This document shows positions 1 to 64,000 of a stretch of 64,000 bases of DNA, one piece after another (within the stretch, counting starts at the first letter, position 1; every line of letters starts with the position of its first letter). The position numbers were made by a program, and so were the translations under genes. Source of the stretch: Bacillota bacterium. GTDB lineage: Bacteria; Bacillota; SHA-98; Ch115. The DNA lies in the NCBI GenBank assembly GCA_013178415.1, contig JABLXA010000014.1, positions 1 through 64,000 of the forward strand, written 5' to 3'. The notes beneath the pieces are model-generated. The model made no database searches, was not told where the DNA came from, and saw only the letters and a list, made by a program, of their open reading frames with translations.

Positions 1-149
1 GGTGGAGATAATGTAGTCGCCACATATATTTCTCGGTTTTTATCATCCAAGAAGAAGGATTTTGAGCCTCCCTGTAGAAATAGATCATCAACAACTTAAT
101 CAATCAGTTTTACAATCACTTTATAGCTTCTTTTACAGATAAATTTAGA

Positions 150-179
150 TTGAACGAGCCGAGTTTTCGAGTTTACTAT
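150..179 (+). promoter_or_regulatory. Candidate sigma-A promoter of the sugar locus
   Basis: TTGAAC and TACTAT hexamers are separated by 18 bases and end about 35 bases before the ATG of the ROK gene. The rest of the left edge is AT-rich, and no gene was seen in it. The match to consensus is partial. Confidence 0.4.
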
Positions 180-213
180 TATTGCGATAGAGCAAGCGAT
201 TGATGGGTGATTT

Positions 214-1434
214 ATGCGATCTAGAATCTTCGGAGGTAATTCCATTAACGTCGGCATCTATAACCGAAACCTAGTCTTTGAGGTAATAAGATCCAGGGGG
301 CCGATCAGCCGGGCAGAGATAGCTAGGGCTACGAATCTTACTACCGCCGCCATCACGAATATAGTCAGAGCATTGGTAGCGGATGGCTTCGTTGAGGAAA
401 TCGGACCGGGGGAGTCTTCAGGTGGGAGAAAGCCGGGATTGTTACAGGTCAGAAAGGGTTCTCGCTATTCCCTGGCTGCAGACCTGGCGGGAACGAATCT
501 CTCTGTGGCTCTTACGACCATAACTGGCGAAATCGTTGCTCGGGTGGAAAAGAATATGCCGGCCGACAGCGGGCAAGCGGTCGACGCGCTCATAGAGGCT
601 ATTGGAGAACTCAGGAAGGCAAATGGGGTGGATCCTGCAAAAATAGTAGGTATAGGCGTGACCACTCCCGGCCTTATTGATAGAGCAACAGGCACTGTCA
701 TCAAGTCAGTTCGTCTTGGCTGGTATGGAGTTCCGCTCAAAGCCATTCTTGAAAATGCGCTTGACTTTCCCGTTTTCATTGGGAAGGATACAGAGTCCGC
801 TATCCTTGGAGAACAGTGGTATGGGATAGGCAGAGGAGTGGATAATCTCATTTACGTGTGGGTCGGGACTGGTATAGCAATCGGGATTCTGCTCAATGGT
901 CAGGTCTATACGGGTTCTACTGGGATGGCAGGTGAGTTTGGACATACTAGCATTCAGGCCGACGGGACCAGGTGCCGCTGCGGTAACGAGGGATGCCTCG
1001 AGGGACTGGCAGGACTCGAGGCGATTTCAGAACGCGCCAAGGGGGCTCTGATGCAGGGGGCAAGGAGTTCAATCCCTGGAATGACTCTTGATCCTAACAT
1101 TGGTTCTCCGGCGCGGATTGCGCCTATGTCGGTCCTGGATGCTGCAGCGGCTGGTGATCCCGTCGCAATAGAAATTGTCGAGGATGCCGGTCGCAAACTC
1201 GGGATCGGGGTTGCCAACTTGATAAACATATTCAATCCGCAGGTGATATTGATTGGCGGCCAGATCAGGCCAAAAGATGAGAGGTTTATTGCCGAGGTCA
1301 AGAGGGTGGCCAAGCAACGCGCCCTTGCTGAGATCGCAAGCGCTGTTACTATCGACGTATCGCATCTCGGCCGAGACGCTGGACTTATGGGTGGAACCGC
1401 ATTGGTCTGGAGAAATCTGTTTGGAACTGCATAG
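214..1434 (+). CDS. ROK family transcriptional regulator
   Basis: This is a sugar-responsive repressor of the NagC/XylR type, 406 residues, the usual size. A winged helix-turn-helix fills about residues 18-75 (SRAEIARATNLTTAAITNIV region). A ROK sugar-kinase fold follows, with a phosphate-loop variant DLAGTN at 90-95. The zinc signature CRCGNEGCLE is at 254-263, after the GEFGH ligand motif. The ROK fold binds a sugar or sugar phosphate and alters DNA binding. It is the first gene of a co-directional run of isomerases, dehydrogenases and a transporter, so it is the likely regulator of that locus. The ATG has only a weak upstream ribosome site. A glucokinase role is unlikely because of the N-terminal DNA-binding domain. 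Confidence 0.9.
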   Translation: MRSRIFGGNSINVGIYNRNLVFEVIRSRGPISRAEIARATNLTTAAITNIVRALVADGFVEEIGPGESSGGRKPGLLQVRKGSRYSLAADLAGTNLSVALTTITGEIVARVEKNMPADSGQAVDALIEAIGELRKANGVDPAKIVGIGVTTPGLIDRATGTVIKSVRLGWYGVPLKAILENALDFPVFIGKDTESAILGEQWYGIGRGVDNLIYVWVGTGIAIGILLNGQVYTGSTGMAGEFGHTSIQADGTRCRCGNEGCLEGLAGLEAISERAKGALMQGARSSIPGMTLDPNIGSPARIAPMSVLDAAAAGDPVAIEIVEDAGRKLGIGVANLINIFNPQVILIGGQIRPKDERFIAEVKRVAKQRALAEIASAVTIDVSHLGRDAGLMGGTALVWRNLFGTA

Positions 1435-1555
1435 ACCGTCACGGCGATCTATGGCTGGCATCGTCATGTGGAGAAAATGGCAACGGTCCATTCCCATGGT
1501 ATCATGAAGACCTGGGGCCGATGGCGCACCAGGATTTAATAGGGAGGCGAGGTCT

Positions 1556-2404
1556 TTGAAAAAGGGCATAAATCAATGGTCATTTCCCGCTTCAACGAGT
1601 GTTTCCGATTGTCTGAGACTTGCGGAGAAGGCTGGCTTTGAAGGGCTTGAACTGTGTCTTGAGGAGAAAGGAGAATTCTCTCTCGATACCTCTCCAGAAT
1701 ATGTGTCGAAACTTGCGCAGGCTGCGCGTGATATTGGCATAGAGGTGCCATCTGTGGCTACAGGTCTTTATTGGAAGTACTCTCCTACATCCTCAGATCA
1801 AGCGGTGCGGGCAAAGGCCTTGGAGATCGCAAAGCGGCAAATAGAATTCGCGTCTATCCTTGGGGCTGACACGATCCTTTATGTTCCTGGAGCCGTGAAT
1901 GTGCCGTGGGACCCTTCATCAGAGATTGTCGAGTATGATGTAGCCTATAGCCGGGCTAAGGATATGCTTCTGGCGTTGACTGAGACCGCCGATCAATATG
2001 GCATCAACATTGGCGTAGAGAATGTGTGGAATAAATTCCTCCTCTCACCCCTGGAAATGTGTCAATTCATCGATGAGATCGGGCACCCGCGGGTGCAAGC
2101 ATATTTCGATGTAGGAAATGTCCTGGTTTCTGGATATCCGGAACACTGGATCAAGATCCTCAAAAATCGGATCAAGAAGGTGCATGTCAAGGATTTCAAA
2201 GTGGAAATCGGCAATATCACAGGTTTCACAAATCTGTTGCAGGGAGACGTAAACTGGCCCGGAGTGGTGGCAGCTCTCCAAGATGTTGGCTATGATGGAT
2301 ACCTCACCGCCGAGATATTGCCTCCCTACCGTTATTATCCGGAGAAGCTCATTTATGATGTATCTTCCAGCCTTGATGAAATCTTAGGAAGGGCGCGGAA
2401 GTAG
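1556..2404 (+). CDS. Sugar phosphate isomerase/epimerase-like TIM barrel protein
   Basis: The protein has 282 residues of the xylose-isomerase-like TIM-barrel family (AP_endonuc_2 fold). It starts at TTG, supported by AGGGAGGCGAGG just upstream. The metal-site strands are visible: GVENVWNKF (Glu ligand), AYFDVGN (Asp), VHVKDF (His) and LTAEILPP (Glu). Members isomerise or epimerise sugars; some act as keto-sugar or keto-glycoside lyases. Its place between a ROK regulator and a Gfo/Idh dehydrogenase suggests it works on the oxidised sugar made by the neighbours. The exact substrate cannot be read from sequence. 3-Dehydro-sugar or inosose-type isomerase are both possible. Confidence 0.85.
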   Translation: MKKGINQWSFPASTSVSDCLRLAEKAGFEGLELCLEEKGEFSLDTSPEYVSKLAQAARDIGIEVPSVATGLYWKYSPTSSDQAVRAKALEIAKRQIEFASILGADTILYVPGAVNVPWDPSSEIVEYDVAYSRAKDMLLALTETADQYGINIGVENVWNKFLLSPLEMCQFIDEIGHPRVQAYFDVGNVLVSGYPEHWIKILKNRIKKVHVKDFKVEIGNITGFTNLLQGDVNWPGVVAALQDVGYDGYLTAEILPPYRYYPEKLIYDVSSSLDEILGRARK

Positions 2405-2484
2405 CCGCCGTGGGAAAACTGACACAACAGGGAGATCGGCGTTGGATAATTGGCCATAGACGGCGATCCAGGAATGTATCCATG

Positions 2485-2512
2485 AAGATCCCCCGGGTAA
2501 GATCCCCCGGGT
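2485..2512. repeat. Perfect 14-bp tandem duplication
   Basis: AAGATCCCCCGGGT occurs twice in direct contact in the gap before the first Gfo/Idh gene. Each copy contains the palindrome CCCGGG. It could be a paired operator or simple slippage. Confidence 0.75.
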
Positions 2513-2562
2513 GCTTGAACGGGATTTGGTTATGAAGACAACTTGCGAAGGGATGACCTGCT

Positions 2563-3567
2563 ATGGTGAAGATTGGAATGCTTGGCGCTGGTTTCATAGG
2601 CAAAGTGCATGCACAGGCATATGCGAATATTCCTCAAGCCAAAGTCGTGGCTGTCTGCGATCTGAACGCGGATGAGGCGAAAAAGCTGGCCGAGAATTTC
2701 GGGGCCGACGTGAGCACTGACTGCTCAGAAGTAATTGGTAGGTCTGATGTGGATATAATCGATGTTTGCCTGCCTACATACCTTCATGCCCGCTACGCGG
2801 TCGAGGCTGCCAGGGCGGGAAAACATGTTTTCTGCGAGAAGCCTATGGCCTTCACGCTTGCAGAGGCTGATTCCATGATAGAGGCGGCTGAGAAGGCCGG
2901 GATCAGCATGATGATCGGCCAGGTCCTGCGTTTCTGGCCTGAATACGTTGCCATCAAGAAAGTCCTGGATAGCGGAGAGCTGGGTAAGTCCCTTGCTATC
3001 ACAGCTACACGCCTTGGAACTGCGCCAGTCTGGTCGTGGGATAGATGGATACTGGACCCTAACCGTGGTGGCGGAGCCGCCCTTGACCTACATATTCATG
3101 ATCTAGATTACGTCTCATGGGTCTGGGGAAAGCCAAATGGGGTAAGCGCCCGCGGTGTTAGATCAGTCGCCGGCGCATGGGATCACATTTTTACAACGTT
3201 AAGCTACGATGACGGGCGGGTAGCTCTTGTAGAAGGGACCTTTTTTGTGCCCCAGAATTTCCCGTTTACCATGGCACTAAGGGCGGTATGTGAGGAAGGG
3301 ACCGTGGAGTTCACATTCCGGGCGGGTGTCAACATTGAGGCCCGTGACAAGGTAGAGAACCCCGTTGTGGTCTACAAGAGGGATGGCACTATAGCTTATC
3401 CTGAAGTGGGTAGGGAAGATGCATATAAGGCCGAAATTGAGTATTTCGTGAATTGCGTTAATGAAGGCAGAAAACCAGAGATGTCAACTCCTAGGGATGC
3501 AAGGCAGTCTCTGGAGATCGCGCTTGCCGCAATAGAATCTGCTGGGAGAGGGGATGCGGGGATCTAA
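2563..3567 (+). CDS. Gfo/Idh/MocA family NAD(P)-dependent sugar dehydrogenase (1)
   Basis: This 334-residue oxidoreductase has the family layout. The N-terminal Rossmann fold has GAGFIGKVH at 9-17. The CEKPMA motif at 91-96 carries the catalytic-site lysine. In the C-terminal sheet domain, GGGAALDLHIHDLDY supplies the Asp/His active-site pair. Members oxidise hydroxyls of sugars, inositols or glycosides to ketones with NAD(P). The gene is the first of three paralogues in this locus, each next to a TIM-barrel protein or the transporter. The ATG follows GAAGGGATGACC. Substrate is unknown; inositol 2-dehydrogenase-like or 3-keto-glycoside forming are the best guesses. Confidence 0.9.
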   Translation: MVKIGMLGAGFIGKVHAQAYANIPQAKVVAVCDLNADEAKKLAENFGADVSTDCSEVIGRSDVDIIDVCLPTYLHARYAVEAARAGKHVFCEKPMAFTLAEADSMIEAAEKAGISMMIGQVLRFWPEYVAIKKVLDSGELGKSLAITATRLGTAPVWSWDRWILDPNRGGGAALDLHIHDLDYVSWVWGKPNGVSARGVRSVAGAWDHIFTTLSYDDGRVALVEGTFFVPQNFPFTMALRAVCEEGTVEFTFRAGVNIEARDKVENPVVVYKRDGTIAYPEVGREDAYKAEIEYFVNCVNEGRKPEMSTPRDARQSLEIALAAIESAGRGDAGI

Positions 3568-3605
3568 TAGAGGGCTATTAGATTCCTTATGGGGGTGAAT
3601 TGGAT

Positions 3606-4391
3606 ATGAAGCTCGCCTGTCAGGAGAATCTCGTCCCTGGTAAGAGTCTCGAAGAGAAGTTATATCGCCTTGAGAAATATGGTTACGCAGGCATTGAGTT
3701 TTGGGGCGGCAACATCAAGTCCAGAGCCGAGGAGATAAGGCGGCTATGTGAGCAAAGCAAGGTGAAGCCAAGCACCATATGTGCGGGCTTTAGGGGCTCT
3801 CCCCTGGATGCAGACAAGGGGCAGAGGGACCTTGCGATGGCAGATATCAAGGAACTCCTGGAGGTAGCGGGTTACATTGGCGCCATCGGAGTGATAGTGG
3901 TGCCGATCTTTGGGCAGCCGAAGGTGCCCGACCTCTCTCCCTGGAAAACGGCGCGCGAGATCGAATTTGAGCTTCTAGTCAAACTGTTGAAAGATATCGC
4001 TCCACATGCGGAGAGAGCGAATTCCATTCTCCTGATTGAACCTCTTAACCGATATGAAACCCATTTCCTCCGGACACTTGAAGATGCCGTCTCAGTGGTG
4101 AAGGAAGTGGCGAGCCCCAGCGTTCAGATTATGGCTGACTTTTTCCATATGTCCATCGAGGAAGTGAATATAGCCAAGAGTATCGAGGCAGCGGGCCCAT
4201 ACATCCAGCATATACATCTCGCCGACAGCACGCGACTTCTGCCTGGATACGGACACACGGATTTCGAGGCAGGTTTTACTGCCCTCAAGAAGATAGGCTT
4301 CAGGAATTACATGGCGCTGGAATGCGGGGTGCCGGGCGACCCGGACCTGGAACTCCCTAAGTGCGCTGAATACCTCAGGAAATTCATATAG
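3606..4391 (+). CDS. Hydroxypyruvate isomerase/epimerase-like TIM barrel protein
   Basis: A second xylose-isomerase-like TIM-barrel protein, 261 residues from the ATG chosen here. A TTG six bases upstream is in frame but sits too close to the GGGGGTG ribosome site, which is well spaced for the ATG. Metal-ligand strands are visible as LLIEPLNRYE (Glu), MADFFHM (Asp), HIHLADS (His) and MALECGV (Glu). It is only distantly similar to the first TIM-barrel gene of the locus, so the two probably act on different intermediates. The gap to the following dehydrogenase is 14 bases, which implies one transcript. Confidence 0.88.
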   Translation: MKLACQENLVPGKSLEEKLYRLEKYGYAGIEFWGGNIKSRAEEIRRLCEQSKVKPSTICAGFRGSPLDADKGQRDLAMADIKELLEVAGYIGAIGVIVVPIFGQPKVPDLSPWKTAREIEFELLVKLLKDIAPHAERANSILLIEPLNRYETHFLRTLEDAVSVVKEVASPSVQIMADFFHMSIEEVNIAKSIEAAGPYIQHIHLADSTRLLPGYGHTDFEAGFTALKKIGFRNYMALECGVPGDPDLELPKCAEYLRKFI

Positions 4392-4405
4392 GGGGAGGAT
4401 CTGCC

Positions 4406-5374
4406 ATGTCTGTTAGAGTTGGTTTTATCGGGGTTGGGGGCATCTCAAAAGTCCATTTGGAGTATCTTGCAAAATCCCAGGATGCGAAGATAGTGGCTGT
4501 GTCGGACATTGCCGAAGAAAAGGCCAGACAGGTGGGCGCGACCTATGGAGCTTCTGCCTATGTGAACTATGAAGAAATGCTTGATAAAGAAGATCTTGAT
4601 GCTGTATATATCTCTCTCCCGCCTTTCGCGCATGGAAAACCCGAGCTCAAAGCCGCAGAGCACGGCCTGCACCTATTCATCGAAAAGCCGATAGCTACCA
4701 ACATCGATACAGCAAAAGAGATCTTGAAGGTGATTGCGGAAAAGCGACTCATAAGCTCTGTCGGATATCAGTGGAGATATCTTGATACGGTGGGCAAGGC
4801 AAGAGAGCTTCTCTCAGGTAGGACTGTGGGGATGGTGCTAGGTTACTGGATGGGCGGATTGCCAGGAGTCGCCTGGTGGAGAGTGATGGAGCAGTCCGGC
4901 GGCCAGTTTGTGGAGCAGACCACTCATATAGTTGATCTCGCAAGATACACAGCTGGAAATGTGAAAAGAGTCTTTGCGTCATATGCCTTAAGAAGCCTGC
5001 AGGATGTGCCCAATTTGAATGTTCCTGATGTTGGCACGGTGACCCTTGAGTTTGAAAATGGCGCTATAGGGACCATTTCCAATACCTGTATGCTTTCTCA
5101 AGGATATAATGTTGGGCTCAATGTAGTGACACGAGATCTTGTGCTGGAGATGACCGGATCCAGCCTTAAACGCATTGAGCCGTATCACACGGAAGAATTC
5201 CGGACAAGGGTGAATCCCTACAACCTAGAAGATCAGTCATTCATCGATGCGGTGAAGACAGGAGATACGTCGAAGATCAGATCTACGTATGCTGATGCTT
5301 TTGAAACCCACAGGGTGACCATGGCAGCGAATGAGTCTGCACGGTTAGGGAAGCCTGTGGATCTAATTGAATAA
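4406..5374 (+). CDS. Gfo/Idh/MocA family dehydrogenase (2)
   Basis: A 322-residue paralogue of the preceding dehydrogenase. GVGGISKVH forms the dinucleotide-binding turn near residue 9. IEKPIA carries the catalytic lysine near residue 94. The SGGQFVEQTTHIVDLARY stretch supplies the active-site His/Asp. The start has GGGGGAGGAT upstream. The second domain is the usual alpha/beta sheet for substrate binding. It lies 14 bases after the TIM-barrel gene and 42 bases before the third paralogue, so the three dehydrogenases are probably co-transcribed. Substrate not known. Confidence 0.9.
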   Translation: MSVRVGFIGVGGISKVHLEYLAKSQDAKIVAVSDIAEEKARQVGATYGASAYVNYEEMLDKEDLDAVYISLPPFAHGKPELKAAEHGLHLFIEKPIATNIDTAKEILKVIAEKRLISSVGYQWRYLDTVGKARELLSGRTVGMVLGYWMGGLPGVAWWRVMEQSGGQFVEQTTHIVDLARYTAGNVKRVFASYALRSLQDVPNLNVPDVGTVTLEFENGAIGTISNTCMLSQGYNVGLNVVTRDLVLEMTGSSLKRIEPYHTEEFRTRVNPYNLEDQSFIDAVKTGDTSKIRSTYADAFETHRVTMAANESARLGKPVDLIE

Positions 5375-5416
5375 ATTCCCCGCGGCGGTGGGGCGAGTAT
5401 TAGGAGGCATGAAAGC

Positions 5417-6565
5417 ATGGAGCAATTGCGAATTGGAGTAATAGGGGTCAGTGGTCGTGGTCGCTTGGCTGATCATTGGCACAATCCAGGCGGAAGATCT
5501 GTTGTAGTGGCGGGTGCAGACATTAACGAAAAGTACTTGAAGGAATTCAAGGAGCGCTACGGAGATTCGGTTTTTGTGACGACTGATTATCGCCGGCTTC
5601 TTGAAAGACCTGATGTGGATGCAGTACTCGTCTCATCGCCGGATTTCTGTCATGAGGAGCATGCGGTGGCCGCGCTTGAGGCTGGTAAGCATGTCTATTG
5701 CGAGAAACCCCTTGCAATTACAGTGGAGGGCTGCGATCGAATCCTCAAGGCCTGGCGAGCCTCCGGAAGGAAGCTCATGGTAGGATTTAACATGCGATAT
5801 ATGAATATGTTCCGAACGATGAAAGAAATCGTTGATTCAGGGGCGATCGGGGAGATCAAGGCCGTATGGGTCCGTCATTTTGTGGGGCATGGCGGGGACT
5901 TCTACTATCACGATTGGCACGCCATGCGCCGCAATACTACTTCGCTTCTCCTCCAGAAAGGTTCTCATGACATAGATATCATACACTGGATCTCTGGTGC
6001 GTACGGCAAGCGGGTTGCAGCCTTTGGCGGCCTTGATTTCTTTGGTGGAGATAAGCCCAATGACCTGGTGTGCCCCACTTGCCCCGAGCGGCGTACCTGC
6101 CCGGATCCGGCCAGGGCCGACACTCGTATTCAATGTGCTTTCCGCAAGGAAGTGGATGTAGAAGATAATAATGTGGTCATCATGGAGCTGGAAAATGGGA
6201 TAAAGGCTTCGTATCTCCAGTGCCATTTCACGCCAGATTACCACCGCAACTATACCTTCATCGGGACAGAAGGAAGGATCGAGAATTCCGAACCCGAAGG
6301 CAAGGTCTGGGTGAAGACCAGGGATTCGCATGACTGGAAGGCCCTTGCCAATCGCACCTATGAGGTCAAACCCGCTGTCGGAGGCCATGGCGGCGGTGAT
6401 CCTGTCGCCTGTGAGGATTTCCTGGATATGATTCTGGAAGGCAAAGAGCCTGTAGCAACGCCAATCGCTGGGAGAATGAGCGTTGCTGTAGGGTGCGCTG
6501 CCGCCGAATCGATGCGCTCAGGCGGCAAGGTGGTTGAGGTGGCTCCGCTGCCTGATCTAGGTTAG
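5417..6565 (+). CDS. Gfo/Idh/MocA family dehydrogenase (3) with a four-cysteine insert
   Basis: This is a longer paralogue (382 residues). The Rossmann turn GVSGRGR is at 8-14 and YCEKPLA at 94-100. The substrate-domain HDIDIIHW stretch is at 184-191. Unlike its two neighbours it has cysteines at 219, 222, 228 and 240 (CPTCPERRTC and a later Cys) in a loop. They are spaced like a structural zinc or possibly Fe-S site. Related long Gfo/Idh proteins with such a cysteine loop exist; their metal content is not something I can state. It starts at ATG after AGGAGGCATGAAAGC. The transporter genes follow after 129 bases. Confidence 0.88.
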   Translation: MEQLRIGVIGVSGRGRLADHWHNPGGRSVVVAGADINEKYLKEFKERYGDSVFVTTDYRRLLERPDVDAVLVSSPDFCHEEHAVAALEAGKHVYCEKPLAITVEGCDRILKAWRASGRKLMVGFNMRYMNMFRTMKEIVDSGAIGEIKAVWVRHFVGHGGDFYYHDWHAMRRNTTSLLLQKGSHDIDIIHWISGAYGKRVAAFGGLDFFGGDKPNDLVCPTCPERRTCPDPARADTRIQCAFRKEVDVEDNNVVIMELENGIKASYLQCHFTPDYHRNYTFIGTEGRIENSEPEGKVWVKTRDSHDWKALANRTYEVKPAVGGHGGGDPVACEDFLDMILEGKEPVATPIAGRMSVAVGCAAAESMRSGGKVVEVAPLPDLG

Positions 6566-6577
6566 AAGTTGCAGATT

Positions 6578-6663
6578 CCGGTCGCCTCGTCTTTACCTGG
6601 TACGCTCTAATCGGATACTAGATGACCGCTGGGATGCAAGGAAATTCGTCTGGAGGCGACCGG
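6578..6663. repeat. 11-bp inverted repeat in the dehydrogenase-transporter gap
   Basis: CCGGTCGCCTC (6578-6588) and its exact reverse complement GAGGCGACCGG (6653-6663) flank 64 bases directly before the first permease gene. It could fold in RNA as a long hairpin sequestering the region, or be a DNA looping site. Confidence 0.6.
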
Positions 6664-6694
6664 TGTCCATATCGCACCATCGGGGGTGATCAAC

Positions 6695-7591
6695 GTGGCA
6701 CGGAAGTATTCTTTGCAGAAAAATAAAAGGTTTTTAGGATATGCGTTTACTTCGCCTTGGATCTTGGGGTTCCTTATGTTCACTTTATATCCTTTTGCGG
6801 CATCGATCTATTATAGTCTCACGGACTATAGTGTCTTGAATGCCCCAGAGTTTGTAGGAGTCGGAAATTATGTGACCCTCTTTAGTAAAGACCCTTTGTT
6901 TTGGAAGTCGCTTTATAATACTCTGTACTATGCAGTTATCTCCCTGCCACTACAAATATTAGTTGCGCTGGGACTAGCTACTTTACTGAACCAGCGAGTT
7001 AGGGGACTGGCAGTTTTCAGAACCATTTTCTACCTTCCTTCTATAGTGCCGATTGTTGGCGCCTCAATTGTATGGATGTGGCTTCTAAATCCACAATATG
7101 GCATTATCAATGGAATTCTCTATGCTCTCGGTATCAACGGTCCTGGGTGGATCACCGACCCCGTCTGGTCTAAACCCTCACTGATCATAATGAGCCTGTG
7201 GGGCGTAGGAGGATCCATGATAATATACCTTGCCGCCTTGCAGGATGTACCTGTCCAATTATATGAGGCCTCGGAACTAGATGGGGCAAGCCCTTTGCAT
7301 AAGTTCAGGCATGTTACACTGCCAATGATTTCTCCAGCAATATTCTTCCAATTAGTGATGGGGTTGATCGGGGCTCTTCAATATTTCACTCAGGCTTATG
7401 TAATGACTCAGGGCGGCCCTGCTGACTCGACACTTTTCTATTCACTATATCTATATAACAATGCTTTCCGGTACTTCAAAATGGGGTATGCCTCTGCCAT
7501 GGCATGGATTTTGTTTATTATCATCTTGGTGTTGACTCTCTTGGTGTTCAGGACTTCGCGCAGCTGGGTTTATTACGCTGGTGGGAGGTGA
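6695..7591 (+). CDS. Sugar ABC transporter permease, MalF/UgpA type
   Basis: An integral membrane permease with six predicted helices; the first helix is near residues 15-35. The cytoplasmic EAA loop is EASELDGASPLHKFRHVTLP, which docks the ATPase. The GTG at 6695 is preferred because GGGGGTGAT lies about five bases before it; an in-frame GTG at 6686 overlaps that site. With the binding protein and second permease downstream it forms a CUT1-type importer for oligosaccharides, polyols or glycerol phosphate. No ATP-binding gene occurs in this locus, so a shared MsmX/UgpC-type ATPase elsewhere is expected. Confidence 0.9.
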   Translation: MARKYSLQKNKRFLGYAFTSPWILGFLMFTLYPFAASIYYSLTDYSVLNAPEFVGVGNYVTLFSKDPLFWKSLYNTLYYAVISLPLQILVALGLATLLNQRVRGLAVFRTIFYLPSIVPIVGASIVWMWLLNPQYGIINGILYALGINGPGWITDPVWSKPSLIIMSLWGVGGSMIIYLAALQDVPVQLYEASELDGASPLHKFRHVTLPMISPAIFFQLVMGLIGALQYFTQAYVMTQGGPADSTLFYSLYLYNNAFRYFKMGYASAMAWILFIIILVLTLLVFRTSRSWVYYAGGR

Positions 7592-7739
7592 TAAGCAGGG
7601 GGAATGGGTTAGAAGTATGGATTTGGTCGGCGCGTACCAAACTAGAGTAGTCTTTGGATGCTCTCTATTTAGCGGAATTCGCGGTTTGGCGGTATCTATT
7701 GATCCCTTCCAAAACAACAAATGCAGAGGTGAGAAATAA

Positions 7740-9029
7740 ATGAGAAAGACTGTAATTTATGCCCTAGTGATCCTTGCCTGTATCTCATCTGTATGGAGTT
7801 CAGCCTATGCTGCCACGAAACCTGTGGAAGTTACATTATGGCATGGATGGACTGGGGACTGGACCAAAGTTATTGATGATATAGTGAAGATGTTTAACGA
7901 TTCTCATCCTGGTATCAAAGTCAAACCCCTAGTTGTTCCATACGGTGAGAGGGATACCAAACTTATGGCAGCAATTGCAGCCGGCAATCCGCCAGATATC
8001 ATCTACACAATGGGCAACACTGCCTCTTATGCTGCGCGTGGTGCAATGATACCGATCGACGAGCTCATGACTCCGCAAGAGCTGGCAGACTATAAGCGCT
8101 ATCAATGGCCCATGTGGCAGGCAAATGTATACAAAGGACATCTATGGACATTCCACGGATTTATTGATGTTATGGCCCTATACTATAACAAAGGCCATTT
8201 CAAACAGGCAGGTCTCGATCCCAATGAGCCGCCCAAGGATATTGCTACATTAGATAGTTATGCTGAGAAGCTTACTGTCCATGATAGCAGGGGAAATATC
8301 ACGAGATTAGGTTTTCTGCCCGAGAATCTGCTCTGGTGGGGAGCAGTATTTGGAGGCGACTGGTTTAAGGAAGGCAAGGTAACGGCAAATGATCCGGAAA
8401 TCATAAAGGCTGGAGAATGGTTTGCATCTTATTCCAAGAAATATGATGTCAAAAAGTTGACAGCCTTCCAAGGAGGTCTTGCCGAGGAAAGGGCAAGGGC
8501 TTTGGATCCCTTTATTTCGGGGAAGTATTCGATGCAGTTGATGGGGCAGTGGAAAATTCTGGACATAGCAAAGTATGCTCCTAAGGATTTCGATTACGGG
8601 ATTGTTCCTTTGCCTACTCCCCCAGGCGGAAGAAAGAACGCTATAATAGTGCCTTCCGGTTACGGGCTCATTCCAAAGGGTGCCAAACATCCTAAGGAGG
8701 CTCTCCAATATCTCCTATACTGGGTAGGTAAAGGGTACGAGGAAGACCGCGCAAAGATAATGACGATGGGCGGGTGGATGCCTCTTGCCGATGGCCCATG
8801 GCAGGCCAGGGCGGCGCAGGACTATATGAAGCAGTATCCTCATTTCAAGGTATTTGTAGACCTTCTACGAAACGGACAGGTTGTATCCTTTGCCAGTCCT
8901 GTGGAATTGTTCTATAGTGACAGACTTACGCAAGCAGAAGATCGGATTAGACTTCTCCAGGAAACTCCGAAACAGTCACTGGATAGAGTCACTAAAGAGG
9001 TTCAGGCGGAACTTGATAAGATCAAATGA
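7740..9029 (+). CDS. Extracellular sugar-binding protein of the ABC importer
   Basis: A 429-residue family-1 solute-binding protein. Residues 1-25 are a signal peptide ending AYA, with a likely signal peptidase I cut before ATKPVEV. The mature start VTLWHGW is typical of the family. The C-terminal half carries the usual Trp/Tyr-rich ligand-cleft segments. There is no good lipobox, so it may be periplasmic or wall-associated rather than a lipoprotein. It captures sugar for the flanking permeases. A strong stem-loop follows the stop codon. Ligand unknown. Confidence 0.9.
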   Translation: MRKTVIYALVILACISSVWSSAYAATKPVEVTLWHGWTGDWTKVIDDIVKMFNDSHPGIKVKPLVVPYGERDTKLMAAIAAGNPPDIIYTMGNTASYAARGAMIPIDELMTPQELADYKRYQWPMWQANVYKGHLWTFHGFIDVMALYYNKGHFKQAGLDPNEPPKDIATLDSYAEKLTVHDSRGNITRLGFLPENLLWWGAVFGGDWFKEGKVTANDPEIIKAGEWFASYSKKYDVKKLTAFQGGLAEERARALDPFISGKYSMQLMGQWKILDIAKYAPKDFDYGIVPLPTPPGGRKNAIIVPSGYGLIPKGAKHPKEALQYLLYWVGKGYEEDRAKIMTMGGWMPLADGPWQARAAQDYMKQYPHFKVFVDLLRNGQVVSFASPVELFYSDRLTQAEDRIRLLQETPKQSLDRVTKEVQAELDKIK

Positions 9030-9043
9030 AGAGCCGGGGTCAG

Positions 9044-9069
9044 GGGCCTGCGGATGCGCCCGCAGGCCC
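9044..9069 (+). other. Intercistronic stem-loop after the binding-protein gene
   Basis: GGGCCTGCGG, a 6-base loop, and CCGCAGGCCC form a perfect 10-bp stem 15 bases after the stop. No T-run follows, so it is more likely an mRNA 3' stabiliser or partial terminator than a full terminator. Confidence 0.7.
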
Positions 9070-9098
9070 TCTCCTGATTAGATAGGGGGGATCTTAGA

Positions 9099-9938
9099 AT
9101 GATAGTCTCCAAGCGCACCCGAATAATCCGGCAAACGGCCGTCTATTTGGCATTGATAATGCTTAGTCTTGTGTTTCTCCTACCGCTTTTTTGGATGGTT
9201 TCTACCTCTCTAAAGCCAGATAGGCAGATCTTTGCCTTTCCTCCCATTTGGATACCTAGTCCGCTCCAATGGAGTAACTATGCTACTGCATGGACATTTG
9301 TTCCCTTCTTCACATACCTAAAAAACACGCTTATTATATGTGGGCTAGCCGTATTCGGCGCATTAGTCTCATGCCCGCTGGTTGCCTATGGGCTCTCTAA
9401 GATTCAATGGCCTGAGAGAGATGCGTTATTTATACTGCTGATCTCCACAATGATGATTCCCTATCAGGTAGTCATGATACCGGTATATCTTGTCTTCAAT
9501 AAACTAGGGTGGGTTAATACCTTTAGGCCCCTTGTAGTTCCTGCTTTTTTCGGCATACCTTTTTACATTTTTTTGCTTCGTCAATTCTTTATGACTATAC
9601 CAAGTGAACTGGATGACGCCGCGAGGGTGGACGGGTGTTCGGAGATCATGATCCTCTACCGGGTTATTCTCCCTCTTGCGAAGCCGGCATTGGCCGTGGT
9701 CGCCCTTTTCCAATTCATAGCGCATTGGAACGATTTTCTTGGTCCGTTAATCTACCTGACAGATCAAAGTAAATACACTTTAGCCCTGGGCTTGCAGCAA
9801 TTCCAGAGTGGATATCACACTGCATGGGCAGCCCTCATGGCCGCCGCGACCATGGTTACGCTTCCGATAATTGTGCTGTTCTTCTTTACTCAAAAGACAT
9901 TCATTCAAGGTATAACTCTAACAGGCATAAAGGAATAG
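9099..9938 (+). CDS. Sugar ABC transporter permease, MalG/UgpE type
   Basis: This is the partner permease, 279 residues with six membrane segments; the first is at about 14-36. The conserved PLFWMVSTSLKP opening and the EAA loop ELDDAARVDGCSEIMILYRV are visible. It pairs with the upstream MalF-type subunit to form the membrane channel of the importer. The ATG has GGGGGGATC upstream. The next gene begins 46 bases later on the same strand. Confidence 0.92.
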   Translation: MIVSKRTRIIRQTAVYLALIMLSLVFLLPLFWMVSTSLKPDRQIFAFPPIWIPSPLQWSNYATAWTFVPFFTYLKNTLIICGLAVFGALVSCPLVAYGLSKIQWPERDALFILLISTMMIPYQVVMIPVYLVFNKLGWVNTFRPLVVPAFFGIPFYIFLLRQFFMTIPSELDDAARVDGCSEIMILYRVILPLAKPALAVVALFQFIAHWNDFLGPLIYLTDQSKYTLALGLQQFQSGYHTAWAALMAAATMVTLPIIVLFFFTQKTFIQGITLTGIKE

Positions 9939-9984
9939 GAGTATTTCCATTCATATCACATGTTTCAGGAGGGTATGAGGCATC

Positions 9985-11046
9985 TTGTACAAGGAGACAA
10001 TGACACCGCGAGAACGCTGGCTGGCTGTGCTTACCCGCCATAAGCCCGATCGTGTTCCAATGGATTACCGAGCCACAGATGAAGCGACTGCCAGGTTGAT
10101 GAGGTACCTTGGTTGTTCGGATTTGGATGCCCTCTTTAGGCAGTTGCATATCGACCAGCCGGTGGTGGTAAACCCGGAATATATTGGGCCGTCAATTCCT
10201 GATGATACCGACATCTATGGTTGTCGTTATAGGGATGTGTCATACGGGATGGGCTCTTACAGGGAATGTGTTTACCATCCGCTTGCAGAGTATAAGACAG
10301 TTGACGAAATAAAGCTAAATTACAGATGGCCGAGCCCAGATTGGTATGACTATTCGGTCATCCCCAAACAGATAAGGGGCAAGGAGGATCGTCCAATTCA
10401 GGGTGGGGGCTCGGAACCTTTTTTGATATATAAATATCTACGTGGAGATGAACAGGCTTTTATTGATCTAATTGAAAATCCTGAGATCGTCCATTATTGC
10501 CTTGATAAACTCTTTAATTTCTGCTATGAGAACACCCTTCGAATCTATGAGCAGATTCCAGGGATGGTACTGATAACCTATGTAGCCGAAGACATGGGGT
10601 CTGAAAGTGACCTAATGTATTCGCCTGCGCATATTCGGGAGTTTTTCATCCCGCGCATGAAACGCATGATTGACCTCGTTCACCAGGCTGGTGCTTTTGC
10701 GTTCCATCATAATGACGGGGCTATCCGTAAGATTATTCCTGATATGATTGAAGCTGGGATAGACGTCCTAGATCCGGTTCAATGGAAGTGCAAGGGAATG
10801 GATCGTAGGGCATTAAAACATGATTTTGGTGATAGGCTAATTTTCCATGGAGGTGTGGACAATCAATATACACTAGCGTTTGGCACTATAGACGAGGTAC
10901 GGCAAGAGGTACTGGATAACCTCGGCATCCTGGGTGAGGGAGGGGGATATATTCTAGCTCCCTGCCATAATATTCAAGCCGTTAGCCCGCCGGAGAATAT
11001 TGTAGAGATGTATAAGATCGGATATGAATATGGATGGACTCCGTAG
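9985..11046 (+). CDS. Uroporphyrinogen decarboxylase (URO-D) family protein
   Basis: A 353-residue TIM-barrel protein of the URO-D/MtaA/CmuA superfamily. It starts TTG with AGGAGGG 11 bases upstream; an in-frame ATG at 10000 with AAGGAG is an alternative. The N-terminal PRERWLAVLTRHKPDRVP is typical of the non-heme branch found in carbohydrate loci. Metal or substrate residues probably include the FHHND histidines and the Cys/His of LAPCHNI. No corrinoid protein or heme gene is nearby, so heme synthesis and corrinoid methyl transfer are both unlikely. Such proteins recur beside Gfo/Idh and ABC sugar genes, but their reaction is unknown. Confidence 0.82.
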   Translation: MYKETMTPRERWLAVLTRHKPDRVPMDYRATDEATARLMRYLGCSDLDALFRQLHIDQPVVVNPEYIGPSIPDDTDIYGCRYRDVSYGMGSYRECVYHPLAEYKTVDEIKLNYRWPSPDWYDYSVIPKQIRGKEDRPIQGGGSEPFLIYKYLRGDEQAFIDLIENPEIVHYCLDKLFNFCYENTLRIYEQIPGMVLITYVAEDMGSESDLMYSPAHIREFFIPRMKRMIDLVHQAGAFAFHHNDGAIRKIIPDMIEAGIDVLDPVQWKCKGMDRRALKHDFGDRLIFHGGVDNQYTLAFGTIDEVRQEVLDNLGILGEGGGYILAPCHNIQAVSPPENIVEMYKIGYEYGWTP

Positions 11047-11178
11047 GGGGCGACTTTTCGTATCTTCCGAATCCTCGCTCGGATCCCGCAAGTTTGCACA
11101 TCGGTAAAATTAGTATTGAGGGTATGAGATCCCTGGATCACTATCGAATGTTAATCTCTAAGGAAGAGGTGCGGTCTG

Positions 11179-13059
11179 ATGTATGTCTTCGGCCTAAAAG
11201 AGGCGAGTTTCAAGTATGTTTGTGGTCATATGCGGGGCTCACCCGCGGAGTTTTGCCAGGAGCAGCAGATAAAGCTAGTGACTGCGCGCCGCGGGCTATG
11301 CGCATTTCAGGTCCTAGTTCACGGGGACCAAGATTTCATGCTGGCTGTGACAGATGCACCCATTTTCTATAAATCTGGCCCATTGGATATCATTCGCCTC
11401 GAAGTCTCGGGACGGCTCCCCGGAGCTGTCAATAAACAGCTTATAGGGCTCATCGAGGATGATGACCGACAGCTGAAGGCGGATCTATTGCTTACACAAG
11501 ACGCAATCTTCGTTGCCGGCCGAAACCTGCAGCCCGTTTGGGTTGAGTTTGAAATACCGGAGTCCGCTTCGGCCGGTATATATGAAGGAAAGGTGATCCT
11601 CTGGCGACACAGGATGTTTGCCACCGAGGAGAAACTCGGAGAGCTAAGCTTCACTATTGAAGTGAAGGATGTCACGCTTCCGCTGCCGCAGGATTATCAT
11701 TTTTATCTGGATCTTTGGCAGCATTCATCTAATATAAGCCGGAAGCATGAGACGCCCTTATGGAGCGATGCTCACTTCAATGTCCTGGATAAATATGTGG
11801 CCTCCCTGGCAGCGTTGGGGCAGAAGGCGGCGACGGTTATCGTCTCTGAAATCCCATGGTCAGGGCAGGGTTCTGTCCGAGATTTGGTGTATCCTTCGGA
11901 TCTTTTCGAGTATAGCATGGTGCGTGTCAGAAAGGACGCCAGCGGCGAATTCCGCTATGATTATTCAATTCTGGATCGCTATGTGGATCTTTGCGAGCGC
12001 CATGGGATCAAAGATGAAATAGAGGTCTTCGGCCTGATCAATATCTGGCAATTCAGCGAAGGCGGGTTTGCGGGCGCTGTCGATTATATTGATGATATTC
12101 GCGTTCGCTACTACGATGAGGCGAGCGGGAGTTATGCCTTCTTACGTGAAGGAAATGAGATAGAGGCATATATCAAGGCGCTGGAGGAACATTTCGCAAA
12201 TAGAGGCTGGCTGGAGCGGGTGAGAGTTGTCGCCGATGAACCGGCGGATCTGGAGCTTTACCAGCGTCGCCTTGAAAACCTCCGCCGGATTGCGCCTAGT
12301 TTCAAGTTCAAGGCAGCCATAAACCATAAGGAGATGTTACTATCACCACCACCCAACCTCTCTGATTTCGTTCCTTTTCTGTATCTCCTCTGGGATAATT
12401 GGGATGATCTCGGCGAATTGCGGAAACTGGTTCCGGGGCGGTTCCTCTGGTATGTATGCTGCGGGCCTGAATGGCCAAATACCTTCCTACGTTCCCCATT
12501 GATTGAGAGTCGCCTTATCCCGGTTCTGACCTTCTTTATGGGGTGCGACGGCTTTCTGCGCTGGAACTACACTGTCTGGCCTGAAAAACCTCGTGAGAGA
12601 CTCTCGTTCCGCGCGCCGTTCTGGCCGGCGGGCGATACTAATTTCGTCTACCCCGGCAATTTCGGTGGACCTTTACTTTCATTGCGCTATAAGCTTCTGC
12701 TCAAGGGAATTCAGGATTTTGAGCTCCTGTGGATGGTCAAACAGGCCGGAATGGGAAATAAGATCCAGGAATATTTCTCAATGATCCTGCGAAGCCCGTT
12801 ATTGAGGGAAGCGCGGGGGGCGGAGGCAGCGGAACGCGCGCAGGAGACAGGAGGCGCATCGAAAGCAGAAGACGCACAGAGGACGGAGAGCGCGTGGAAT
12901 GCGGAAAGTGCGCGGAATGCGGGAGAGACTTTGCAAGAGAAGAGAGCCCGCGGGACGCTGAGGCGTGAGGAATTATATAGCCTCAATGACGCTGACTATG
13001 AACGTGCCACAGCGCTTTTGCTGGATGCGCTGGCAGACCTGGGGATAGGTCGTCGATAG
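11179..13059 (+). CDS. DUF4091 / GH123-like protein
   Basis: A 626-residue soluble protein without a signal peptide. An N-terminal beta domain (about 1-160) precedes a TIM-barrel-like region. DUF4091 follows, with [16 protein letters not shown] and [18 protein letters not shown] near residues 455-530. DUF4091 occurs in glycoside hydrolase 123-like proteins, so a glycosidase role is likely but unproven. The acid pair is not identified with certainty. Residues about 540-590 are an unusual Ala/Glu/Arg-rich low-complexity stretch absent from most relatives as I remember them. The start has AGGAAGAGGT upstream. It sits between the URO-D and ThuA-like genes of the sugar locus. Confidence 0.8.
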
Positions 13060-13249
13060 ACTCTTCGAGGGATTATTCATCGGGCCGCTCCTATTTATAA
13101 TGGCAAACTCGCGCGGTCAGATTCTTTGCCTCAAGATCATGGTTTTTCTCAGTGGCTCCAGCAGGGAAATCTACTTCTTTGGCGAAGAGGAATGGCGGAC
13201 TATTCCAGACCTCTTCAATGAGGAGAGGCTGGTTTCAGGAGGGAATGCC

Positions 13250-13975
13250 ATGAGTTGCGTCACACGGGTAACCGTATGGAATGAAAACCGACATGAGAAG
13301 AGTGACGAACGTATCGCCAAAGTCTATCCGGAGGGTATCCACGGAGCTATAGCAAGCTATCTGCGAACTCAGCCCGGGTTTGAGGTCCGAACTGCGACGC
13401 TTGACGAACCTGAGCATGGTCTTACAGATGAGGTCCTTGCCAACACGGACGTTCTCACCTGGTGGGGCCATATGGCTCATGGAGATGTAAGCGATGCGGT
13501 AGTTGACAAGGTACATAAACGGGTCCTGGATGGAATGGGCCTCATTGTTCTCCATTCCGGCCATTTCTCCAAGATCTTCAGAAAGCTCATGGGCACCACA
13601 TGCAATCTCAAGTGGCGTGAGATAGGCGAGAAGCAACGCCTCTGGGTGGTAGAGCCCGGCCATCCCATCGTGGAGGGTATAGGGGAATACTTTGAGCTCG
13701 AGCATGAGGAGATGTATGGAGAACGCTTTGATATCCCCGCGCCCGATACCCTGGTCTTTATAAGCTGGTTCCCCGGAGGAGAAGTGTTCCGCAGTGGTTG
13801 CTGCTATCATCGTGGACGAGGGAAGATCTTCTATTTCCAGCCCGGTCACGAGACTTACCCAACGTATTATAATCCGACTGTGCTCAAGGTGATAGCAAAT
13901 GCGGTTCGCTGGGCTGCGCCGGGGGATGGTCCTAAGCCGACATTTGGGAACTATAAGCCGCTGGAATGCCTATGA
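13250..13975 (+). CDS. ThuA-like (trehalose utilisation) domain protein
   Basis: A 241-residue class-I glutamine-amidotransferase-like protein of the ThuA family. The start is set by AGGAGGG six bases before the ATG and by the family opening [11 protein letters not shown]; longer reading frames upstream lack such support. Visible core motifs are [26 protein letters not shown] and [14 protein letters not shown], with the conserved histidines. ThuA proteins accompany ThuB-type Gfo/Idh dehydrogenases in disaccharide oxidation to 3-keto forms. The association here with three Gfo/Idh genes fits that pathway. It is the last gene of the run and is followed by a terminator. Confidence 0.88.
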
Positions 13976-14100
13976 TAGGGCTACCCTGATGGCTCCCCAG
14001 TATGATCATGCTGGATTGGTGCCGCTCGGGGCGCATGGTAGGCATCCCTGAAACGCTCGAAATAGGTAGGACTGTTCCCTTATTCTAGATGGAAAGACAC

Positions 14101-14131
14101 GCCGGCTCTGGGGGAGGCCCCGCCGGCTTTT
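14101..14131 (+). terminator. Terminator of the sugar locus
   Basis: GCCGGC pairs with a distal GCCGGC and GGGG pairs with CCCC across a small bulge, followed by TTTT. It lies about 125 bases after the ThuA-like gene and before the convergent Uma2 gene. Confidence 0.6.
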
Positions 14132-14143
14132 ACATTTCGCGCG

Positions 14144-14162
14144 CCGGGATGAAGCATCCCGG
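14144..14162 (-). terminator. Stem-loop directly after the Phd-Uma2 stop codon
   Basis: CCGGGATG, a 3-base loop, and CATCCCGG form a perfect 8-bp hairpin one base beyond the reverse-strand stop codon. No T-run follows on that strand, so termination is only possible. Confidence 0.4.
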
Positions 14163-14163
14163 A

Positions 14164-14895
14164 CTAGGCAAAGATCTGCTCGAGGCTCGCCTCTAGACCT
14201 GGAAAAGCGTATGAAGCGGCGGTCTCCCCATATCTATAGGTCGCGCTTTGACTCAAGTCGTTGTTCTCGAAAAAGTAGATGGTTACTTCCCGGTTGAAAG
14301 GATTAACGATCCAATATTCCTTTACCCCCGTCGACATATAGAGATCAAGCTTTCGGATCGCGTCCTTGCCGCGCGTGCTTTCAGAGAGTATTTCCACTAT
14401 GAGCGCGGGGATTCCCATATAATAATCCTTTTCATTTAATTTCTCCTCAAGGTCGCAGATCACCATAAGGTCGGGTTGGACCACGTTGATGTCTTCGGGG
14501 TTTCGTCTGAGCGTAATGTCATAAGGCGCCAACATCGGGCGACACGGCTTGCCCCTGAACCAATTATGAAAGATGATGTGGAGTTCGCCGAGAGCTTTCT
14601 GGTGCGAAGTCGTCGGTGAAGCCAGCTGATAGATTTCGCCATCGATATACTCATATCTCTCCTCGCTGTTCTCTGTGAGGCGCAGAAACTCCTCGTATGT
14701 AACCTTCCTTTGGGCATGGATATATTCCGGCGCCTCCTCCTGGCTCATCCCGGGAGCGGCCGTTGCATGGGTATCCTCGTAGGCGGTCAATCTGGCCACA
14801 TAGCGGCCGTTGCTGGTGATAATGATATCTTCGCGAGCTGAGAGCCTTAGATACTTGCCGAGGTTATTCTTGAGATCGGTGGCGCTCACGATCAT
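14164..14895 (-). CDS. Phd/YefM antitoxin domain fused to Uma2-family PD-(D/E)xK nuclease
   Basis: A 243-residue two-domain protein. Residues 1-42 (SATDLKNNLGKYL, then GRYVARL) match the Phd/YefM antitoxin DNA-binding fold. Residues 64-243 match Uma2 (DUF820), a restriction-endonuclease-like fold. The candidate catalytic residues are Asp142 in VQPDLMV, Glu168 in IVEILSEST and Lys182 in RKLDLY, with KEYWIV at 192-197. Uma2 proteins are abundant in some bacteria, with poorly known function. The gene stands alone, so there is no separate toxin partner. It has a consensus promoter with a palindrome at the expected transcript start. The ribosome site GGAGGG lies seven bases before the ATG. Autoregulation through the Phd part is an inference. 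Confidence 0.88.
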   Translation of the reverse strand: MIVSATDLKNNLGKYLRLSAREDIIITSNGRYVARLTAYEDTHATAAPGMSQEEAPEYIHAQRKVTYEEFLRLTENSEERYEYIDGEIYQLASPTTSHQKALGELHIIFHNWFRGKPCRPMLAPYDITLRRNPEDINVVQPDLMVICDLEEKLNEKDYYMGIPALIVEILSESTRGKDAIRKLDLYMSTGVKEYWIVNPFNREVTIYFFENNDLSQSATYRYGETAASYAFPGLEASLEQIFA

Positions 14896-14934
14896 AGAAA
14901 TCCCTCCAAGGGGATGCTTTCTGAGGGGCTATTT

Positions 14935-14949
14935 TAGCTAAATTAGCTA
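14935..14949. promoter_or_regulatory. Perfect 15-bp palindrome, candidate Phd operator
   Basis: TAGCTAA-A-TTAGCTA is a perfect inverted repeat around one base. It lies at about +1 to +15 of the transcript expected from the adjoining promoter. Phd/YefM antitoxins repress their own promoters by binding such palindromes. Confidence 0.65.
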
Positions 14950-14955
14950 TTTACC

Positions 14956-14984
14956 ATTATAGGGGTCGGTTCGGGCACTGTCAA
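14956..14984 (-). promoter_or_regulatory. Consensus sigma-A promoter of the Phd-Uma2 gene
   Basis: Read on the reverse strand, TTGACA (14984-14979), exactly 17 bases, then TATAAT (14961-14956). Both hexamers are perfect consensus. The expected start site falls near 14949, about 55 bases before the ATG. Confidence 0.85.
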
Positions 14985-15115
14985 GATGGGTTTTGCCCCA
15001 TTGCCGCATCTATGAATTCTCCCTGCAAATGCCGCGAAATCTTCCCCATATGGCATCTCCAAGATCCCTACAGGGTGACATTATCACAGACCGATAACAC
15101 ATTGCAAATTTCCTC

Positions 15116-15143
15116 TTGACCCATGTTAGATCTATGTTATAAT
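15116..15143 (+). promoter_or_regulatory. Promoter of the glutamate dehydrogenase gene
   Basis: TTGACC and TATAAT are separated by 16 bases. The expected transcript starts near 15150, giving a leader of about 170 bases. Confidence 0.65.
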
Positions 15144-15149
15144 TCATGC

Positions 15150-15319
15150 CAAATACAAAGCTCCGGGATACAATGGTGTATCTCGCAGGTGTCGGGCAAT
15201 GGCGTCCACACAGGTGTGTTTTCTTTTTAAGGGCACCCTGTCTGGACCTTTTGCTTTTTCAGGCCGTATCAGGTTTCCTGACAAGGGAAGGTCAAATTCA
15301 ACAGACAGGTGGGAGAAGA
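15150..15319 (+). other. Long untranslated leader of glutamate dehydrogenase
   Basis: The leader is open in frame with the gene, but no in-frame start has a ribosome site until 15320. A weak CACA-CAGG-TGTG hairpin followed by TTTTCTTTTT (15207-15228) could be an attenuator. No known riboswitch was recognised. Confidence 0.35.
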
Positions 15320-16582
15320 ATGGAGAATCGATTTCAGGAAGAGCTAAACCCATTGAAGATCGCCCAGAAACAGTTATTGAAGGCAATCGTGCAGATGAAG
15401 GAAGACATGTCAGTTTATGAGGTTCTAAAAGAACCCAAGCGTATCCTTACAGTGTCGTTGCCAATTAAGATGGACGACGGTACAGTAAGGACATTTACTG
15501 GGTTCAGGTCTCAGCATACCGATGTCATTGGGCCCACAAAAGGAGGTATCCGCTTTCACCCCGGTGTAACGGAAGATGAGGTCAAAGCCCTGTCCATGTG
15601 GATGACCTTCAAGTGCGGAGTAGTAGGTCTACCTTATGGAGGCGCAAAGGGCGGGATAATTTGCAACCCAAGAGAGTTGTCCAGGTCAGAGCTTGAAAGG
15701 TTGAGCCGAGCCTATATCCAGGCCATCGCTCCCATTATTGGGCCGGAGAAGGATATTCCGGCACCAGATGTATACACAAACGGTCAGATAATGTCTTGGA
15801 TGATGGATGAATTCTCCCGTCTCAAGGGGTACAATGTTCCGGGGGTGATCACCGGCAAACCCGTCTCGCTTGGTGGATCCCTTGGCAGGGATACCGCTAC
15901 TGCCCAGGGGTGCGTTTTCACCATCCTGGAGGCTCTGAAGAAGCTAGACATCGGGATTGCTGGCGCTGCAGTCGTGATCCAGGGATTTGGCAATGCTGGC
16001 ATGAACGCTGCGCGCCTCCTGACCGGAATGGGAGCCAGCGTTATTGCAGTTAATGATTCCGAGGGAGGAGCATATAATCCTACTGGCCTCGATATCGATA
16101 GTATATGCGAGCACAAACGAAATACAGGAAGCGTACTGGGCGCTCCCGGTAGTGAACCTATTGGTTCGGAAGAGCTTCTCACGCTACCGTGTGACATCCT
16201 TATCCCCGCCGCACTGGAGAACCAGATAACCAGGGCAAATGCAGGGAAGGTGCAGGCCCGGATAATCGCTGAAGCGGCAAATGGCCCCACAACTCCTGAG
16301 GCGGATGAGATCCTGTTCTCACGGAACATCATGGTCATCCCAGATATCCTCGCCAATGCTGGAGGCGTAACTGTCTCTTATTTTGAATGGGTCCAGAACC
16401 TGATGAATTACTACTGGACAGCGGAAGAGGTGTCGGAACGGCTAAGAGCAAAGATGGTCGCTTCGTTCAATGCCGTCTACCAGACTGCTCAGGCCTACAG
16501 AGTGGATATGCGCACCGCAGCTTACATAACAGCGCTGGGCAGGTTGGTCGAGGCGCTGAAACTCCGTGGTTGGGTGAGCTGA
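15320..16582 (+). CDS. gdhA: Glutamate dehydrogenase (Glu/Leu/Phe/Val dehydrogenase family)
   Basis: A 420-residue hexameric-type dehydrogenase that interconverts glutamate and 2-oxoglutarate plus ammonia with NAD(P). The start is placed at the ATG after GGTGGGAG, giving the normal family length; a reading frame open to 15146 would add 58 unlikely residues. The substrate domain holds GPTKGGIRFHP (71-81) and the catalytic-lysine motif YGGAKGG near 106-112. The Rossmann domain carries VIQGFGNAGMNAARLL. The stretch GKPVSLGGSLGRDTATAQG is typical of clostridial and thermophilic enzymes. Transcribed alone from its own promoter. The 3' end is disturbed by a 23-bp tandem repeat. Confidence 0.96.
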   Translation: MENRFQEELNPLKIAQKQLLKAIVQMKEDMSVYEVLKEPKRILTVSLPIKMDDGTVRTFTGFRSQHTDVIGPTKGGIRFHPGVTEDEVKALSMWMTFKCGVVGLPYGGAKGGIICNPRELSRSELERLSRAYIQAIAPIIGPEKDIPAPDVYTNGQIMSWMMDEFSRLKGYNVPGVITGKPVSLGGSLGRDTATAQGCVFTILEALKKLDIGIAGAAVVIQGFGNAGMNAARLLTGMGASVIAVNDSEGGAYNPTGLDIDSICEHKRNTGSVLGAPGSEPIGSEELLTLPCDILIPAALENQITRANAGKVQARIIAEAANGPTTPEADEILFSRNIMVIPDILANAGGVTVSYFEWVQNLMNYYWTAEEVSERLRAKMVASFNAVYQTAQAYRVDMRTAAYITALGRLVEALKLRGWVS

Positions 16583-16600
16583 AACTCCGTAGTTGGGTGA
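16555..16600. repeat. 23-bp tandem repeat across the gdh stop codon
   Basis: Two adjacent copies of GCTGAAACTCCGT(G/A)GTTG plus GGTGA differ at one base. The second copy starts at 16578 and supplies the stop codon, so the last residues of the enzyme come from the repeat junction. Confidence 0.85.
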
Positions 16601-16815
16601 ATTGAAAAAAGGCGAAGACCGGTCAATCATGAAGAGGGAGAATTAGAGGAGTGCAGAAAAGGCCGGAAGCTGTAATAGAATAGATCCCCATGGCGCCATG
16701 GCGGTACCGTCAGGGCGGTGAAAATGGCAGCGGTTCATTTCTATGGCAGTAGTATAGGGCGTTCATCCGAAGCGATTCATCATCTTTCGGGTGGGGCCCT
16801 TCTCTTATAGCGCCT

Positions 16816-17046
16816 TTACCCGCGGATGATTCTATCATGCTTTGAATAGCTATCAATGATGTTCTCCCTTTTGGTTTTCCGATCCAAACTGGCAGATTTC
16901 CCTGGAACGATGATATTCACCTTTTTGGGAGGATACGCGCCGATATAGCCGCTGCTACGCCTGAATTGCCACAAACCCAGTGCCATGATCAGGCGTATGC
17001 CAATACCGGCAAGGAACACCAGTGCGAAGCCTATCCATGCGGACAT
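16816..17046 (-). CDS. Small single-pass membrane protein, uncharacterised
   Basis: A 76-residue protein. The ATG at 17046 is preferred over an in-frame GTG nine bases upstream because GGGGGTGAT is correctly placed for it. A hydrophobic helix spans about residues 3-23 (AWIGFALVFLAGIGIRLIMA). A basic, hydrophilic tail of about 50 residues follows, with SSGYIGAYPPKK and several Lys/Arg. The likely topology is an N-terminal anchor with a cytoplasmic tail. I do not recognise the family. Its monocistronic reverse-strand position gives no functional clue. Confidence 0.6.
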   Translation of the reverse strand: MSAWIGFALVFLAGIGIRLIMALGLWQFRRSSGYIGAYPPKKVNIIVPGKSASLDRKTKRENIIDSYSKHDRIIRG

Positions 17047-17384
17047 GCCTATCACCCCCTATGGAAAGATGAGACATCACGTCACGACCTATTCACCTGC
17101 CATTGACCATACAAATAACCTATTAACCTACAGTGATGACACCAGACACGCTCCCAATTTCATTATACACCTTGGATGAAATTTCACAATAATCTTTAAT
17201 TCAAATAATATTTTCTCACTTAATCTTGATGCCCAAGATTTCTGTTCAGAAAATCTGCAATTCAAGCAGGAATTCTAAAAAGATCACCGAATACTATATC
17301 TAGATAGATGTCCGGACATACGTATCTCCTACGCCGCAGATATTTGAATTCCACCCACCTAAATACTCATTGACGGAGAGATGG
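17047..17384. other. Intergenic region between divergent genes
   Basis: An AT-rich divergent spacer between the small membrane protein and the GntR/LacI-type regulator. It must hold both promoters and probably an operator for the regulator, but I could not pick a convincing pair of hexamers or a clear palindrome. Confidence 0.4.
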
Positions 17385-18584
17385 ATGTATATGCGGATTG
17401 ACCGAAATAGCCCACTCCCGCTCTACCACCAGTTAAAAGAGATAATAAAAGAACAAATTCGTGCAGGCAGGCTATTGCCGGGGCAGACGATCCCCAGCGA
17501 GATTGAGCTCACCAGGACATACAAATTGAGCCGATATACCGTCAGGCAAGCGATCTCAGACCTGGTAGCCGAGGGGATCTTACGCCGAGTCCACGGGACG
17601 GGGACATTCGTGTCCGATTCCCGAAAGCCGGCTGGGATACGAGCGGCAAAAGGAAGAGGCAGCATCGGAGTAATCGTCCCCTATCTGGGCGATTTCTTTA
17701 TCTCCGAGATACTGGCCGGTATAGAGCAAATTACGGATGGAAGTAATTACAATCTGATCTTCTGCAATTCTGACAATGATATGGCTGAACAGGCAAGACA
17801 CATAAATACTCTAAGCAGGGAAGGGGTTGAAGGTCTGATTGTGTTTCCCGTGGAAAATGCTCCCTATGACGAAACCATCGCAAGATTGGCAGGGGAAGGC
17901 TTTCCCCTTATGTTGGTTGATAGATACTACGATAACATAGGAGGTTATGATTTCGTTGGATGCGATAATAGAAAAGGAGTGTACCAGGCTATAGATCACC
18001 TTTTTGAGTTAGGGCACCAACATATCGGCTTCATAACCCATCCATTCCTCAGCACAACCAGCGTAAGGGAGCGCCTTGAGGGATACAAGGAAGCCATTGA
18101 GAGGCATAACCTTCATTTCGACGAGAGTCTCGTCGTAACCTATCCTTCATGGTTGGTTGAGGAGAATACCATGGCCAGCGAGTTGGATGATGATCTACGG
18201 TATGAGCCCATTTTGCGTCTTTTGGACAGGAGAGATAGACCGAGCGCAGTCTTTGCCTTGAATGATTTTGTGGCCATTGACGTGATAAAGGTCTGCAAGC
18301 GGCATGGTATCCGGATCCCAGAGGATTTGAGTCTAGTCGGTTTTGATGACATCGAGATGGCCAGATATTTAGAGGTGCCTCTGACTACAGTGGCCCAGCC
18401 CAAGAGGGAGATAGGCGTCGCTGCTGCACGGATCCTCTTGGAGAGAATTGAGGCCGGCCATATGCCTGATAAGCAATGGGAAGAGAAAAGGATCCTGCTG
18501 CCTACTACTCTGGTGGTCAGGGATTCCACAGCGGCTAATTGGCGGTGCCCTGCCAGACAGTGTGCAGCCGGGAATTGTCAATAA
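17385..18584 (+). CDS. GntR-type HTH / LacI-type sensor transcriptional regulator (AraR-like)
   Basis: About 400 residues. The N-terminal GntR winged helix (about 5-70) includes PLPLYHQLKEIIKEQI and LSRYTVRQAISDLVAEG. It is fused to a LacI/periplasmic-binding-like sensor from about 85 on, with GSIGVIVPYLGDFFISEIL and DLSLVGFDDIEMARYLEVPLTT. This architecture is that of AraR, a repressor released by a sugar. The start is uncertain within 17370-17391; GGAGAG favours the ATG at 17385. The family-5 transporter follows after 113 bases, so this protein probably controls it. That suggests the transported ligand is an oligosaccharide rather than a peptide. Confidence 0.88.
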   Translation: MYMRIDRNSPLPLYHQLKEIIKEQIRAGRLLPGQTIPSEIELTRTYKLSRYTVRQAISDLVAEGILRRVHGTGTFVSDSRKPAGIRAAKGRGSIGVIVPYLGDFFISEILAGIEQITDGSNYNLIFCNSDNDMAEQARHINTLSREGVEGLIVFPVENAPYDETIARLAGEGFPLMLVDRYYDNIGGYDFVGCDNRKGVYQAIDHLFELGHQHIGFITHPFLSTTSVRERLEGYKEAIERHNLHFDESLVVTYPSWLVEENTMASELDDDLRYEPILRLLDRRDRPSAVFALNDFVAIDVIKVCKRHGIRIPEDLSLVGFDDIEMARYLEVPLTTVAQPKREIGVAAARILLERIEAGHMPDKQWEEKRILLPTTLVVRDSTAANWRCPARQCAAGNCQ

Positions 18585-18697
18585 GGCAGGAGCCGGGGAA
18601 GGAGGTGTCATGGAGCGACAATACGGGAAAAACGGGCCTGAAGATCTTCGTGCACAGAAATCCTATGCATAGAAACCTTAAAGGAGGGTAGATTTCA

Positions 18698-20407
18698 ATG
18701 AAAACCGGGTTCCTGAAAAGCGCGGCGATATTCAGCCTGATGCTGGTACTCGTAATGGTGTGCGGAACCTCTGTCTTTGCCAGCGCAAGCCTTCCGGTCC
18801 CGAGAGAAGAGACATTATTCATGGAGGATACGGCCACATTCCGCGTTTTTGACAGCTTCAACTATTTCATTCCAAATGGAGCCGAATTTGCGGCCGGATT
18901 CTGGCAGATTTCCACCGAATATCTGTGGTATGCGAATCTTGCGACTGGCGAGGTTGTCCCATGGCTGGCCACAAAATATGCTTACTCGAACGATTACAAG
19001 ACATTCGAGATCACCCTTAGGAATGGCGTGACCTGGAACGATGGAAAACCCTTTACTGCTGATGATGTGGTCTTTACTATCAGGATGATCATGTCTCGAC
19101 CAGAGTTTGGAGGAGAGAACTGGAAGCGTGAGGTCGCGGAGGTGAAAGCTCAGGGACCTGATCATGTCATTTTCAAGCTGAAAGAGCCAAACCCCAGATT
19201 CCATTACAGATTCATAAACATGTTATGCACCGCCACCCCGATAGTGCCAAAGCATATTTGGGAAGGTAAAGATCCGCTGAGCTTCAAGAATAATCCTCCT
19301 GTCACCACAGGGCCTTACAAACTGAAACAGGTTATACCAGAGCTAAAGATGTTCATTTGGGAACGCAGGGAAGATTATTGGGCAAAGAAGCTGGGCTATT
19401 TCCCGGCGCCAAAGTACGTAGTCTATAGAACATCACCACCGCCAGACGCTGATTTGGCAGATTTCGTAAACAATGTCATAGACCATGCTCACTGCTTGGA
19501 TTACACGCAAATGCAGCTTGCGATGAAAAGAAACCGCGAGATAATCATTGCTCCTTTCCTTGATCCCTGCCCGCGAGGCATCTGGTTCAATTGCGCGTCA
19601 GGCCCTACTGCAGATCCTCGAGTGAGGTGGGCCATATCCTATCTGGTTAACCGCGAAAAGATAGCTAAGGTTCTCTGGATGCCTGAGACCACCCCTGGCA
19701 AATATCCGTGGGCAGCCTACAAATACATGGAAAAGTTCGTAGATAAAGAGATCTTGAAGAAATATGACCTCACCTTTGACCCGGCAAAGGCAGCTAAACT
19801 GTTGGATGAGGCCGGCTACAAGATGGGAGCGGGCGGAACGCGAGTTGGCCCTGATGGCAAACCTCTTACTTTGGAGATTATAACGCCTACCCAGCCAGCC
19901 AGCTTCGAGTATCAGATCGCTCAGGATATAGCCCAGGAAGCAAAGAAGATCGGCGTGACAATGACAGTCCGCCACCTAGAGGGCCCTGTATTTGACGAAT
20001 TTACTCAGACGGGGAAATTCAACCTGACATCTCACTGGCTGTGTGGCGCGGGGACCGATCCATACAATCTCTACCGGCGTCTCACCAGTGACCGGATTTC
20101 TCCACTGGGGGAGAGAGCAGTTAAAGGTAACTGGGTGCGCCTGAAGGATCCAACTTTCGATAAACTCGTGGAGAAGCTGGATGTTATGAGCCCAGATTCA
20201 GAAGAAGGCCGCAAAGTCTATTCTCAGACCTTGGAAGAATACATGAAAGTCTTGCCTGCGACACCGGTCATTCAGACTATATATGTGATGGCATGGAATC
20301 AGCATTACTGGAAAGGTTGGCCAACAGCAGACAACATGTATACAGTGCCTTTCACCTGGTGGGGACACTTCATGTTTGTGACATTTAAGCTCCAGCCTGC
20401 CAGATGA
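18698..20407 (+). CDS. ABC transporter substrate-binding protein, family 5 (Dpp/Opp-like)
   Basis: A 569-residue SBP_bac_5 protein. The signal peptide is about residues 1-29 and ends VFA, a signal peptidase I type site; no lipobox is apparent. The family signature is LATKYAYSNDYKTFEITL, then WNDGKPFTADDVVFTI. Members bind peptides, nickel or oligosaccharides. The AAAGGAGGGTAG site before the ATG is strong. The upstream AraR-like regulator points to a sugar ligand, but this is inference. A long gap with repeats and hairpins separates it from the permease genes. Confidence 0.92.
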   Translation: MKTGFLKSAAIFSLMLVLVMVCGTSVFASASLPVPREETLFMEDTATFRVFDSFNYFIPNGAEFAAGFWQISTEYLWYANLATGEVVPWLATKYAYSNDYKTFEITLRNGVTWNDGKPFTADDVVFTIRMIMSRPEFGGENWKREVAEVKAQGPDHVIFKLKEPNPRFHYRFINMLCTATPIVPKHIWEGKDPLSFKNNPPVTTGPYKLKQVIPELKMFIWERREDYWAKKLGYFPAPKYVVYRTSPPPDADLADFVNNVIDHAHCLDYTQMQLAMKRNREIIIAPFLDPCPRGIWFNCASGPTADPRVRWAISYLVNREKIAKVLWMPETTPGKYPWAAYKYMEKFVDKEILKKYDLTFDPAKAAKLLDEAGYKMGAGGTRVGPDGKPLTLEIITPTQPASFEYQIAQDIAQEAKKIGVTMTVRHLEGPVFDEFTQTGKFNLTSHWLCGAGTDPYNLYRRLTSDRISPLGERAVKGNWVRLKDPTFDKLVEKLDVMSPDSEEGRKVYSQTLEEYMKVLPATPVIQTIYVMAWNQHYWKGWPTADNMYTVPFTWWGHFMFVTFKLQPAR

Positions 20408-20408
20408 T

Positions 20409-20497
20409 CGGCGGACGCGGCGTGGCCGGGGCATGGATACTCCTCTCGGCGGACGCAGCATGGCCGGTGATGGTGATACCGTCCCGTCGGACGCGAC
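20409..20497. repeat. 38-bp imperfect tandem repeat, about 2.3 copies
   Basis: Units starting at 20409, 20447 and 20485 share CGGCGGACGC(G/A)GC(G/A)TGG and its continuation CCGG; the third is partial (CGTCGGACGCGAC). They follow the binding-protein stop directly. Confidence 0.75.
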
Positions 20498-20551
20498 CTT
20501 GCTGCAGGTCGCTCTGTGATCCGAGGCCCTCGGGCAGCAGGGCCTCGGATC
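20493..20551 (+). other. Two stem-loops between binding-protein and permease genes
   Basis: A 6-bp stem GCGACC/GGTCGC (20493-20512) is followed by a perfect 13-bp stem GATCCGAGGCCCT/AGGGCCTCGGATC (20518-20551, 8-base loop). No T-run follows. The rest of the 348-base gap shows no gene. A role in mRNA stabilisation or attenuation is likely. Confidence 0.7.
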
Positions 20552-20755
20552 AAAGCCGCTAGGCTGATACTATTCGGACTCAGGCAGTGGCTTCTCGGGC
20601 AGGTGTCGCAGATCGAAATATCCTATACCGGGCCGGAGAGATAATGCCGCCAACTATTTGATTCCGAAAGTACGGCTGATCTCCATATTTTTACTTAGGC
20701 ATCCCGAGGGATAGCTTCCCGAACTCTCAGGATGCCTGTGCAGGAGGGAGAGACT

Positions 20756-21769
20756 TTGCATAAGCTATTCAGATTGTATCTAGCACGGCGTCTTCTCTTT
20801 TACTTTCTCACCATCTTTGGAGCCTTCACAGTCATGTTCTTCTTTTTCAGGATGGTTCCAGGCAACCCGATCGGGGCATTTATTGTAAGCATGCAGCAAA
20901 GATACTCAACCTCTGTGCTCCAAAGCAGCGAGGAGGACGTCATCAAGAAGTATAAAGAGATGTTCGGCCTGGAGGGGAGTCTATTCACGCAATATATACG
21001 GTATATCAAGAATGTAGCTCGCGGAGATCTGGGTCCTTCACTGCTGGCTTTCCCGACGCCGGCCCAGAAATTGATCATTGAATCTCTCCCATGGACCATA
21101 GGACTTCTTGGGGTTTCTGTTTTGATTTCCTGGGTCATAGGCCTTGCAATTGGCACCCTCATAGGATGGAAGCGAGATCTCCTTGCCTCAAATGTTGTGA
21201 CTTCGCTTGCCATATTCTTTTCACAGGTGCCACAATACTTCTTTGCTCTCCTTCTTGCCTTTATATTTGCCTACACTTTCTTTGTATTGCCCAGTTCGGG
21301 GGCTTATGACGCCTTCCTCAAACCAGGGATCAATCCAAGGTTTATAGCAAGCGTGATCCAGCATGCTATTCTCCCGTCCCTTTCCATTGTCCTGACTACA
21401 GCTATGGGGTGGATCATTTCAACAAGAGCCCTTGTTATATCCATCCTAAATGAGGATTATCTGATCTTCGCTGAAGCTAAAGGCCTGAAACCATCCACCA
21501 TTCTAAAACGTTATGTTCTACGAAATGCACTGCTGCCGCAGGTGACAGGGCTGGCCATATCACTCGGATTCATCATGAACGGGGCCTACATAGTAGAATG
21601 GATCTTCAACTATCCGGGGATAGGCAGGTTGATCACAAATGCCATAGGAGTGCTTGATTACAACGTTATTCAGGGTGTGATGCTCTTATCTATAGTCACT
21701 GTCTTGACAGCCAACTTAGTTATAGACCTAATATTGCCACTTATAGATCCTCGCATCAGAATCACATAA
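20756..21769 (+). CDS. ABC transporter permease, DppB/OppB type
   Basis: A permease of about 337 residues with six membrane helices. The TTG at 20756 is favoured because AGGAGGGAG lies six bases upstream; an in-frame ATG at 20732 would add eight residues over that site. The opening YLARRLLFYFLTIFGAFTVM and the MVPGNPI loop are typical of the family. The EAA-like loop is EDYLIFAEAKGLKPSTILKR. It pairs with the next gene to form the pore for the family-5 importer. Confidence 0.92.
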   Translation: MHKLFRLYLARRLLFYFLTIFGAFTVMFFFFRMVPGNPIGAFIVSMQQRYSTSVLQSSEEDVIKKYKEMFGLEGSLFTQYIRYIKNVARGDLGPSLLAFPTPAQKLIIESLPWTIGLLGVSVLISWVIGLAIGTLIGWKRDLLASNVVTSLAIFFSQVPQYFFALLLAFIFAYTFFVLPSSGAYDAFLKPGINPRFIASVIQHAILPSLSIVLTTAMGWIISTRALVISILNEDYLIFAEAKGLKPSTILKRYVLRNALLPQVTGLAISLGFIMNGAYIVEWIFNYPGIGRLITNAIGVLDYNVIQGVMLLSIVTVLTANLVIDLILPLIDPRIRIT

Positions 21770-21784
21770 CGGGAGGGGATTAAG

Positions 21785-22633
21785 ATGAGGACAAGGCTGA
21801 AGCATCTCGACCGCAAGCTCCTGGGAGGCTTGATCCTTGTTGCAATTCTGCTGGCAGTCTCCCTATTCCAGCCAGCTCTGAATACCCTCATACTTGGTGA
21901 TCAGAATCCATTGACCGTGGGGGCGTTTCCCGTATATGAGGAGCCATCAGCAAGGCATCTCCTCGGGACTGACCGCCAGGGCAGGGATATTTTGGCCATA
22001 ACGATTCTCAGCCTGAAGTATTCCCTTGCAATAGGGGCGCTGGCCGGGATGATCTCGACGATCATAGGAATTATCGTAGGCTTTATGGCTGGCTATAAGG
22101 GAGGGAGAATGGATACTGTTTTGCGCAGCATGACTGATATGATTCTTGTGATCCCCTCCTTGCCCATCCTGATGACATTATCCGCATATGTCAAAACCCT
22201 CAACATTGTCACTATGGCTCTTATCCTTGCTGTATTCAGCTGGCCGTTTTCTGCCCGGGTAATAAGGTCACAGGTGATGAGTCTAAGGGAGGCCCCCTAT
22301 ATCGACCTTGCTAAATTGACCAATATGCGGGATGCCGAGGTGATCTTTTTCGAAATCCTCCCTAACCTCCTGCCATTTCTCGGCGTCAGCTTCGCGGGGA
22401 GCGTCGTTGGCGCCATGCTGGCCGCTACTGGACTGGAAGTCCTGGGATTGGGGCCTTCAAATATAACCACCCTGGGGATGATGATCAATCTCGCCATAGG
22501 ACAAGGCGCTTTGAGTCTGGGGAAATGGAACATGATATTCCCCCCGATTTTTGTCTTGATCCTGGTGTTTCTTGGAGTCCAGTTGATAAACATGGGCCTT
22601 GAGGTCACATATAATCCCAGGCTACGCAGATGA
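21785..22633 (+). CDS. ABC transporter permease, DppC/OppC type
   Basis: A 282-residue permease. It has an N-terminal anchor helix (about 15-32) and a periplasmic segment with HLLGTDRQGRDILAI, the family hallmark. Five more helices follow. The EAA loop is APYIDLAKLTNMRDAEVIFFEI. The ATG has GGGAGGGGAT upstream and lies 15 bases after the DppB-type gene. Its stop overlaps the region where the first ATPase gene begins, showing tight coupling. Confidence 0.92.
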   Translation: MRTRLKHLDRKLLGGLILVAILLAVSLFQPALNTLILGDQNPLTVGAFPVYEEPSARHLLGTDRQGRDILAITILSLKYSLAIGALAGMISTIIGIIVGFMAGYKGGRMDTVLRSMTDMILVIPSLPILMTLSAYVKTLNIVTMALILAVFSWPFSARVIRSQVMSLREAPYIDLAKLTNMRDAEVIFFEILPNLLPFLGVSFAGSVVGAMLAATGLEVLGLGPSNITTLGMMINLAIGQGALSLGKWNMIFPPIFVLILVFLGVQLINMGLEVTYNPRLRR

Positions 22634-22656
22634 ACCAATATCAGGGGGGAATGGCC

Positions 22657-23673
22657 ATGGATGAGGTCCTGAACATCGAAGGATTGAGTGTCTATTATAA
22701 GACACAGAATGGCGAAAGTAAGGCTGTGGATAGGGTTTCCCTGACGGTATATCCAAATGAGATGCTCGGTATCGCTGGAGAATCAGGGTCCGGGAAGTCC
22801 ACTCTGGTCGGGGGTATCATGAGGCTTATAAAACCCCCGGGATATGTTCCGGCCGGTCGAGTCCTCTTCACTTACCGTGAAAATGGGAGAGAGGTAAAAG
22901 TGGACCTTTTACAGGTCCCTGAAAATGACCTGCGAAAGATCCGCTGGCGTCATATAAGCTATATACCCCAGGGCTCAATGAACTCTCTAAACCCCGTGAC
23001 GAAGATAAAAGAGCAAATGACTGATGTTATAATGGAGCATTCTGGCAAATCTCGCGCTGAGGCTAACGCTCTGGTTCCAGAGCTCTTACGGGGGGTGGAC
23101 CTTCGTCCTGATGTAGCCGAAATGTACCCACATGAGCTGAGTGGAGGCATGAAACAGCGCGTGATAATAGCCATGGCTCTTGCTCTTGAACCAGAACTTG
23201 TAATAGCCGACGAACCCACGACCGCGCTAGATGTCGTAAACCAACTCTCGGTCCTCAGCATGCTTTTCAAAGTCTGCCGCAAGATAAACGCTTCCCTGAT
23301 ACTGATCACCCACGATATGGCTGTCCATGCCCAGCTCGTCGACAGGGTGGCCATTATGTATGCAGGAAGAATGATGGAGGTTGGTTATACTCCCGAGATA
23401 TTCAGACATCCGCTTCATCCTTATACAGAAGGGCTTCTAACATCTATCCCTTCGATCGACATTGACGGTGAAAGAAAAAGGCTCGAAGGGATCTCAGGTC
23501 TCGCGCCCAGCCCCATTAGCTGGCCTCCAGGTTGCAGGTTTCACCCCCGATGTCCTCGCGCCAGCACTGAGTGCAGCATGAATGAACCCGCCATGATAGA
23601 GCATGAGAGACAGCATTATGTGGCCTGTTTTCTTTACGGAGGTGTTACAGGTGACGCAGCTACTCGAAGTTAA
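22657..23673 (+). CDS. ABC transporter ATP-binding protein, DppD/OppD type
   Basis: About 338 residues. Walker A is GESGSGKST, the signature is LSGGMKQR, and Walker B is LVIADEPTTALD. The C-terminal oligopeptide-transport domain ends with CRFHPRCPRASTEC, a C-x5-C-x6-C pattern. Some DppD-type subunits are reported to bind an iron-sulfur cluster through such cysteines; whether this one does is unknown. The ATG at 22657 has AGGGGGGA seven bases upstream; ATGs at 22630 and 22651 are also in frame. It energises uptake with the next gene. Confidence 0.92.
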   Translation: MDEVLNIEGLSVYYKTQNGESKAVDRVSLTVYPNEMLGIAGESGSGKSTLVGGIMRLIKPPGYVPAGRVLFTYRENGREVKVDLLQVPENDLRKIRWRHISYIPQGSMNSLNPVTKIKEQMTDVIMEHSGKSRAEANALVPELLRGVDLRPDVAEMYPHELSGGMKQRVIIAMALALEPELVIADEPTTALDVVNQLSVLSMLFKVCRKINASLILITHDMAVHAQLVDRVAIMYAGRMMEVGYTPEIFRHPLHPYTEGLLTSIPSIDIDGERKRLEGISGLAPSPISWPPGCRFHPRCPRASTECSMNEPAMIEHERQHYVACFLYGGVTGDAATRS

Positions 23674-24658
23674 AGGGGTGTCAAAGACCTTCGGCGCCGG
23701 CGGAAAGAAATTAGTCAAAGCAGTGGATAGCGTAAACCTCTCTATATCTCAGGATAGGCCTTCTATTGTATCATTGGTGGGCGAAAGCGGAAGCGGTAAG
23801 ACAACTCTCGCGAGAATGATCCTTGGCCTGGTCCCGCCCACCAGTGGCGAAATCCTCTTTCAAGGCAAGAATATCCATTCCATGTCTCCCAGAGAATGGG
23901 CAGAGTATAGACATAACATTCAGGCAGTTTTCCAGGATCCATATGGGATATATAACCCGTTTTATAAGGTTGATAGAGTATTGAAACTAGCAGTTACCAA
24001 ATTCGGCCTGGCATCGTCCAAAGCGGGATCAGTGGAACTCGTGTCTGAGGCCCTTGAGGCTGTAGGTCTAAGGCCCAGGGATGTGCTGGGCCGTTACCCG
24101 CATCAGTTGAGCGGCGGCGAACGACAGCGTGTAATGCTTGCTCGGTTATACCTCCTGAAGCCGAAGGTCATAATAGCTGATGAACCAATTTCAATGATAG
24201 ATGTAGCTCTCAGAGCCCTTTTCCTCAATATTCTACTGGATTTCAAACAGAACTATGGCATCTCCTGCCTGTTCATTACCCATGATCTTTCATCTGCACA
24301 TTATCTGGGCGAAAACCTGCTCATTCTTTATCGCGGGAGAGTCGTAGAACGAGGCAAGACAGCCGATATTTTGAAGTCCCCTGCTCATCCTTACACGAAA
24401 TTGCTCATAAAAGCGCTTTTGCCCCCTGACCCAGACAGGAAAGTCCTGATTTCAGGAGAATTAGATTTTCGCGTATCAAATGAGGCCCCGGATGGCGCAG
24501 ACCATTCCTGTCCCTTTGCGGCTAGATGCCCGGAGGCCATGGATATGTGCAAAACCAGGGCGCCGGGCACGATTACATTGCAGGGCGAGCATGAGGTAAG
24601 CTGTTTCTTGTATGAACAAGCCAGCGGTAAGCATGGCATGGGACACCCTGGGCATTGA
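23651..24658 (+). CDS. ABC transporter ATP-binding protein, DppF/OppF type
   Basis: A second ATPase of 335 residues. The GTG start at 23651 is set by GGAGGT seven bases upstream and overlaps the end of the preceding gene by 23 bases. Walker A is GESGSGKTT, the signature LSGGERQR, and Walker B VIIADEPISMID. The C-terminal cysteine motif CPFAARCPEAMDMC repeats the pattern of the partner subunit. With this gene the importer has all five expected parts. The order is binding protein, two permeases, two ATPases. Confidence 0.93.
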   Translation: MTQLLEVKGVSKTFGAGGKKLVKAVDSVNLSISQDRPSIVSLVGESGSGKTTLARMILGLVPPTSGEILFQGKNIHSMSPREWAEYRHNIQAVFQDPYGIYNPFYKVDRVLKLAVTKFGLASSKAGSVELVSEALEAVGLRPRDVLGRYPHQLSGGERQRVMLARLYLLKPKVIIADEPISMIDVALRALFLNILLDFKQNYGISCLFITHDLSSAHYLGENLLILYRGRVVERGKTADILKSPAHPYTKLLIKALLPPDPDRKVLISGELDFRVSNEAPDGADHSCPFAARCPEAMDMCKTRAPGTITLQGEHEVSCFLYEQASGKHGMGHPGH

Positions 24659-24757
24659 GTGGATTCCGGACCGCAAGAGATTCATCAGGGATGCATGTCC
24701 GAAAGCTCTCTTCTCTCAGGCGGGCGGCACGATGATAAACTCTGGAGAGTGAGCAAC

Positions 24758-25948
24758 ATGAAATGGGCATTCAAGGTCCTCATAATCTCTATCCTGGCCA
24801 GCGGATTAGTCCTTGGCTCAACTGAGATGGCCACTTGCAAATGCCCGGCATGCCCGCCTGACGATCCAAATAGAGGGAAGGTAGTTCTGACATGTTTCTA
24901 CCTAGAAAATAATCCTGAGTGCGCTAGAACCATATCTCTTCTGAAGGCTGTTGTTGCCAATGCCGAGTATCTCGAGCTTGTGACAAGGGATATGGCTCTA
25001 CCAGAAGTAAAGGAGATCCGTGAGACCCTGGACATACTCTATGAAGTTGGAAAGGACGACGAGATGCGCGTGCCCGCGGTTTTCGTGGGGAAGGACGTTT
25101 TCGTCGGATATGAGGCAATAAGGGAAGGGATACGTTCCCTGATCGCACTACCGCAAGGCGGAGTTCAAGGGATATCTGCAGGGATTTCCGGGTGGCTGAG
25201 ATCATTCGCAAACTCCCTAAGACTATCAAGCATCCTGGCATCAAAGAAGGTGATAGCCCCGCTCATCGTCGCAGCGGGGCTCGTGGACGGCATAAACCCT
25301 TGTGCCCTATCGTTTTTACTCTTCCTGGTGGCCTGCCTGTCGCTGGCTATGAGCGACAGAAGGCCTATTGTCATCACCGGCATCAGTTTTGTCGGCGGTG
25401 CCTTCGTAACCTATTTTACCATCGGTCTCGGCATCTTGCGCATCGTCCAGAGTCGCTACTTTGACGCGCTCTCAGACTGGCTGTATCCTCTACTGGGAAC
25501 TACAACGCTCCTGCTCGGTTGCCTGAGCCTTTTTGATTTCTATGAAGCCTGGAGCGGCCGGGCCAAGGCTATGAAGCTGCAGTTACCTCCAAGGTTGAAG
25601 AACCTCTCCCATAGGCTTATCCGTAGGTACGCTACTTCGGGAAAGGCAAATGTCATCGCCGGATTCTCATTGGGGCTCCTGGCCTCATTGATTGAATTTC
25701 CATGCACAGGGCAAGTTTATCTCCCCACTCTGGCGCTAATAGGAAGCCCCCTTGGCGACTCGGGCACATTCATCTACCTCGTTCTATATAATGTAATGTT
25801 TGTCTTACCGCTGGCGCTTGTGGTGATAGTATCCACCCTCTTGCTCTCGGCAAAGAAAGCTACAGGCCTGTTTTCAAGACGCCTTGCCGCGATCAAGCTC
25901 CTGACGGCATTTATGTTTTTTGCCCTATCGGCCTATATGTTTCGGTGA
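24758..25948 (+). CDS. CcdA/DsbD-like membrane protein with N-terminal thioredoxin-like domain
   Basis: About 396 residues. An N-terminal signal or anchor (1-20) is followed by CKCPAC at 27-32. A thioredoxin-like domain covers about 42-130, with CFYLENNPEC at 46-55 in place of CxxC and the cis-proline motif RVPAVFVG. A six-helix CcdA/DsbD core follows (about 165-397). It carries the redox cysteines Cys182 (NPC) and Cys316 (EFPCTG). CcdA proteins move electrons across the membrane to extracytoplasmic thiol partners. Here a putative acceptor is fused in the same chain. The ATG follows GGAGAG. It stands 99 bases after the transporter but is probably unrelated to it. Confidence 0.85.
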   Translation: MKWAFKVLIISILASGLVLGSTEMATCKCPACPPDDPNRGKVVLTCFYLENNPECARTISLLKAVVANAEYLELVTRDMALPEVKEIRETLDILYEVGKDDEMRVPAVFVGKDVFVGYEAIREGIRSLIALPQGGVQGISAGISGWLRSFANSLRLSSILASKKVIAPLIVAAGLVDGINPCALSFLLFLVACLSLAMSDRRPIVITGISFVGGAFVTYFTIGLGILRIVQSRYFDALSDWLYPLLGTTTLLLGCLSLFDFYEAWSGRAKAMKLQLPPRLKNLSHRLIRRYATSGKANVIAGFSLGLLASLIEFPCTGQVYLPTLALIGSPLGDSGTFIYLVLYNVMFVLPLALVVIVSTLLLSAKKATGLFSRRLAAIKLLTAFMFFALSAYMFR

Positions 25949-26353
25949 TCGCAAAAGAGCACGTCCAGCCGACGTCCTGAGTTCCACCCAATCGATGTGA
26001 CTATTGCCAATCGAGGTGTAGGAAGACTGCTCATTAAAGAGCAGGCAATATGGGTTGGCCATGGAACCTGATTATATAGACCCTAATTCGACGCCTGGCT
26101 CAGTAGGGGAGGAAGTTCGGTGAACGAGAATGGTGGGGATCTCCAACATAAGGTAAAGGTGTCCGGCGAGGAAAGCTCTATAGTTATTGAGGTTCTTCTC
26201 TGCCATCGATTCGCCGCCGGGATGCCGGCGGCGATCTTTTTCGTCTCTATTGAGCAGATACTTGGCCTTGATCCTACCGCAGACTTACTGCAGACGTTGA
26301 ACATCTTCCTGGGAGAATGATCATCGTAGAACCCATGGATCCTTTGAAAAACT
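25949..26353. other. Intergenic region holding a terminator
   Basis: A 405-base gap between the CcdA-like gene and tRNA-Arg. It contains a strong terminator hairpin at 26211-26242. A GTG-started frame of 66 codons crosses that hairpin and is judged doubtful. Confidence 0.5.
26211..26242 (+). terminator. Rho-independent terminator
   Basis: CGCCGCCGG, loop GATG, CCGGCGGCG (9-bp perfect stem, extended by a T-A pair), then ATCTTTTTC. It would end transcription coming from the CcdA-like gene. Confidence 0.75.
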
Positions 26354-26431
26354 TGGTGCGCCCAGAGGGACTCGAACCCCCGACAACCAGATCCGTAGTC
26401 TGGTGCTCTAATCCAACTGAGCTATGGGCGC
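26354..26431 (-). tRNA. tRNA-Arg (anticodon ACG)
   Basis: Read on the reverse strand, the acceptor GCGCCCA pairs with TGGGCGC over seven bases and CCA is encoded at 26356-26354. The anticodon loop CTACGGA gives ACG (arginine, CGN). The D arm (AGCTCAGTTGG) and T arm (GGTTCGAGTCC) are normal. A consensus promoter lies directly upstream. Confidence 0.97.
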
Positions 26432-26443
26432 GCTCACACATGT

Positions 26444-26472
26444 ATAATACTCGATCTGCTCTGGTGTGTCAA
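26444..26472 (-). promoter_or_regulatory. Promoter of tRNA-Arg
   Basis: On the reverse strand, TTGACA, 17 bases, then TATTAT, ending 13 bases before the mature tRNA 5' end. Confidence 0.8.
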
Positions 26473-26607
26473 GACGCAGCGGAGCCGGCCCGCGGAGTCT
26501 CCCTCAACTCTTCGACTTGCCAGCACGCCGCGCAATATAGTAATATGCATTTGGTAACAAGTTACTGAAACCAGGCGACCCAGATTTCAAATCTCTTGGG
26601 CCAGCCA

Positions 26608-26631
26608 CCCCTGCCCGGCGGCGGGGCTTTT
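26608..26631 (+). terminator. Terminator-like hairpin ahead of the Crp/Fnr gene
   Basis: CCCC-T-GCC, loop CGGC, GGC-GGGG, then CTTTT. It is about 50 bases before the regulator's start, with no forward gene upstream. It could attenuate the regulator's own leader or end a short unannotated transcript. Confidence 0.45.
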
Positions 26632-26678
26632 GCAGAGGGAAAACGCGGAGGGAAAGCAGGTGAAATAGGTTGGGAAAC

Positions 26679-27350
26679 ATGGAATGTATCCGAAAACTAA
26701 GTCTTTTTAGGGGATTTGATGACGGACAATTTGAGGAGATGCTGCAGTGTGCGGAGAAAAGGGTATACACAAAAAACCAGGTACTATTTCTTGAAGGAGA
26801 CCCTGCAGACAAGATCTTTATTCTGAAGATGGGAGCCGTCAAGCTATCAAAGCTGTCGTCAGACGGTAAGGAGCTCATTCTTGGATTCCTTGGGCCAGAT
26901 GATATCTTTGGGGAAGATTCGGCCTTTAGTGGGGAGGACTATTCGGTCACCGCGACTGCCCTCGAAGAGACCTGCACCCTTGTGTTTACGAAGGCTAACA
27001 TGGAGCGGATCTTCCTTCGCAACCCGGCCATGGCGCTCAAGGTTATAGAGAGCCTCAGCAAGAAGCTGACCCAATCCACGAATCAGGTTACAGATATGGC
27101 CTTTAGGGACGCAAAAGGTCGGCTGGCAAATATTCTTCTCAGGTTATCCTCGGAATATGGAAAGGATACAATAGACGGTGTATGCATAGACCTCTCACTT
27201 ACTCATCAGGATCTGGCGAGCATCGCGAGCCTTTCGCGACCCACCGTGACCAATCTCCTGCTTGACCTGAAGGGAAAAGGCCTTATCAAGACCTGCAGGC
27301 GTCGCATCGTGCTCAAGGATGCAACAGGCCTTGAGGCCTGGGCGGGCTAG
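26679..27350 (+). CDS. Crp/Fnr family transcriptional regulator
   Basis: About 223 residues; a TTG nine bases upstream is an alternative start, and both have only weak ribosome sites. The N-terminal cyclic-nucleotide-binding-like barrel (about 5-120) includes LFLEGDPADKIFILKMGAVK and GFLGPDDIFGEDSAFSG. A long dimer helix and a C-terminal winged helix follow, with SLTHQDLASIASLSRPTVTN as the recognition region. The four-cysteine cluster of Fnr is absent, so oxygen sensing through Fe-S is unlikely. The effector is unknown. No obvious target operon lies next to it, because the neighbours are a tRNA and a convergent gene. Confidence 0.9.
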   Translation: MECIRKLSLFRGFDDGQFEEMLQCAEKRVYTKNQVLFLEGDPADKIFILKMGAVKLSKLSSDGKELILGFLGPDDIFGEDSAFSGEDYSVTATALEETCTLVFTKANMERIFLRNPAMALKVIESLSKKLTQSTNQVTDMAFRDAKGRLANILLRLSSEYGKDTIDGVCIDLSLTHQDLASIASLSRPTVTNLLLDLKGKGLIKTCRRRIVLKDATGLEAWAG

Positions 27351-27376
27351 ACGAAGATATAACCGCCCGCCCCAGG
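27337..27376. terminator. Hairpin between convergent Crp/Fnr and DUF362 genes
   Basis: CCTGGGCGGGC and GCCCGCCCCAGG pair with one bulge around a 17-base loop, overlapping the regulator's stop codon. There is no T-run on either strand, so termination is only likely by position. Confidence 0.4.
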
Positions 27377-27396
27377 GTTCCTGACCGAGCCGGGCA

Positions 27397-28494
27397 TCAA
27401 TCCACCTCCACCAACTTGTAATCCCTGCTTCCCAGCCCCTTGGCCTCTAGTGCCGCCACCTGTACAAAGGGGTCCTTGCCGTGAATCTTCTCAAAGAGGT
27501 GTTTCCCTTCACCGAGGCTTCTCCCCTCAGGGAGACTGCCCGGAAGAAAGTCCTCGCTCTTTATCAGGTCAAGACTTGCCTGTTCAATTGCTACAATATC
27601 CCGTGATGCAAGTATCCCTATATCCGGCACGAGTGGCCGCATAGAGAATCCCCAGCAGTCACAAAGGAGGGTTATATTTGTAAGAACATTTATAAAAAGT
27701 AGCCTCTCCCGGTCAAAAGTGTTAAGCACCACATCTGTGCATATAGCCATTCCTTCCTGGAAGTCCTTGAATTTTGATCTATTTATCGTGATGGCGCCCT
27801 CCGGGCAGGCATTGGCACAGTGCTGACAATAGGTGCAGTTATGGAAGAATATCTTGTACTCGCCTTTCTCGTTAAACGTATTGGCCCCATACCGGCAGGA
27901 CTTAATACATATCTCGCAGTGTACACACTTATCGGGATTCCAGGTAAGGCCCCCTTCGAGACTATGAATTTGAGCCCTTGTCGCGGCCGTAACGCATCCC
28001 ATGGCTATGTTCTTGCAGGCCCCTCCGTAGCCACAGGCTCCATGACCTTTTACATGGGAGAAATCGATGAGCACGTCGGCATCATGGATATGCCCTGCGA
28101 CCTGGATCTCCTTTAGGGTCTCAAAGTCTACAGGCTTGCTATAATAATACTTATCAAAGAGCCCTGAGGTGGCAACCAGAGGAGCTCCCAAGACCTCCTC
28201 GGTATACCCCCTGGCCTTGGCGGTCTGGACAGCCCATGCGCTATCTGTCACAAAGACCTTCCCGCCGGCGTCTTTTAATGCCTGTACGAGAATCCGGGTA
28301 AAAAGCGGGTGTATTGTGGTATAGCCAAGATTGCCTCCGAGATGCATCTTGAGGGCCACACTCTTATCCTTTACAATCTCCGAAAGAGGAAGCCTCTCAA
28401 GCATGCGCCCAAACTTGGCGGGCAGGGAAGACTGGGCATCGATCTTTGGCACATAAGCGGATGCAAAAAGGACATCTTCAGGCATAAGTTCCAT
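27397..28494 (-). CDS. DUF362 protein with two 4Fe-4S ferredoxin motifs
   Basis: A 365-residue protein. A DUF362 region covers most of the N-terminal half (with LKMHLGGNLGYTTIHP and IDFSHVKGHGACGYGGACKN). A ferredoxin pair follows: CVHCEICIKSC near 190 and CTYCQHCANAC near 217. Both have C-x2-C-x2-C-x3-C spacing and can hold two [4Fe-4S] clusters. Such proteins occur in anaerobes, and their redox partner is generally unknown. The start has GGAGGG three bases before the first ATG and a better spacing for the second in-frame ATG at 28485. It is monocistronic. Confidence 0.9.
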   Translation of the reverse strand: MELMPEDVLFASAYVPKIDAQSSLPAKFGRMLERLPLSEIVKDKSVALKMHLGGNLGYTTIHPLFTRILVQALKDAGGKVFVTDSAWAVQTAKARGYTEEVLGAPLVATSGLFDKYYYSKPVDFETLKEIQVAGHIHDADVLIDFSHVKGHGACGYGGACKNIAMGCVTAATRAQIHSLEGGLTWNPDKCVHCEICIKSCRYGANTFNEKGEYKIFFHNCTYCQHCANACPEGAITINRSKFKDFQEGMAICTDVVLNTFDRERLLFINVLTNITLLCDCWGFSMRPLVPDIGILASRDIVAIEQASLDLIKSEDFLPGSLPEGRSLGEGKHLFEKIHGKDPFVQVAALEAKGLGSRDYKLVEVD

Positions 28495-28810
28495 TTACCC
28501 TCCTATCAGTCAGGAAGAATAGGACTCTGGTTTTGATTGAAATCATTGTCGGCTTTTTGTATCTGGACATAAGGTTAGCATAAGAATCCCGGAAGAAATG
28601 TCAAATAGATTACAAATGGCGCAAGGATTAGGAGGCAACCTTTAGCAGGGGGAATGGATCAATAGGCTGCAAACTCGGGTAATTAGCAGGCAGGTGGCTG
28701 GCGCATATAACCCGGCTTATCTTTTATTGAGGCGCGGGTAGGAGGATTTCCAGATACATGTGCGAAGATTAGGATAGGAATGTGCATAAATCATGGAAAG
28801 GGGTGCCGTC
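28495..28810. other. Divergent intergenic region
   Basis: A 316-base spacer between the reverse-strand DUF362 gene and the forward epimerase-like gene. I see no gene, hairpin terminator or convincing consensus promoter in it. Confidence 0.4.
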
Positions 28811-29893
28811 ATGGCAGATCTTTACGGACGTAGTTATTCAAAAGTGGAATTACTGGAGCGTGTTGGCGATATTGCCCAGGTGGGTGGGGCAAGGCGTTAT
28901 ACACTTTTGGATGGCAGCGAAAAAGAGGTTGAGGTGGCGGAATTCAGGACCGGGGCGGGACTCAGGTTCAATGTATTGCTCAGCCGGGGAATGGATATAT
29001 CCTTGTGTGAGTATAAGGGCATGCCGCTTTCCTGGTGTTCCCCGACCGGGGACGTGGCGCCTGGTTATTTCGAGCCTGAGGGATTTGGCTGGCTCAGGAG
29101 TTTTCACGGCGGGCTGGTAGTGACTTGTGGAATGACTTATGCTGGCGCGCCATGTGTGGATAACGGCAAAGAGCTCGGCCTTCACGGGCGGATCTCCAAT
29201 ACCCCGGCGAAAAATACATGGGTAGATGGGGAATGGCAAGGAGACGACTATATCATGTGGGCGCAGGGAAGAGTCAAGGAGGCCACCGTGTTTGGGGAGA
29301 ATATTCGCCTGACGCGTCGGGTATGGGCCAAGCTTGGCGAGAAACGATTCTTCATCCATGATGTTGTGGAAAATATGGGCTTCGATCCAATTGAACATAT
29401 GTACCTGTATCACATTAACATGGGGTTCCCAGTAGTGGATGATGGCACTGAATTGCTGGGCCCTTCACGAAATGTCCGGCCCCGGGATGCAGAAGTGGAG
29501 AAGGGTAAGGAGCAGTACGCGCGGTTTTCAAATCCCGTGCCAGGATATAAAGAGAAAGTCTATTATCATGATATGGGCAGCGATGCAGAAGGAAATGTAT
29601 ATGTTGGCCTGGTGAACAGGGGACTTGGAGATGGTTTCGGCATATACGTGAAATATTCGAAAATGGAGCTGCCGAGATTCACTGAGTGGAAGATGATGGG
29701 GCAGGGAACATATGTAGTAGGGCTTGAACCAGCCAACTGCCTGGTTGAAGGCAGAGTGAAGGAAAGAGAGCGCGGAACGCTGGTATTCCTTGCTCCGGGG
29801 GAGAAAAGGGAATACAATCTTGAAATCGGGGTTCTCTCATCTCGTCAGGATATCCTTGATCTCGAATCTCGCATCAGGAGTTGCAAGGCTTGA
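28811..29893 (+). CDS. DUF4432 aldose 1-epimerase-like protein
   Basis: A 360-residue protein of the galactose-mutarotase-like fold (DUF4432). The ATG at 28811 is chosen because AAAGGGGTG is well placed; an in-frame ATG 18 bases upstream overlaps this site. Family stretches seen are FNVLLSRGMDISLCEYKG, SFHGGLVVTCGMTYAG and ELGLHGRISNTPAK, the last with a likely active-site histidine. MYLYHINMGFPVV follows. Such proteins bind and probably epimerise or recognise monosaccharides. It is a single gene between a divergent gene and a ChrB-like gene, so its sugar cannot be inferred. Confidence 0.85.
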   Translation: MADLYGRSYSKVELLERVGDIAQVGGARRYTLLDGSEKEVEVAEFRTGAGLRFNVLLSRGMDISLCEYKGMPLSWCSPTGDVAPGYFEPEGFGWLRSFHGGLVVTCGMTYAGAPCVDNGKELGLHGRISNTPAKNTWVDGEWQGDDYIMWAQGRVKEATVFGENIRLTRRVWAKLGEKRFFIHDVVENMGFDPIEHMYLYHINMGFPVVDDGTELLGPSRNVRPRDAEVEKGKEQYARFSNPVPGYKEKVYYHDMGSDAEGNVYVGLVNRGLGDGFGIYVKYSKMELPRFTEWKMMGQGTYVVGLEPANCLVEGRVKERERGTLVFLAPGEKREYNLEIGVLSSRQDILDLESRIRSCKA

Positions 29894-30006
29894 AGATATG
29901 GCAGTCTCGGTAATAATTTATTCCGTAATCAGGCATCCGCTGGCTGCTGCTGATCTATAAGACTCCTGTCGAGCCTTCTACTGCTAGAGTTAGGGTTTGG
30001 AGGAGG

Positions 30007-30450
30007 GTGCGTGAACTAGGAGGGCTATATATTCAGCAGGCGGTCTGTATCTTTCCAGATACACCCGGTCTTGTTCCCTCCATATCTGGTCTGGTAGATG
30101 AGATCCGAGACCTTGGCGGAGAATCGTTTCTTTTCTCTGCATTGACTGAATCCGATGGAGAACTGGTCGATAGATTTAAGGCGCAGAGTGACCAGGAATA
30201 TCACGAGATCCTGGAAAGGTGCAAAGGATTGCTCGATGAACTCGAACAAGAAACAGCAAAGGGGAAGTTCACCTTTGCTGAGATAGAGGAAAATGAAGGT
30301 GACTTGGGATACATAGAAAAATGGGTTGAGAAGGCCAGGGGGCGGGATTTTTTTGGGGCGGCACTCAGGGAGAGAGTTGAACAAAGCCTTGAAGAATGCA
30401 GGACAAAGATGCATCAGTTTGAGGCCGAGGTGTTCAGGCGGGCTGATTGA
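30007..30450 (+). CDS. ChrB N-terminal-domain protein, 5' end uncertain
   Basis: The 147 residues from the first conventional start (GTG) match the ChrB N-terminal domain seen in chromate-resistance regulators: LGGLYIQQAVCIFPDTPGL, then LGGESFLFSA, GKFTFAEIEE and RDFFGAALRE. The match continues upstream in the same frame. The 21 codons before the GTG read WLLLIYKTPVEPS and RVRVWRRV, the normal start of the family, but contain no ATG, GTG or TTG. A rare start (ATC at 29935 or CTG near 29944), a frameshift from the ATG at 29898, or 5' decay would explain this. An MFS carrier gene follows after 43 bases and is probably co-transcribed. Confidence 0.75.
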   Translation: MRELGGLYIQQAVCIFPDTPGLVPSISGLVDEIRDLGGESFLFSALTESDGELVDRFKAQSDQEYHEILERCKGLLDELEQETAKGKFTFAEIEENEGDLGYIEKWVEKARGRDFFGAALRERVEQSLEECRTKMHQFEAEVFRRAD

Positions 30451-30493
30451 GTCGCGGATTATGGCGTGACCGCCCAGATCGGAGGGATATTCT

Positions 30494-31747
30494 ATGTTCA
30501 ATATCATCATCCTTGGTATTGTAAGTCTCCTCACAGATGTAAGCACGGAAATGGTTTACCCGCTTCTCCCGCTCTTCCTGACAACCCGCCTGGGAGCCAG
30601 CCCGGCGATTGTAGGACTGATCGAGGGAATTGCAGAGAGTCTCGCGAGCCTCCTCAAGGTTTTCTCTGGCTATATATCTGACAGATTCGGCAGGAGAAAG
30701 CCTCTTGCCATCCTAGGCTACGGATCTTCTACTGCGGGGAAGATCATCCTATATCTAGCTGGCTCATGGCCCATGGTCTTGCTGGCAAGGGTCGTTGACC
30801 GGTTCGGCAAGGGTATCAGGACTGCGCCGCGTGACGCCCTTATCGCGGATTCGGCAAATAAGGAGATGAGGGGGCGAGCTTATGGTTTGCACCGGACACT
30901 TGACACCCTCGGCGCGTCCCTTGGCGTATTCCTTGCCTATTACTTCATGACAACTTACAAAGGAGAATTCTCCAGGGTATTCCTTTGGGCGATGGTGCCG
31001 GCGATTCTCGGGGTTGCCGTACTGTTTTTCGCCCGGGAAACCGCGGGTCGTCAGGAGAAGGCAGGTGAAGTCGCGGCATCATCAGAGGCGGCATCAGGAA
31101 TGGCATCCAGGATGAATGCCCCGGAGGCGGATGCTTCACGTACCGAAGTTTCAGGGCAGCGCAAAACAGGATTCTCCGGCAAGGCCAAACTGCCTTCCCT
31201 GAGTTGGTCGAGATTAGATAGACGCCTCAGAGGATTTCTGATTGTTGTCTTCATCTTCGCCCTTGGCAATTCTTCAAATCAATTCTTATTGCTTCGAGCC
31301 AGGAATTTACATTTCAGCGCGTCAGATGTCCTTTTGACATATTTAGTATATAATCTTGTTTACTCTCTGCTATCCTATCCGGCCGGTCGCCTTTCTGACC
31401 AGATCGGGCGAAAGACCCTTCTTGTGGCCGGCTATGCCATGTATGGCCTGGTATACATAGGGTTTGCATTTGCAAATGCCAGCTGGCAGATCTGGCTCCT
31501 GTTCGCGGCCTATGGGTCTTACATAGCGCTCACCGAAGGGGTAGAGAAAGCTCTGGTCGCCGATATCGCGCCTGTTGAATTAAGGGCTACAACTATTGGT
31601 TTGCATGCTACCCTGGTTGGCATAGGGCTTTTCCCTGCCTCGCTTCTAGCCGGGCTTCTCTGGAATGCCTTTGGGCCACAGGCGACATTTTATTTTGGAG
31701 GCATCATGGGACTGCTTGCCGCCATTGGGATCTGGGTGGTTGTATAG
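30494..31747 (+). CDS. MFS transporter
   Basis: A 417-residue major facilitator with about 12 membrane helices. It opens with LLTDVSTEMVYPLLPLFL. The loop between helices 2 and 3 is SGYISDRFGRRKPLA, and the repeat-related DRFGKGIRTAPRDALIAD comes later. The central cytoplasmic loop (about residues 178-235) is expanded and low in complexity, rich in Ala, Ser and Glu. The ATG has GGAGGGATATTCT upstream. Pairing with a ChrB-N gene suggests an anion or toxicant exporter with its regulator, although ChrB-N alone has no proven sensing role. The substrate is unknown. Confidence 0.9.
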   Translation: MFNIIILGIVSLLTDVSTEMVYPLLPLFLTTRLGASPAIVGLIEGIAESLASLLKVFSGYISDRFGRRKPLAILGYGSSTAGKIILYLAGSWPMVLLARVVDRFGKGIRTAPRDALIADSANKEMRGRAYGLHRTLDTLGASLGVFLAYYFMTTYKGEFSRVFLWAMVPAILGVAVLFFARETAGRQEKAGEVAASSEAASGMASRMNAPEADASRTEVSGQRKTGFSGKAKLPSLSWSRLDRRLRGFLIVVFIFALGNSSNQFLLLRARNLHFSASDVLLTYLVYNLVYSLLSYPAGRLSDQIGRKTLLVAGYAMYGLVYIGFAFANASWQIWLLFAAYGSYIALTEGVEKALVADIAPVELRATTIGLHATLVGIGLFPASLLAGLLWNAFGPQATFYFGGIMGLLAAIGIWVVV

Positions 31748-31879
31748 CTTCATGCCGTTGCAGCGGTCCTACATGGCGCCGCCCTAGCGGCATGGGGGAC
31801 TGCTGAGAAGTAATGGAGGAGAAGTCGAGAAATAGGCGAAATCCTATTTGGCTTCATCTCTGTCCTTCCGGATTACAAG

Positions 31880-32701
31880 ATGGAAATACCGACAAGGGCA
31901 GCGGAGCGCGCTGAGAGATTCTACGAGACAACTCCTATGAAACCGGCGGATATCCCTTCGATTCTCGACCTATATCATCGCTATACCGGTAACCGTACTG
32001 GCAGTATTGTGCGAGACTCTTCTACATCGAAGGGTTTCAGATTGGGAAGCGCGTGGACCCTGGCGAGTTTGGCCGTTGTCATAAGGTCAGGGGACAGGAT
32101 CTTGGGCTATGCCGCCTATGATAATACGCCTGAGGATATAAATGTGACGGAAATAACAGCGATGGATGGCGATGGCTATTCCGCTTTGCTCAAATTCTTC
32201 GCCGATCTGGCGGTAGAGCGAAGGACCGCCACGGTGAATGTCTTCGCGCCTCCAGATCATCCGTTTGCATACTTTTGCAGGAGATTCGGTTATACCATCC
32301 ACGCGACATTTCATAATTGCCGCGCCGGGATGGGAAGGGTAATAAATCTCATGACGACCTCTGAGATCATGACGACCTTTGAGAAATTGCAGCCGGAACT
32401 GGAGGAGCGGCTCATGGGAAGCGGGGTGAACGAGTCGGGATCTCTTGGGATTTCCACCGATATCGGGGACATTCTCCTTCTAATTGATAATGGCCGTCTG
32501 AGGGTCGAATCCGGTTGTTCGCAGGCCGATTATGTGCTCAAAATCGACCAATCCCAGCTTACTACATTGATCATGGGTTACAAGCGGGTTGGAAACCTAG
32601 CTCACGAGCTCAAGCTTAGTTTGCCCCACCGCTATGAGGTCATGTTAGAGGCCATGTTTCCGGCCGGCTACCCTTATCTTGGATTGTCAGATCGTTTCTA
32701 G
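31880..32701 (+). CDS. Eis-like acetyltransferase, N-terminally shortened
   Basis: A 273-residue protein. Residues about 20-160 resemble the second GNAT fold of Eis-type N-acetyltransferases (LDLYHRYTGNRTGSIVRD, then FCRRFGYTIHATFHNCRAGM). Residues about 165-273 match the C-terminal SCP2-like domain (GRLRVESG, VLKIDQSQLTTLIMGY, LEAMFPAGYPYL). Full Eis proteins have about 400 residues; the first GNAT fold with the acetyl-CoA loop appears to be missing. No ribosome site precedes the ATG, and the frame stays open upstream only to 31814 without recognisable homology. It may be a decayed gene or a real short form. Confidence 0.7.
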   Translation: MEIPTRAAERAERFYETTPMKPADIPSILDLYHRYTGNRTGSIVRDSSTSKGFRLGSAWTLASLAVVIRSGDRILGYAAYDNTPEDINVTEITAMDGDGYSALLKFFADLAVERRTATVNVFAPPDHPFAYFCRRFGYTIHATFHNCRAGMGRVINLMTTSEIMTTFEKLQPELEERLMGSGVNESGSLGISTDIGDILLLIDNGRLRVESGCSQADYVLKIDQSQLTTLIMGYKRVGNLAHELKLSLPHRYEVMLEAMFPAGYPYLGLSDRF

Positions 32702-32729
32702 AGGATTCTACATACACCCCTTGTCTCTC

Positions 32730-32757
32730 ACATATTGATCCCCCCTGGCATATTGTA
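32730..32757 (+). promoter_or_regulatory. Candidate mother-cell (SigK/SigE-like) promoter
   Basis: CATATTGTA (32749-32757) fits the CATA-N3-TA -10 element of SigK, and AC lies 17 bases upstream. It is about 55 bases before the TasA/camelysin-like gene. The motif is short, so chance is possible. Confidence 0.4.
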
Positions 32758-32810
32758 TATTCCAGCAGGACGATTCATGTAACGCTGTCCTGCCAGCTAG
32801 GGGGGATACA

Positions 32811-33272
32811 ATGCCTTCATTTACCTTTACCAATGATGCAGCCAACACAGGCAACCAGGTGCTTACTGCTACCGTAAGTGTAGCCATATCACCAGAAAGT
32901 GCGGTACTGGCTTCACCTGCGCTGCTTCCGGGCGCTTCAGTGGTAGGCACTGTCGCAGTATCAAATGCCGGCGATGTGAATTGCCTGTATTTCATATCAG
33001 CAAACTGGGCGGCAGCTGGAACGACCACGGCGAGCATGGCCCAGATCCTGGCGGGTTCATTGAATGTAAGCGTTGTAGCGAGCCCGCCGACCACGACAAT
33101 ATATACAGGAGCCTTGACCGGCCTCGTTGACCAGCCGTCGGGCGGGCAATCGTTGCCGCTCGGCTCGGTGCAGGAGGCAACCTTTACTTTGGCCCTATCA
33201 CCTGATGCAGGAAACCTTGTTCAGAACCAGGATCTCTCGATAGACTTCATCTTCGTTGCGACCCAGGCATAA
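32811..33272 (+). CDS. TasA/camelysin-like fibre or surface protein without signal peptide
   Basis: A 153-residue beta-rich protein, low in charge and rich in Ala, Ser, Thr and Val. The middle and end fit the TasA/CalY (camelysin) fold: LLPGASVVGTVAVSNAGDVN, YTGALTGL, then TFTLALSPDAGN and DFIFVATQA. Typical members have an N-terminal signal peptide; this one starts directly in the fold. The strong AGGGGGGAT site fixes the ATG. Synthesis without export would suit a spore-coat or exosporium protein made in the mother cell. The following genes encode glycosyltransferases, a SPOCS-like protein and a methyltransferase, so it could be their acceptor. That role is inference. Confidence 0.65.
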   Translation: MPSFTFTNDAANTGNQVLTATVSVAISPESAVLASPALLPGASVVGTVAVSNAGDVNCLYFISANWAAAGTTTASMAQILAGSLNVSVVASPPTTTIYTGALTGLVDQPSGGQSLPLGSVQEATFTLALSPDAGNLVQNQDLSIDFIFVATQA

Positions 33273-33409
33273 TCTGGCACTACTTCCCGTAAAGCGAATG
33301 TCGCCCTCCGAGAATATTCCGAGAATATCATATAGTTGCCGCAAGAAATCATGGGGGCGGGGCAGATCTTTGGATCCCTCGCCCCTTGTTTCGGAAAGGG
33401 GAAATCGTC

Positions 33410-35374
33410 GTGAAAGAAAGGGTTACGGCCATGATGGTGGTGAGGAATGAAGCCAGTAGATACCTGCGCCAGGTGCTTGACGATTTAACTGCATGGGTTG
33501 ATGACATCGTCATCCTGGATGACGCATCAGATGATTCTACCGCCGATCTATGCAGGAGCTATGATAAAATCATAAAATATGAGCGAAATCCTTCGCCTCT
33601 TTTCATAGAGCATGAGGGGAGATTGAGGGCCAAATTGTGGAGTATGGTGGAAAGCGTCAGCCCTCAGTGGATCCTGGCAATAGATGCGGACGAGATCTTC
33701 GAGAACCGAATCAGAAACGAAATTCGCCCTCTTATTGATCAATCATCATATGATGCCGTTGAATTCAGACTTTTCGATTTCTGGGGCTCATTTGAATATT
33801 ACCGTATAGATGGTGAATGGAATCCGTGGTCGCGTTTCGTGCGACTCCTGGTAAGATATATGCCGGGCAAGCCATGCACATGGCCTGATCTTCCGATTCA
33901 TTGTGGGCGATGGCCCCTTGAGTATAGAGGACCTCTCTTGACGTTCCATTCTGATATCAGGGTCAAGCATCTGGGATGGGTGAGGGCCGAGGATCACCGG
34001 GCCAAGTATGAACTCTACCGTGCCAAAGAGATCGCGCTACGTGGGTCGCCTTCAAAACATACTGAAAGCATATTGGCGCCGCCTGAGGAAATAAAGCTGG
34101 AGAAATGGGTTGATTCAAAGCCCTTGACTTATTCGTTATCATGGCATCCGGACACTTCAGGATGTCCAGCAGTCGAAAAAGGCGAAAATGGGGTATTGCA
34201 TGAAGTCTTGGGCACGTCCGGAGATAGCGTCCTTACCACCCACGCAACGAAATCCCGCCTCAGAAGACGGGTAGGCATTCTGACGACAAATCACTTCAGC
34301 CCGGATGGCAGTCGTGTTGTGTATGGTGGGGCGGAACGTTATGGTATTGAGCTCACTAGGCTTCTACTCGATATGGGTTTCAGTGTTGAATGGTGGCAGG
34401 CTGGGTCGGGATGGCAACGCGAACTCCTGCCGGGGGTGTTTGTTCATTCCATCTCCGAAGGGGACGTCCAGTTTCAAACAGCGCCTCGTCTAAATCATAC
34501 ATTCCATGAACGGGCTACAGGAATTGACTACGCTATATACTTCGTAACTTTCCTCGCCTATCCATACGCGCTGGAGAAGAGCATAAGCATATCTCATGGC
34601 ATCTACTGGGATTATCCCACCTTTGAATCCCTTCTGGGGTCGCGGGAAGGGCGTCATGAATGGAAGAGGCGGCTATTTCTGGCGTTATCAGCTGTCAGGA
34701 AGGTGGTCTCTGTGGACACAGCCACCATCCACTGGATAAATGCCACATGGCCAGGTTTATATGAGAAGCTAACTTACATCCCAAACTTCGTAGACCTGCC
34801 AGCCTATGACATGCTCCCTGACCCGGAGCCCCGGGACCAGGTCCGCGTGATCTTTCCGCGCCGGCTTACCTCGGTGCGTGGCGTGAATGAAGCAGCTAAG
34901 GCAGCCGAGATCCTCAGCGCTGAATATGATAATGTGGAGTTTCATTTCGTCGGCCGGGCGCATGATGATATATTAGAGAACCACATGATCAGGTGGGCAA
35001 GCAATAATCCAAAGATATATTACTATTGGCGACCGCCTCATCTCATGCCCTGGACTTACAAAAACATGGATATCGCCTTGATTCCGTCCAAATCTACAGA
35101 GGGGACGTCTCTATCCTGTCTTGAGGCCATGGGGGCCGGGTGTGCCATCATCGCCGGCTATACAGGGGGCCTATCCGACCTCATCATAGATGGATATAAT
35201 GGGCGGCTTATAAAGCCGACCTTTTCTAAACTTGTAGAAACACTTGCCGAATTGATCGAAAACCGGGAAGAACGTATCAGTCTTGGGAAGGCGGCGCATG
35301 ATGTAGCCTTTGCCTTTACCCTTGATATCTGGCGAAGGCGGTGGATAAGGGAGATAAGAGAGGTATTCAATTGA
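33410..35374 (+). CDS. Bifunctional GT2-GT4 glycosyltransferase
   Basis: About 654 residues with two catalytic folds. Residues 1-240 form a GT-A family 2 domain: MMVVRNEAS, LDDASDDST, and the DxD-like AIDADEIFE. Residues about 286-654 form a GT-B family 4 domain. It has ERYGIELTRLLLDMGFSVEWW, a phosphate-binding FPRRLTSVRGV stretch and the E-x7-E motif STEGTSLSCLEAMGAG. The GTG at 33410 is favoured by GAAAGGGGAAA; an in-frame TTG lies at 33386. Such fusions can add two successive sugars. It is cytoplasmic with no membrane helix, and nine bases separate it from the next gene. Confidence 0.9.
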   Translation: MKERVTAMMVVRNEASRYLRQVLDDLTAWVDDIVILDDASDDSTADLCRSYDKIIKYERNPSPLFIEHEGRLRAKLWSMVESVSPQWILAIDADEIFENRIRNEIRPLIDQSSYDAVEFRLFDFWGSFEYYRIDGEWNPWSRFVRLLVRYMPGKPCTWPDLPIHCGRWPLEYRGPLLTFHSDIRVKHLGWVRAEDHRAKYELYRAKEIALRGSPSKHTESILAPPEEIKLEKWVDSKPLTYSLSWHPDTSGCPAVEKGENGVLHEVLGTSGDSVLTTHATKSRLRRRVGILTTNHFSPDGSRVVYGGAERYGIELTRLLLDMGFSVEWWQAGSGWQRELLPGVFVHSISEGDVQFQTAPRLNHTFHERATGIDYAIYFVTFLAYPYALEKSISISHGIYWDYPTFESLLGSREGRHEWKRRLFLALSAVRKVVSVDTATIHWINATWPGLYEKLTYIPNFVDLPAYDMLPDPEPRDQVRVIFPRRLTSVRGVNEAAKAAEILSAEYDNVEFHFVGRAHDDILENHMIRWASNNPKIYYYWRPPHLMPWTYKNMDIALIPSKSTEGTSLSCLEAMGAGCAIIAGYTGGLSDLIIDGYNGRLIKPTFSKLVETLAELIENREERISLGKAAHDVAFAFTLDIWRRRWIREIREVFN

Positions 35375-35383
35375 TTTGGGAAG

Positions 35384-35902
35384 ATGTTCACATACATTGC
35401 CAGGAATGTGGGAAATCTCATAAGGCCCAGGATCAAACCCCCGGAAATGATGAAAGTCCTGGTGGAGACAGATGTGATAATCGGGCGGGGAAAGGGCACA
35501 ACATGGTTCTCATCTTTACTGGATGCCATTCCTTATAGATCGCCCGTCAAGGAGATAGGGGCTTCATTTGCGGTTTGTTCCCGCAGTTTGGTGCCTCTGA
35601 AAACTTCCGGAGGCACCGGGATCGTAATCTCCGGGGAATTGGCCATTGAGATCTTCTGGGTACGCCCTGATGGAATCCTGGCCTTCACCCGTTCATTGAT
35701 ACCCCTTTCCTTTATGATGGAATTACCAGATGTGGTTTTTCATAGGCGTGCCGACGCCTCGGTGGATGCCTTCGTTGTGCCGGTATGGTGGTATAGTGAT
35801 CGAGGCTTTGTTTTTGGAGTTCAGATTGATCTGGATGCCATTGTGACAATACATAAGGAGATAGTGGTTTTGGTGCCATATGGGGCGTGCGCCCCATTAT
35901 GA
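35384..35902 (+). CDS. SPOCS (DUF3794)-like protein
   Basis: A 172-residue protein without signal peptide. It fits the SPOCS/DUF3794 pattern found in spore-coat and SafA-associated proteins: PVKEIGASFAV, a GIVISGELAIEIFWVRPDG strand pair, LIPLSFMMELPD, then DAFVVPVWWY. The match is by pattern, not alignment, so confidence is moderate. The ATG has a poor ribosome site; it may rely on coupling to the gene nine bases upstream. A SPOCS domain here supports a spore-envelope role for the whole cluster. Confidence 0.6.
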   Translation: MFTYIARNVGNLIRPRIKPPEMMKVLVETDVIIGRGKGTTWFSSLLDAIPYRSPVKEIGASFAVCSRSLVPLKTSGGTGIVISGELAIEIFWVRPDGILAFTRSLIPLSFMMELPDVVFHRRADASVDAFVVPVWWYSDRGFVFGVQIDLDAIVTIHKEIVVLVPYGACAPL

Positions 35903-35915
35903 GGAGGTATTGCTG

Positions 35916-37040
35916 GTGCCCGCCATTCTATATTTGCCATGTTTTGACTATTTCCATCACAGGCAAAGGCCACAATCCCTGCTCTGGGAGCTTTCAAAAC
36001 AGGGATTTCAGGTAATCTATTGCCAGCCTACTTCATATGCGACTCGTGCTGCTGAATGGGCCGGCAGGCATATATGGCCTGCGGGCGAGAAGTATCAACC
36101 TCCCGGGCCTCTGATTCCCCTAACAGACAATTTCATTATTTGTACCGATGTCGCGGCAGTCAAGGACCTCAGGCCTGACGTAATGTGGCTTACGCATGGG
36201 CCATATGCTGAATCTGTGGTCGACTTCAATCCAAAGGTGGTAGTGAGCGACTTTGCTGACGTATGTAAAGAAGAATTTGAAGAATTCGCGCCCTTTGAGA
36301 CTGCTAAACTCTCATGCGCAGATGTGGCCATAGCTGCTTCAAAGGCCATCTATGATGATATAAGCCAGAGGCATCCAAATGCTCACTTGGTTCCTAATGC
36401 GGCGGACTACAGGCTCTTTCGCATGGCATGGGATCCATCGTATAACCTCCCGGTTCCTTTTGAGATCTCAACAATCCTCGGCATTCAGAATCCTGTTCCC
36501 GGCAGCGCCAGGGTTACCTCGAAGAAGCTCATCGCCTTCTGGGGGGCCATCACAACCTGGGTTGACCTGGACCTGGTGATCAGGATAGCCGCAAGGAAAC
36601 CTGCATGGCACTTCGTGTTTATAGGCTCTATAGGTCTCCCGATGAGCATTCTTCCCCGCCTATCTAATATTACATTCCTGGGGGATCGCGATCACTTGAG
36701 CCTGCCTTTCTACGCCAGATGGTTTGATGCCGCCATTATTCCTTTTGAGGTCCGTGAAGTTACCCGCAGTGCCTGTCCGATAAAGGCGTATGAATACCTT
36801 GCCTGCGGCCTGCCGGTTGTATCAACTGACTTGCCTGAAATTCGCGGTTTGGGCGATATAAAGATCATAGATTCTAGCAGTGGTCAGGTTGAAGGATTTA
36901 TTGATGCATTGGAATGGGCCCTCTCTCAAAGCCGGGACCCTGACGCGAAACGGCTGAGGGCAGAGGCGGTAAAAGATGAGACGTGGGAAAACCGAGCGAA
37001 GATGGTAAAGGACCTGATCAGTGAATATATCGAAATGTAG
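35916..37040 (+). CDS. GT-B glycosyltransferase (GT4-like)
   Basis: A protein of 374 residues from the GTG at 35916. GAGGAGGT sits seven bases before that codon and the family opening ILYLPCFDYFHHRQRPQSLL follows at once. The acceptor-side fold is followed by a nucleotide-sugar half with KLIAFWGAI, FLGDRDHL and SACPIKAYEYLACGLPVVST, the region binding the diphosphate. It is cytoplasmic. It is 13 bases after the SPOCS-like gene and 29 before the methyltransferase, so the genes form one operon. Donor and acceptor are unknown. Confidence 0.85.
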   Translation: MPAILYLPCFDYFHHRQRPQSLLWELSKQGFQVIYCQPTSYATRAAEWAGRHIWPAGEKYQPPGPLIPLTDNFIICTDVAAVKDLRPDVMWLTHGPYAESVVDFNPKVVVSDFADVCKEEFEEFAPFETAKLSCADVAIAASKAIYDDISQRHPNAHLVPNAADYRLFRMAWDPSYNLPVPFEISTILGIQNPVPGSARVTSKKLIAFWGAITTWVDLDLVIRIAARKPAWHFVFIGSIGLPMSILPRLSNITFLGDRDHLSLPFYARWFDAAIIPFEVREVTRSACPIKAYEYLACGLPVVSTDLPEIRGLGDIKIIDSSSGQVEGFIDALEWALSQSRDPDAKRLRAEAVKDETWENRAKMVKDLISEYIEM

Positions 37041-37069
37041 ATCTCTCATGAGCAAAAGGGGGGTATCTT

Positions 37070-37636
37070 ATGCCTTTACTTCAACAAGATTCCATGTGTA
37101 TCGGCAAGGTGAGGGGAGACCTCCCGCAAGAAGGCATGACCAGGATCATCATCGGGAGGCTTCTGTGCATCCCGGGTATTGAGAGGATACTGGATGTTGG
37201 CTGTGGGGATGGCTATGCGCTTGAACTATTTCGATCTGCAGGCAAGGATGCCATGGGTATCACATTGAATCAAGCCGGGGTGGATGCCTGCGTAGAGCGT
37301 GGCCTGCTCGCCATAAGGGGCGATGCCCACGATCTTGATTCAATATTCTGCCGCGAATTTGATCTCATCTATTGCCGGCAATCGCTAGAACACTTTTACA
37401 GCCCTTTCATCGCGCTTATCTCTATGAATCGGGCCATCAGGTTTGACAAGTTCCTTTTTGTAAGCCTGCCAGATGAATCATGGATCGAAGCCGATGATCA
37501 CCTATATGTACTGAACTTCAGACAAATGACGAGTCTTCTTCACAAGAGCGGGTTTAAACCTGTACTGCTATGGGAAGAGAGATTTGGGGGCCTCGTGGAC
37601 AGGTGTTTCCTGGCACGGAAAATCAATGAATTGTAA
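37070..37636 (+). CDS. Class I SAM-dependent methyltransferase
   Basis: A 188-residue small methyltransferase. The SAM loop is ILDVGCGDGYALELF, followed by GDAHDLDSI, FDLIYCRQSLEHF (motif IV/V region) and FVSLPDESWIEADDH. This is the UbiE/Methyltransf_11 fold. It is the last gene of the glycosyltransferase cluster. It could methylate a sugar of the assembled glycan, as occurs on spore-surface glycans of Bacillus (anthrose and O-methyl-rhamnose), or the protein itself. AAAAGGGGGG precedes the ATG. Confidence 0.88.
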   Translation: MPLLQQDSMCIGKVRGDLPQEGMTRIIIGRLLCIPGIERILDVGCGDGYALELFRSAGKDAMGITLNQAGVDACVERGLLAIRGDAHDLDSIFCREFDLIYCRQSLEHFYSPFIALISMNRAIRFDKFLFVSLPDESWIEADDHLYVLNFRQMTSLLHKSGFKPVLLWEERFGGLVDRCFLARKINEL

Positions 37637-37685
37637 AGTGATTGGGGGCCCCCTTTCATCGATAGCGCTGATCGAATTGGCATGA

Positions 37686-38672
37686 TTAGAAGAACATCCT
37701 CCTCTTGGCGAGGAACGCCACCGCCGCCCCTGATATTCCCAGGGAAATCCCTAGGATCATCAGGAACGCAAAGGGATAATTTGCTAGCGGGAGCTTCACA
37801 TTCATGCCGTAAAAGCTCGCCACCATCGTTGGTAACGAAAGGACTATGGTAACCGAAGTCAGGAACTTCATCACGATATTGAGATTATTGGAAATCACAG
37901 ACGCAAAGGCATCCATCGTGTTGCTGAGGATGCTGGTATATATATCAGCCATCTCTATAGCCTGCTTATTCTCGGTTATAACATCCTCAAGCAGATCCTC
38001 ATCCTCAGCGTACATCTTCAGCACTCTTGGAGCTATTTCGGTGTCAGGCGGCACCTTGGCGAGCTGGGACCGGAGTAATTTCTCCATGACGATTTCATTG
38101 GCCCTCAAAGATGTGCTGAAGTACACAAGGCTCTTTTCCAGGTTCAGGAGTTGCACAAGTTCCTCGTTTCGCATAGACCTATGGAGGCGCTGTTCAAGAC
38201 GATTGCTCTGACGGTCAATCTGCCTCAAATACTTGAGATAAAGGGTGGCGGTAGCAAACAGGATCTGCAGGAGAAATCTCGTCCTTTTGAAGGTAAAGAA
38301 TGTCCTGGGTCCGCCCTTTATGAATTCATTGATCACCTCGTTTTCACGGAGGCACACGGTCGCGATAATATTCTCAGTTATGATGATCCCAAGCGGGACG
38401 GTATCGCAAAGGGAGCCAACGCCATTTTCGTTTTCAGTAATCACAGGGACATTTATTATTACCAGGATCTGTCCTTCCTCAACCTCAATTCTGGACCTTT
38501 CCTCTTCATCAAGGGGTGCTCGTAAGAAGTCCATATGCAGGTTGGCCTCCCGGTTCACCCGCAGGATCTCTTCTTCATTGGGGTGGACCATGTTGATCCA
38601 GATCCCTTTGTCAACTAGCGAAGCAGTCTCTTCCAGCTTACCTTCAATTGTCGTCTTATAGACCTTTATCAT
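37686..38672 (-). CDS. corA: CorA family divalent cation transporter
   Basis: A 328-residue magnesium/cobalt channel. A large cytoplasmic N-terminal domain and long stalk helix (about 150-265) precede two C-terminal membrane helices. The selectivity motif FYGMN closes the first helix near residue 288. A short loop KLPLANYP follows instead of the usual MPEL. The C-terminus is basic (AKRRMFF), as in the family. GGGGG lies before the ATG. It is a single gene on the reverse strand, convergent with the glycosylation cluster. Confidence 0.92.
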   Translation of the reverse strand: MIKVYKTTIEGKLEETASLVDKGIWINMVHPNEEEILRVNREANLHMDFLRAPLDEEERSRIEVEEGQILVIINVPVITENENGVGSLCDTVPLGIIITENIIATVCLRENEVINEFIKGGPRTFFTFKRTRFLLQILFATATLYLKYLRQIDRQSNRLEQRLHRSMRNEELVQLLNLEKSLVYFSTSLRANEIVMEKLLRSQLAKVPPDTEIAPRVLKMYAEDEDLLEDVITENKQAIEMADIYTSILSNTMDAFASVISNNLNIVMKFLTSVTIVLSLPTMVASFYGMNVKLPLANYPFAFLMILGISLGISGAAVAFLAKRRMFF

Positions 38673-38805
38673 GGGAGACCCCCTTTGTATGGAAGATTGA
38701 GTGTAGGAGACGTATCCACTATATCCCTCAGATCAGCTCAAAGTCAATAGTATTCGCGCCTTGGCATGAGGTAACTGAATATATTTCCGCGCAGGATTTT
38801 CTTCA

Positions 38806-38834
38806 TTGGTCCTGAATAATACTTTGAATATAGA
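38806..38834 (+). promoter_or_regulatory. Candidate promoter of the M55 aminopeptidase gene
   Basis: TTGGTC, 17 bases, TATAGA, about 60 bases before the ATG. The match to consensus is moderate. Confidence 0.4.
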
Positions 38835-38892
38835 TCGCCGACATTCTGATGGTTCAATAGGCAGCCAGGGCGGCATGGAGGAGTGATTCGAG

Positions 38893-39714
38893 ATGAGGGT
38901 ATACATTTCTGCCGATATCGAAGGAGTATGTGGAGTAGTCCATAATGAACAGACTGGTGGCACGGGTCAGGCATATGAACGAGCGCGCAAGCTCATGGCC
39001 GGTGAGGTCAATGCCGCAATTGAGGGAGCTCTGGAAGCAGGGGCAGACTATATTGTGGTAAATGATTCCCATTGGCTGATGCGTAACCTGCTGCCCGAAG
39101 ACTTGCGGACTGAAGCCCTGCTCATCACCGGCTCCCCGAAACCACTCAGCATGCTTGAAGGGCTGGATTCATCCTTTGACGCCGCTATCTTTACAGGGTA
39201 TCACGCCGCCGCGGGCGAGGCCGGCGGGATCTTGAACCATACCTATTCTGGCGTGGTAAGGAAGGTGGTCATTAACGGGATGGTAATGGGTGAGACTGGC
39301 ATCAATGCCGCGGTATGCGGATATTTTGGAGTTCCTGTGGTGATGGTCAGCGGTGACTCCACTGTTGCAGCAGAGGCTTCAAGGATCATTCCCTGGGCGA
39401 AGGGTGTTGCCGTAAAGAAAAGCATAGTCAGGACAGCGGCACTTGAGTCCCATCCTGCCAAAGTCCGGGAGATGATCAAGGCCGGGGCCAGGGAAGGGCT
39501 TCTCAAAAGGGCTGAATGCCGACCTCTGATCATACAGCAACCTGTGCGGCTCGAAATGGAATTCCAGACCGCCACCATGGCTGATATGGTGGAGCTGGTT
39601 CCTTCTGTCCAGAGAACTGGTGCCTTTAGGATCGCCTATGAGGGCAAGGATTTCCTCGAGATCTTCAAGCTGATGCGGGTTTTCCTCATGGTTGCTGGTA
39701 CAGTAAGGGAATAG
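38893..39714 (+). CDS. dppA: M55 family D-aminopeptidase (DppA-like)
   Basis: A 273-residue zinc peptidase. The family start SADIEGVCGVV holds Asp8 and Glu10 as metal ligands. Further candidates are the histidines in NDSHWLMRN and FTGYHAAAG and the glutamate in VMGETGINAAV. DppA releases D-alanine from D-peptides and is linked to peptidoglycan turnover and sporulation in Bacillus. The usual partner dpp transporter is not beside it; the family-5 transporter is 14 kb away. The ATG follows GGAGGAGTG. Confidence 0.92.
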   Translation: MRVYISADIEGVCGVVHNEQTGGTGQAYERARKLMAGEVNAAIEGALEAGADYIVVNDSHWLMRNLLPEDLRTEALLITGSPKPLSMLEGLDSSFDAAIFTGYHAAAGEAGGILNHTYSGVVRKVVINGMVMGETGINAAVCGYFGVPVVMVSGDSTVAAEASRIIPWAKGVAVKKSIVRTAALESHPAKVREMIKAGAREGLLKRAECRPLIIQQPVRLEMEFQTATMADMVELVPSVQRTGAFRIAYEGKDFLEIFKLMRVFLMVAGTVRE

Positions 39715-39851
39715 AAGTCGGGTTCGCGCCCGAGACCATATAACCTGCCGCTGTAACAATAGGCATGTTGTGGTAAAATAGCAATGATTCGCCTGCCCGC
39801 GTCTCGACCAGATTTCGACGGGTTTCGGGAAGCCAGGATCTTTGTAGATAG

Positions 39852-39889
39852 AAACGGAGGGAGAATGGCCGCCGTTTTTCTTTCTGCAT
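39852..39889 (+). terminator. Hairpin plus T-run before the GDT1-like gene
   Basis: AAACGG and CCGTTT pair, with an A-G mismatch and a further GG/CC pair inside, followed by TTTTTCTTT. It lies 140 bases after dppA and 65 bases before the next gene, so it can terminate dppA or attenuate the following gene. Confidence 0.45.
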
Positions 39890-39954
39890 CTGTATTAGAG
39901 ATTTCGCGCTTTTACTGACTAAAATGCAGAAGGAACTCATGGTGGCAGTTGTTG

Positions 39955-40242
39955 ATGAATTGGAAATTGGCTGCTATAACATTTGGGCTGTTGTTCCTCG
40001 CTGAAATTGGAGATAAGACGCAACTCGCGGTATTTACCATGGTGGCCCAATATAAATCCCCGTTTTCGGTATTTGTAGGGGCCTCAGCCGCGCTCATCGT
40101 GGTCACGCTAATCGGAGTCATCTTTGGGGAACTAGTTTCCCGGTATGTTCCTGTTGCATATGTGCAAATAGCCGCCGGGACTTTCTTCCTTGTAATGGGG
40201 GTCTTGATCTTGTGGCGGGCGGTACATACCATCATCTCGTGA
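39955..40242 (+). CDS. GDT1/TMEM165 (UPF0016) family half-size membrane protein
   Basis: A 95-residue protein with three membrane helices. The hallmark E-x-G-D-K-T motif (LAEIGDKTQLAV) is near residue 17. Full members have two such repeats and transport Mn2+ or Ca2+; half-size forms are thought to act as homo- or heterodimers. No second half is adjacent here. The ATG at 39955 is preferred over TTG codons at 39949 and 39952. A structured region of about 240 bases with a terminator-like hairpin precedes it and may carry metal control. The next gene starts 15 bases later. Confidence 0.85.
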   Translation: MNWKLAAITFGLLFLAEIGDKTQLAVFTMVAQYKSPFSVFVGASAALIVVTLIGVIFGELVSRYVPVAYVQIAAGTFFLVMGVLILWRAVHTIIS

Positions 40243-40257
40243 GAGGGAGGGATCGTC

Positions 40258-41040
40258 TTGCTTCTGGTCATTGATATCGGAAATACCAATATCGTGGTCG
40301 GCATTTATGAGAACGATGAATTGCTCAGGGACTGGAGGATCTCCACCGATAGGGAAAAAACGGCAGATGAATACGGGATGCTGTTTCGGCAGTTGCTAGA
40401 TACGGGAGGATTTACATTCTCCGATATCAAGGGCGTGGCAATATCCTGTGTGGTGCCTCCGGTCATTGGCGCATTCGAGAAGATGTGCAAGAGATATTTC
40501 GGTGTCGATCCGATGGTAGTGGGACCTGGTACCAAGACCGGCCTCGTGATCAAGTATGAAAATCCAAAAGAGGTCGGCGCTGACCGGGTTGTGAACGCTG
40601 TAGCGGCATATGAACGCTATGGAGGCCCCTTGATCATAGTGGATTTTGGGACGGCCATAACATTTTGCGCTATTTCTGACAGAGCTGAGTACCTGGGAGG
40701 GGTCATCGCGCCGGGTGCCGGCATTGCCACCGAGGCTCTCTTCCAGCGGGCAGCGAAGCTACCGCGAGTGGAGCTTGCAAAGCCTGAGACGGTCATCGGA
40801 CGCAATACCATAACCAGCATGCAGTCAGGGATCGTATACGGTTTCGCCGGGCTGGTGGATGGCATCATTGGTCGCATAAAGCGGGAGATGGGCGGAAACC
40901 CTCTTGTGGTGGCAACTGGCGGTTATGCCGACCTGATAGGTAGCGAATGTAAAGGGATCGACCGGATCGATCCATATCTTACCCTTGAGGGATTGCGCAT
41001 GCTATATCATAAAAACAGATCAACGCCCGTTGCTTCATAA
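40258..41040 (+). CDS. coaX: Type III pantothenate kinase
   Basis: A 260-residue enzyme that phosphorylates pantothenate, the first step of coenzyme A synthesis. It has the ASKHA fold: phosphate loop VIDIGNTNIVVGIYEN at 4-19, GADRVVNAVAAYERYG and DFGTAITFCAI (adenosine/pantothenate site), and GGVIAPGAGIATEAL. The length is normal. It begins TTG, well supported by AGGGAGGGAT. It is followed by dusB, an order common in Bacillota. Confidence 0.96.
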   Translation: MLLVIDIGNTNIVVGIYENDELLRDWRISTDREKTADEYGMLFRQLLDTGGFTFSDIKGVAISCVVPPVIGAFEKMCKRYFGVDPMVVGPGTKTGLVIKYENPKEVGADRVVNAVAAYERYGGPLIIVDFGTAITFCAISDRAEYLGGVIAPGAGIATEALFQRAAKLPRVELAKPETVIGRNTITSMQSGIVYGFAGLVDGIIGRIKREMGGNPLVVATGGYADLIGSECKGIDRIDPYLTLEGLRMLYHKNRSTPVAS

Positions 41041-41092
41041 TAGAACAGGCCAGGGGCTTGTCATTGCCCTGTGTTGGGAGAACCATGGATTC

Positions 41093-42154
41093 ATGAAAGG
41101 TAGGCTATATACAATAAACATAGGCGAGGTAAAGATCTACGGGCCCCTGATCCTTGCCCCCATGGCAGGGGTCACGGATGGGCCGTTTCGACGTATAGCC
41201 AGGTCTATGGGCGCGGATCTGGTATATACGGAAATGCTCAGTGATAAGGCATTGGTCTTTGGCAATGAAAAGACGCAGGGAATGATCCGATTGAACGATG
41301 GTGAGAGGCCAGTCGCCTGTCAGATTTTCGGTTCGGACCCCGAATTTATGGCCAGAGCTGCGGAGATTGTGAGCGCTGCCGGGGCTGATATCATTGACAT
41401 CAACATGGGATGCCCGACTCCTAAGATCGTAAAGAATGGTGAAGGAGCGGCTTTGATGCGAAATCCAGACCTGGCAGCTCAGATTGTGAGAAGCGTGGTA
41501 TCGGCGGTGGACAAGCCTGTGACGGTAAAGATTCGGAAGGGCTGGGATAGCGGGAGTGTAAATGCTGTCCAGATCGCCCAAATCGCCGAGGGGGAAGGGG
41601 CCAAGGCTATTGCGGTGCATGGCCGCACGCGGGACCAGTTTTACAGCGGACATGCTGATTGGGGGATCATCGCCGCTGTGAAAGAGTCAGTATCCATACC
41701 GGTGATCGGCAATGGCGACGTCAGATCACCAAGGGACGCGAAACGGATGCTAGATGAGACAGGGTGCGATGCGGTAATGATCGGGAGGGGGGCGTTAGGT
41801 TATCCGTGGATCTTCAAACAATCTCGGGAATTTCTCATGACCGGGAAGATCCCTCCCGGACCATCTTTGGAGGAGCGCCTGTCAGTGATGCTGCATCATT
41901 TCGATGAAATGATAAAGGCAAAAGGCGAAAAGACTGCAGTCCTCCAAATGAGGAAGCATTTCGCATGGTATCTCAAGGGGCTTCCAGGGGCGGCCCGTTT
42001 GCGAGACGCCATCAACGTGGAAAGAGATCCATCAGTAATACGCAAGACAATTGCCGGATATTTCGAGAGCCTCGAGGTAAGAGAAAATCGCGATTTATAT
42101 CTAGGTGAGGATCCTGGATTGGCAGATGACCATGAACCATGTCTGGGTTCCTGA
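41093..42154 (+). CDS. dusB: tRNA-dihydrouridine synthase
   Basis: A 353-residue FMN enzyme that reduces uridines of tRNA to dihydrouridine. The TIM barrel starts with LILAPMAGVTDGPFRRI. The catalytic Cys is in INMGCPTPKIVKNGEGAALM. FMN contacts are in IGNGDV and GRGALGYPWIF. A C-terminal helical domain with MRKHFAWYLKGLPGAARLRD binds tRNA. The start is set at the ATG at 41093 (GGGAG 12 bases upstream), since the upstream extension overlaps coaX and lacks family similarity. Confidence 0.95.
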   Translation: MKGRLYTINIGEVKIYGPLILAPMAGVTDGPFRRIARSMGADLVYTEMLSDKALVFGNEKTQGMIRLNDGERPVACQIFGSDPEFMARAAEIVSAAGADIIDINMGCPTPKIVKNGEGAALMRNPDLAAQIVRSVVSAVDKPVTVKIRKGWDSGSVNAVQIAQIAEGEGAKAIAVHGRTRDQFYSGHADWGIIAAVKESVSIPVIGNGDVRSPRDAKRMLDETGCDAVMIGRGALGYPWIFKQSREFLMTGKIPPGPSLEERLSVMLHHFDEMIKAKGEKTAVLQMRKHFAWYLKGLPGAARLRDAINVERDPSVIRKTIAGYFESLEVRENRDLYLGEDPGLADDHEPCLGS

Positions 42155-42378
42155 GTCTCCCCCATTTGGCCGCGTTTCATATTACAGGTTTGAGGCCACG
42201 ATATGATAATGACCCCATACAATGATATCTCTATCTTGCCGTATCTCACGAGGTTTGGTATAATACATATGTGCACAGAAATGTGAACATTCATTGATGA
42301 AAAGTCAGGCGCACAGTCGCGGCTTCAGTCATGGAGGGTTTCAATCTATGGCAATGCATTTTGAAAGGAGTTGATTCC

Positions 42379-42903
42379 GTGGACCTTGTTCGAGTGGGAG
42401 AGAAACTCATCGACAAAGAAAGAATTTACCGGATCGTGGATAGGATCCTTGAGCTCCGGTGCGCCGGCGAGTCGCAGCAAGAGGTAGGGGACCATCTCGG
42501 AATAGATCGCACTTTTATCTCTCGTCTCGAGACCCTCGGCGAGGTCCGGAGGGGTAAGCGAATAGCCCTTGTGGCATTCCCCGTGGAGAACAAACAAGAA
42601 CTCATGGAGGCCGCCAAAAGGGCTGGCATAGAGTATGTATTATTATTCACAGATGAGGAAAGATGGGCCTTTGTCAAGAATAGGAGCGGGATTGAGCTTT
42701 TCAATGAAGTCATGCAGATAATCATCAAGCTTGGGCAATTTGATGCGGTTATCTTCGCCGGATCAGATTTCCGGGTGAAATTGGCTGAGACTATCCTGGG
42801 AAATAAGGTCATCGGGATTACTCTAGGTCATAGCCCGATAAAGGGGGATCGTCGCATCGATCCTGCGAAATTGGAGGAGATAGTAGATCAGCTCAAATTT
42901 TGA
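42379..42903 (+). CDS. HTH-domain protein of unknown function
   Basis: A 174-residue protein beginning at GTG with AAAGGAG eight bases upstream; an in-frame ATG 48 bases earlier lacks a ribosome site. Residues about 13-55 form a helix-turn-helix (AGESQQEVGDHLGIDRTFISRLETLG). The remaining 120 residues are an alpha/beta domain (IALVAFPVENKQELMEAAKR, FDAVIFAGSDFRV, KVIGITLGHSP) that I do not recognise. It leads a run with two Rossmann-type proteins before greA and may regulate them. Its DNA target is unknown. Confidence 0.8.
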   Translation: MDLVRVGEKLIDKERIYRIVDRILELRCAGESQQEVGDHLGIDRTFISRLETLGEVRRGKRIALVAFPVENKQELMEAAKRAGIEYVLLFTDEERWAFVKNRSGIELFNEVMQIIIKLGQFDAVIFAGSDFRVKLAETILGNKVIGITLGHSPIKGDRRIDPAKLEEIVDQLKF

Positions 42904-43025
42904 ACCGGGTTTGATATCTTCTGTTATCGCGGACGCCAGAAGGGCTCCTGCCGGTACCGAGCCATCTCGAGGCGGATCTACGAATTGGCCCCCTTTGTGA
43001 TATATGGGCTGAGGAGGCTTCGAAA

Positions 43026-43928
43026 ATGAAACACATAGTGAGTGTGAGCCTGGGTTCATCTAAAAGGAACCATGTGGCGGAAATCGAGCTTGTGGGTGAG
43101 AAATTCAAGATAGAGCGTGTGGGCACTGATGGGGATATCCAGAAAGCAATAAGCATAATCAGGGAATTGGATGGTAAGGTCGACGCTTTCGGGATGGGAG
43201 GTACTGACCTTCACTTTGTTGCAGGTCACAAGACCTATCTTTTGAGAGATGCCATCAAGATAGCGAAGGCGGCCCAGAAGACACCGATTTTGGACGGAAG
43301 CCGCTTAAAGGGAATTATAGAGTCCAGGGCGGTTGAATATATTCGTGATGAACTCAAAATACCGCTTTCCGGCAAGAAGGCTCTTATAGTCTGCGTGATC
43401 GATAGATTTGGGATGGCTGAGGCCCTGAAGCGATCAGGCTGCCAGATGATGTACGGGGATCTGGCTTTTGCTTTGGGAATACCCATCTGGCTCCGTTCTC
43501 TGAGGACCATCGAAGTCGTTGCGGATATCGCCATGCCGCTTTTGAGCTTTGTCCCTATCAAATATCTTTATCCAGTGGGGAAAAGCCAAGACGAAATACG
43601 GCCCAAATATGAAAATGCATATAGATGGGCTGAGATCATCGGAGGCGATTTCCATTTCATAAAGAGACACATGCCCGATGATTTGTCTGGAAAGATGATC
43701 ATAACCAATACGGTAACCAGTGACGATGTTGATGCCCTGAGGCAAAGGGGAGTAAAGATGCTGGTCACGGGCACTCCCGAAATTCAGGGACGCTCGTTTG
43801 CGACAAACGTCATAGAAGCAGTCTTGGTGGTCCTTTCTGGAAAACCTGGCGGCAGCCTTTCTGATAAAGATTACGTTGCCCTATTGGATGAGGCAGGGTT
43901 TAAGCCGCGGGTTGAGCATCTCAATTGA
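43026..43928 (+). CDS. 'Quinate 5-dehydrogenase'-type protein of unknown true function
   Basis: A 300-residue protein of a family often labelled quinate 5-dehydrogenase in Bacillota. The first part is a sensor-like alpha/beta region (VDAFGMGGTDLHFVAGHKTY). The middle resembles a degenerate Rossmann fold (SGKKALIVCVIDRFGMAEALKRSGCQMMYGD). The end has KMIITNTVTSDDVDALRQRGVKML and TGTPEIQGRSFATNVIEAVL. No aroE-like catalytic Lys/Asp pair is evident, so the name should not be taken as function. The start has GAGGAGG. It lies between the HTH gene and the reductase-like gene. Confidence 0.75.
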   Translation: MKHIVSVSLGSSKRNHVAEIELVGEKFKIERVGTDGDIQKAISIIRELDGKVDAFGMGGTDLHFVAGHKTYLLRDAIKIAKAAQKTPILDGSRLKGIIESRAVEYIRDELKIPLSGKKALIVCVIDRFGMAEALKRSGCQMMYGDLAFALGIPIWLRSLRTIEVVADIAMPLLSFVPIKYLYPVGKSQDEIRPKYENAYRWAEIIGGDFHFIKRHMPDDLSGKMIITNTVTSDDVDALRQRGVKMLVTGTPEIQGRSFATNVIEAVLVVLSGKPGGSLSDKDYVALLDEAGFKPRVEHLN

Positions 43929-44058
43929 TCAGGGGGCTGAATGGCGCAGCTATCATTGAACAACTCAGACACGCAGGTAAGACATCTCATTTTGCGCTGA
44001 AGCTGGGCTGTGGCGGGAGGAGCCATCTTCTGGAAAGCGGGCGGGAGGAGGGTCCAAA

Positions 44059-45201
44059 ATGGGGCGGTTTGCCTTTATTACTTATCCTCCATCTGCCGCG
44101 ATCGCTAAGGAGAGATTTCCATTCAAGGGAATATGGCTTCCCCCTTGGGCGACCGAACCGATCCTGACAATGCTCCCGCCCCGTTCTATTGGCCGTATCG
44201 CCGGTGTAGAGTCCATCGCCGGAGATGTGGCTGAGGGCGTCGCAATAGAGATAGCGGCCACCGGGCGGCAGCTACAAACTCTTGGTTCACCCTTATTGAG
44301 GCGAAAACTCAATGATTCGCTTTCCTGGGCAAAAAGAGAAGGTGCTACGGTCGTAGGAATCGGTTCATTGGATCATTTTCTGGAAAGATATGGGCAGTTT
44401 GTCCTTCAGGATGACCAGATTATGGTTACGGCGGGGCTTGGCCTGTCTACCGCGGCCAGACTCAAGGCGGTTGAGATGGTATGCTTTGAACTTGGCATTG
44501 ACCTGGCCGACGAAAAGGTAGCTGTCTTGGAAGCTGACCACCCCATCGGGGCGATTGCGGCTAGATACCTGGCCCAGCGCATCCGGTACCTGGCGATCTC
44601 CGGAAGCAGCATGGCAAGGCTCGAGATAACGGCGTCTAGGATCCTTCATGAAAGCGGCCTAGCTGTCACGATATGTGATTGGACATATGCTTTAGATGAT
44701 GCCATGGTGGTCATACTTTCGGGTGATTCCGCGGGGCCCGACCTCGGTTTCCTCGCAGGATATCTCAGCTCAGGGGCTGTCTTATTTGACTTCCGTCGAG
44801 ATTCCATCGGAAATCAGAACATAATATATCCTATATGTGATCAAGAGGCAGCTGCTCAAGGATCAATGGAGGCCTTGCCCTTTTATTTGATAAAGGAGGT
44901 CTATCTTTCCATTCCTGGCAACTTGAGAATCGAACCGGCCACATTCCTTAAATATCCCGTCGTTCCCCCATGGATAGCTGAACCAATGATCCTGTCTATG
45001 GAGGATTCGGGAAGATTTACACGGTCACCGGGGCGATTAGTCTCCATGGGATGGGTCAATACTATAGGGCAGTTGGCGGATAGGCAAGGATTCTTCCCTG
45101 TTGCTGTTGAGAGTGCCTGTGGAATTGTCAGCATGGCCGAGATCTCTAAAATGACCCTTGCCAGCGGACAAAAAGCGAACGAAACGATTTCAGATGCCTG
45201 A
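44059..45201 (+). CDS. Acyl-ACP reductase-like / shikimate dehydrogenase-like Rossmann protein
   Basis: A 380-residue protein. Its plan resembles long-chain acyl-ACP reductase (AAR) of cyanobacteria: GRQLQTLGSPLLRRKLNDSLSWA, GIGSLDHF, then a nucleotide-binding region with VAVLEADHPIGAIAARYLA. The C-terminal helix is VNTIGQLADRQGFFPV. The cysteine that carries the acyl chain in AAR is not seen at the corresponding place, so aldehyde formation is doubtful. GGGAGGAGGG precedes the ATG. It closes the uncharacterised trio before greA. Confidence 0.6.
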   Translation: MGRFAFITYPPSAAIAKERFPFKGIWLPPWATEPILTMLPPRSIGRIAGVESIAGDVAEGVAIEIAATGRQLQTLGSPLLRRKLNDSLSWAKREGATVVGIGSLDHFLERYGQFVLQDDQIMVTAGLGLSTAARLKAVEMVCFELGIDLADEKVAVLEADHPIGAIAARYLAQRIRYLAISGSSMARLEITASRILHESGLAVTICDWTYALDDAMVVILSGDSAGPDLGFLAGYLSSGAVLFDFRRDSIGNQNIIYPICDQEAAAQGSMEALPFYLIKEVYLSIPGNLRIEPATFLKYPVVPPWIAEPMILSMEDSGRFTRSPGRLVSMGWVNTIGQLADRQGFFPVAVESACGIVSMAEISKMTLASGQKANETISDA

Positions 45202-45220
45202 TTTTATGCTGGAGTATGGC

Positions 45221-45249
45221 TTGACAATGCTTGGGTCGTTTGACATAAT
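45221..45249 (+). promoter_or_regulatory. Promoter of greA-lysS
   Basis: TTGACA, 17 bases, CATAAT. A second overlapping TTGACA starts at 45240. The leader to greA is about 185 bases. Confidence 0.7.
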
Positions 45250-45439
45250 AATTGCATGATTAAAATACAAATGCTGGATACTTGTAGAAGTCTGGCGGCC
45301 CGCTTATAACGGCGGTGGGTTGCCCGACTCCTTTTTATCCCATTGCCCGGATCCGGGGGTCAACCCGTCTTGTCGGGCGGATACATGGCAATCAAGGTCT
45401 CCGAGGAGTGGAGGAGATCATATAAAGGAGCGGGAGTTC

Positions 45440-47463
<2,024 letters not shown>

Positions 47464-47534
47464 TCCTCCATGGCTGCACCGTCGGATGAATGATAAATGA
47501 GGATATTCTCGGCGGGCAGGTCTTTTTTCGGACC

Positions 47535-47563
47535 TTGACGCTAGGGTGGGATCATGTTAAGAT
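47535..47563 (+). promoter_or_regulatory. Promoter of tRNA-Ala
   Basis: TTGACG, 17 bases, TAAGAT, ending 38 bases before the mature tRNA. Confidence 0.55.
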
Positions 47564-47601
47564 AGCGACTGCAGACATAGTATAGTCATAAGATATTGTG
47601 T

Positions 47602-47677
47602 GGGGACGTAGCTCAGTTGGGAGAGCGCCGCATTCGCATTGCGGAGGTCGTGGGTTCGAATCCCATCGTCTCCACCA
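47602..47677 (+). tRNA. tRNA-Ala (anticodon CGC)
   Basis: The acceptor GGGGACG pairs with CGTCTCC (one G-U), with discriminator A and encoded CCA. The anticodon stem CCGCA/TGCGG holds loop TTCGCAT, giving CGC (alanine, GCG). The D arm (AGCTCAGTTGGGAGAGC) and T arm (GGGTTCGAATCCC) are normal. Confidence 0.97.
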
Positions 47678-48239
47678 ATATTTTTAGGGGTTACAAGAAT
47701 TGGGAATGAGAACATGCAATCAGGAATCTTTTCTTCTAGTGAGATCCGCTCATCATCTGCATCAATTCCCCATGATCATATCTGTCTTTGAGTATACCTA
47801 GCCGGAGATATATCGGATATATTAAAAAAATGTCGGATCATGTCTAAAGATATATTTCATGATGCCGATTATTGTAAAAGTCAACATGTCCACGAAATCG
47901 GGGCAACTCCAGGGGCCGGCCTGCATCGGAGTACGCAAAGGCGCAGGGGCCTTGCCTCTCTGCCAAACAGATACAGGTAAGGCCCCCCTCAATTAGTGTG
48001 GCTGAGGTGCGATGAGTTTCCCCGGGACACTGTCAGCTATAGATGACCAAGCTCGAATTTGGAAATATGAGCTAATCGTGCGCGGCGCGCCTGGCAACCG
48101 CGTGGTGACATAGCTGGGTTATCTTTCAACTTTGGACTCGGCAATCTATAATAGCAATGTTACGAGTTGTTGTCTTGTCAGGCGGCGACTCAGGAAGCGG
48201 TAATTGCTGAGTGCCTTACAGAACCGGTAATCCTGCGTA
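47678..48239. other. Intergenic region after tRNA-Ala
   Basis: A gap of about 560 bases before the convergent isomerase gene. Apart from the structured segment at 47891-47987 it shows no gene. The first 200 bases are AT-rich. Confidence 0.45.
47891..47987 (+). ncRNA. Candidate structured RNA, partly c-di-GMP-I riboswitch-like
   Basis: CACG, then GGGGCAACTCC, a distal GGAGT directly followed by ACGCAAAG. Next comes a 12-bp stem GGGGCCTTGCCT/AGGTAAGGCCCC (one G-U) with a 17-base loop. The CACG, GGCAA and ACGCAAAG elements resemble the c-di-GMP-I (GEMM) aptamer. The conserved GCC pairing after ACGCAAA is missing, and no forward gene lies downstream. It may be an orphan or degraded aptamer, or chance. 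Confidence 0.3.
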
Positions 48240-49088
48240 CTAGCTTAGTAGAAGAGCCTGCCTCAATAGCTGTATACTTGCAGGGATACCTTCACTTGAG
48301 GGTGCTTTACCCTCGAATTCAATGGATAGGTAACCTTTATAGCCATGCTGCTTAAGCATTCTTAAGATTCTCACATAGTCGGGGTTCAACCCGAAATCAT
48401 AGAAAATCCCCCCACCCCAATATGTTTTTGCATGAACTAGTACTGTATGGGGGGCGAGTGCCTCAAGTTGTTCATACATTTTCTCTCTGAAGTTCCCACA
48501 GTCCAAGATGACTTTTAACCAGTCGCTATTTACCCCGTTGATGATATCCAGCACACCCTGAGCCGAATAGGTGAGACCCCAGTGGTTTTCAATCGCCAAT
48601 ATGATGCCATGTCGACGTGCATATTCCGTACATTCCTTCAAGCAGTCTATGTTCCACTGTACCCCCTGTTCGTAAGAATATCCTGATAGAGGGGGTTCTT
48701 TCCCATCGTTCGCCATTAAATCAATGAAACTCTTGATGGTACCCCATCGTCCTCCGAACACACGTATGATGGGTACCCCCAATTTGGCTCCGATGGCGAT
48801 CCATTTCTGGACCTTTTTGATTTCAGCGGCTCTAGCGTCTTCATCGGGCGCAACGAAGTTGTTATGGAGCGACAATGCGTAAATATCCAGGGAATGCTCA
48901 GCAGCCAGACGTTTGAGCCTCATCACATATTCGTCATCCTCTGAGGTAAACTGCACCGCCAATAACTCGAGTCCATCGAGACCATATTCATGGGCCAGCG
49001 GGATTATGTCTTCCAATGCAACTTGTGTTTCTTCTTTTCCGCCGTAATCAAACCGCCTGAATGAATAGCTGGAACTTCCGATACGCAT
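48240..49088 (-). CDS. Sugar phosphate isomerase/epimerase-like TIM barrel protein
   Basis: A 282-residue member of the xylose-isomerase-like TIM-barrel family. The ATG at 49088 is chosen because GGGAGGTG lies just upstream and MRIGSSSYSFRRF is a family-like opening; an in-frame ATG at 49154 adds 22 unlikely residues. Metal-ligand strands: LAIENHWGLTY, VILDCGNF, VHAKTYWGGG and LSIEFEGK. It is third of its kind in the window but not closely similar to the other two. It is alone on this strand, so its substrate is not suggested by neighbours. Confidence 0.85.
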   Translation of the reverse strand: MRIGSSSYSFRRFDYGGKEETQVALEDIIPLAHEYGLDGLELLAVQFTSEDDEYVMRLKRLAAEHSLDIYALSLHNNFVAPDEDARAAEIKKVQKWIAIGAKLGVPIIRVFGGRWGTIKSFIDLMANDGKEPPLSGYSYEQGVQWNIDCLKECTEYARRHGIILAIENHWGLTYSAQGVLDIINGVNSDWLKVILDCGNFREKMYEQLEALAPHTVLVHAKTYWGGGIFYDFGLNPDYVRILRMLKQHGYKGYLSIEFEGKAPSSEGIPASIQLLRQALLLS

Positions 49089-49384
49089 TCGGGGCACCTC
49101 CCTCTGAAAATAGTCTACCATATGTTCCAGTACTTCACAACTGCGATGATACACCCTGCGATCTTAGGATAGAAGCTGTCTTTGCCTCCGTAAATTCATT
49201 CCCGAATTACCATCTTGCCTTGAAAAACTGAATGACTTTCATACCGATACATGGTTGAAATACTGTATAATGAACGTGGCATTCCCCGCTTCTTTAATGA
49301 ATGAAGATAGTGAATGCAACGCCTGATAACCGGCATCACGGTCCGGGGATAGAATTAGACAATGCCAGCACAAAGGAGATCTCT

Positions 49385-50914
49385 ATGACGCTGTCCCGAT
49401 ATCATGTCGGATCTTCTGGATCGAGTAGGACTGCTTATCAACTTCGGGTCGCGCTGGCATCCGCGCTGGCCTTGCTGTTCCTATATTTGCGCATGCTTGC
49501 GGCCTTGGGGGGCCATGGCCAGGGTATTCCTGAGCCTGCTCGCGCTCAGGAGATGATGAAGAGATTTGGCACATTCAGGAGCATAGCACCATCTCCCGGC
49601 GACAGGATACTGGTAATTGCGCCTCATAGTGATGATGAGACTCTGGGGGCGGGCGGATTCTTGTATGACGCCATAAGGCGTGGAGCCTCAGCCTATGTGG
49701 CCTTGATGACAAATGGTGATGGATTCACTCTTGCGGCAAATAGGGAATTTCGCATCTTACGGGTCACTTCCAGAAAATTCATAGAGCTGGGCTACAAACG
49801 CCAGGAGGAGTCCATTGAGGCGCTTGGAATCCTGGGGGTACCCGCGGGGAATGTATTCTTTCTTGGATATCCAGATAGGGGCCTTGCCCCCATGTGGCAT
49901 GAGAATTGGCTCACTCCTTATCTCTCCAGGTTCACGAAAGCAACCAAGAGCCCGTATTACAACAGCTATCATTCCGAAACTTCTTATTGTGGCCAGGATG
50001 TATGTAGAGATCTTGAGGAGATAATATTGAAGGTGAGACCCACCATCATCCTGACTGCTTCCCCCATTGATATGCATCCCGATCATTGGGCGACCTACAA
50101 TTTCACCCTTTACGTTATCGAACGCCTTGCGCAGAAGGGAATGCTGCCGGGGCCCGGGCCGCATGTGCTATGGTACCTGGTCCACAGGGGAAACTGGCCT
50201 TATCCTAGAGGTTTTCGTCCTGCTACAGGGCTTCTGCCATTGAACGCTCTTGCTTATGCTGATTTTGAGTGGGATGTATACCGGCTTTCCGCTGAGGCTG
50301 TCCTTGCGAAAAGCGAGGCGATTAGAGCATATAAGAGTCAGATGTCCATTATGGCCAGTTACCTTTTGAGCTTTGCGCGTGCTACGGAGTTATTCGGGGA
50401 AGCCACGGTAGTCTCTGTGCCTGATATTTCATCGTCTGGTCTCATCATTGATGGCAGGCTCGATGATTGGCCTGCTGCCATCAAGCCGATGAGGGAGCCT
50501 GTGATGGATTGTCTGGTGAGAAAAGTGGAAGGCGGGGGGGACTTCGAGAGCATACTGGTGGGGAAAGACGCAACAGAACTATATCTTGCCATGAACCTCA
50601 GGACCGAAGCGTCCCGGGAAATTCTATATCGCCTGCATCTTCATTCGGTAGATGTCCGTGGACACGAAGGGCCGGAAGGGGATATAGACTTGACTTTCAG
50701 GCCAAGAGAGAAAGGGCCGGTTCATATTATTGCTCCGGCTCATAAAGAACTCGATCTCAGGATGATCAAGGCTGCAAGTCATGGAAAGACAATCGAGATA
50801 GCAGTTCCACTTGGGCTTATCGGCAATCCCCGAAGCCTGTTTCTTGGAATAGAAAGTAGGTTCCAGGGAATGATGGTTGATCGCACCACCTGGCGAATCC
50901 TTGAGCTTCATTAG
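49385..50914 (+). CDS. Membrane-anchored PIG-L deacetylase with C-terminal CBM9/DOMON-like domain
   Basis: A 509-residue protein. The ATG at 49385 has AAGGAG five bases upstream and is preferred over one at 49301. A signal anchor spans about 21-41. The PIG-L/LmbE zinc hydrolase follows: IAPHSDDETLGAGG holds His81, Asp83 and Asp84, and DMHPDHWA holds His231 and His234. Such enzymes remove N-acetyl groups from GlcNAc-type sugars. A C-terminal region (about 345-509, LIIDGRLDDWP, LYLAMNLRTE) resembles CBM9/DOMON-type sugar-binding folds. The catalytic part probably faces outward. A decayed copy occurs at 58872-59508. Confidence 0.85.
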   Translation: MTLSRYHVGSSGSSRTAYQLRVALASALALLFLYLRMLAALGGHGQGIPEPARAQEMMKRFGTFRSIAPSPGDRILVIAPHSDDETLGAGGFLYDAIRRGASAYVALMTNGDGFTLAANREFRILRVTSRKFIELGYKRQEESIEALGILGVPAGNVFFLGYPDRGLAPMWHENWLTPYLSRFTKATKSPYYNSYHSETSYCGQDVCRDLEEIILKVRPTIILTASPIDMHPDHWATYNFTLYVIERLAQKGMLPGPGPHVLWYLVHRGNWPYPRGFRPATGLLPLNALAYADFEWDVYRLSAEAVLAKSEAIRAYKSQMSIMASYLLSFARATELFGEATVVSVPDISSSGLIIDGRLDDWPAAIKPMREPVMDCLVRKVEGGGDFESILVGKDATELYLAMNLRTEASREILYRLHLHSVDVRGHEGPEGDIDLTFRPREKGPVHIIAPAHKELDLRMIKAASHGKTIEIAVPLGLIGNPRSLFLGIESRFQGMMVDRTTWRILELH

Positions 50915-50993
50915 AATGTCCCGGACAGATATCGGTTTGAAATTCAGATATCGGCCCGATATTCATGTACCGGCCTGACCCTGTGGCCGCTGG

Positions 50994-52652
50994 TCAATGT
51001 TTCATGAGCGCCCTGGCAATCACCGCTTGCCCTAAAGCAACCCCGCCATCATTGATTGGTGATCTCCAATTTGAATAGACCTTATAGCCCTTGCGTTCCA
51101 ACGCCGAGCATGTGAGTTCAAAAAGGAGATGATTTTGGAAGATAGTGCCGCTCAGCACAATTGAATCAGGATAGCCTTCCTTTACCAGAAGGTCACATAC
51201 TTTCAATATCAATTCGCTCAATGCTACATGGAATTGAAATGCCAGCCTGGGGGCCTCATCTTCTATAGTTGCACATTTGCTTTTGTAGCTCACTCTCTCC
51301 GCGATCGTCTTGATCAGCGGCGCCGGTTTGATGACCCATGGGAAGACCGTAGTATCTATCGAGAATCTCCATATAGACTTTGATAGGCTGTTATCCACCG
51401 CATGCGATTTCCGGTTCCATCTTTCGGCGTAGCTCTCAAGCTCGAGGGCCGCCTGTCCATCATAGGCTATCTTTCGGCGAATCCCGAGGATTGCGGCTAT
51501 TGCGTCGAATAGCCTGCCAACACTCGATGTCGGTGGTGAATTTATCCCTGCTTCGCAGGCTCGATATGCTATCTTCCAGTCTCCGTACCCAGAATGCCGA
51601 GTGGGTGTGTCTGCGCCTGCTGCGGTTTTGAATAGAATCTCATCGATCTCATTTTCGGAAAAACCGCACACTCGAAGGTAAGACATGGCCATTCGCCAGG
51701 GTTCACGGATGGCTTTCCCCCCACCTGGCATTGGAACATATTGAAAATGAGCCAGGCGATAAAATTCCGCAGCATTGGCAAGAAGGAATTCCCCGCCCCA
51801 GATGCCTCCATCCGTGCCGTAACCTGCATCATCGAAGACCACCCCTATGGCTTCACCTGTAAGCCCATTCTCCGCCATGGCGCCTGCTACATGAGCATGT
51901 TGGTGCTGCACTTCAAAGAGAGGATAATCCGCTTTCTTTGCCTCCTCCCTTGCTATAATGGTTGAATTGCATCTAGGATCAAGATCACATGCCATGACAT
52001 TGGGCCTTATGCGCAACAAACGAATGAACTCTTGCGCCGCCCGTCTAGCCTCTTCCCGGGCCTCGGGAGCTGCAATGTCTCCAGCCGGCTGGCTCAAGAA
52101 TGCATTTGCTTCATGAAGAATACAAATAGAGTTGCCGGTATCAACCCCCCAGCCAAGCGTCGTCGCCCCCTGGCTTCCAGAGAGAATTGGCAGGGGTGAT
52201 GTGGCATATTCACGGTCCGGCGTGGATACCCTTCGGCGGCCACGAAATGCCATGGTGGTTGAATCATTTACACGTCTCCCGAGATCCGGACGGATATTTG
52301 CCAGCGAATTTGCTCCCGAATGGGTAATCGCCGGCGAATTAGCTTCCTCGCCACGATCGTTGAGGACTTTAAAAGCGCCATCTGCATGGACGAAAGGCCG
52401 CGAAAGCGAGGAGGCCATCCTTCTTAGTTCTACATCTTTGATTAGAAGGGTGGGGGGGTTACTTGAATAGAATTTCGCGATCGTCCGCGCTATGGCTTCC
52501 TCTGTTCCCTCAAGTACGACACATATACCTTCATCGCTATCTTCCATCCATCCAATAAGGGGATATTCAGAGGCGAGGCGGTATACCAGGGGGCGGAAGC
52601 CAGTTCCACGAACAGTCCCGGTTATGACCATTTGTATGCGGCAGCCCGGCAC
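50994..52652 (-). CDS. HypF-like protein lacking zinc finger and YrdC domains
   Basis: A 552-residue relative of the carbamoyltransferase HypF, which normally has about 750 residues. Residues 7-95 are an acylphosphatase-like domain (ITGTVRGTGFRPLVYRLA) with Arg20 kept. The usual catalytic Asn is replaced by Asp38 in GWMEDSDEG. After ANIRPDLG (the normal entry to the zinc fingers), the sequence jumps at about 128 to a segment like the very end of YrdC. A full Kae1-like domain (about 160-552) follows, with metal site VQHQHAHVAG, FDDAGYGTDGGIWGGEF and NDGGVALGQ. About 200 residues are thus missing in frame. No other hyp or hydrogenase gene is present. GTG start after GGTGAG; ATG 52631 is an alternative. 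Confidence 0.85.
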   Translation of the reverse strand: MPGCRIQMVITGTVRGTGFRPLVYRLASEYPLIGWMEDSDEGICVVLEGTEEAIARTIAKFYSSNPPTLLIKDVELRRMASSLSRPFVHADGAFKVLNDRGEEANSPAITHSGANSLANIRPDLGRRVNDSTTMAFRGRRRVSTPDREYATSPLPILSGSQGATTLGWGVDTGNSICILHEANAFLSQPAGDIAAPEAREEARRAAQEFIRLLRIRPNVMACDLDPRCNSTIIAREEAKKADYPLFEVQHQHAHVAGAMAENGLTGEAIGVVFDDAGYGTDGGIWGGEFLLANAAEFYRLAHFQYVPMPGGGKAIREPWRMAMSYLRVCGFSENEIDEILFKTAAGADTPTRHSGYGDWKIAYRACEAGINSPPTSSVGRLFDAIAAILGIRRKIAYDGQAALELESYAERWNRKSHAVDNSLSKSIWRFSIDTTVFPWVIKPAPLIKTIAERVSYKSKCATIEDEAPRLAFQFHVALSELILKVCDLLVKEGYPDSIVLSGTIFQNHLLFELTCSALERKGYKVYSNWRSPINDGGVALGQAVIARALMKH

Positions 52653-52731
52653 TGGAACTCACCAAGCTAAATTAATGTTCTGATCGTTTGTGTATTATCT
52701 CCTTTCGAGCATCTGAATAAACACGACTGAG

Positions 52732-52770
52732 AAAAAACAAAGGCAGGGACAAGTTTGCCCTGTCCCTGCC
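52732..52770 (-). terminator. Rho-independent terminator of the microprotein genes
   Basis: On the reverse strand, GGCAGGGACA, a 9-base loop, TGTCCCTGCC (10-bp stem), then TTTGTTTTTTC. It lies 18 bases after the stop of the 39-residue gene. Confidence 0.85.
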
Positions 52771-52788
52771 TATCATGTGTGAAATGGC

Positions 52789-52908
52789 TTAGAACCACCA
52801 GAATGCAAGTACCGCTATGGTGAATACTGCCAGAATGAATACCCAGGGCCAGAAACCAGGACTGCTCCCTAGTGGAGTAGCCTCACTCGTCCTTACTTCA
52901 TCTGCCAT
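52789..52908 (-). CDS. YjcZ-like small membrane protein A (39 aa)
   Basis: A 39-residue protein. It has a short polar N-terminus (MADEVRTSEATPLGSS) and one membrane helix PWVFILAVFTIAVLAFWWF reaching the C-terminus. GGAGGTGAAA precedes the ATG at ideal spacing, and a strong terminator follows. The layout resembles YjcZ/YhoA-type sporulation microproteins. A close paralogue of 27 residues lies directly upstream; both share the FILAVFTIA core. Expression in sporulation is an inference. Confidence 0.85.
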   Translation of the reverse strand: MADEVRTSEATPLGSSPGFWPWVFILAVFTIAVLAFWWF

Positions 52909-52985
52909 CTACTTTCACCTCCATCGCGAGGGGCCAGCCGATCCGGCATACCATTGTCGCATATATTGGCCAGCCTCTCAGGAAT

Positions 52986-53014
52986 GGCAGGGATAGGATT
53001 TCCCTATCCCTGCC
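52986..53014 (-). terminator. Hairpin after the 27-residue gene
   Basis: GGCAGGGATAGG, loop ATTTC, CCTATCCCTGCC form a perfect 12-bp stem. It shares GGCAGGGA/TCCCTGCC with the terminator after the neighbouring paralogue, so gene plus hairpin appear duplicated together. No T-run follows here. Confidence 0.5.
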
Positions 53015-53112
53015 TTCAAGGCGATTTCTAGTGGGGCTGCCCTCACCGCCGTTTCATGACCGGAATGAGGGAAGGAAAGCCGGATTTCCTATGAGTTATT
53101 GTCAAAACGCAT

Positions 53113-53196
53113 TTATACCCACCAGAAAGCAAGGATTGCAATTGTGAAGACTGCAAGGATGAAAATCCAATGCCAGTGACTACCAGAACTTGCCAT
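53113..53196 (-). CDS. YjcZ-like small membrane protein B (27 aa)
   Basis: A 27-residue protein: polar MASSGSHWH, then the helix WIFILAVFTIAILAFWWV. The helix differs from that of the 39-residue neighbour at only a few conservative positions. GGAGGTGAG lies six bases before the ATG. The conservation of the hydrophobic core between two tandem copies, with separate ribosome sites, supports both as real genes. Confidence 0.8.
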   Translation of the reverse strand: MASSGSHWHWIFILAVFTIAILAFWWV

Positions 53197-53582
53197 TTAG
53201 CTCACCTCCACCATGAGCTGCTGGCTCCATCAGCAGGTTGGATCCCGAGGACCCGACCCACTTTAGACCGGGGATGCGGGTCGCCCGGTCTGCGATCAGT
53301 TTGCCGGGGTCTATGGGACCTGGCCTGAATAGGGTCAAGGATCTACGAAGCCAATCAGCCCAGCGCTACATAGAGACCAGAAAAGGTGGATTTCATCATG
53401 AGGGAGCGGGAGTTTTTCTCATGCCCCCTCGGTCCATATGATATGCAGCAGCAGCATCATGTGTGAAAGCCCCAGATTGCAGGTCCCATGAATCCATATA
53501 GACACCCCCTTTGAGCCGTGATATCATCAATGAGGAATCATAATCAATGTGTGAAATAGCATGATCCATCGGGGGGATTTCC
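53197..53582. other. Intergenic region upstream of the polyol dehydrogenase
   Basis: A 386-base gap with only the doubtful 33-codon reverse frame described separately. It should contain the divergent promoters; none fits consensus well. Confidence 0.35.
53396..53497 (-). CDS. Possible 33-residue protein
   Basis: A reverse-strand ATG frame of 33 codons with AAAGGGGGTG about five bases upstream. The product (MDSWDLQSGAFTH, then AAAAYHMDRGG) is polar, has no membrane helix and matches no family I know. Its only support is the ribosome site and its place upstream of the two microprotein genes. Confidence 0.3.
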   Translation of the reverse strand: MDSWDLQSGAFTHDAAAAYHMDRGGMRKTPAPS

Positions 53583-54614
53583 ATGAAAGCCGCGGTCTTG
53601 AAAAAAGTCGGCGTCATTGAAATCGAAGATGTTCCTGTTCCAAAGCCGGCTGATGACGAGGTGCTCGTGAGGATCAAGTCTGTTGGTGTCTGCGGCTCTG
53701 ATATTCACTATTACAGGCACGGCAGAATAGGTACATATGTGGTTGAGAAGCCTATCATCCTTGGGCATGAATCATCTGGCGAAATAGTGGAGACTGGCAA
53801 GGGGGTGAGGTCGCTAAAGATAGGCGACAGGGTGAGCCTGGAGCCCGGAATCCCATGCCGGAAGTGCATTTTCTGCAAGACGGGACGTTACAACCTCTGC
53901 CCAGATGTCGTGTTTATGGCAACTCCGCCTGTTGATGGCGCCTTTGTCGAATATGTGGCCTTCCCTGAGGATTTTGCATTCAAGCTCCCTGATAATGTCT
54001 CCTTCGATGAAGGGGCACTGATCGAACCCCTCGCCGTAGGCATATATGCATCCGAGCGGGCGGGTATCAAACCGGGCCTTAGTGCCGTGATATTGGGAGC
54101 CGGACCTATCGGCCTCGTGACCCTCCAGGCGGCAAAGGCCTATGGCGCAGGCCCCGTGGCAGTGTTGGATATAAGTGATTTCAGGTTGAACATGGCAAGG
54201 AAGCTCGGGGCAGACTTCGTAATAGACTCTCGAGACGCGAATGCGTTGGATAAGGTGCTAGAAGCCATAGGGCAGGGGGGAGCAGATGTAGTCTTTGAGG
54301 CTGCAGGGGCTGTGCCCACGATACAGATGACAACCAGGATCGCCAGAAGGGGCGGCAAGGTGGTTTTGATAGGGCTCTCTGCAAAAGATCAGGTTGAATA
54401 CAACGTGGTGGATGTATCTGGCAAGGAATTGGACGTCCTTGGAATCTTTAGGTATGCGAATGTCTATCGCAAGGCGATAGATTTGGTTTCAGCAGGCAAG
54501 ATCGGTCTCAAGACCATGGTCACTCACCATTTTCCCCTCGAGAAGACAAAAGAGGCGCTGGAACTGGCAGATACAAAGAAGGACCAGGCGATAAAGGTCA
54601 TTGTTAATCCATAG
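53583..54614 (+). CDS. Zinc-dependent polyol/alcohol dehydrogenase (sorbitol dehydrogenase-like)
   Basis: A 343-residue medium-chain dehydrogenase oxidising a polyol with NAD. Catalytic-zinc residues are in GVCGSDIHYY and LGHESSGEIV. The structural-zinc cysteines are in PCRKCIFCKTGRYNLCPD. The coenzyme fold has ILGAGPIGLVTLQAAKAYGA. Sequence character (HYYRHGRIG, LIEPLAVGIYA) fits sorbitol/xylitol dehydrogenases, though the exact polyol is unknown. The ATG has GGGGGGAT upstream. An MFS gene and a beta-mannosidase follow on the same strand. Confidence 0.93.
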   Translation: MKAAVLKKVGVIEIEDVPVPKPADDEVLVRIKSVGVCGSDIHYYRHGRIGTYVVEKPIILGHESSGEIVETGKGVRSLKIGDRVSLEPGIPCRKCIFCKTGRYNLCPDVVFMATPPVDGAFVEYVAFPEDFAFKLPDNVSFDEGALIEPLAVGIYASERAGIKPGLSAVILGAGPIGLVTLQAAKAYGAGPVAVLDISDFRLNMARKLGADFVIDSRDANALDKVLEAIGQGGADVVFEAAGAVPTIQMTTRIARRGGKVVLIGLSAKDQVEYNVVDVSGKELDVLGIFRYANVYRKAIDLVSAGKIGLKTMVTHHFPLEKTKEALELADTKKDQAIKVIVNP

Positions 54615-54684
54615 TCGATAGGCCCTTATGCCGATAAGCCCTTTTTCTGATAAGCCCTTGTCCTGAGAGGAGCGCGAGGAAGAA

Positions 54685-56009
54685 TTGAGACAACCCTTTC
54701 TTTTCCGTGATGCCCGACCCATGTCGAGCATGCAGAGGAACTGGCTGTTGTTTTTGTCAGCTGGCATTTTCCTCGGGGTCACAGGGGGGATGTATGACTC
54801 AACCTTCAACAATTACCTGAATGATGTCTTCAAGATGTCAGCCAGCACTCGAGGCTGGCTGGAGTTTCCAAGGGAATTCCCAGGAGTCAGTATCGTCTTT
54901 GTATCTATGCTCTTGGGTTTCCTGCCGGAAACCAAAATGGCCTCATTAGCCGTAGCCATGTGGGCAGCCGGCCTTGCTGGACTTGCTTTTTTCGCCTCAG
55001 GTTTCTCCATGCTGGTGGTATGGATGATGCTCTGGAGCATCGGGACGCACCTCTATATGCCTCTCAGCCAGGCCATTGGCGTGAGTGTCGCGGAAAAGGG
55101 TAAAGTTGGAAGATATCTTGGTAACTTTGCCGGTGCCAATACGGCGGCAGTGATCGCCGGGGCGGGGTTCATCATGATCGGTAACCGATTCCTTGGGGTG
55201 GGCTATAGATCCATCTTCGGTCTTGCGGCACTTTCTACTTCTCTTGCGGCAATCGCTTTTCTCCTCATGAAGATCCAGCCCTCTCGTGACGATAACAGTC
55301 CCGCTCCTGCTTCACCTCCACGACGGCGCTGGTTCTCAAACGCAAATATGGCCTATTCTACGTCCTCAACGTGCTCTATGGCGCTAGAAAGCAGGTTTTT
55401 TTGACCTTCGGGCCATGGGTGCTTATCAAGATCTTCGGACAGCCGGCCTCCACCATCGCGCTCTTGTGGATCATTTCTGCCACATTGGGAATCCTCTTCA
55501 AACCCATACTAGGTAGACTGGTCGATTCCCTGGGCGAGCGTAAGATCCTTATGGGTGAGGCTGTAGTCCTTATCCTGATATGTCTTGGCTACTGTACGGG
55601 CGATGGGGTGAGGTTATGGGGTATGAATATTGGTCTATATCTTGCCTGCGCATGTTTTGTTTTAGATCAGCTCATGATGGCCGTCGGTATTGCGCGGACT
55701 ACATACCTCAATAAGATCGCTGATACTCCGGCGGATCTTACGCCTACTCTTGCTATGGGCATTTCTATGGACCATGTGGTTTCCATGAGTGTTCCTGCCC
55801 TTGGTGGGTTGCTATGGCAGAAAATGGGGTTCGAGTATGTATTTCTTGCGGCAGCTTGTGTAGCATTTATGAACCTGTTTGCAGCGTCGAGAATTCGTGT
55901 TCCTGCGACGCCTGGAGGAGTTGAGGCTCCTGAGGGGATCCAAAAGACGGCCGGCGGCCTTGGCGGCCTCACTACGGCGTCCGTGGGACGCGTACGCTTG
56001 ATGAAATGA
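54685..56009 (+). pseudogene. MFS transporter interrupted by a frameshift
   Basis: Two overlapping frames together make one 12-helix carrier of about 440 residues. The first frame (TTG at 54685, or ATG at 54721, to 55404) holds six helices from NWLLFLSAGIFLGVTGGMYD on and ends with a non-homologous tail after SPPRRRW. The second frame holds the rest, and its reading extends upstream from 55371 as KRKYGLFYVLNVLYGARKQVF, which fits the family. The switch is a -1 shift at about 55315-55336, equivalent to one lost base. No slippery heptamer is seen, so mutation or sequencing error is likelier than programmed shifting. It probably served uptake for the flanking polyol or mannoside genes. Confidence 0.85.
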
Positions 56010-56026
56010 GCAAGGAGGGAGCTAAT

Positions 56027-58513
56027 TTGATTTGCAGGATCTCTTTGAACGGCGAGTGGCAGTTTGCTGAGGCATCTGAGGCCCGGGATGGTAAATGGGC
56101 GGCTGGCAGAGTGCCAGGATGCGTACAGCTGGATCTCATGGCCCTCGGAAAACTTCCTGATCCATTTTACAGGATGAATGAGCATTATGCTCACGAGCTT
56201 GAAGATAAGGAATGGGTTTACAGGAAAGAATTTGATTTCGCGGGCGGGAAATATCATGCGGCTGAGCTGGTCTTCATGGGTTTGGATACATTTGCTGACA
56301 TCTATATCAATGGGCATTATCTCGGCAGAGCGCAGGACATGTTCATACCATACAGATATGACGTTACGGATACGTTGGTGGTCGGAAAGAACATCATTGA
56401 GGTCAGGTTTGCTTCTCCCATCAACGAAATAAAGGCTATGGAAAGGAATAGCCCTGTCCGGCTTGCGTCGAGCAGCGAATCCGCGCGGCCATATGTGCGC
56501 AAGGCCCAGTATTCCTATGGTTGGGACTGGGGTCCGCGCATCGCTCAGGTAGGCATCTGGCGTCCTGTGTACTTGGAACTCATAGAGGATGCCAAGATCG
56601 AACATCCATTTTTCTTCACTCGTGAGATAAAAAACGGGAAAGCTTCTGTAAGTGTCAGAGCGGAGGTACAGAGGCATGTTGATGGAGAGCTTTCCGCCAG
56701 GGTGGAGGTTGCATATGAAGGAGAAAACGTGGCATCCTGTACGGTTCCGGTAAAGCCCGAAAGAGGCGGGGAGGGGATAGACGCTTTCTTTTCCATTGAC
56801 TCTCCCAGGCTCTGGTATCCCAATGGCGTGGGTGAACAGCCCCTCTACGAGATAAAAATAACTCTGCTTAAAGAAGGCAGAGCGATAGATGAGAAGAGCT
56901 TTCGCTCCGGCATACGGACAGTAAGGCTTCTGCAGCAGAAAGATGACCAGGGCACGAGCTTTATATTCGAGATAAATGGGGTCAAGGTCTTTGCCAAAGG
57001 CGCTAATTGGATACCCGCTGATAATCTTCTCCCGCGCCTGACCCCAGAAGATTATGATGAGTATATAAGGCTCGCCAGGGATGCGAATATGAATATGCTC
57101 CGAATTTGGGGCGGCGGGATCTATGAGGATGAGGCATTTTATGAGGCTTGCGATCGTTACGGAATCATGATATGGCACGATTTCATGTATGCATGCGCCG
57201 AATATCCCGACCAGTTTGAATGGTTCAGGGATCTCGCTCGTAAAGAGGCTGTGTCTGTGGTCAAGGCCCTTCGCAATCACCCGTCCATAGTGCTGTGGTG
57301 CGGCAACAATGAAAACAACTGGGGATTCCATTCATGGTGGAAGGTTGGAGATCCCGAATTTCTTGGCAACTATATTTATAAGCAGATTCTTCCCGGGGTC
57401 TGCGCAGAGCTTGATCCATCACGGCCTTATTGGGTTTCGAGCCCATATGGTGGGGAAGATCCTAATAGCGAGGCAGAGGGTGACAGGCATGCGTGGAATG
57501 TTTGGTCTGGATGGATAGACTACGGGCAGTATGTGCATGATACCGGACGTTTCCTGAGCGAATTTGGATTCCAGGCCATGCCAGATTGGAGAACGGTGCT
57601 ATCCTTTACTGCACCTGAGGATAGACATATTCTCAGTCCTGTTATGCTTGCCCATAATAAAATGGTGGAAGGAATGGAACGGCTTGTACGGTTCCTGGTG
57701 GGGCGCATCGGTTTCCCTCGGGACCTGAAGAGCTTCGTGTATCTTACCCAGCTAAACCAGGCAGAAGCCATAAGAACCGGTGTGGAACATTGGCGAAGCC
57801 GGAAATTCGCCACAGCCGGTACTATTTACTGGCAACTCAATGATTGCTGGCCTGTGGCGAGTTGGTCTTGCCTCGACTATTATCGCCGCAAGAAGGCGCT
57901 ATATTACTATACCAAGAGATTTTTCGCAAATTTTCTGGCAGTAGTTAAGCATAATGGCGACAGCATCGTCATAATGGGCGTGAATGATGAAGAGCGCGAT
58001 GTAGAGGGCCGGCTGCGAGTAACTGTTTATGATCTTAAAGGCAACAGGCTGAGCCGGAAAGAGCTAGGCGTACGCCTTTTGGCCAATGATGTTACTCTCC
58101 TTGCCCGTTATACCTGCGAGGATCTGGGAATAGGCTATGAACCACGGCTTGTGCCAATAGACCTTCCCGGCACGACCCTGCCTGTCGAAAAAAACGGGCG
58201 TCTTCTCGACGCCGCTGTATTCGTGGAGCTTGAGGTTAGCGGGAAATCCTATAGAAATTATGCTGTATTCGACCGGTTCCGTAATCTGAGTCTCGAGAAG
58301 CCCAGTATCAGCCTGGAGGTGGATGGCAATCTCATTCGACTGAAATCTGATGTTCCCGCCTTTGGGGTATTCATAGAAACTGAAAAGGATGTAGATTTGG
58401 AAGACAACTGCCTCAATATGGAGCCTGGAGTCACCTATACCGTTCGGTGTTCTGGCGATCCTGGAAAGGTACATGTATTTGATCTTACGAGAATGGTTAC
58501 ACGTGTTGAGTAG
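56027..58513 (+). CDS. Beta-mannosidase, glycoside hydrolase family 2
   Basis: A GH2 enzyme of about 828 residues that removes terminal beta-mannose. The N-terminal sandwich has SLNGEWQF and LDTFADIYINGHYLG. The acid/base Glu is in WCGNNENNW, and the nucleophile Glu is in FLSEFGFQAMP. YWQLNDCWPVASWS follows. There is no signal peptide, so it acts in the cytoplasm on imported oligosaccharides. TTG at 56027 has AAGGAGGGA seven bases upstream; the in-frame ATG at 56006 overlaps the carrier's stop and is the alternative. It adjoins the frameshifted MFS gene. Confidence 0.92.
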   Translation: MICRISLNGEWQFAEASEARDGKWAAGRVPGCVQLDLMALGKLPDPFYRMNEHYAHELEDKEWVYRKEFDFAGGKYHAAELVFMGLDTFADIYINGHYLGRAQDMFIPYRYDVTDTLVVGKNIIEVRFASPINEIKAMERNSPVRLASSSESARPYVRKAQYSYGWDWGPRIAQVGIWRPVYLELIEDAKIEHPFFFTREIKNGKASVSVRAEVQRHVDGELSARVEVAYEGENVASCTVPVKPERGGEGIDAFFSIDSPRLWYPNGVGEQPLYEIKITLLKEGRAIDEKSFRSGIRTVRLLQQKDDQGTSFIFEINGVKVFAKGANWIPADNLLPRLTPEDYDEYIRLARDANMNMLRIWGGGIYEDEAFYEACDRYGIMIWHDFMYACAEYPDQFEWFRDLARKEAVSVVKALRNHPSIVLWCGNNENNWGFHSWWKVGDPEFLGNYIYKQILPGVCAELDPSRPYWVSSPYGGEDPNSEAEGDRHAWNVWSGWIDYGQYVHDTGRFLSEFGFQAMPDWRTVLSFTAPEDRHILSPVMLAHNKMVEGMERLVRFLVGRIGFPRDLKSFVYLTQLNQAEAIRTGVEHWRSRKFATAGTIYWQLNDCWPVASWSCLDYYRRKKALYYYTKRFFANFLAVVKHNGDSIVIMGVNDEERDVEGRLRVTVYDLKGNRLSRKELGVRLLANDVTLLARYTCEDLGIGYEPRLVPIDLPGTTLPVEKNGRLLDAAVFVELEVSGKSYRNYAVFDRFRNLSLEKPSISLEVDGNLIRLKSDVPAFGVFIETEKDVDLEDNCLNMEPGVTYTVRCSGDPGKVHVFDLTRMVTRVE

Positions 58514-58871
58514 CTAACAGGGACGCGCCGGGTATCTGGAGGCGAAATGGCGGCCATGCGCAGTTTGCTGTAGTTCCAGTGGATAACCTCGTAAAATTGG
58601 GCGCTTCTCCCAGTCCCGTTGCCGGTGGATCTCCCACCTGCAGCGGGACCCTCGACCTGGAAGTCGCATGCGCCATCCTATTTTTCCCTCAATACTCCCC
58701 TAAGATTTGACGCTCTGGTTACCAGGATGTTACCCAAAGTTAATAATGACATGCTATCCTCTTGCCAATGCAGGGGCAGAGATAGTGAACAAACGCGCCG
58801 TTGCAGGGTGGACCTCAGGCGGTTCTCTTTTCGCGCCACACGGCAGCGATACTCATGAGGAGATGATAGAT
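58514..58871. other. Intergenic region after the beta-mannosidase
   Basis: A 358-base stretch in which I see no gene, terminator or clear promoter. Part may belong to the decayed 5' end of the following PIG-L pseudogene. Confidence 0.35.
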
Positions 58872-59508
58872 ATGCCAAAAGCAAATGCAGGAAGCAATGT
58901 CAATATATTCCGCGCTTCTCGTCCAGGGGCGCCGGCGGACGGGGTATCTATGTCGCGGAAAGCCAGGGCATCATCTTCGCCGGGGAGAGATCCCAGTCTC
59001 AAGCATGGCGCCCGTCAGGAGAGCGGCAGGAAACGTCTCGGATCAGACCGGCCTCAGCAGGCAGCGATAGGCATAGATGAGAGGATCGCGGCGCTTCATG
59101 AGGTGTTATATGAGATATCTCTCATATCTGGCGGATGCTGCTGACATATCCAGGTCCGGCTGGGTATGACCGCGACTCCCTACCGCCCATTGCTGCCGTC
59201 AAAACCGCCTCAATCGATATCTCTCCCCATGACAGGCTCTTGATCATCGCCCCTCATTGTGATGATGAGACTCTTGCCGCAGGCGGAGCCCATCATGATG
59301 CAGTGAGGTTGGGCGCGAAGGCATATGTAGCGGTGGTCACAAATGGGGATGGCTTTCCACTTGCCGCTGACAGGACATTTCGCACGATAGAAGTCTCTTT
59401 TTGGGCATTGAAAGCAGGATTCGGGGGGACTTGATCGATCGCACCATTTGGCGCATTTTCCAGATCCGGCAAGCACCAGGCATTACGCGGTTGCCGGACC
59501 ATCTGTAA
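58872..59508 (+). pseudogene. Decayed PIG-L deacetylase copy
   Basis: This is the remains of a paralogue of the gene at 49385. In one frame, 59135-59434 encodes HDRLLIIAPHCDDETLAAGG and AYVAVVTNGDGFPLAADRTFR, matching the intact PIG-L start. It then breaks off. Directly after, in the next frame, 59434-59460 encodes IDRTIWRIF, matching VDRTTWRIL at the extreme end of the intact protein. About 330 residues in between are deleted. Upstream, another frame from ATG 58872 (with GAGGAG) runs into the start of this copy, showing a further frameshift. The product cannot be functional because the HPDH metal site is lost. Confidence 0.85.
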
Positions 59509-59551
59509 CAACATGGCAGCCTTGCCTGGAGAAGCGTCGGAGTTTCGTCTG

Positions 59552-60868
59552 TTATTCATTGATCCGGAACAGCCGGAAAACAGTCTTCTGATCCCAGCCC
59601 AGATCCCAAGGAACTCTGCAGCGGTCGGCCGTATGGCTATTTACCAGCACATATCCATGGGAATCCCTTCCCACGACCACGGCAAAGTGCTCAATCCGGC
59701 CTTTCTCTTCATAGCCAATCAGGTCTCCCTCGCGCAGTCTCTGGATAGCGCCTTCTGGCGAATCGCTAGTCGGTGCGGTGACTTCATGGAACAGACCGCG
59801 TGCTATCTGAGTTGCACGCCTGCTGTGCTGCAAATAGTTGGCAAATGTCTCAGCTTGGACCCATGCCCTGCTGCCTCCCCTGCCAGATATCGAATGGCTG
59901 TAATACCATACATAGTCAGTTGGGAGACCACCAGCTTCTTTGTCTGCCAGGACTTGGGATACGAAATTTGTGCAATCCCCACCATTGCCTGTATAGTCTT
60001 TGTATTTGGGGTTATAGCGAGCGGCGTGGTTTTGGTCCAGGGAGACGCCACAGTACTTCATGGCATAATCAACCGCCGCTTCGCGATTGTAAGCGCCTTT
60101 AGATCCTGAGGGCGGGGCCTGGGTCATCCTCCCGCTCTGATCGTTACCTTGGCTCGACATCCACTCTTTGTCATTCCTGCTGCGCCATTTGGCCATTCCC
60201 CCGGGCAGACAGGCGGGATTTACCTCGGGAACTAGGGTGTCTTCATCGAGAGGATCCGTATACCAATCACGCCGGATCAGCCAGTTGCCCTGCTTGTATG
60301 CCAATTCCACTAGGTGGCGGGTCCCTATTCCGAAACGATTTACGCATTCACTGCAATCGTCTGCGTATACATAGTCGAGATAGGCGTTTTGCGTTAGGCT
60401 TATCCAGGCGGTGTTGTCCTTGATTTCGACCCTTTGCGCGCGCAAGCAAGACATGGCACGCGTGATCTTGATTCCACGTTTTTCCGCCCAGGCTTTGATA
60501 TATTTTACGCGGCGTTGTTCATGGTCAAGGGCCCATCTGCCATATTTGGAGTTGGTATCATATAGGGGGGCAAGTGGATCAGGATCTCCTGTCAGAATTG
60601 CATCCGCCCTTCTGTTGAACATGGTTTCCAGCTGCAGATTGATTACGTCAATAAGTGGAGCTGTGGAATCACACTCTTCGTTCAGCTGTTGTGGTCCATT
60701 CCAAAATATCTCCAGGAGTTCAGCAGGGGGTAGTTCCCGGGGCAAGTACCGCGATCGGATGGTATGGAAAACCAGCAGCACGAGGGATAGAACGATCACT
60801 CCCGCTCCCATGACAGCCACAATCATCCGGGTCAATTTGAGGACGGTTTTGTTTGCTCCCTTACGCAT
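59552..60868 (-). CDS. Membrane-anchored amidase-domain (Amidase_6) protein
   Basis: A 438-residue protein. A signal anchor lies at about 13-34. A middle region (50-210, ending WLIRRDWYTDPLDED) is like those preceding the amidase in related spore-formers. A C-terminal Amidase_6 papain-like domain (about 258-438) follows, with catalytic Cys299 in NGGDCTNFVSQ and His394 in RIEHFAVVVG. NSHTADR is close by. Likely action is on peptide or wall substrates outside the membrane. It converges with the PIG-L pseudogene and is divergent from the EamA gene. Substrate unknown. Confidence 0.85.
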   Translation of the reverse strand: MRKGANKTVLKLTRMIVAVMGAGVIVLSLVLLVFHTIRSRYLPRELPPAELLEIFWNGPQQLNEECDSTAPLIDVINLQLETMFNRRADAILTGDPDPLAPLYDTNSKYGRWALDHEQRRVKYIKAWAEKRGIKITRAMSCLRAQRVEIKDNTAWISLTQNAYLDYVYADDCSECVNRFGIGTRHLVELAYKQGNWLIRRDWYTDPLDEDTLVPEVNPACLPGGMAKWRSRNDKEWMSSQGNDQSGRMTQAPPSGSKGAYNREAAVDYAMKYCGVSLDQNHAARYNPKYKDYTGNGGDCTNFVSQVLADKEAGGLPTDYVWYYSHSISGRGGSRAWVQAETFANYLQHSRRATQIARGLFHEVTAPTSDSPEGAIQRLREGDLIGYEEKGRIEHFAVVVGRDSHGYVLVNSHTADRCRVPWDLGWDQKTVFRLFRINE

Positions 60869-61005
60869 GCGCCGCGCTCCTTCTTGCAGAGGTGACTGGA
60901 TTATCTAATCTAGGAGTGTGATCGATCCCGCATGATCGATCTTTTGAATATTTATGCGGGCGACCAGAGCCTTACCACAGGGTGTCAAGATTGGAGGGGC
61001 TATGG

Positions 61006-61437
61006 ATGTTAGTGTTTTTGCTTGCAATATTCGGGGTGATCTGCTGGGGAGTAGCCCCTGTCTTTGGCAGGTTAGGGCTGGATAAGGTGGACCCGATTAC
61101 GGGTCTATGCCTGAGAACCCTGATTGCAGCGACAATAGTCGGCAGCTGGCTATTGGCCACGGGATATACGTGGCGCCTGCACAATGTTCCATTACGTTCC
61201 TGGCTGCTCTTGGGGGTAGAGGCCATATTCGCCACGCTGCTTGGGGATCTTGCATATTACGCGGCCCTGAAGCTCGGGAAAGTTTCAAATGTATCTCTAA
61301 TCATGTCCACTTCCCCTGTCATTACACTTTGGATGGCCCACTCTATCCTTGGAGAGCATTTGACCTGGCTTCAGATCGCAGGATGCTTTCTGATCGTGCT
61401 GGGGCTCTTCCTCGTAGGATTGCAGCATAAGCTCTAG
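61006..61437 (+). CDS. EamA-domain (DMT superfamily) half-size transporter
   Basis: A 143-residue protein with one EamA unit of five membrane helices. It starts MLVFLLAIFGVICWGVAPVFGRLGL and ends IAGCFLIVLGLFLVGLQHKL. Full DMT exporters have two such units; single-unit forms work as dimers. GGAGGGG precedes the ATG at 61006; a GTG at 60982 is in frame but unsupported. No second half is adjacent. Substrate unknown. Confidence 0.85.
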   Translation: MLVFLLAIFGVICWGVAPVFGRLGLDKVDPITGLCLRTLIAATIVGSWLLATGYTWRLHNVPLRSWLLLGVEAIFATLLGDLAYYAALKLGKVSNVSLIMSTSPVITLWMAHSILGEHLTWLQIAGCFLIVLGLFLVGLQHKL

Positions 61438-61451
61438 ACATCACCGATCAT

Positions 61452-62315
61452 TCATGACCACTGTCCCTCTCTAGGCCTGCGTTCCGTCCCATCGCGGCGC
61501 TCATAGGGGACAGGTATGTATTGCACAGATGGCCTGTGCTGCATGGGTTGGGGATAGAGCTCCATAAGCTCATACACTTCCCTTGGTAGGCCGACCTTCA
61601 CATCAAGACCCAGTTTCTTGAGCTCGTCGCATGTGATAGGGTAATCATGAGTCCAGCGCCCTTCAGTCAGAGCTCTGGCGATTCTCTCTGCATCTCCTTG
61701 GGGCATTCGTTCAGAAAGGATTCGGTAGACACTGTCGTAGACCTGTGTCATGGCTTTCGCCGCGATATCCCCGAGAATCAGCGTCTTATCATCTAATTGA
61801 TCCTTGCTCTTTTGTTCTATTGCCCTAAGAATTGATACCGCGGGATAGCCTCCGAGCTGCGGATCCACAGGCCCCAAGACCGCGTTTTCATCCATCACGA
61901 TCTCATCCGCGGCGAGGGCCAGGAGCGTGCCGCCCGACATAGCATAATGTGGCACGAAGACAGTTACCTTAGCTTCGTGTTTCTGTATTGCATGGGCAAT
62001 CTGTTCAGCAGCCAGCACCAATCCCCCGGGAGTATGCAGGATGATGTCGATGGGCAGGTCATCAGGGGTGAGTCTGATGGCCCTGAGTATTTTCTCGGAG
62101 TCCTCAATGTCGATGCTTCTCGATATGGGAATCCCGAGGATACTTAAAGATTCCATTCGATGAATCATGGCAATGACCCTGCTGCCACGCTTCCTTTCCA
62201 TGTTGCGGATTATGCTATACCTGGAGATCTGAATTCGCTTTTGCCTATAAAGAGGGGTCAAGAATGTCCAGAGCAAGATCAAAATCCAGAAAAGGTTTGT
62301 AAACCCAGAGTCCAT
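61452..62315 (-). CDS. SDH-family ClpP-class serine proteinase, membrane anchored
   Basis: A 287-residue protein of the serine dehydrogenase proteinase (DUF114, SppA/ClpP fold) family. An N-terminal helix (about 5-22) anchors it. The ClpP-like core has IDIILHTPGGLVLAAEQIA and the nucleophile motif HYAMSGGTLLALAADEI with Ser127. VLGPVDPQLGGYPA follows. The acidic or basic partner of the serine is not certain from sequence. Such proteins probably cut membrane or leftover signal peptides. Its 3' end converges with the EamA gene, 14 bases apart. Confidence 0.9.
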   Translation of the reverse strand: MDSGFTNLFWILILLWTFLTPLYRQKRIQISRYSIIRNMERKRGSRVIAMIHRMESLSILGIPISRSIDIEDSEKILRAIRLTPDDLPIDIILHTPGGLVLAAEQIAHAIQKHEAKVTVFVPHYAMSGGTLLALAADEIVMDENAVLGPVDPQLGGYPAVSILRAIEQKSKDQLDDKTLILGDIAAKAMTQVYDSVYRILSERMPQGDAERIARALTEGRWTHDYPITCDELKKLGLDVKVGLPREVYELMELYPQPMQHRPSVQYIPVPYERRDGTERRPREGQWS

Positions 62316-62417
62316 TTTTTACAGGCCTCCTTTCCTCTCCTTGTGATGATGCGCCAACCCCGCCAGAAATATGCGCGGAGATATCCAGAGAGCGATGTGC
62401 ACAAATTTTACGTTTAC

Positions 62418-62446
62418 TTGTATTCTCCTATGAGGTGTAGTAAAAT
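62418..62446 (+). promoter_or_regulatory. Promoter of pdxS-pdxT
   Basis: TTGTAT, 17 bases, TAAAAT, about 100 bases before pdxS. Confidence 0.5.
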
Positions 62447-62547
62447 ATGGTGCCAGAGAGAACTGGGACTCAGAGATCGATTACCTCCGGTCGATGTCAG
62501 AGGCTGATGAGCGTTTTTGTTGATATTCACGAATGGGGGGAATGGAT

Positions 62548-63435
62548 ATGGTGGTCGAGAAAGGCACATGGACCGTCAAGAAGGGCCTTGCGGAGATGCT
62601 GAAGGGTGGAGTCATAATGGATGTAACCACCCCTGAACAGGCGAAGATCGCGGAAGATGCCGGAGCTGTCGCCGTGATGGCCCTGGAGCGTGTTCCAGCT
62701 GATATCAGAGCTGCCGGCGGAGTAGCTAGAATGGCAGACCCGGTGGTCATAGAGAAGATCATGAATGCCGTAAGCATTCCGGTCATGGCCAAGGTAAGAA
62801 TTGGGCACTTTGTCGAGGCGCAGATTCTCGAAGCGCTAGGTATTGACTATATCGATGAAAGTGAAGTGCTCACTCCGGCTGATGAAGCGTATCACATAAA
62901 TAAGCACCTTTTCAAGGTCCCGTTTGTCTGCGGTTGCCGGAATCTTGGAGAAGCCCTGCGGCGCATTGGTGAGGGCGCGGCCATGATAAGGACGAAAGGG
63001 GAAGCAGGGACCGGGGATGTTGTTGAGGCTGTAAGGCATATGCGGTGCGTGATGGATGAGATCCGTAGACTCAAGAACATGCCTGAAGAAGAATTGATGA
63101 CTGCCGCCAAAGAAATGGGGGCCCCCTACGATCTCGTGAAAGAGGTAGCTGCCCTTGGTAGATTGCCCGTGGTGAATTTCGCGGCCGGTGGAATCGCGAC
63201 CCCTGCAGATGCGGCATTGATGATGCAACTTGGAGCAGATGGGGTTTTTGTTGGTTCTGGTATATTCAAATCTGAAAATCCAGCAGCCAGGGCGAAGGCG
63301 ATAGTCGAAGCTACGACGCATTATAACGATCCGAGCGTTTTGGCAAGAGTATCCAGGGGTATCGGCGAGGCCATGCGCGGCATCCAGGCAGCCGGACTAT
63401 CAGAGATAGAGAGGATTCAGGGCAGGGGCTGGTAA
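62548..63435 (+). CDS. pdxS: Pyridoxal 5'-phosphate synthase subunit PdxS
   Basis: A 295-residue lyase that builds PLP from ribose 5-phosphate, glyceraldehyde 3-phosphate and ammonia. It is highly conserved: [38 protein letters not shown], the lysine of MAKVRIGH, and [20 protein letters not shown]. The ATG at 62548 has GGGGGGAA six bases upstream; ATGs at 62542 and 62533 are also in frame. pdxT follows 24 bases later and supplies ammonia. Confidence 0.97.
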
Positions 63436-63459
63436 CCCGGCAACGAGGGGGAAACGGAC

Positions 63460-64000
63460 TTGAAATCAGCAGCAAAGATCGGGGTTTTGGATTTACAAGG
63501 AGCTGTTGAAGAGCATATTGAAATGCTGAAGAGCATTGGATGCGACACGGTGGCGGTGAAGAAGGCAGAGCAACTCGATGGGCTGCAGGGCCTTGTAATC
63601 CCCGGCGGAGAGAGCACTACCATCGGCAAATTAATGGAGCGGTATGGGCTGGCCGAAGAGATAAAAAAGAGGGCACAAGATGGAATGGCTATATTTGGCA
63701 CCTGTGCAGGCTTGATCTTGCTAGCCGAAGATATCAATGGAAGTTCTCAAATGAGGCTAGGCCTCATGGGTATCCGAGTAAAGAGGAACGCTTTCGGCCG
63801 GCAGGTAGAGAGTTTCGAGGCGGATATTCCCATCCCGGTTCTCGGAGGCGCGCCATTCAGGGCCATTTTCATCAGGGCGCCATATATCGAATCTGTAAAA
63901 CCAGGAGTCGAGGAACTTGCCCGCGTAGACGGCAAAATTGTATTCGCCCGCCAGGGGAGATTTCTCGTTTCAGCTTTTCACCCGGAGCTTTCTTCTGATA
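63460..64000 (+). CDS. pdxT: Pyridoxal 5'-phosphate synthase glutaminase PdxT (partial)
   Basis: The glutaminase that feeds ammonia to PdxS. It begins TTG with GAGGGGGAAA upstream and runs off the right edge, about 180 codons in. The start is KIGVLDLQGAVEEHIEMLKS, then PGGESTTIGKLM. The catalytic Cys is in GTCAGLILLA, and the His of SAFHPELSSD is at the very end. Only about ten residues should be missing. Confidence 0.96.
   Translation, partial: MKSAAKIGVLDLQGAVEEHIEMLKSIGCDTVAVKKAEQLDGLQGLVIPGGESTTIGKLMERYGLAEEIKKRAQDGMAIFGTCAGLILLAEDINGSSQMRLGLMGIRVKRNAFGRQVESFEADIPIPVLGGAPFRAIFIRAPYIESVKPGVEELARVDGKIVFARQGRFLVSAFHPELSSD

Follow-up and report, generated by a model that had tools for sequence, protein, structure and literature searches.

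The closest described counterparts of the locus analysed here are the TasA/camelysin proteins of Bacillus (TasA, camelysin or CalY, and BsaA) and their partner TapA. Members of this family have a jelly-roll fold, seen in the solved relatives 8aur and 5of2, and a disordered N-terminal tail; in B. subtilis, the N-terminus of TapA resembles the TasA donor strand, and TapA is thought to start the fibre (PMC9674648). Bacterial spores carry other surface structures. The Ena and F-ENA appendages of Bacillus, Paenibacillus and some Clostridia consist of small, mother-cell-made, all-beta subunits with N-terminal linkers and dedicated anchors, and clostridial F-ENA-3 is possibly O-glycosylated (PMC11952670). 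BclA is paired with dedicated glycosyltransferases such as C. difficile SgtA, which puts O-GlcNAc on threonine (PMC7157674), and the SPOCS-domain proteins SpoVID, CotE and SipL form a coat network around SpoIVA (PMC10659427). Moorella thermoacetica spores have a large, loose exosporium and were reported to be free of hair-like projections; the known exosporium morphogenetic proteins were not found in the genome of this species, from which the authors of that work drew the conclusion that other proteins must make up its exosporium (PMC8745062).

The cluster described here lies in a 64,000-nucleotide stretch of a Bacillota genome (the window). Its first gene shares with the TasA/camelysin family the jelly-roll fold, the disordered N-terminal tail and, by way of secreted relatives, a distant sequence homology, and in many families its partner has an N-terminus resembling its own, as TapA does. 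Unlike TasA and camelysin, the gene 1 product has no signal peptide and almost no Lys or Arg, and its gene is predicted to be under SigK-type rather than SinR-type control. Where TasA has SipW and TapA, its neighbours are a GT2/GT4 glycosyltransferase pair and a SPOCS protein. The building plan of Ena and F-ENA resembles the one proposed here, but the fold and family of gene 1 are different, the cluster has no collagen-like anchor, and neither DUF3992 nor DUF4183 was matched by Pfam in the window protein and 23 relatives. BclA is a spore-surface protein with a dedicated glycosyltransferase, as is proposed here, whereas gene 1 encodes a TasA fold, sits in a different gene order, and specifies no collagen-like GXY repeats. 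Gene 3 shares the SPOCS domain of SipL, SpoVID and CotE by profile comparison, but has a single divergent domain in a protein of 172 residues with, in many families, a tail like that of the TasA-like protein. We found no description of the gene 1 family in the open-access literature searched.

Gene layout and the TasA-like protein

The five open reading frames of the original prediction are all present on the forward strand. Gene 1 (32811-33272) encodes a 153-residue TasA-fold protein, gene 2 (33410-35374) a fused glycosyltransferase with an N-terminal GT2 and a C-terminal GT4 domain, gene 3 (35384-35902) a small SPOCS-domain protein, gene 4 (35916-37040) a second, TuaH-like GT4 glycosyltransferase, and gene 5 (37070-37636) a MetW-like class-I SAM methyltransferase. 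For gene 2, GTG 33410 is a better start than the TTG at 33386 given by the ORF tool, and for gene 4, GTG 35916, which is preceded by GAGGAGGT and agrees with the start of a relative, is better than the tool's 35880. Genes 2 and 3 and genes 3 and 4 almost abut, and 29 bases separate gene 4 from gene 5. Between genes 1 and 2, a forward-strand RNA hairpin at 33353-33386 (fold of 33330-33409, -31.3 kcal/mol, z -2.2) is a possible attenuator that could allow the gene 1 product to be made in excess over the enzymes. Another hairpin, visible in the 5' leader of gene 1, was set aside, as it is no more stable than shuffles (z -0.5) and inconsistent across loci. An Rfam scan and a search for phage and plasmid origin returned no matches, and the window's nearest named relatives are MAGs of uncultured Bacillota.

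Curated families do not name genes 1 and 3, which fall below cut-off or are absent in Pfam and NCBIfam, and structure and profile tests were used instead. The gene 1 product scores below threshold against the Pfam camelysin family PF12389 (E 0.19, 12 bits against a cut-off of 22.5); of 23 family members, 8 reach E<=0.1 with this model, the best at 9e-5. An AlphaFold2 model built from 11 family members (pLDDT 82) is a jelly-roll, or beta-sandwich, with a disordered tail at residues 1-17. Its top Foldseek match in the PDB is the TasA fibre 8aur (E 1.6e-6, TM 0.68). An archaeal bundling pilus comes next, and TasA crystal structures are among the further matches; a sequence search of the PDB with the TasA-like profile yielded one chance match only. 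The TasA/camelysin-like fold that had been proposed for the 153-residue protein is therefore what structure prediction returns.

The proposed lack of a signal peptide is also borne out. We find no cleavable SipW-type signal peptide in the gene 1 product, and a longer form is not available, because ATG 32811 is the earliest possible start of the open frame and the L003 ortholog, too, can start at one position only. In other genomes, the family profile retrieves a second, weaker set of matches. These are ordinary camelysin/TasA proteins that carry SipW-like signal peptides for secretion and match PF12389 with E down to 6e-21. Since the mature N-terminus of one of these (FAYFTDTAANTGNTFTAGT) aligns with the start of the gene 1 product (MPSFTFTNDAANTGNQVLTATV), the family looks, at the level of sequence, like a TasA relative that begins at the point where the signal peptide would end. 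The gene 1 product has the fold but neither passes the Pfam cut-off nor carries a signal peptide, so that 'TasA-like' is the right term and 'a TasA' is not. Its composition is equally distinctive: it contains no Lys, Arg or His, and its relatives of about 153 residues contain 0-6 Lys+Arg, except for one paralog with 9. Among 595 neighbouring ORFs, Lys+Arg averages 11% and never falls below 4.4%. This near-absence of Lys and Arg suggests selection for protease resistance. With almost no trypsin sites (the M. thermoacetica protein would give one mid-size tryptic peptide, of 29 aa), the family would barely be detected by trypsin-based proteomics and, falling below database cut-offs as well, has possibly been overlooked.

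Spore-formers and SigK-type promoters

Among 398 genomes drawn from the phylum, 45 genomes in 20 families carry the gene 1 family (cut-off E<1e-25). All 45 encode SpoIVA, which is present in 336 of the 398 overall (hypergeometric P 3e-4, relatedness ignored), and none of the 62 SpoIVA-negative genomes has the family. The expectation that the cluster would accompany spo genes outside Bacillus has thus held, and an occurrence mainly in non-sporulating lineages was not seen. The window's own genome has SpoIVA and a SigK above the curated cut-off. In one positive genome (G028), the formate-tetrahydrofolate ligase agrees at all of 554 residues with PDB 4ioj, the Moorella thermoacetica enzyme, and the family includes this species. 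A few TasA-like copies are frameshifted or broken by N runs, namely those at 9997-10680 and 18504-19227 of L046 (G008:C63), where the cluster is duplicated, and at about 7497-7952 of L042 (G003:C9); these are either assembly errors or decaying copies.

Upstream of gene 1, positions 32730-32757 of the forward strand hold a SigK-type promoter element, AC-N17-CATATTGTA. The window by itself contains 5 SigK-like motifs per 64 kb against 2.1 expected, which is not clearly above chance. Judging the promoter from the window was rejected on this count, and because the count was unconvincing we compared the upstream regions of homologs, searching the 160 bases upstream for AC-N16/17-CATANNNTA. The motif precedes 15 of 40 gene 1 homologs, where shuffles predict 0.23. 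Of the 456 other genes in these loci, 5 have it upstream (Fisher P 3e-14, relatedness ignored). Motif-positive homologs are spread over 8 families, while most gene 1 relatives in the window's own class lack the strict motif. It is this comparison, rather than the window, that makes the predicted SigK-like promoter significant.

Glycosyltransferases and the SPOCS partner

Pfam identifies GT2 and GT4 domains in gene 2, in keeping with the two-domain enzyme that had been proposed, and the catalytic motifs conserved among its relatives, DAD in GT2 and E-x7-E in GT4, are present in it. Orthologs of one or both halves (identity roughly 44-81%) adjoin the TasA-like gene in 34 of 40 loci. In most families, the GT2 and GT4 are separate genes, sometimes flanking the TasA-like gene, and the fusion is limited to the window's closest relatives. 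Enzymes fused in this way usually act one after the other on a common substrate. In a comparison with solved structures, the GT2 half resembles GmaR (E 3e-6), which glycosylates flagellin in the Listeria cytosol. Ser and Thr together make up 15-31% of the TasA-like proteins linked to glycosyltransferases and 11-16% of those that are not (P 1.4e-4, from few independent lineages). The six loci without a linked pair (L052, L102, L103, L106, L107 and L111), whose proteins are the poorer in Ser and Thr, offer a natural comparison for the idea of glycosylation. M. thermoacetica spores are known to contain a glycosyltransferase, 'CotSA' (Q2RIR1), but by accession order its gene probably lies outside the cluster, and we do not use it as evidence.

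Gene 4 is indeed a second GT4 enzyme and gene 5 a methyltransferase by Pfam, but neither is a general member of the cluster: both occur patchily among relatives and appear as lineage-specific accessories. Of the predicted five-gene set, the conserved unit is the TasA-like gene, the GT2, the GT4 and a partner, in many cases a SPOCS protein, that shares the N-terminal motif of the TasA-like protein. Because genes 4 and 5 are not generally conserved, the case for a methylated glycan concerns the window's lineage only.

Gene 3 has no Pfam match as a single sequence, SPOCS falling below cut-off, and its relatives give weak SPOCS matches. A profile comparison with the Pfam-confirmed SPOCS repeats of the same genome, however, gives a probability of 98.6 (E 1e-15), against 0.7 for the TasA-like family as a negative control, and on this sequence profile we assign gene 3 a SPOCS domain. 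The SPOCS-like identity first proposed for it stands in this comparison; the AlphaFold2 model (pLDDT 82, with a disordered tail at residues 1-16) found nothing significant in the PDB. In several families, the SPOCS protein is replaced by an unrelated protein of 212-266 aa (MPFTAPSVANKGNLF...; L051, L053, L087-L089, L091-L093, L101 and L113), which has no Pfam match in the member tested and has only its N-terminal tail in common with other cluster proteins. Scanning 558 other ORFs for the N-terminal motif gave 10 matches, all of them proteins of TasA-like clusters. Scoring the partner N-termini with a matrix of the TasA-like N-terminus had yielded a weak signal, and we used a within-genome comparison instead. 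Here, the resemblance between partner and TasA-like N-termini has a median score above about 97.5% of control N-termini and exceeds all controls in 5 of 22 cases; in the window's own class it is weak. By analogy with TapA, the SPOCS protein may be both starter and anchor of a TasA-like polymer, with residues 1-17 of the modelled gene 1 product as a candidate donor strand.

SPOCS proteins and glycosyltransferases also meet elsewhere in the window's genome, where at 6631-16519 of L055 (G000:C6:66000-85999) two genes for large proteins with SPOCS repeats (PF12673, E 7e-45 and 1e-27) stand beside several GT2/GT4 genes, a candidate coat or crust glycan locus. Two genomes of the same order have an equivalent cluster, and in both a perfect SigK-type motif (ACATATC...CATATTATA) lies just 5' of the large SPOCS-repeat gene, at 12002-12029 of L057 and 11509-11536 of L058, each on the reverse strand.

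A candidate spore-surface protein and its alternatives

We lean towards an account in which gene 1 encodes a structural protein of the spore surface, made and glycosylated in the mother-cell cytosol and tethered by its SPOCS partner. Late in sporulation, SigK would turn on gene 1 in the mother cell and, because it has no signal peptide, the TasA-fold protein would stay in the mother-cell cytosol, the site where the forespore surface is exposed. The GT2 and then the GT4 would put a short O-glycan on its Ser and Thr residues, which in the window's lineage the further GT4 and the methyltransferase may extend and methylate. The disordered tail would act as a donor strand joining subunits, as in TasA, and the SPOCS protein, whose N-terminus is like that tail in many families, would supply the first donor strand and tie the polymer or sheet to the SpoIVA-based coat, the part proposed for TapA with TasA at the cell wall. 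Computation supports the fold, the missing signal peptide, the promoter type, the restriction to spore-formers, the linkage of the glycosyltransferase pair and the SPOCS homology; from these we infer the location on the spore, the glycosylation of the gene 1 product, its polymerisation, its anchoring and the methylation. The original prediction of a spore-surface glycoprotein set in a non-Bacillus lineage accordingly gains from the SpoIVA restriction, the SigK promoters and the dedicated glycosyltransferases, with glycosylation and spore location as its conjectural parts. The near-absence of Lys and Arg is a further hint of a surface protein. Against the account stand the scores of genes 1 and 3 below curated family cut-offs, the rarity of the strict SigK motif and the weak N-terminal resemblance in the window's own class, the SPOCS model's lack of a match in the PDB, the six loci without the glycosyltransferase pair and, as far as long appendages are concerned, the M. 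thermoacetica spores reported to be free of hair-like projections (PMC8745062).

TasA and camelysin relatives are mostly biofilm proteins, and most loci of the window's class lack the strict SigK motif, as would suit a cytosolic or lysis-released biofilm or cell-surface protein of vegetative cells; this seems very improbable given the family's absence from the 62 SpoIVA-negative genomes, the strong enrichment of SigK-type motifs in other families, the lack of a secretion signal and the SPOCS partner in the cluster. Alternatively, the TasA-like protein might be an unglycosylated scaffold of the coat or exosporium, and the glycosyltransferases might serve to make a polysaccharide of the spore surface or to add sugars to a different coat protein, for instance the SPOCS partner. 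The loci that lack the pair would be explained in this way, enzymes that build polysaccharides are similar to GT4 enzymes and to the TuaH-like gene 4, and the SPOCS-repeat locus of the same genome has several glycosyltransferases and no TasA-like gene. We nonetheless think it rather unlikely, as the GT2/GT4 pair accompanies the TasA-like gene in many families, whatever the order of the genes, Ser and Thr are more abundant where the pair is present, and no polymerase or flippase is visible in the window cluster.

The same protein, expressed in the same way, could form a flat shell, as an exosporium or outer-coat layer, through side-to-side contacts, its N-terminal tail serving for spore targeting only, and we regard this as a possibility of lesser weight than the account we favour. 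The large, loose and hairless exosporium of M. thermoacetica would suit a shell, as would the lack there of the exosporium morphogenetic proteins known from B. cereus, B. anthracis and C. difficile (PMC8745062), and an N-terminus common to unrelated partners is also what a targeting tag would look like. Against a shell, the nearest folds are those of the TasA fibre and the archaeal bundling pilus, for each of which donor-strand fibres have been described, and the gene 1 monomer model has a disordered tail. More tentatively, the donor-strand account extends to a further and structurally distinct class of endospore surface polymer. Here, a TasA-family protein diverted from secretion to the mother-cell cytosol when it lost its signal peptide would be glycosylated in that cytosol by a dedicated GT2/GT4 pair, assemble by donor-strand exchange and be nucleated on the coat by a SPOCS protein that mimics its N-terminus, and Moorella-type exosporia would have it as their principal shell or fibre protein.

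Whichever its form, the cluster, conserved in many anaerobic spore-formers, is a specific candidate for the exosporium of M. thermoacetica, a species with very heat-resistant spores, and it occurs in 19 other families. Because no hair-like projections have been seen on these spores, a sheet or very fine fibres would fit them better than long appendages. If the favoured account is true, assembly of the TasA type has found a second use within a cell, and the N-terminus shows the change from a secreted to a cytosolic protein. In L053 (G050), a 209-aa protein without a Pfam match (6231-6860) is encoded two genes upstream of the TasA-like cluster's GT2 gene and has its own SigK-type motif, which makes it another candidate spore-coat protein.
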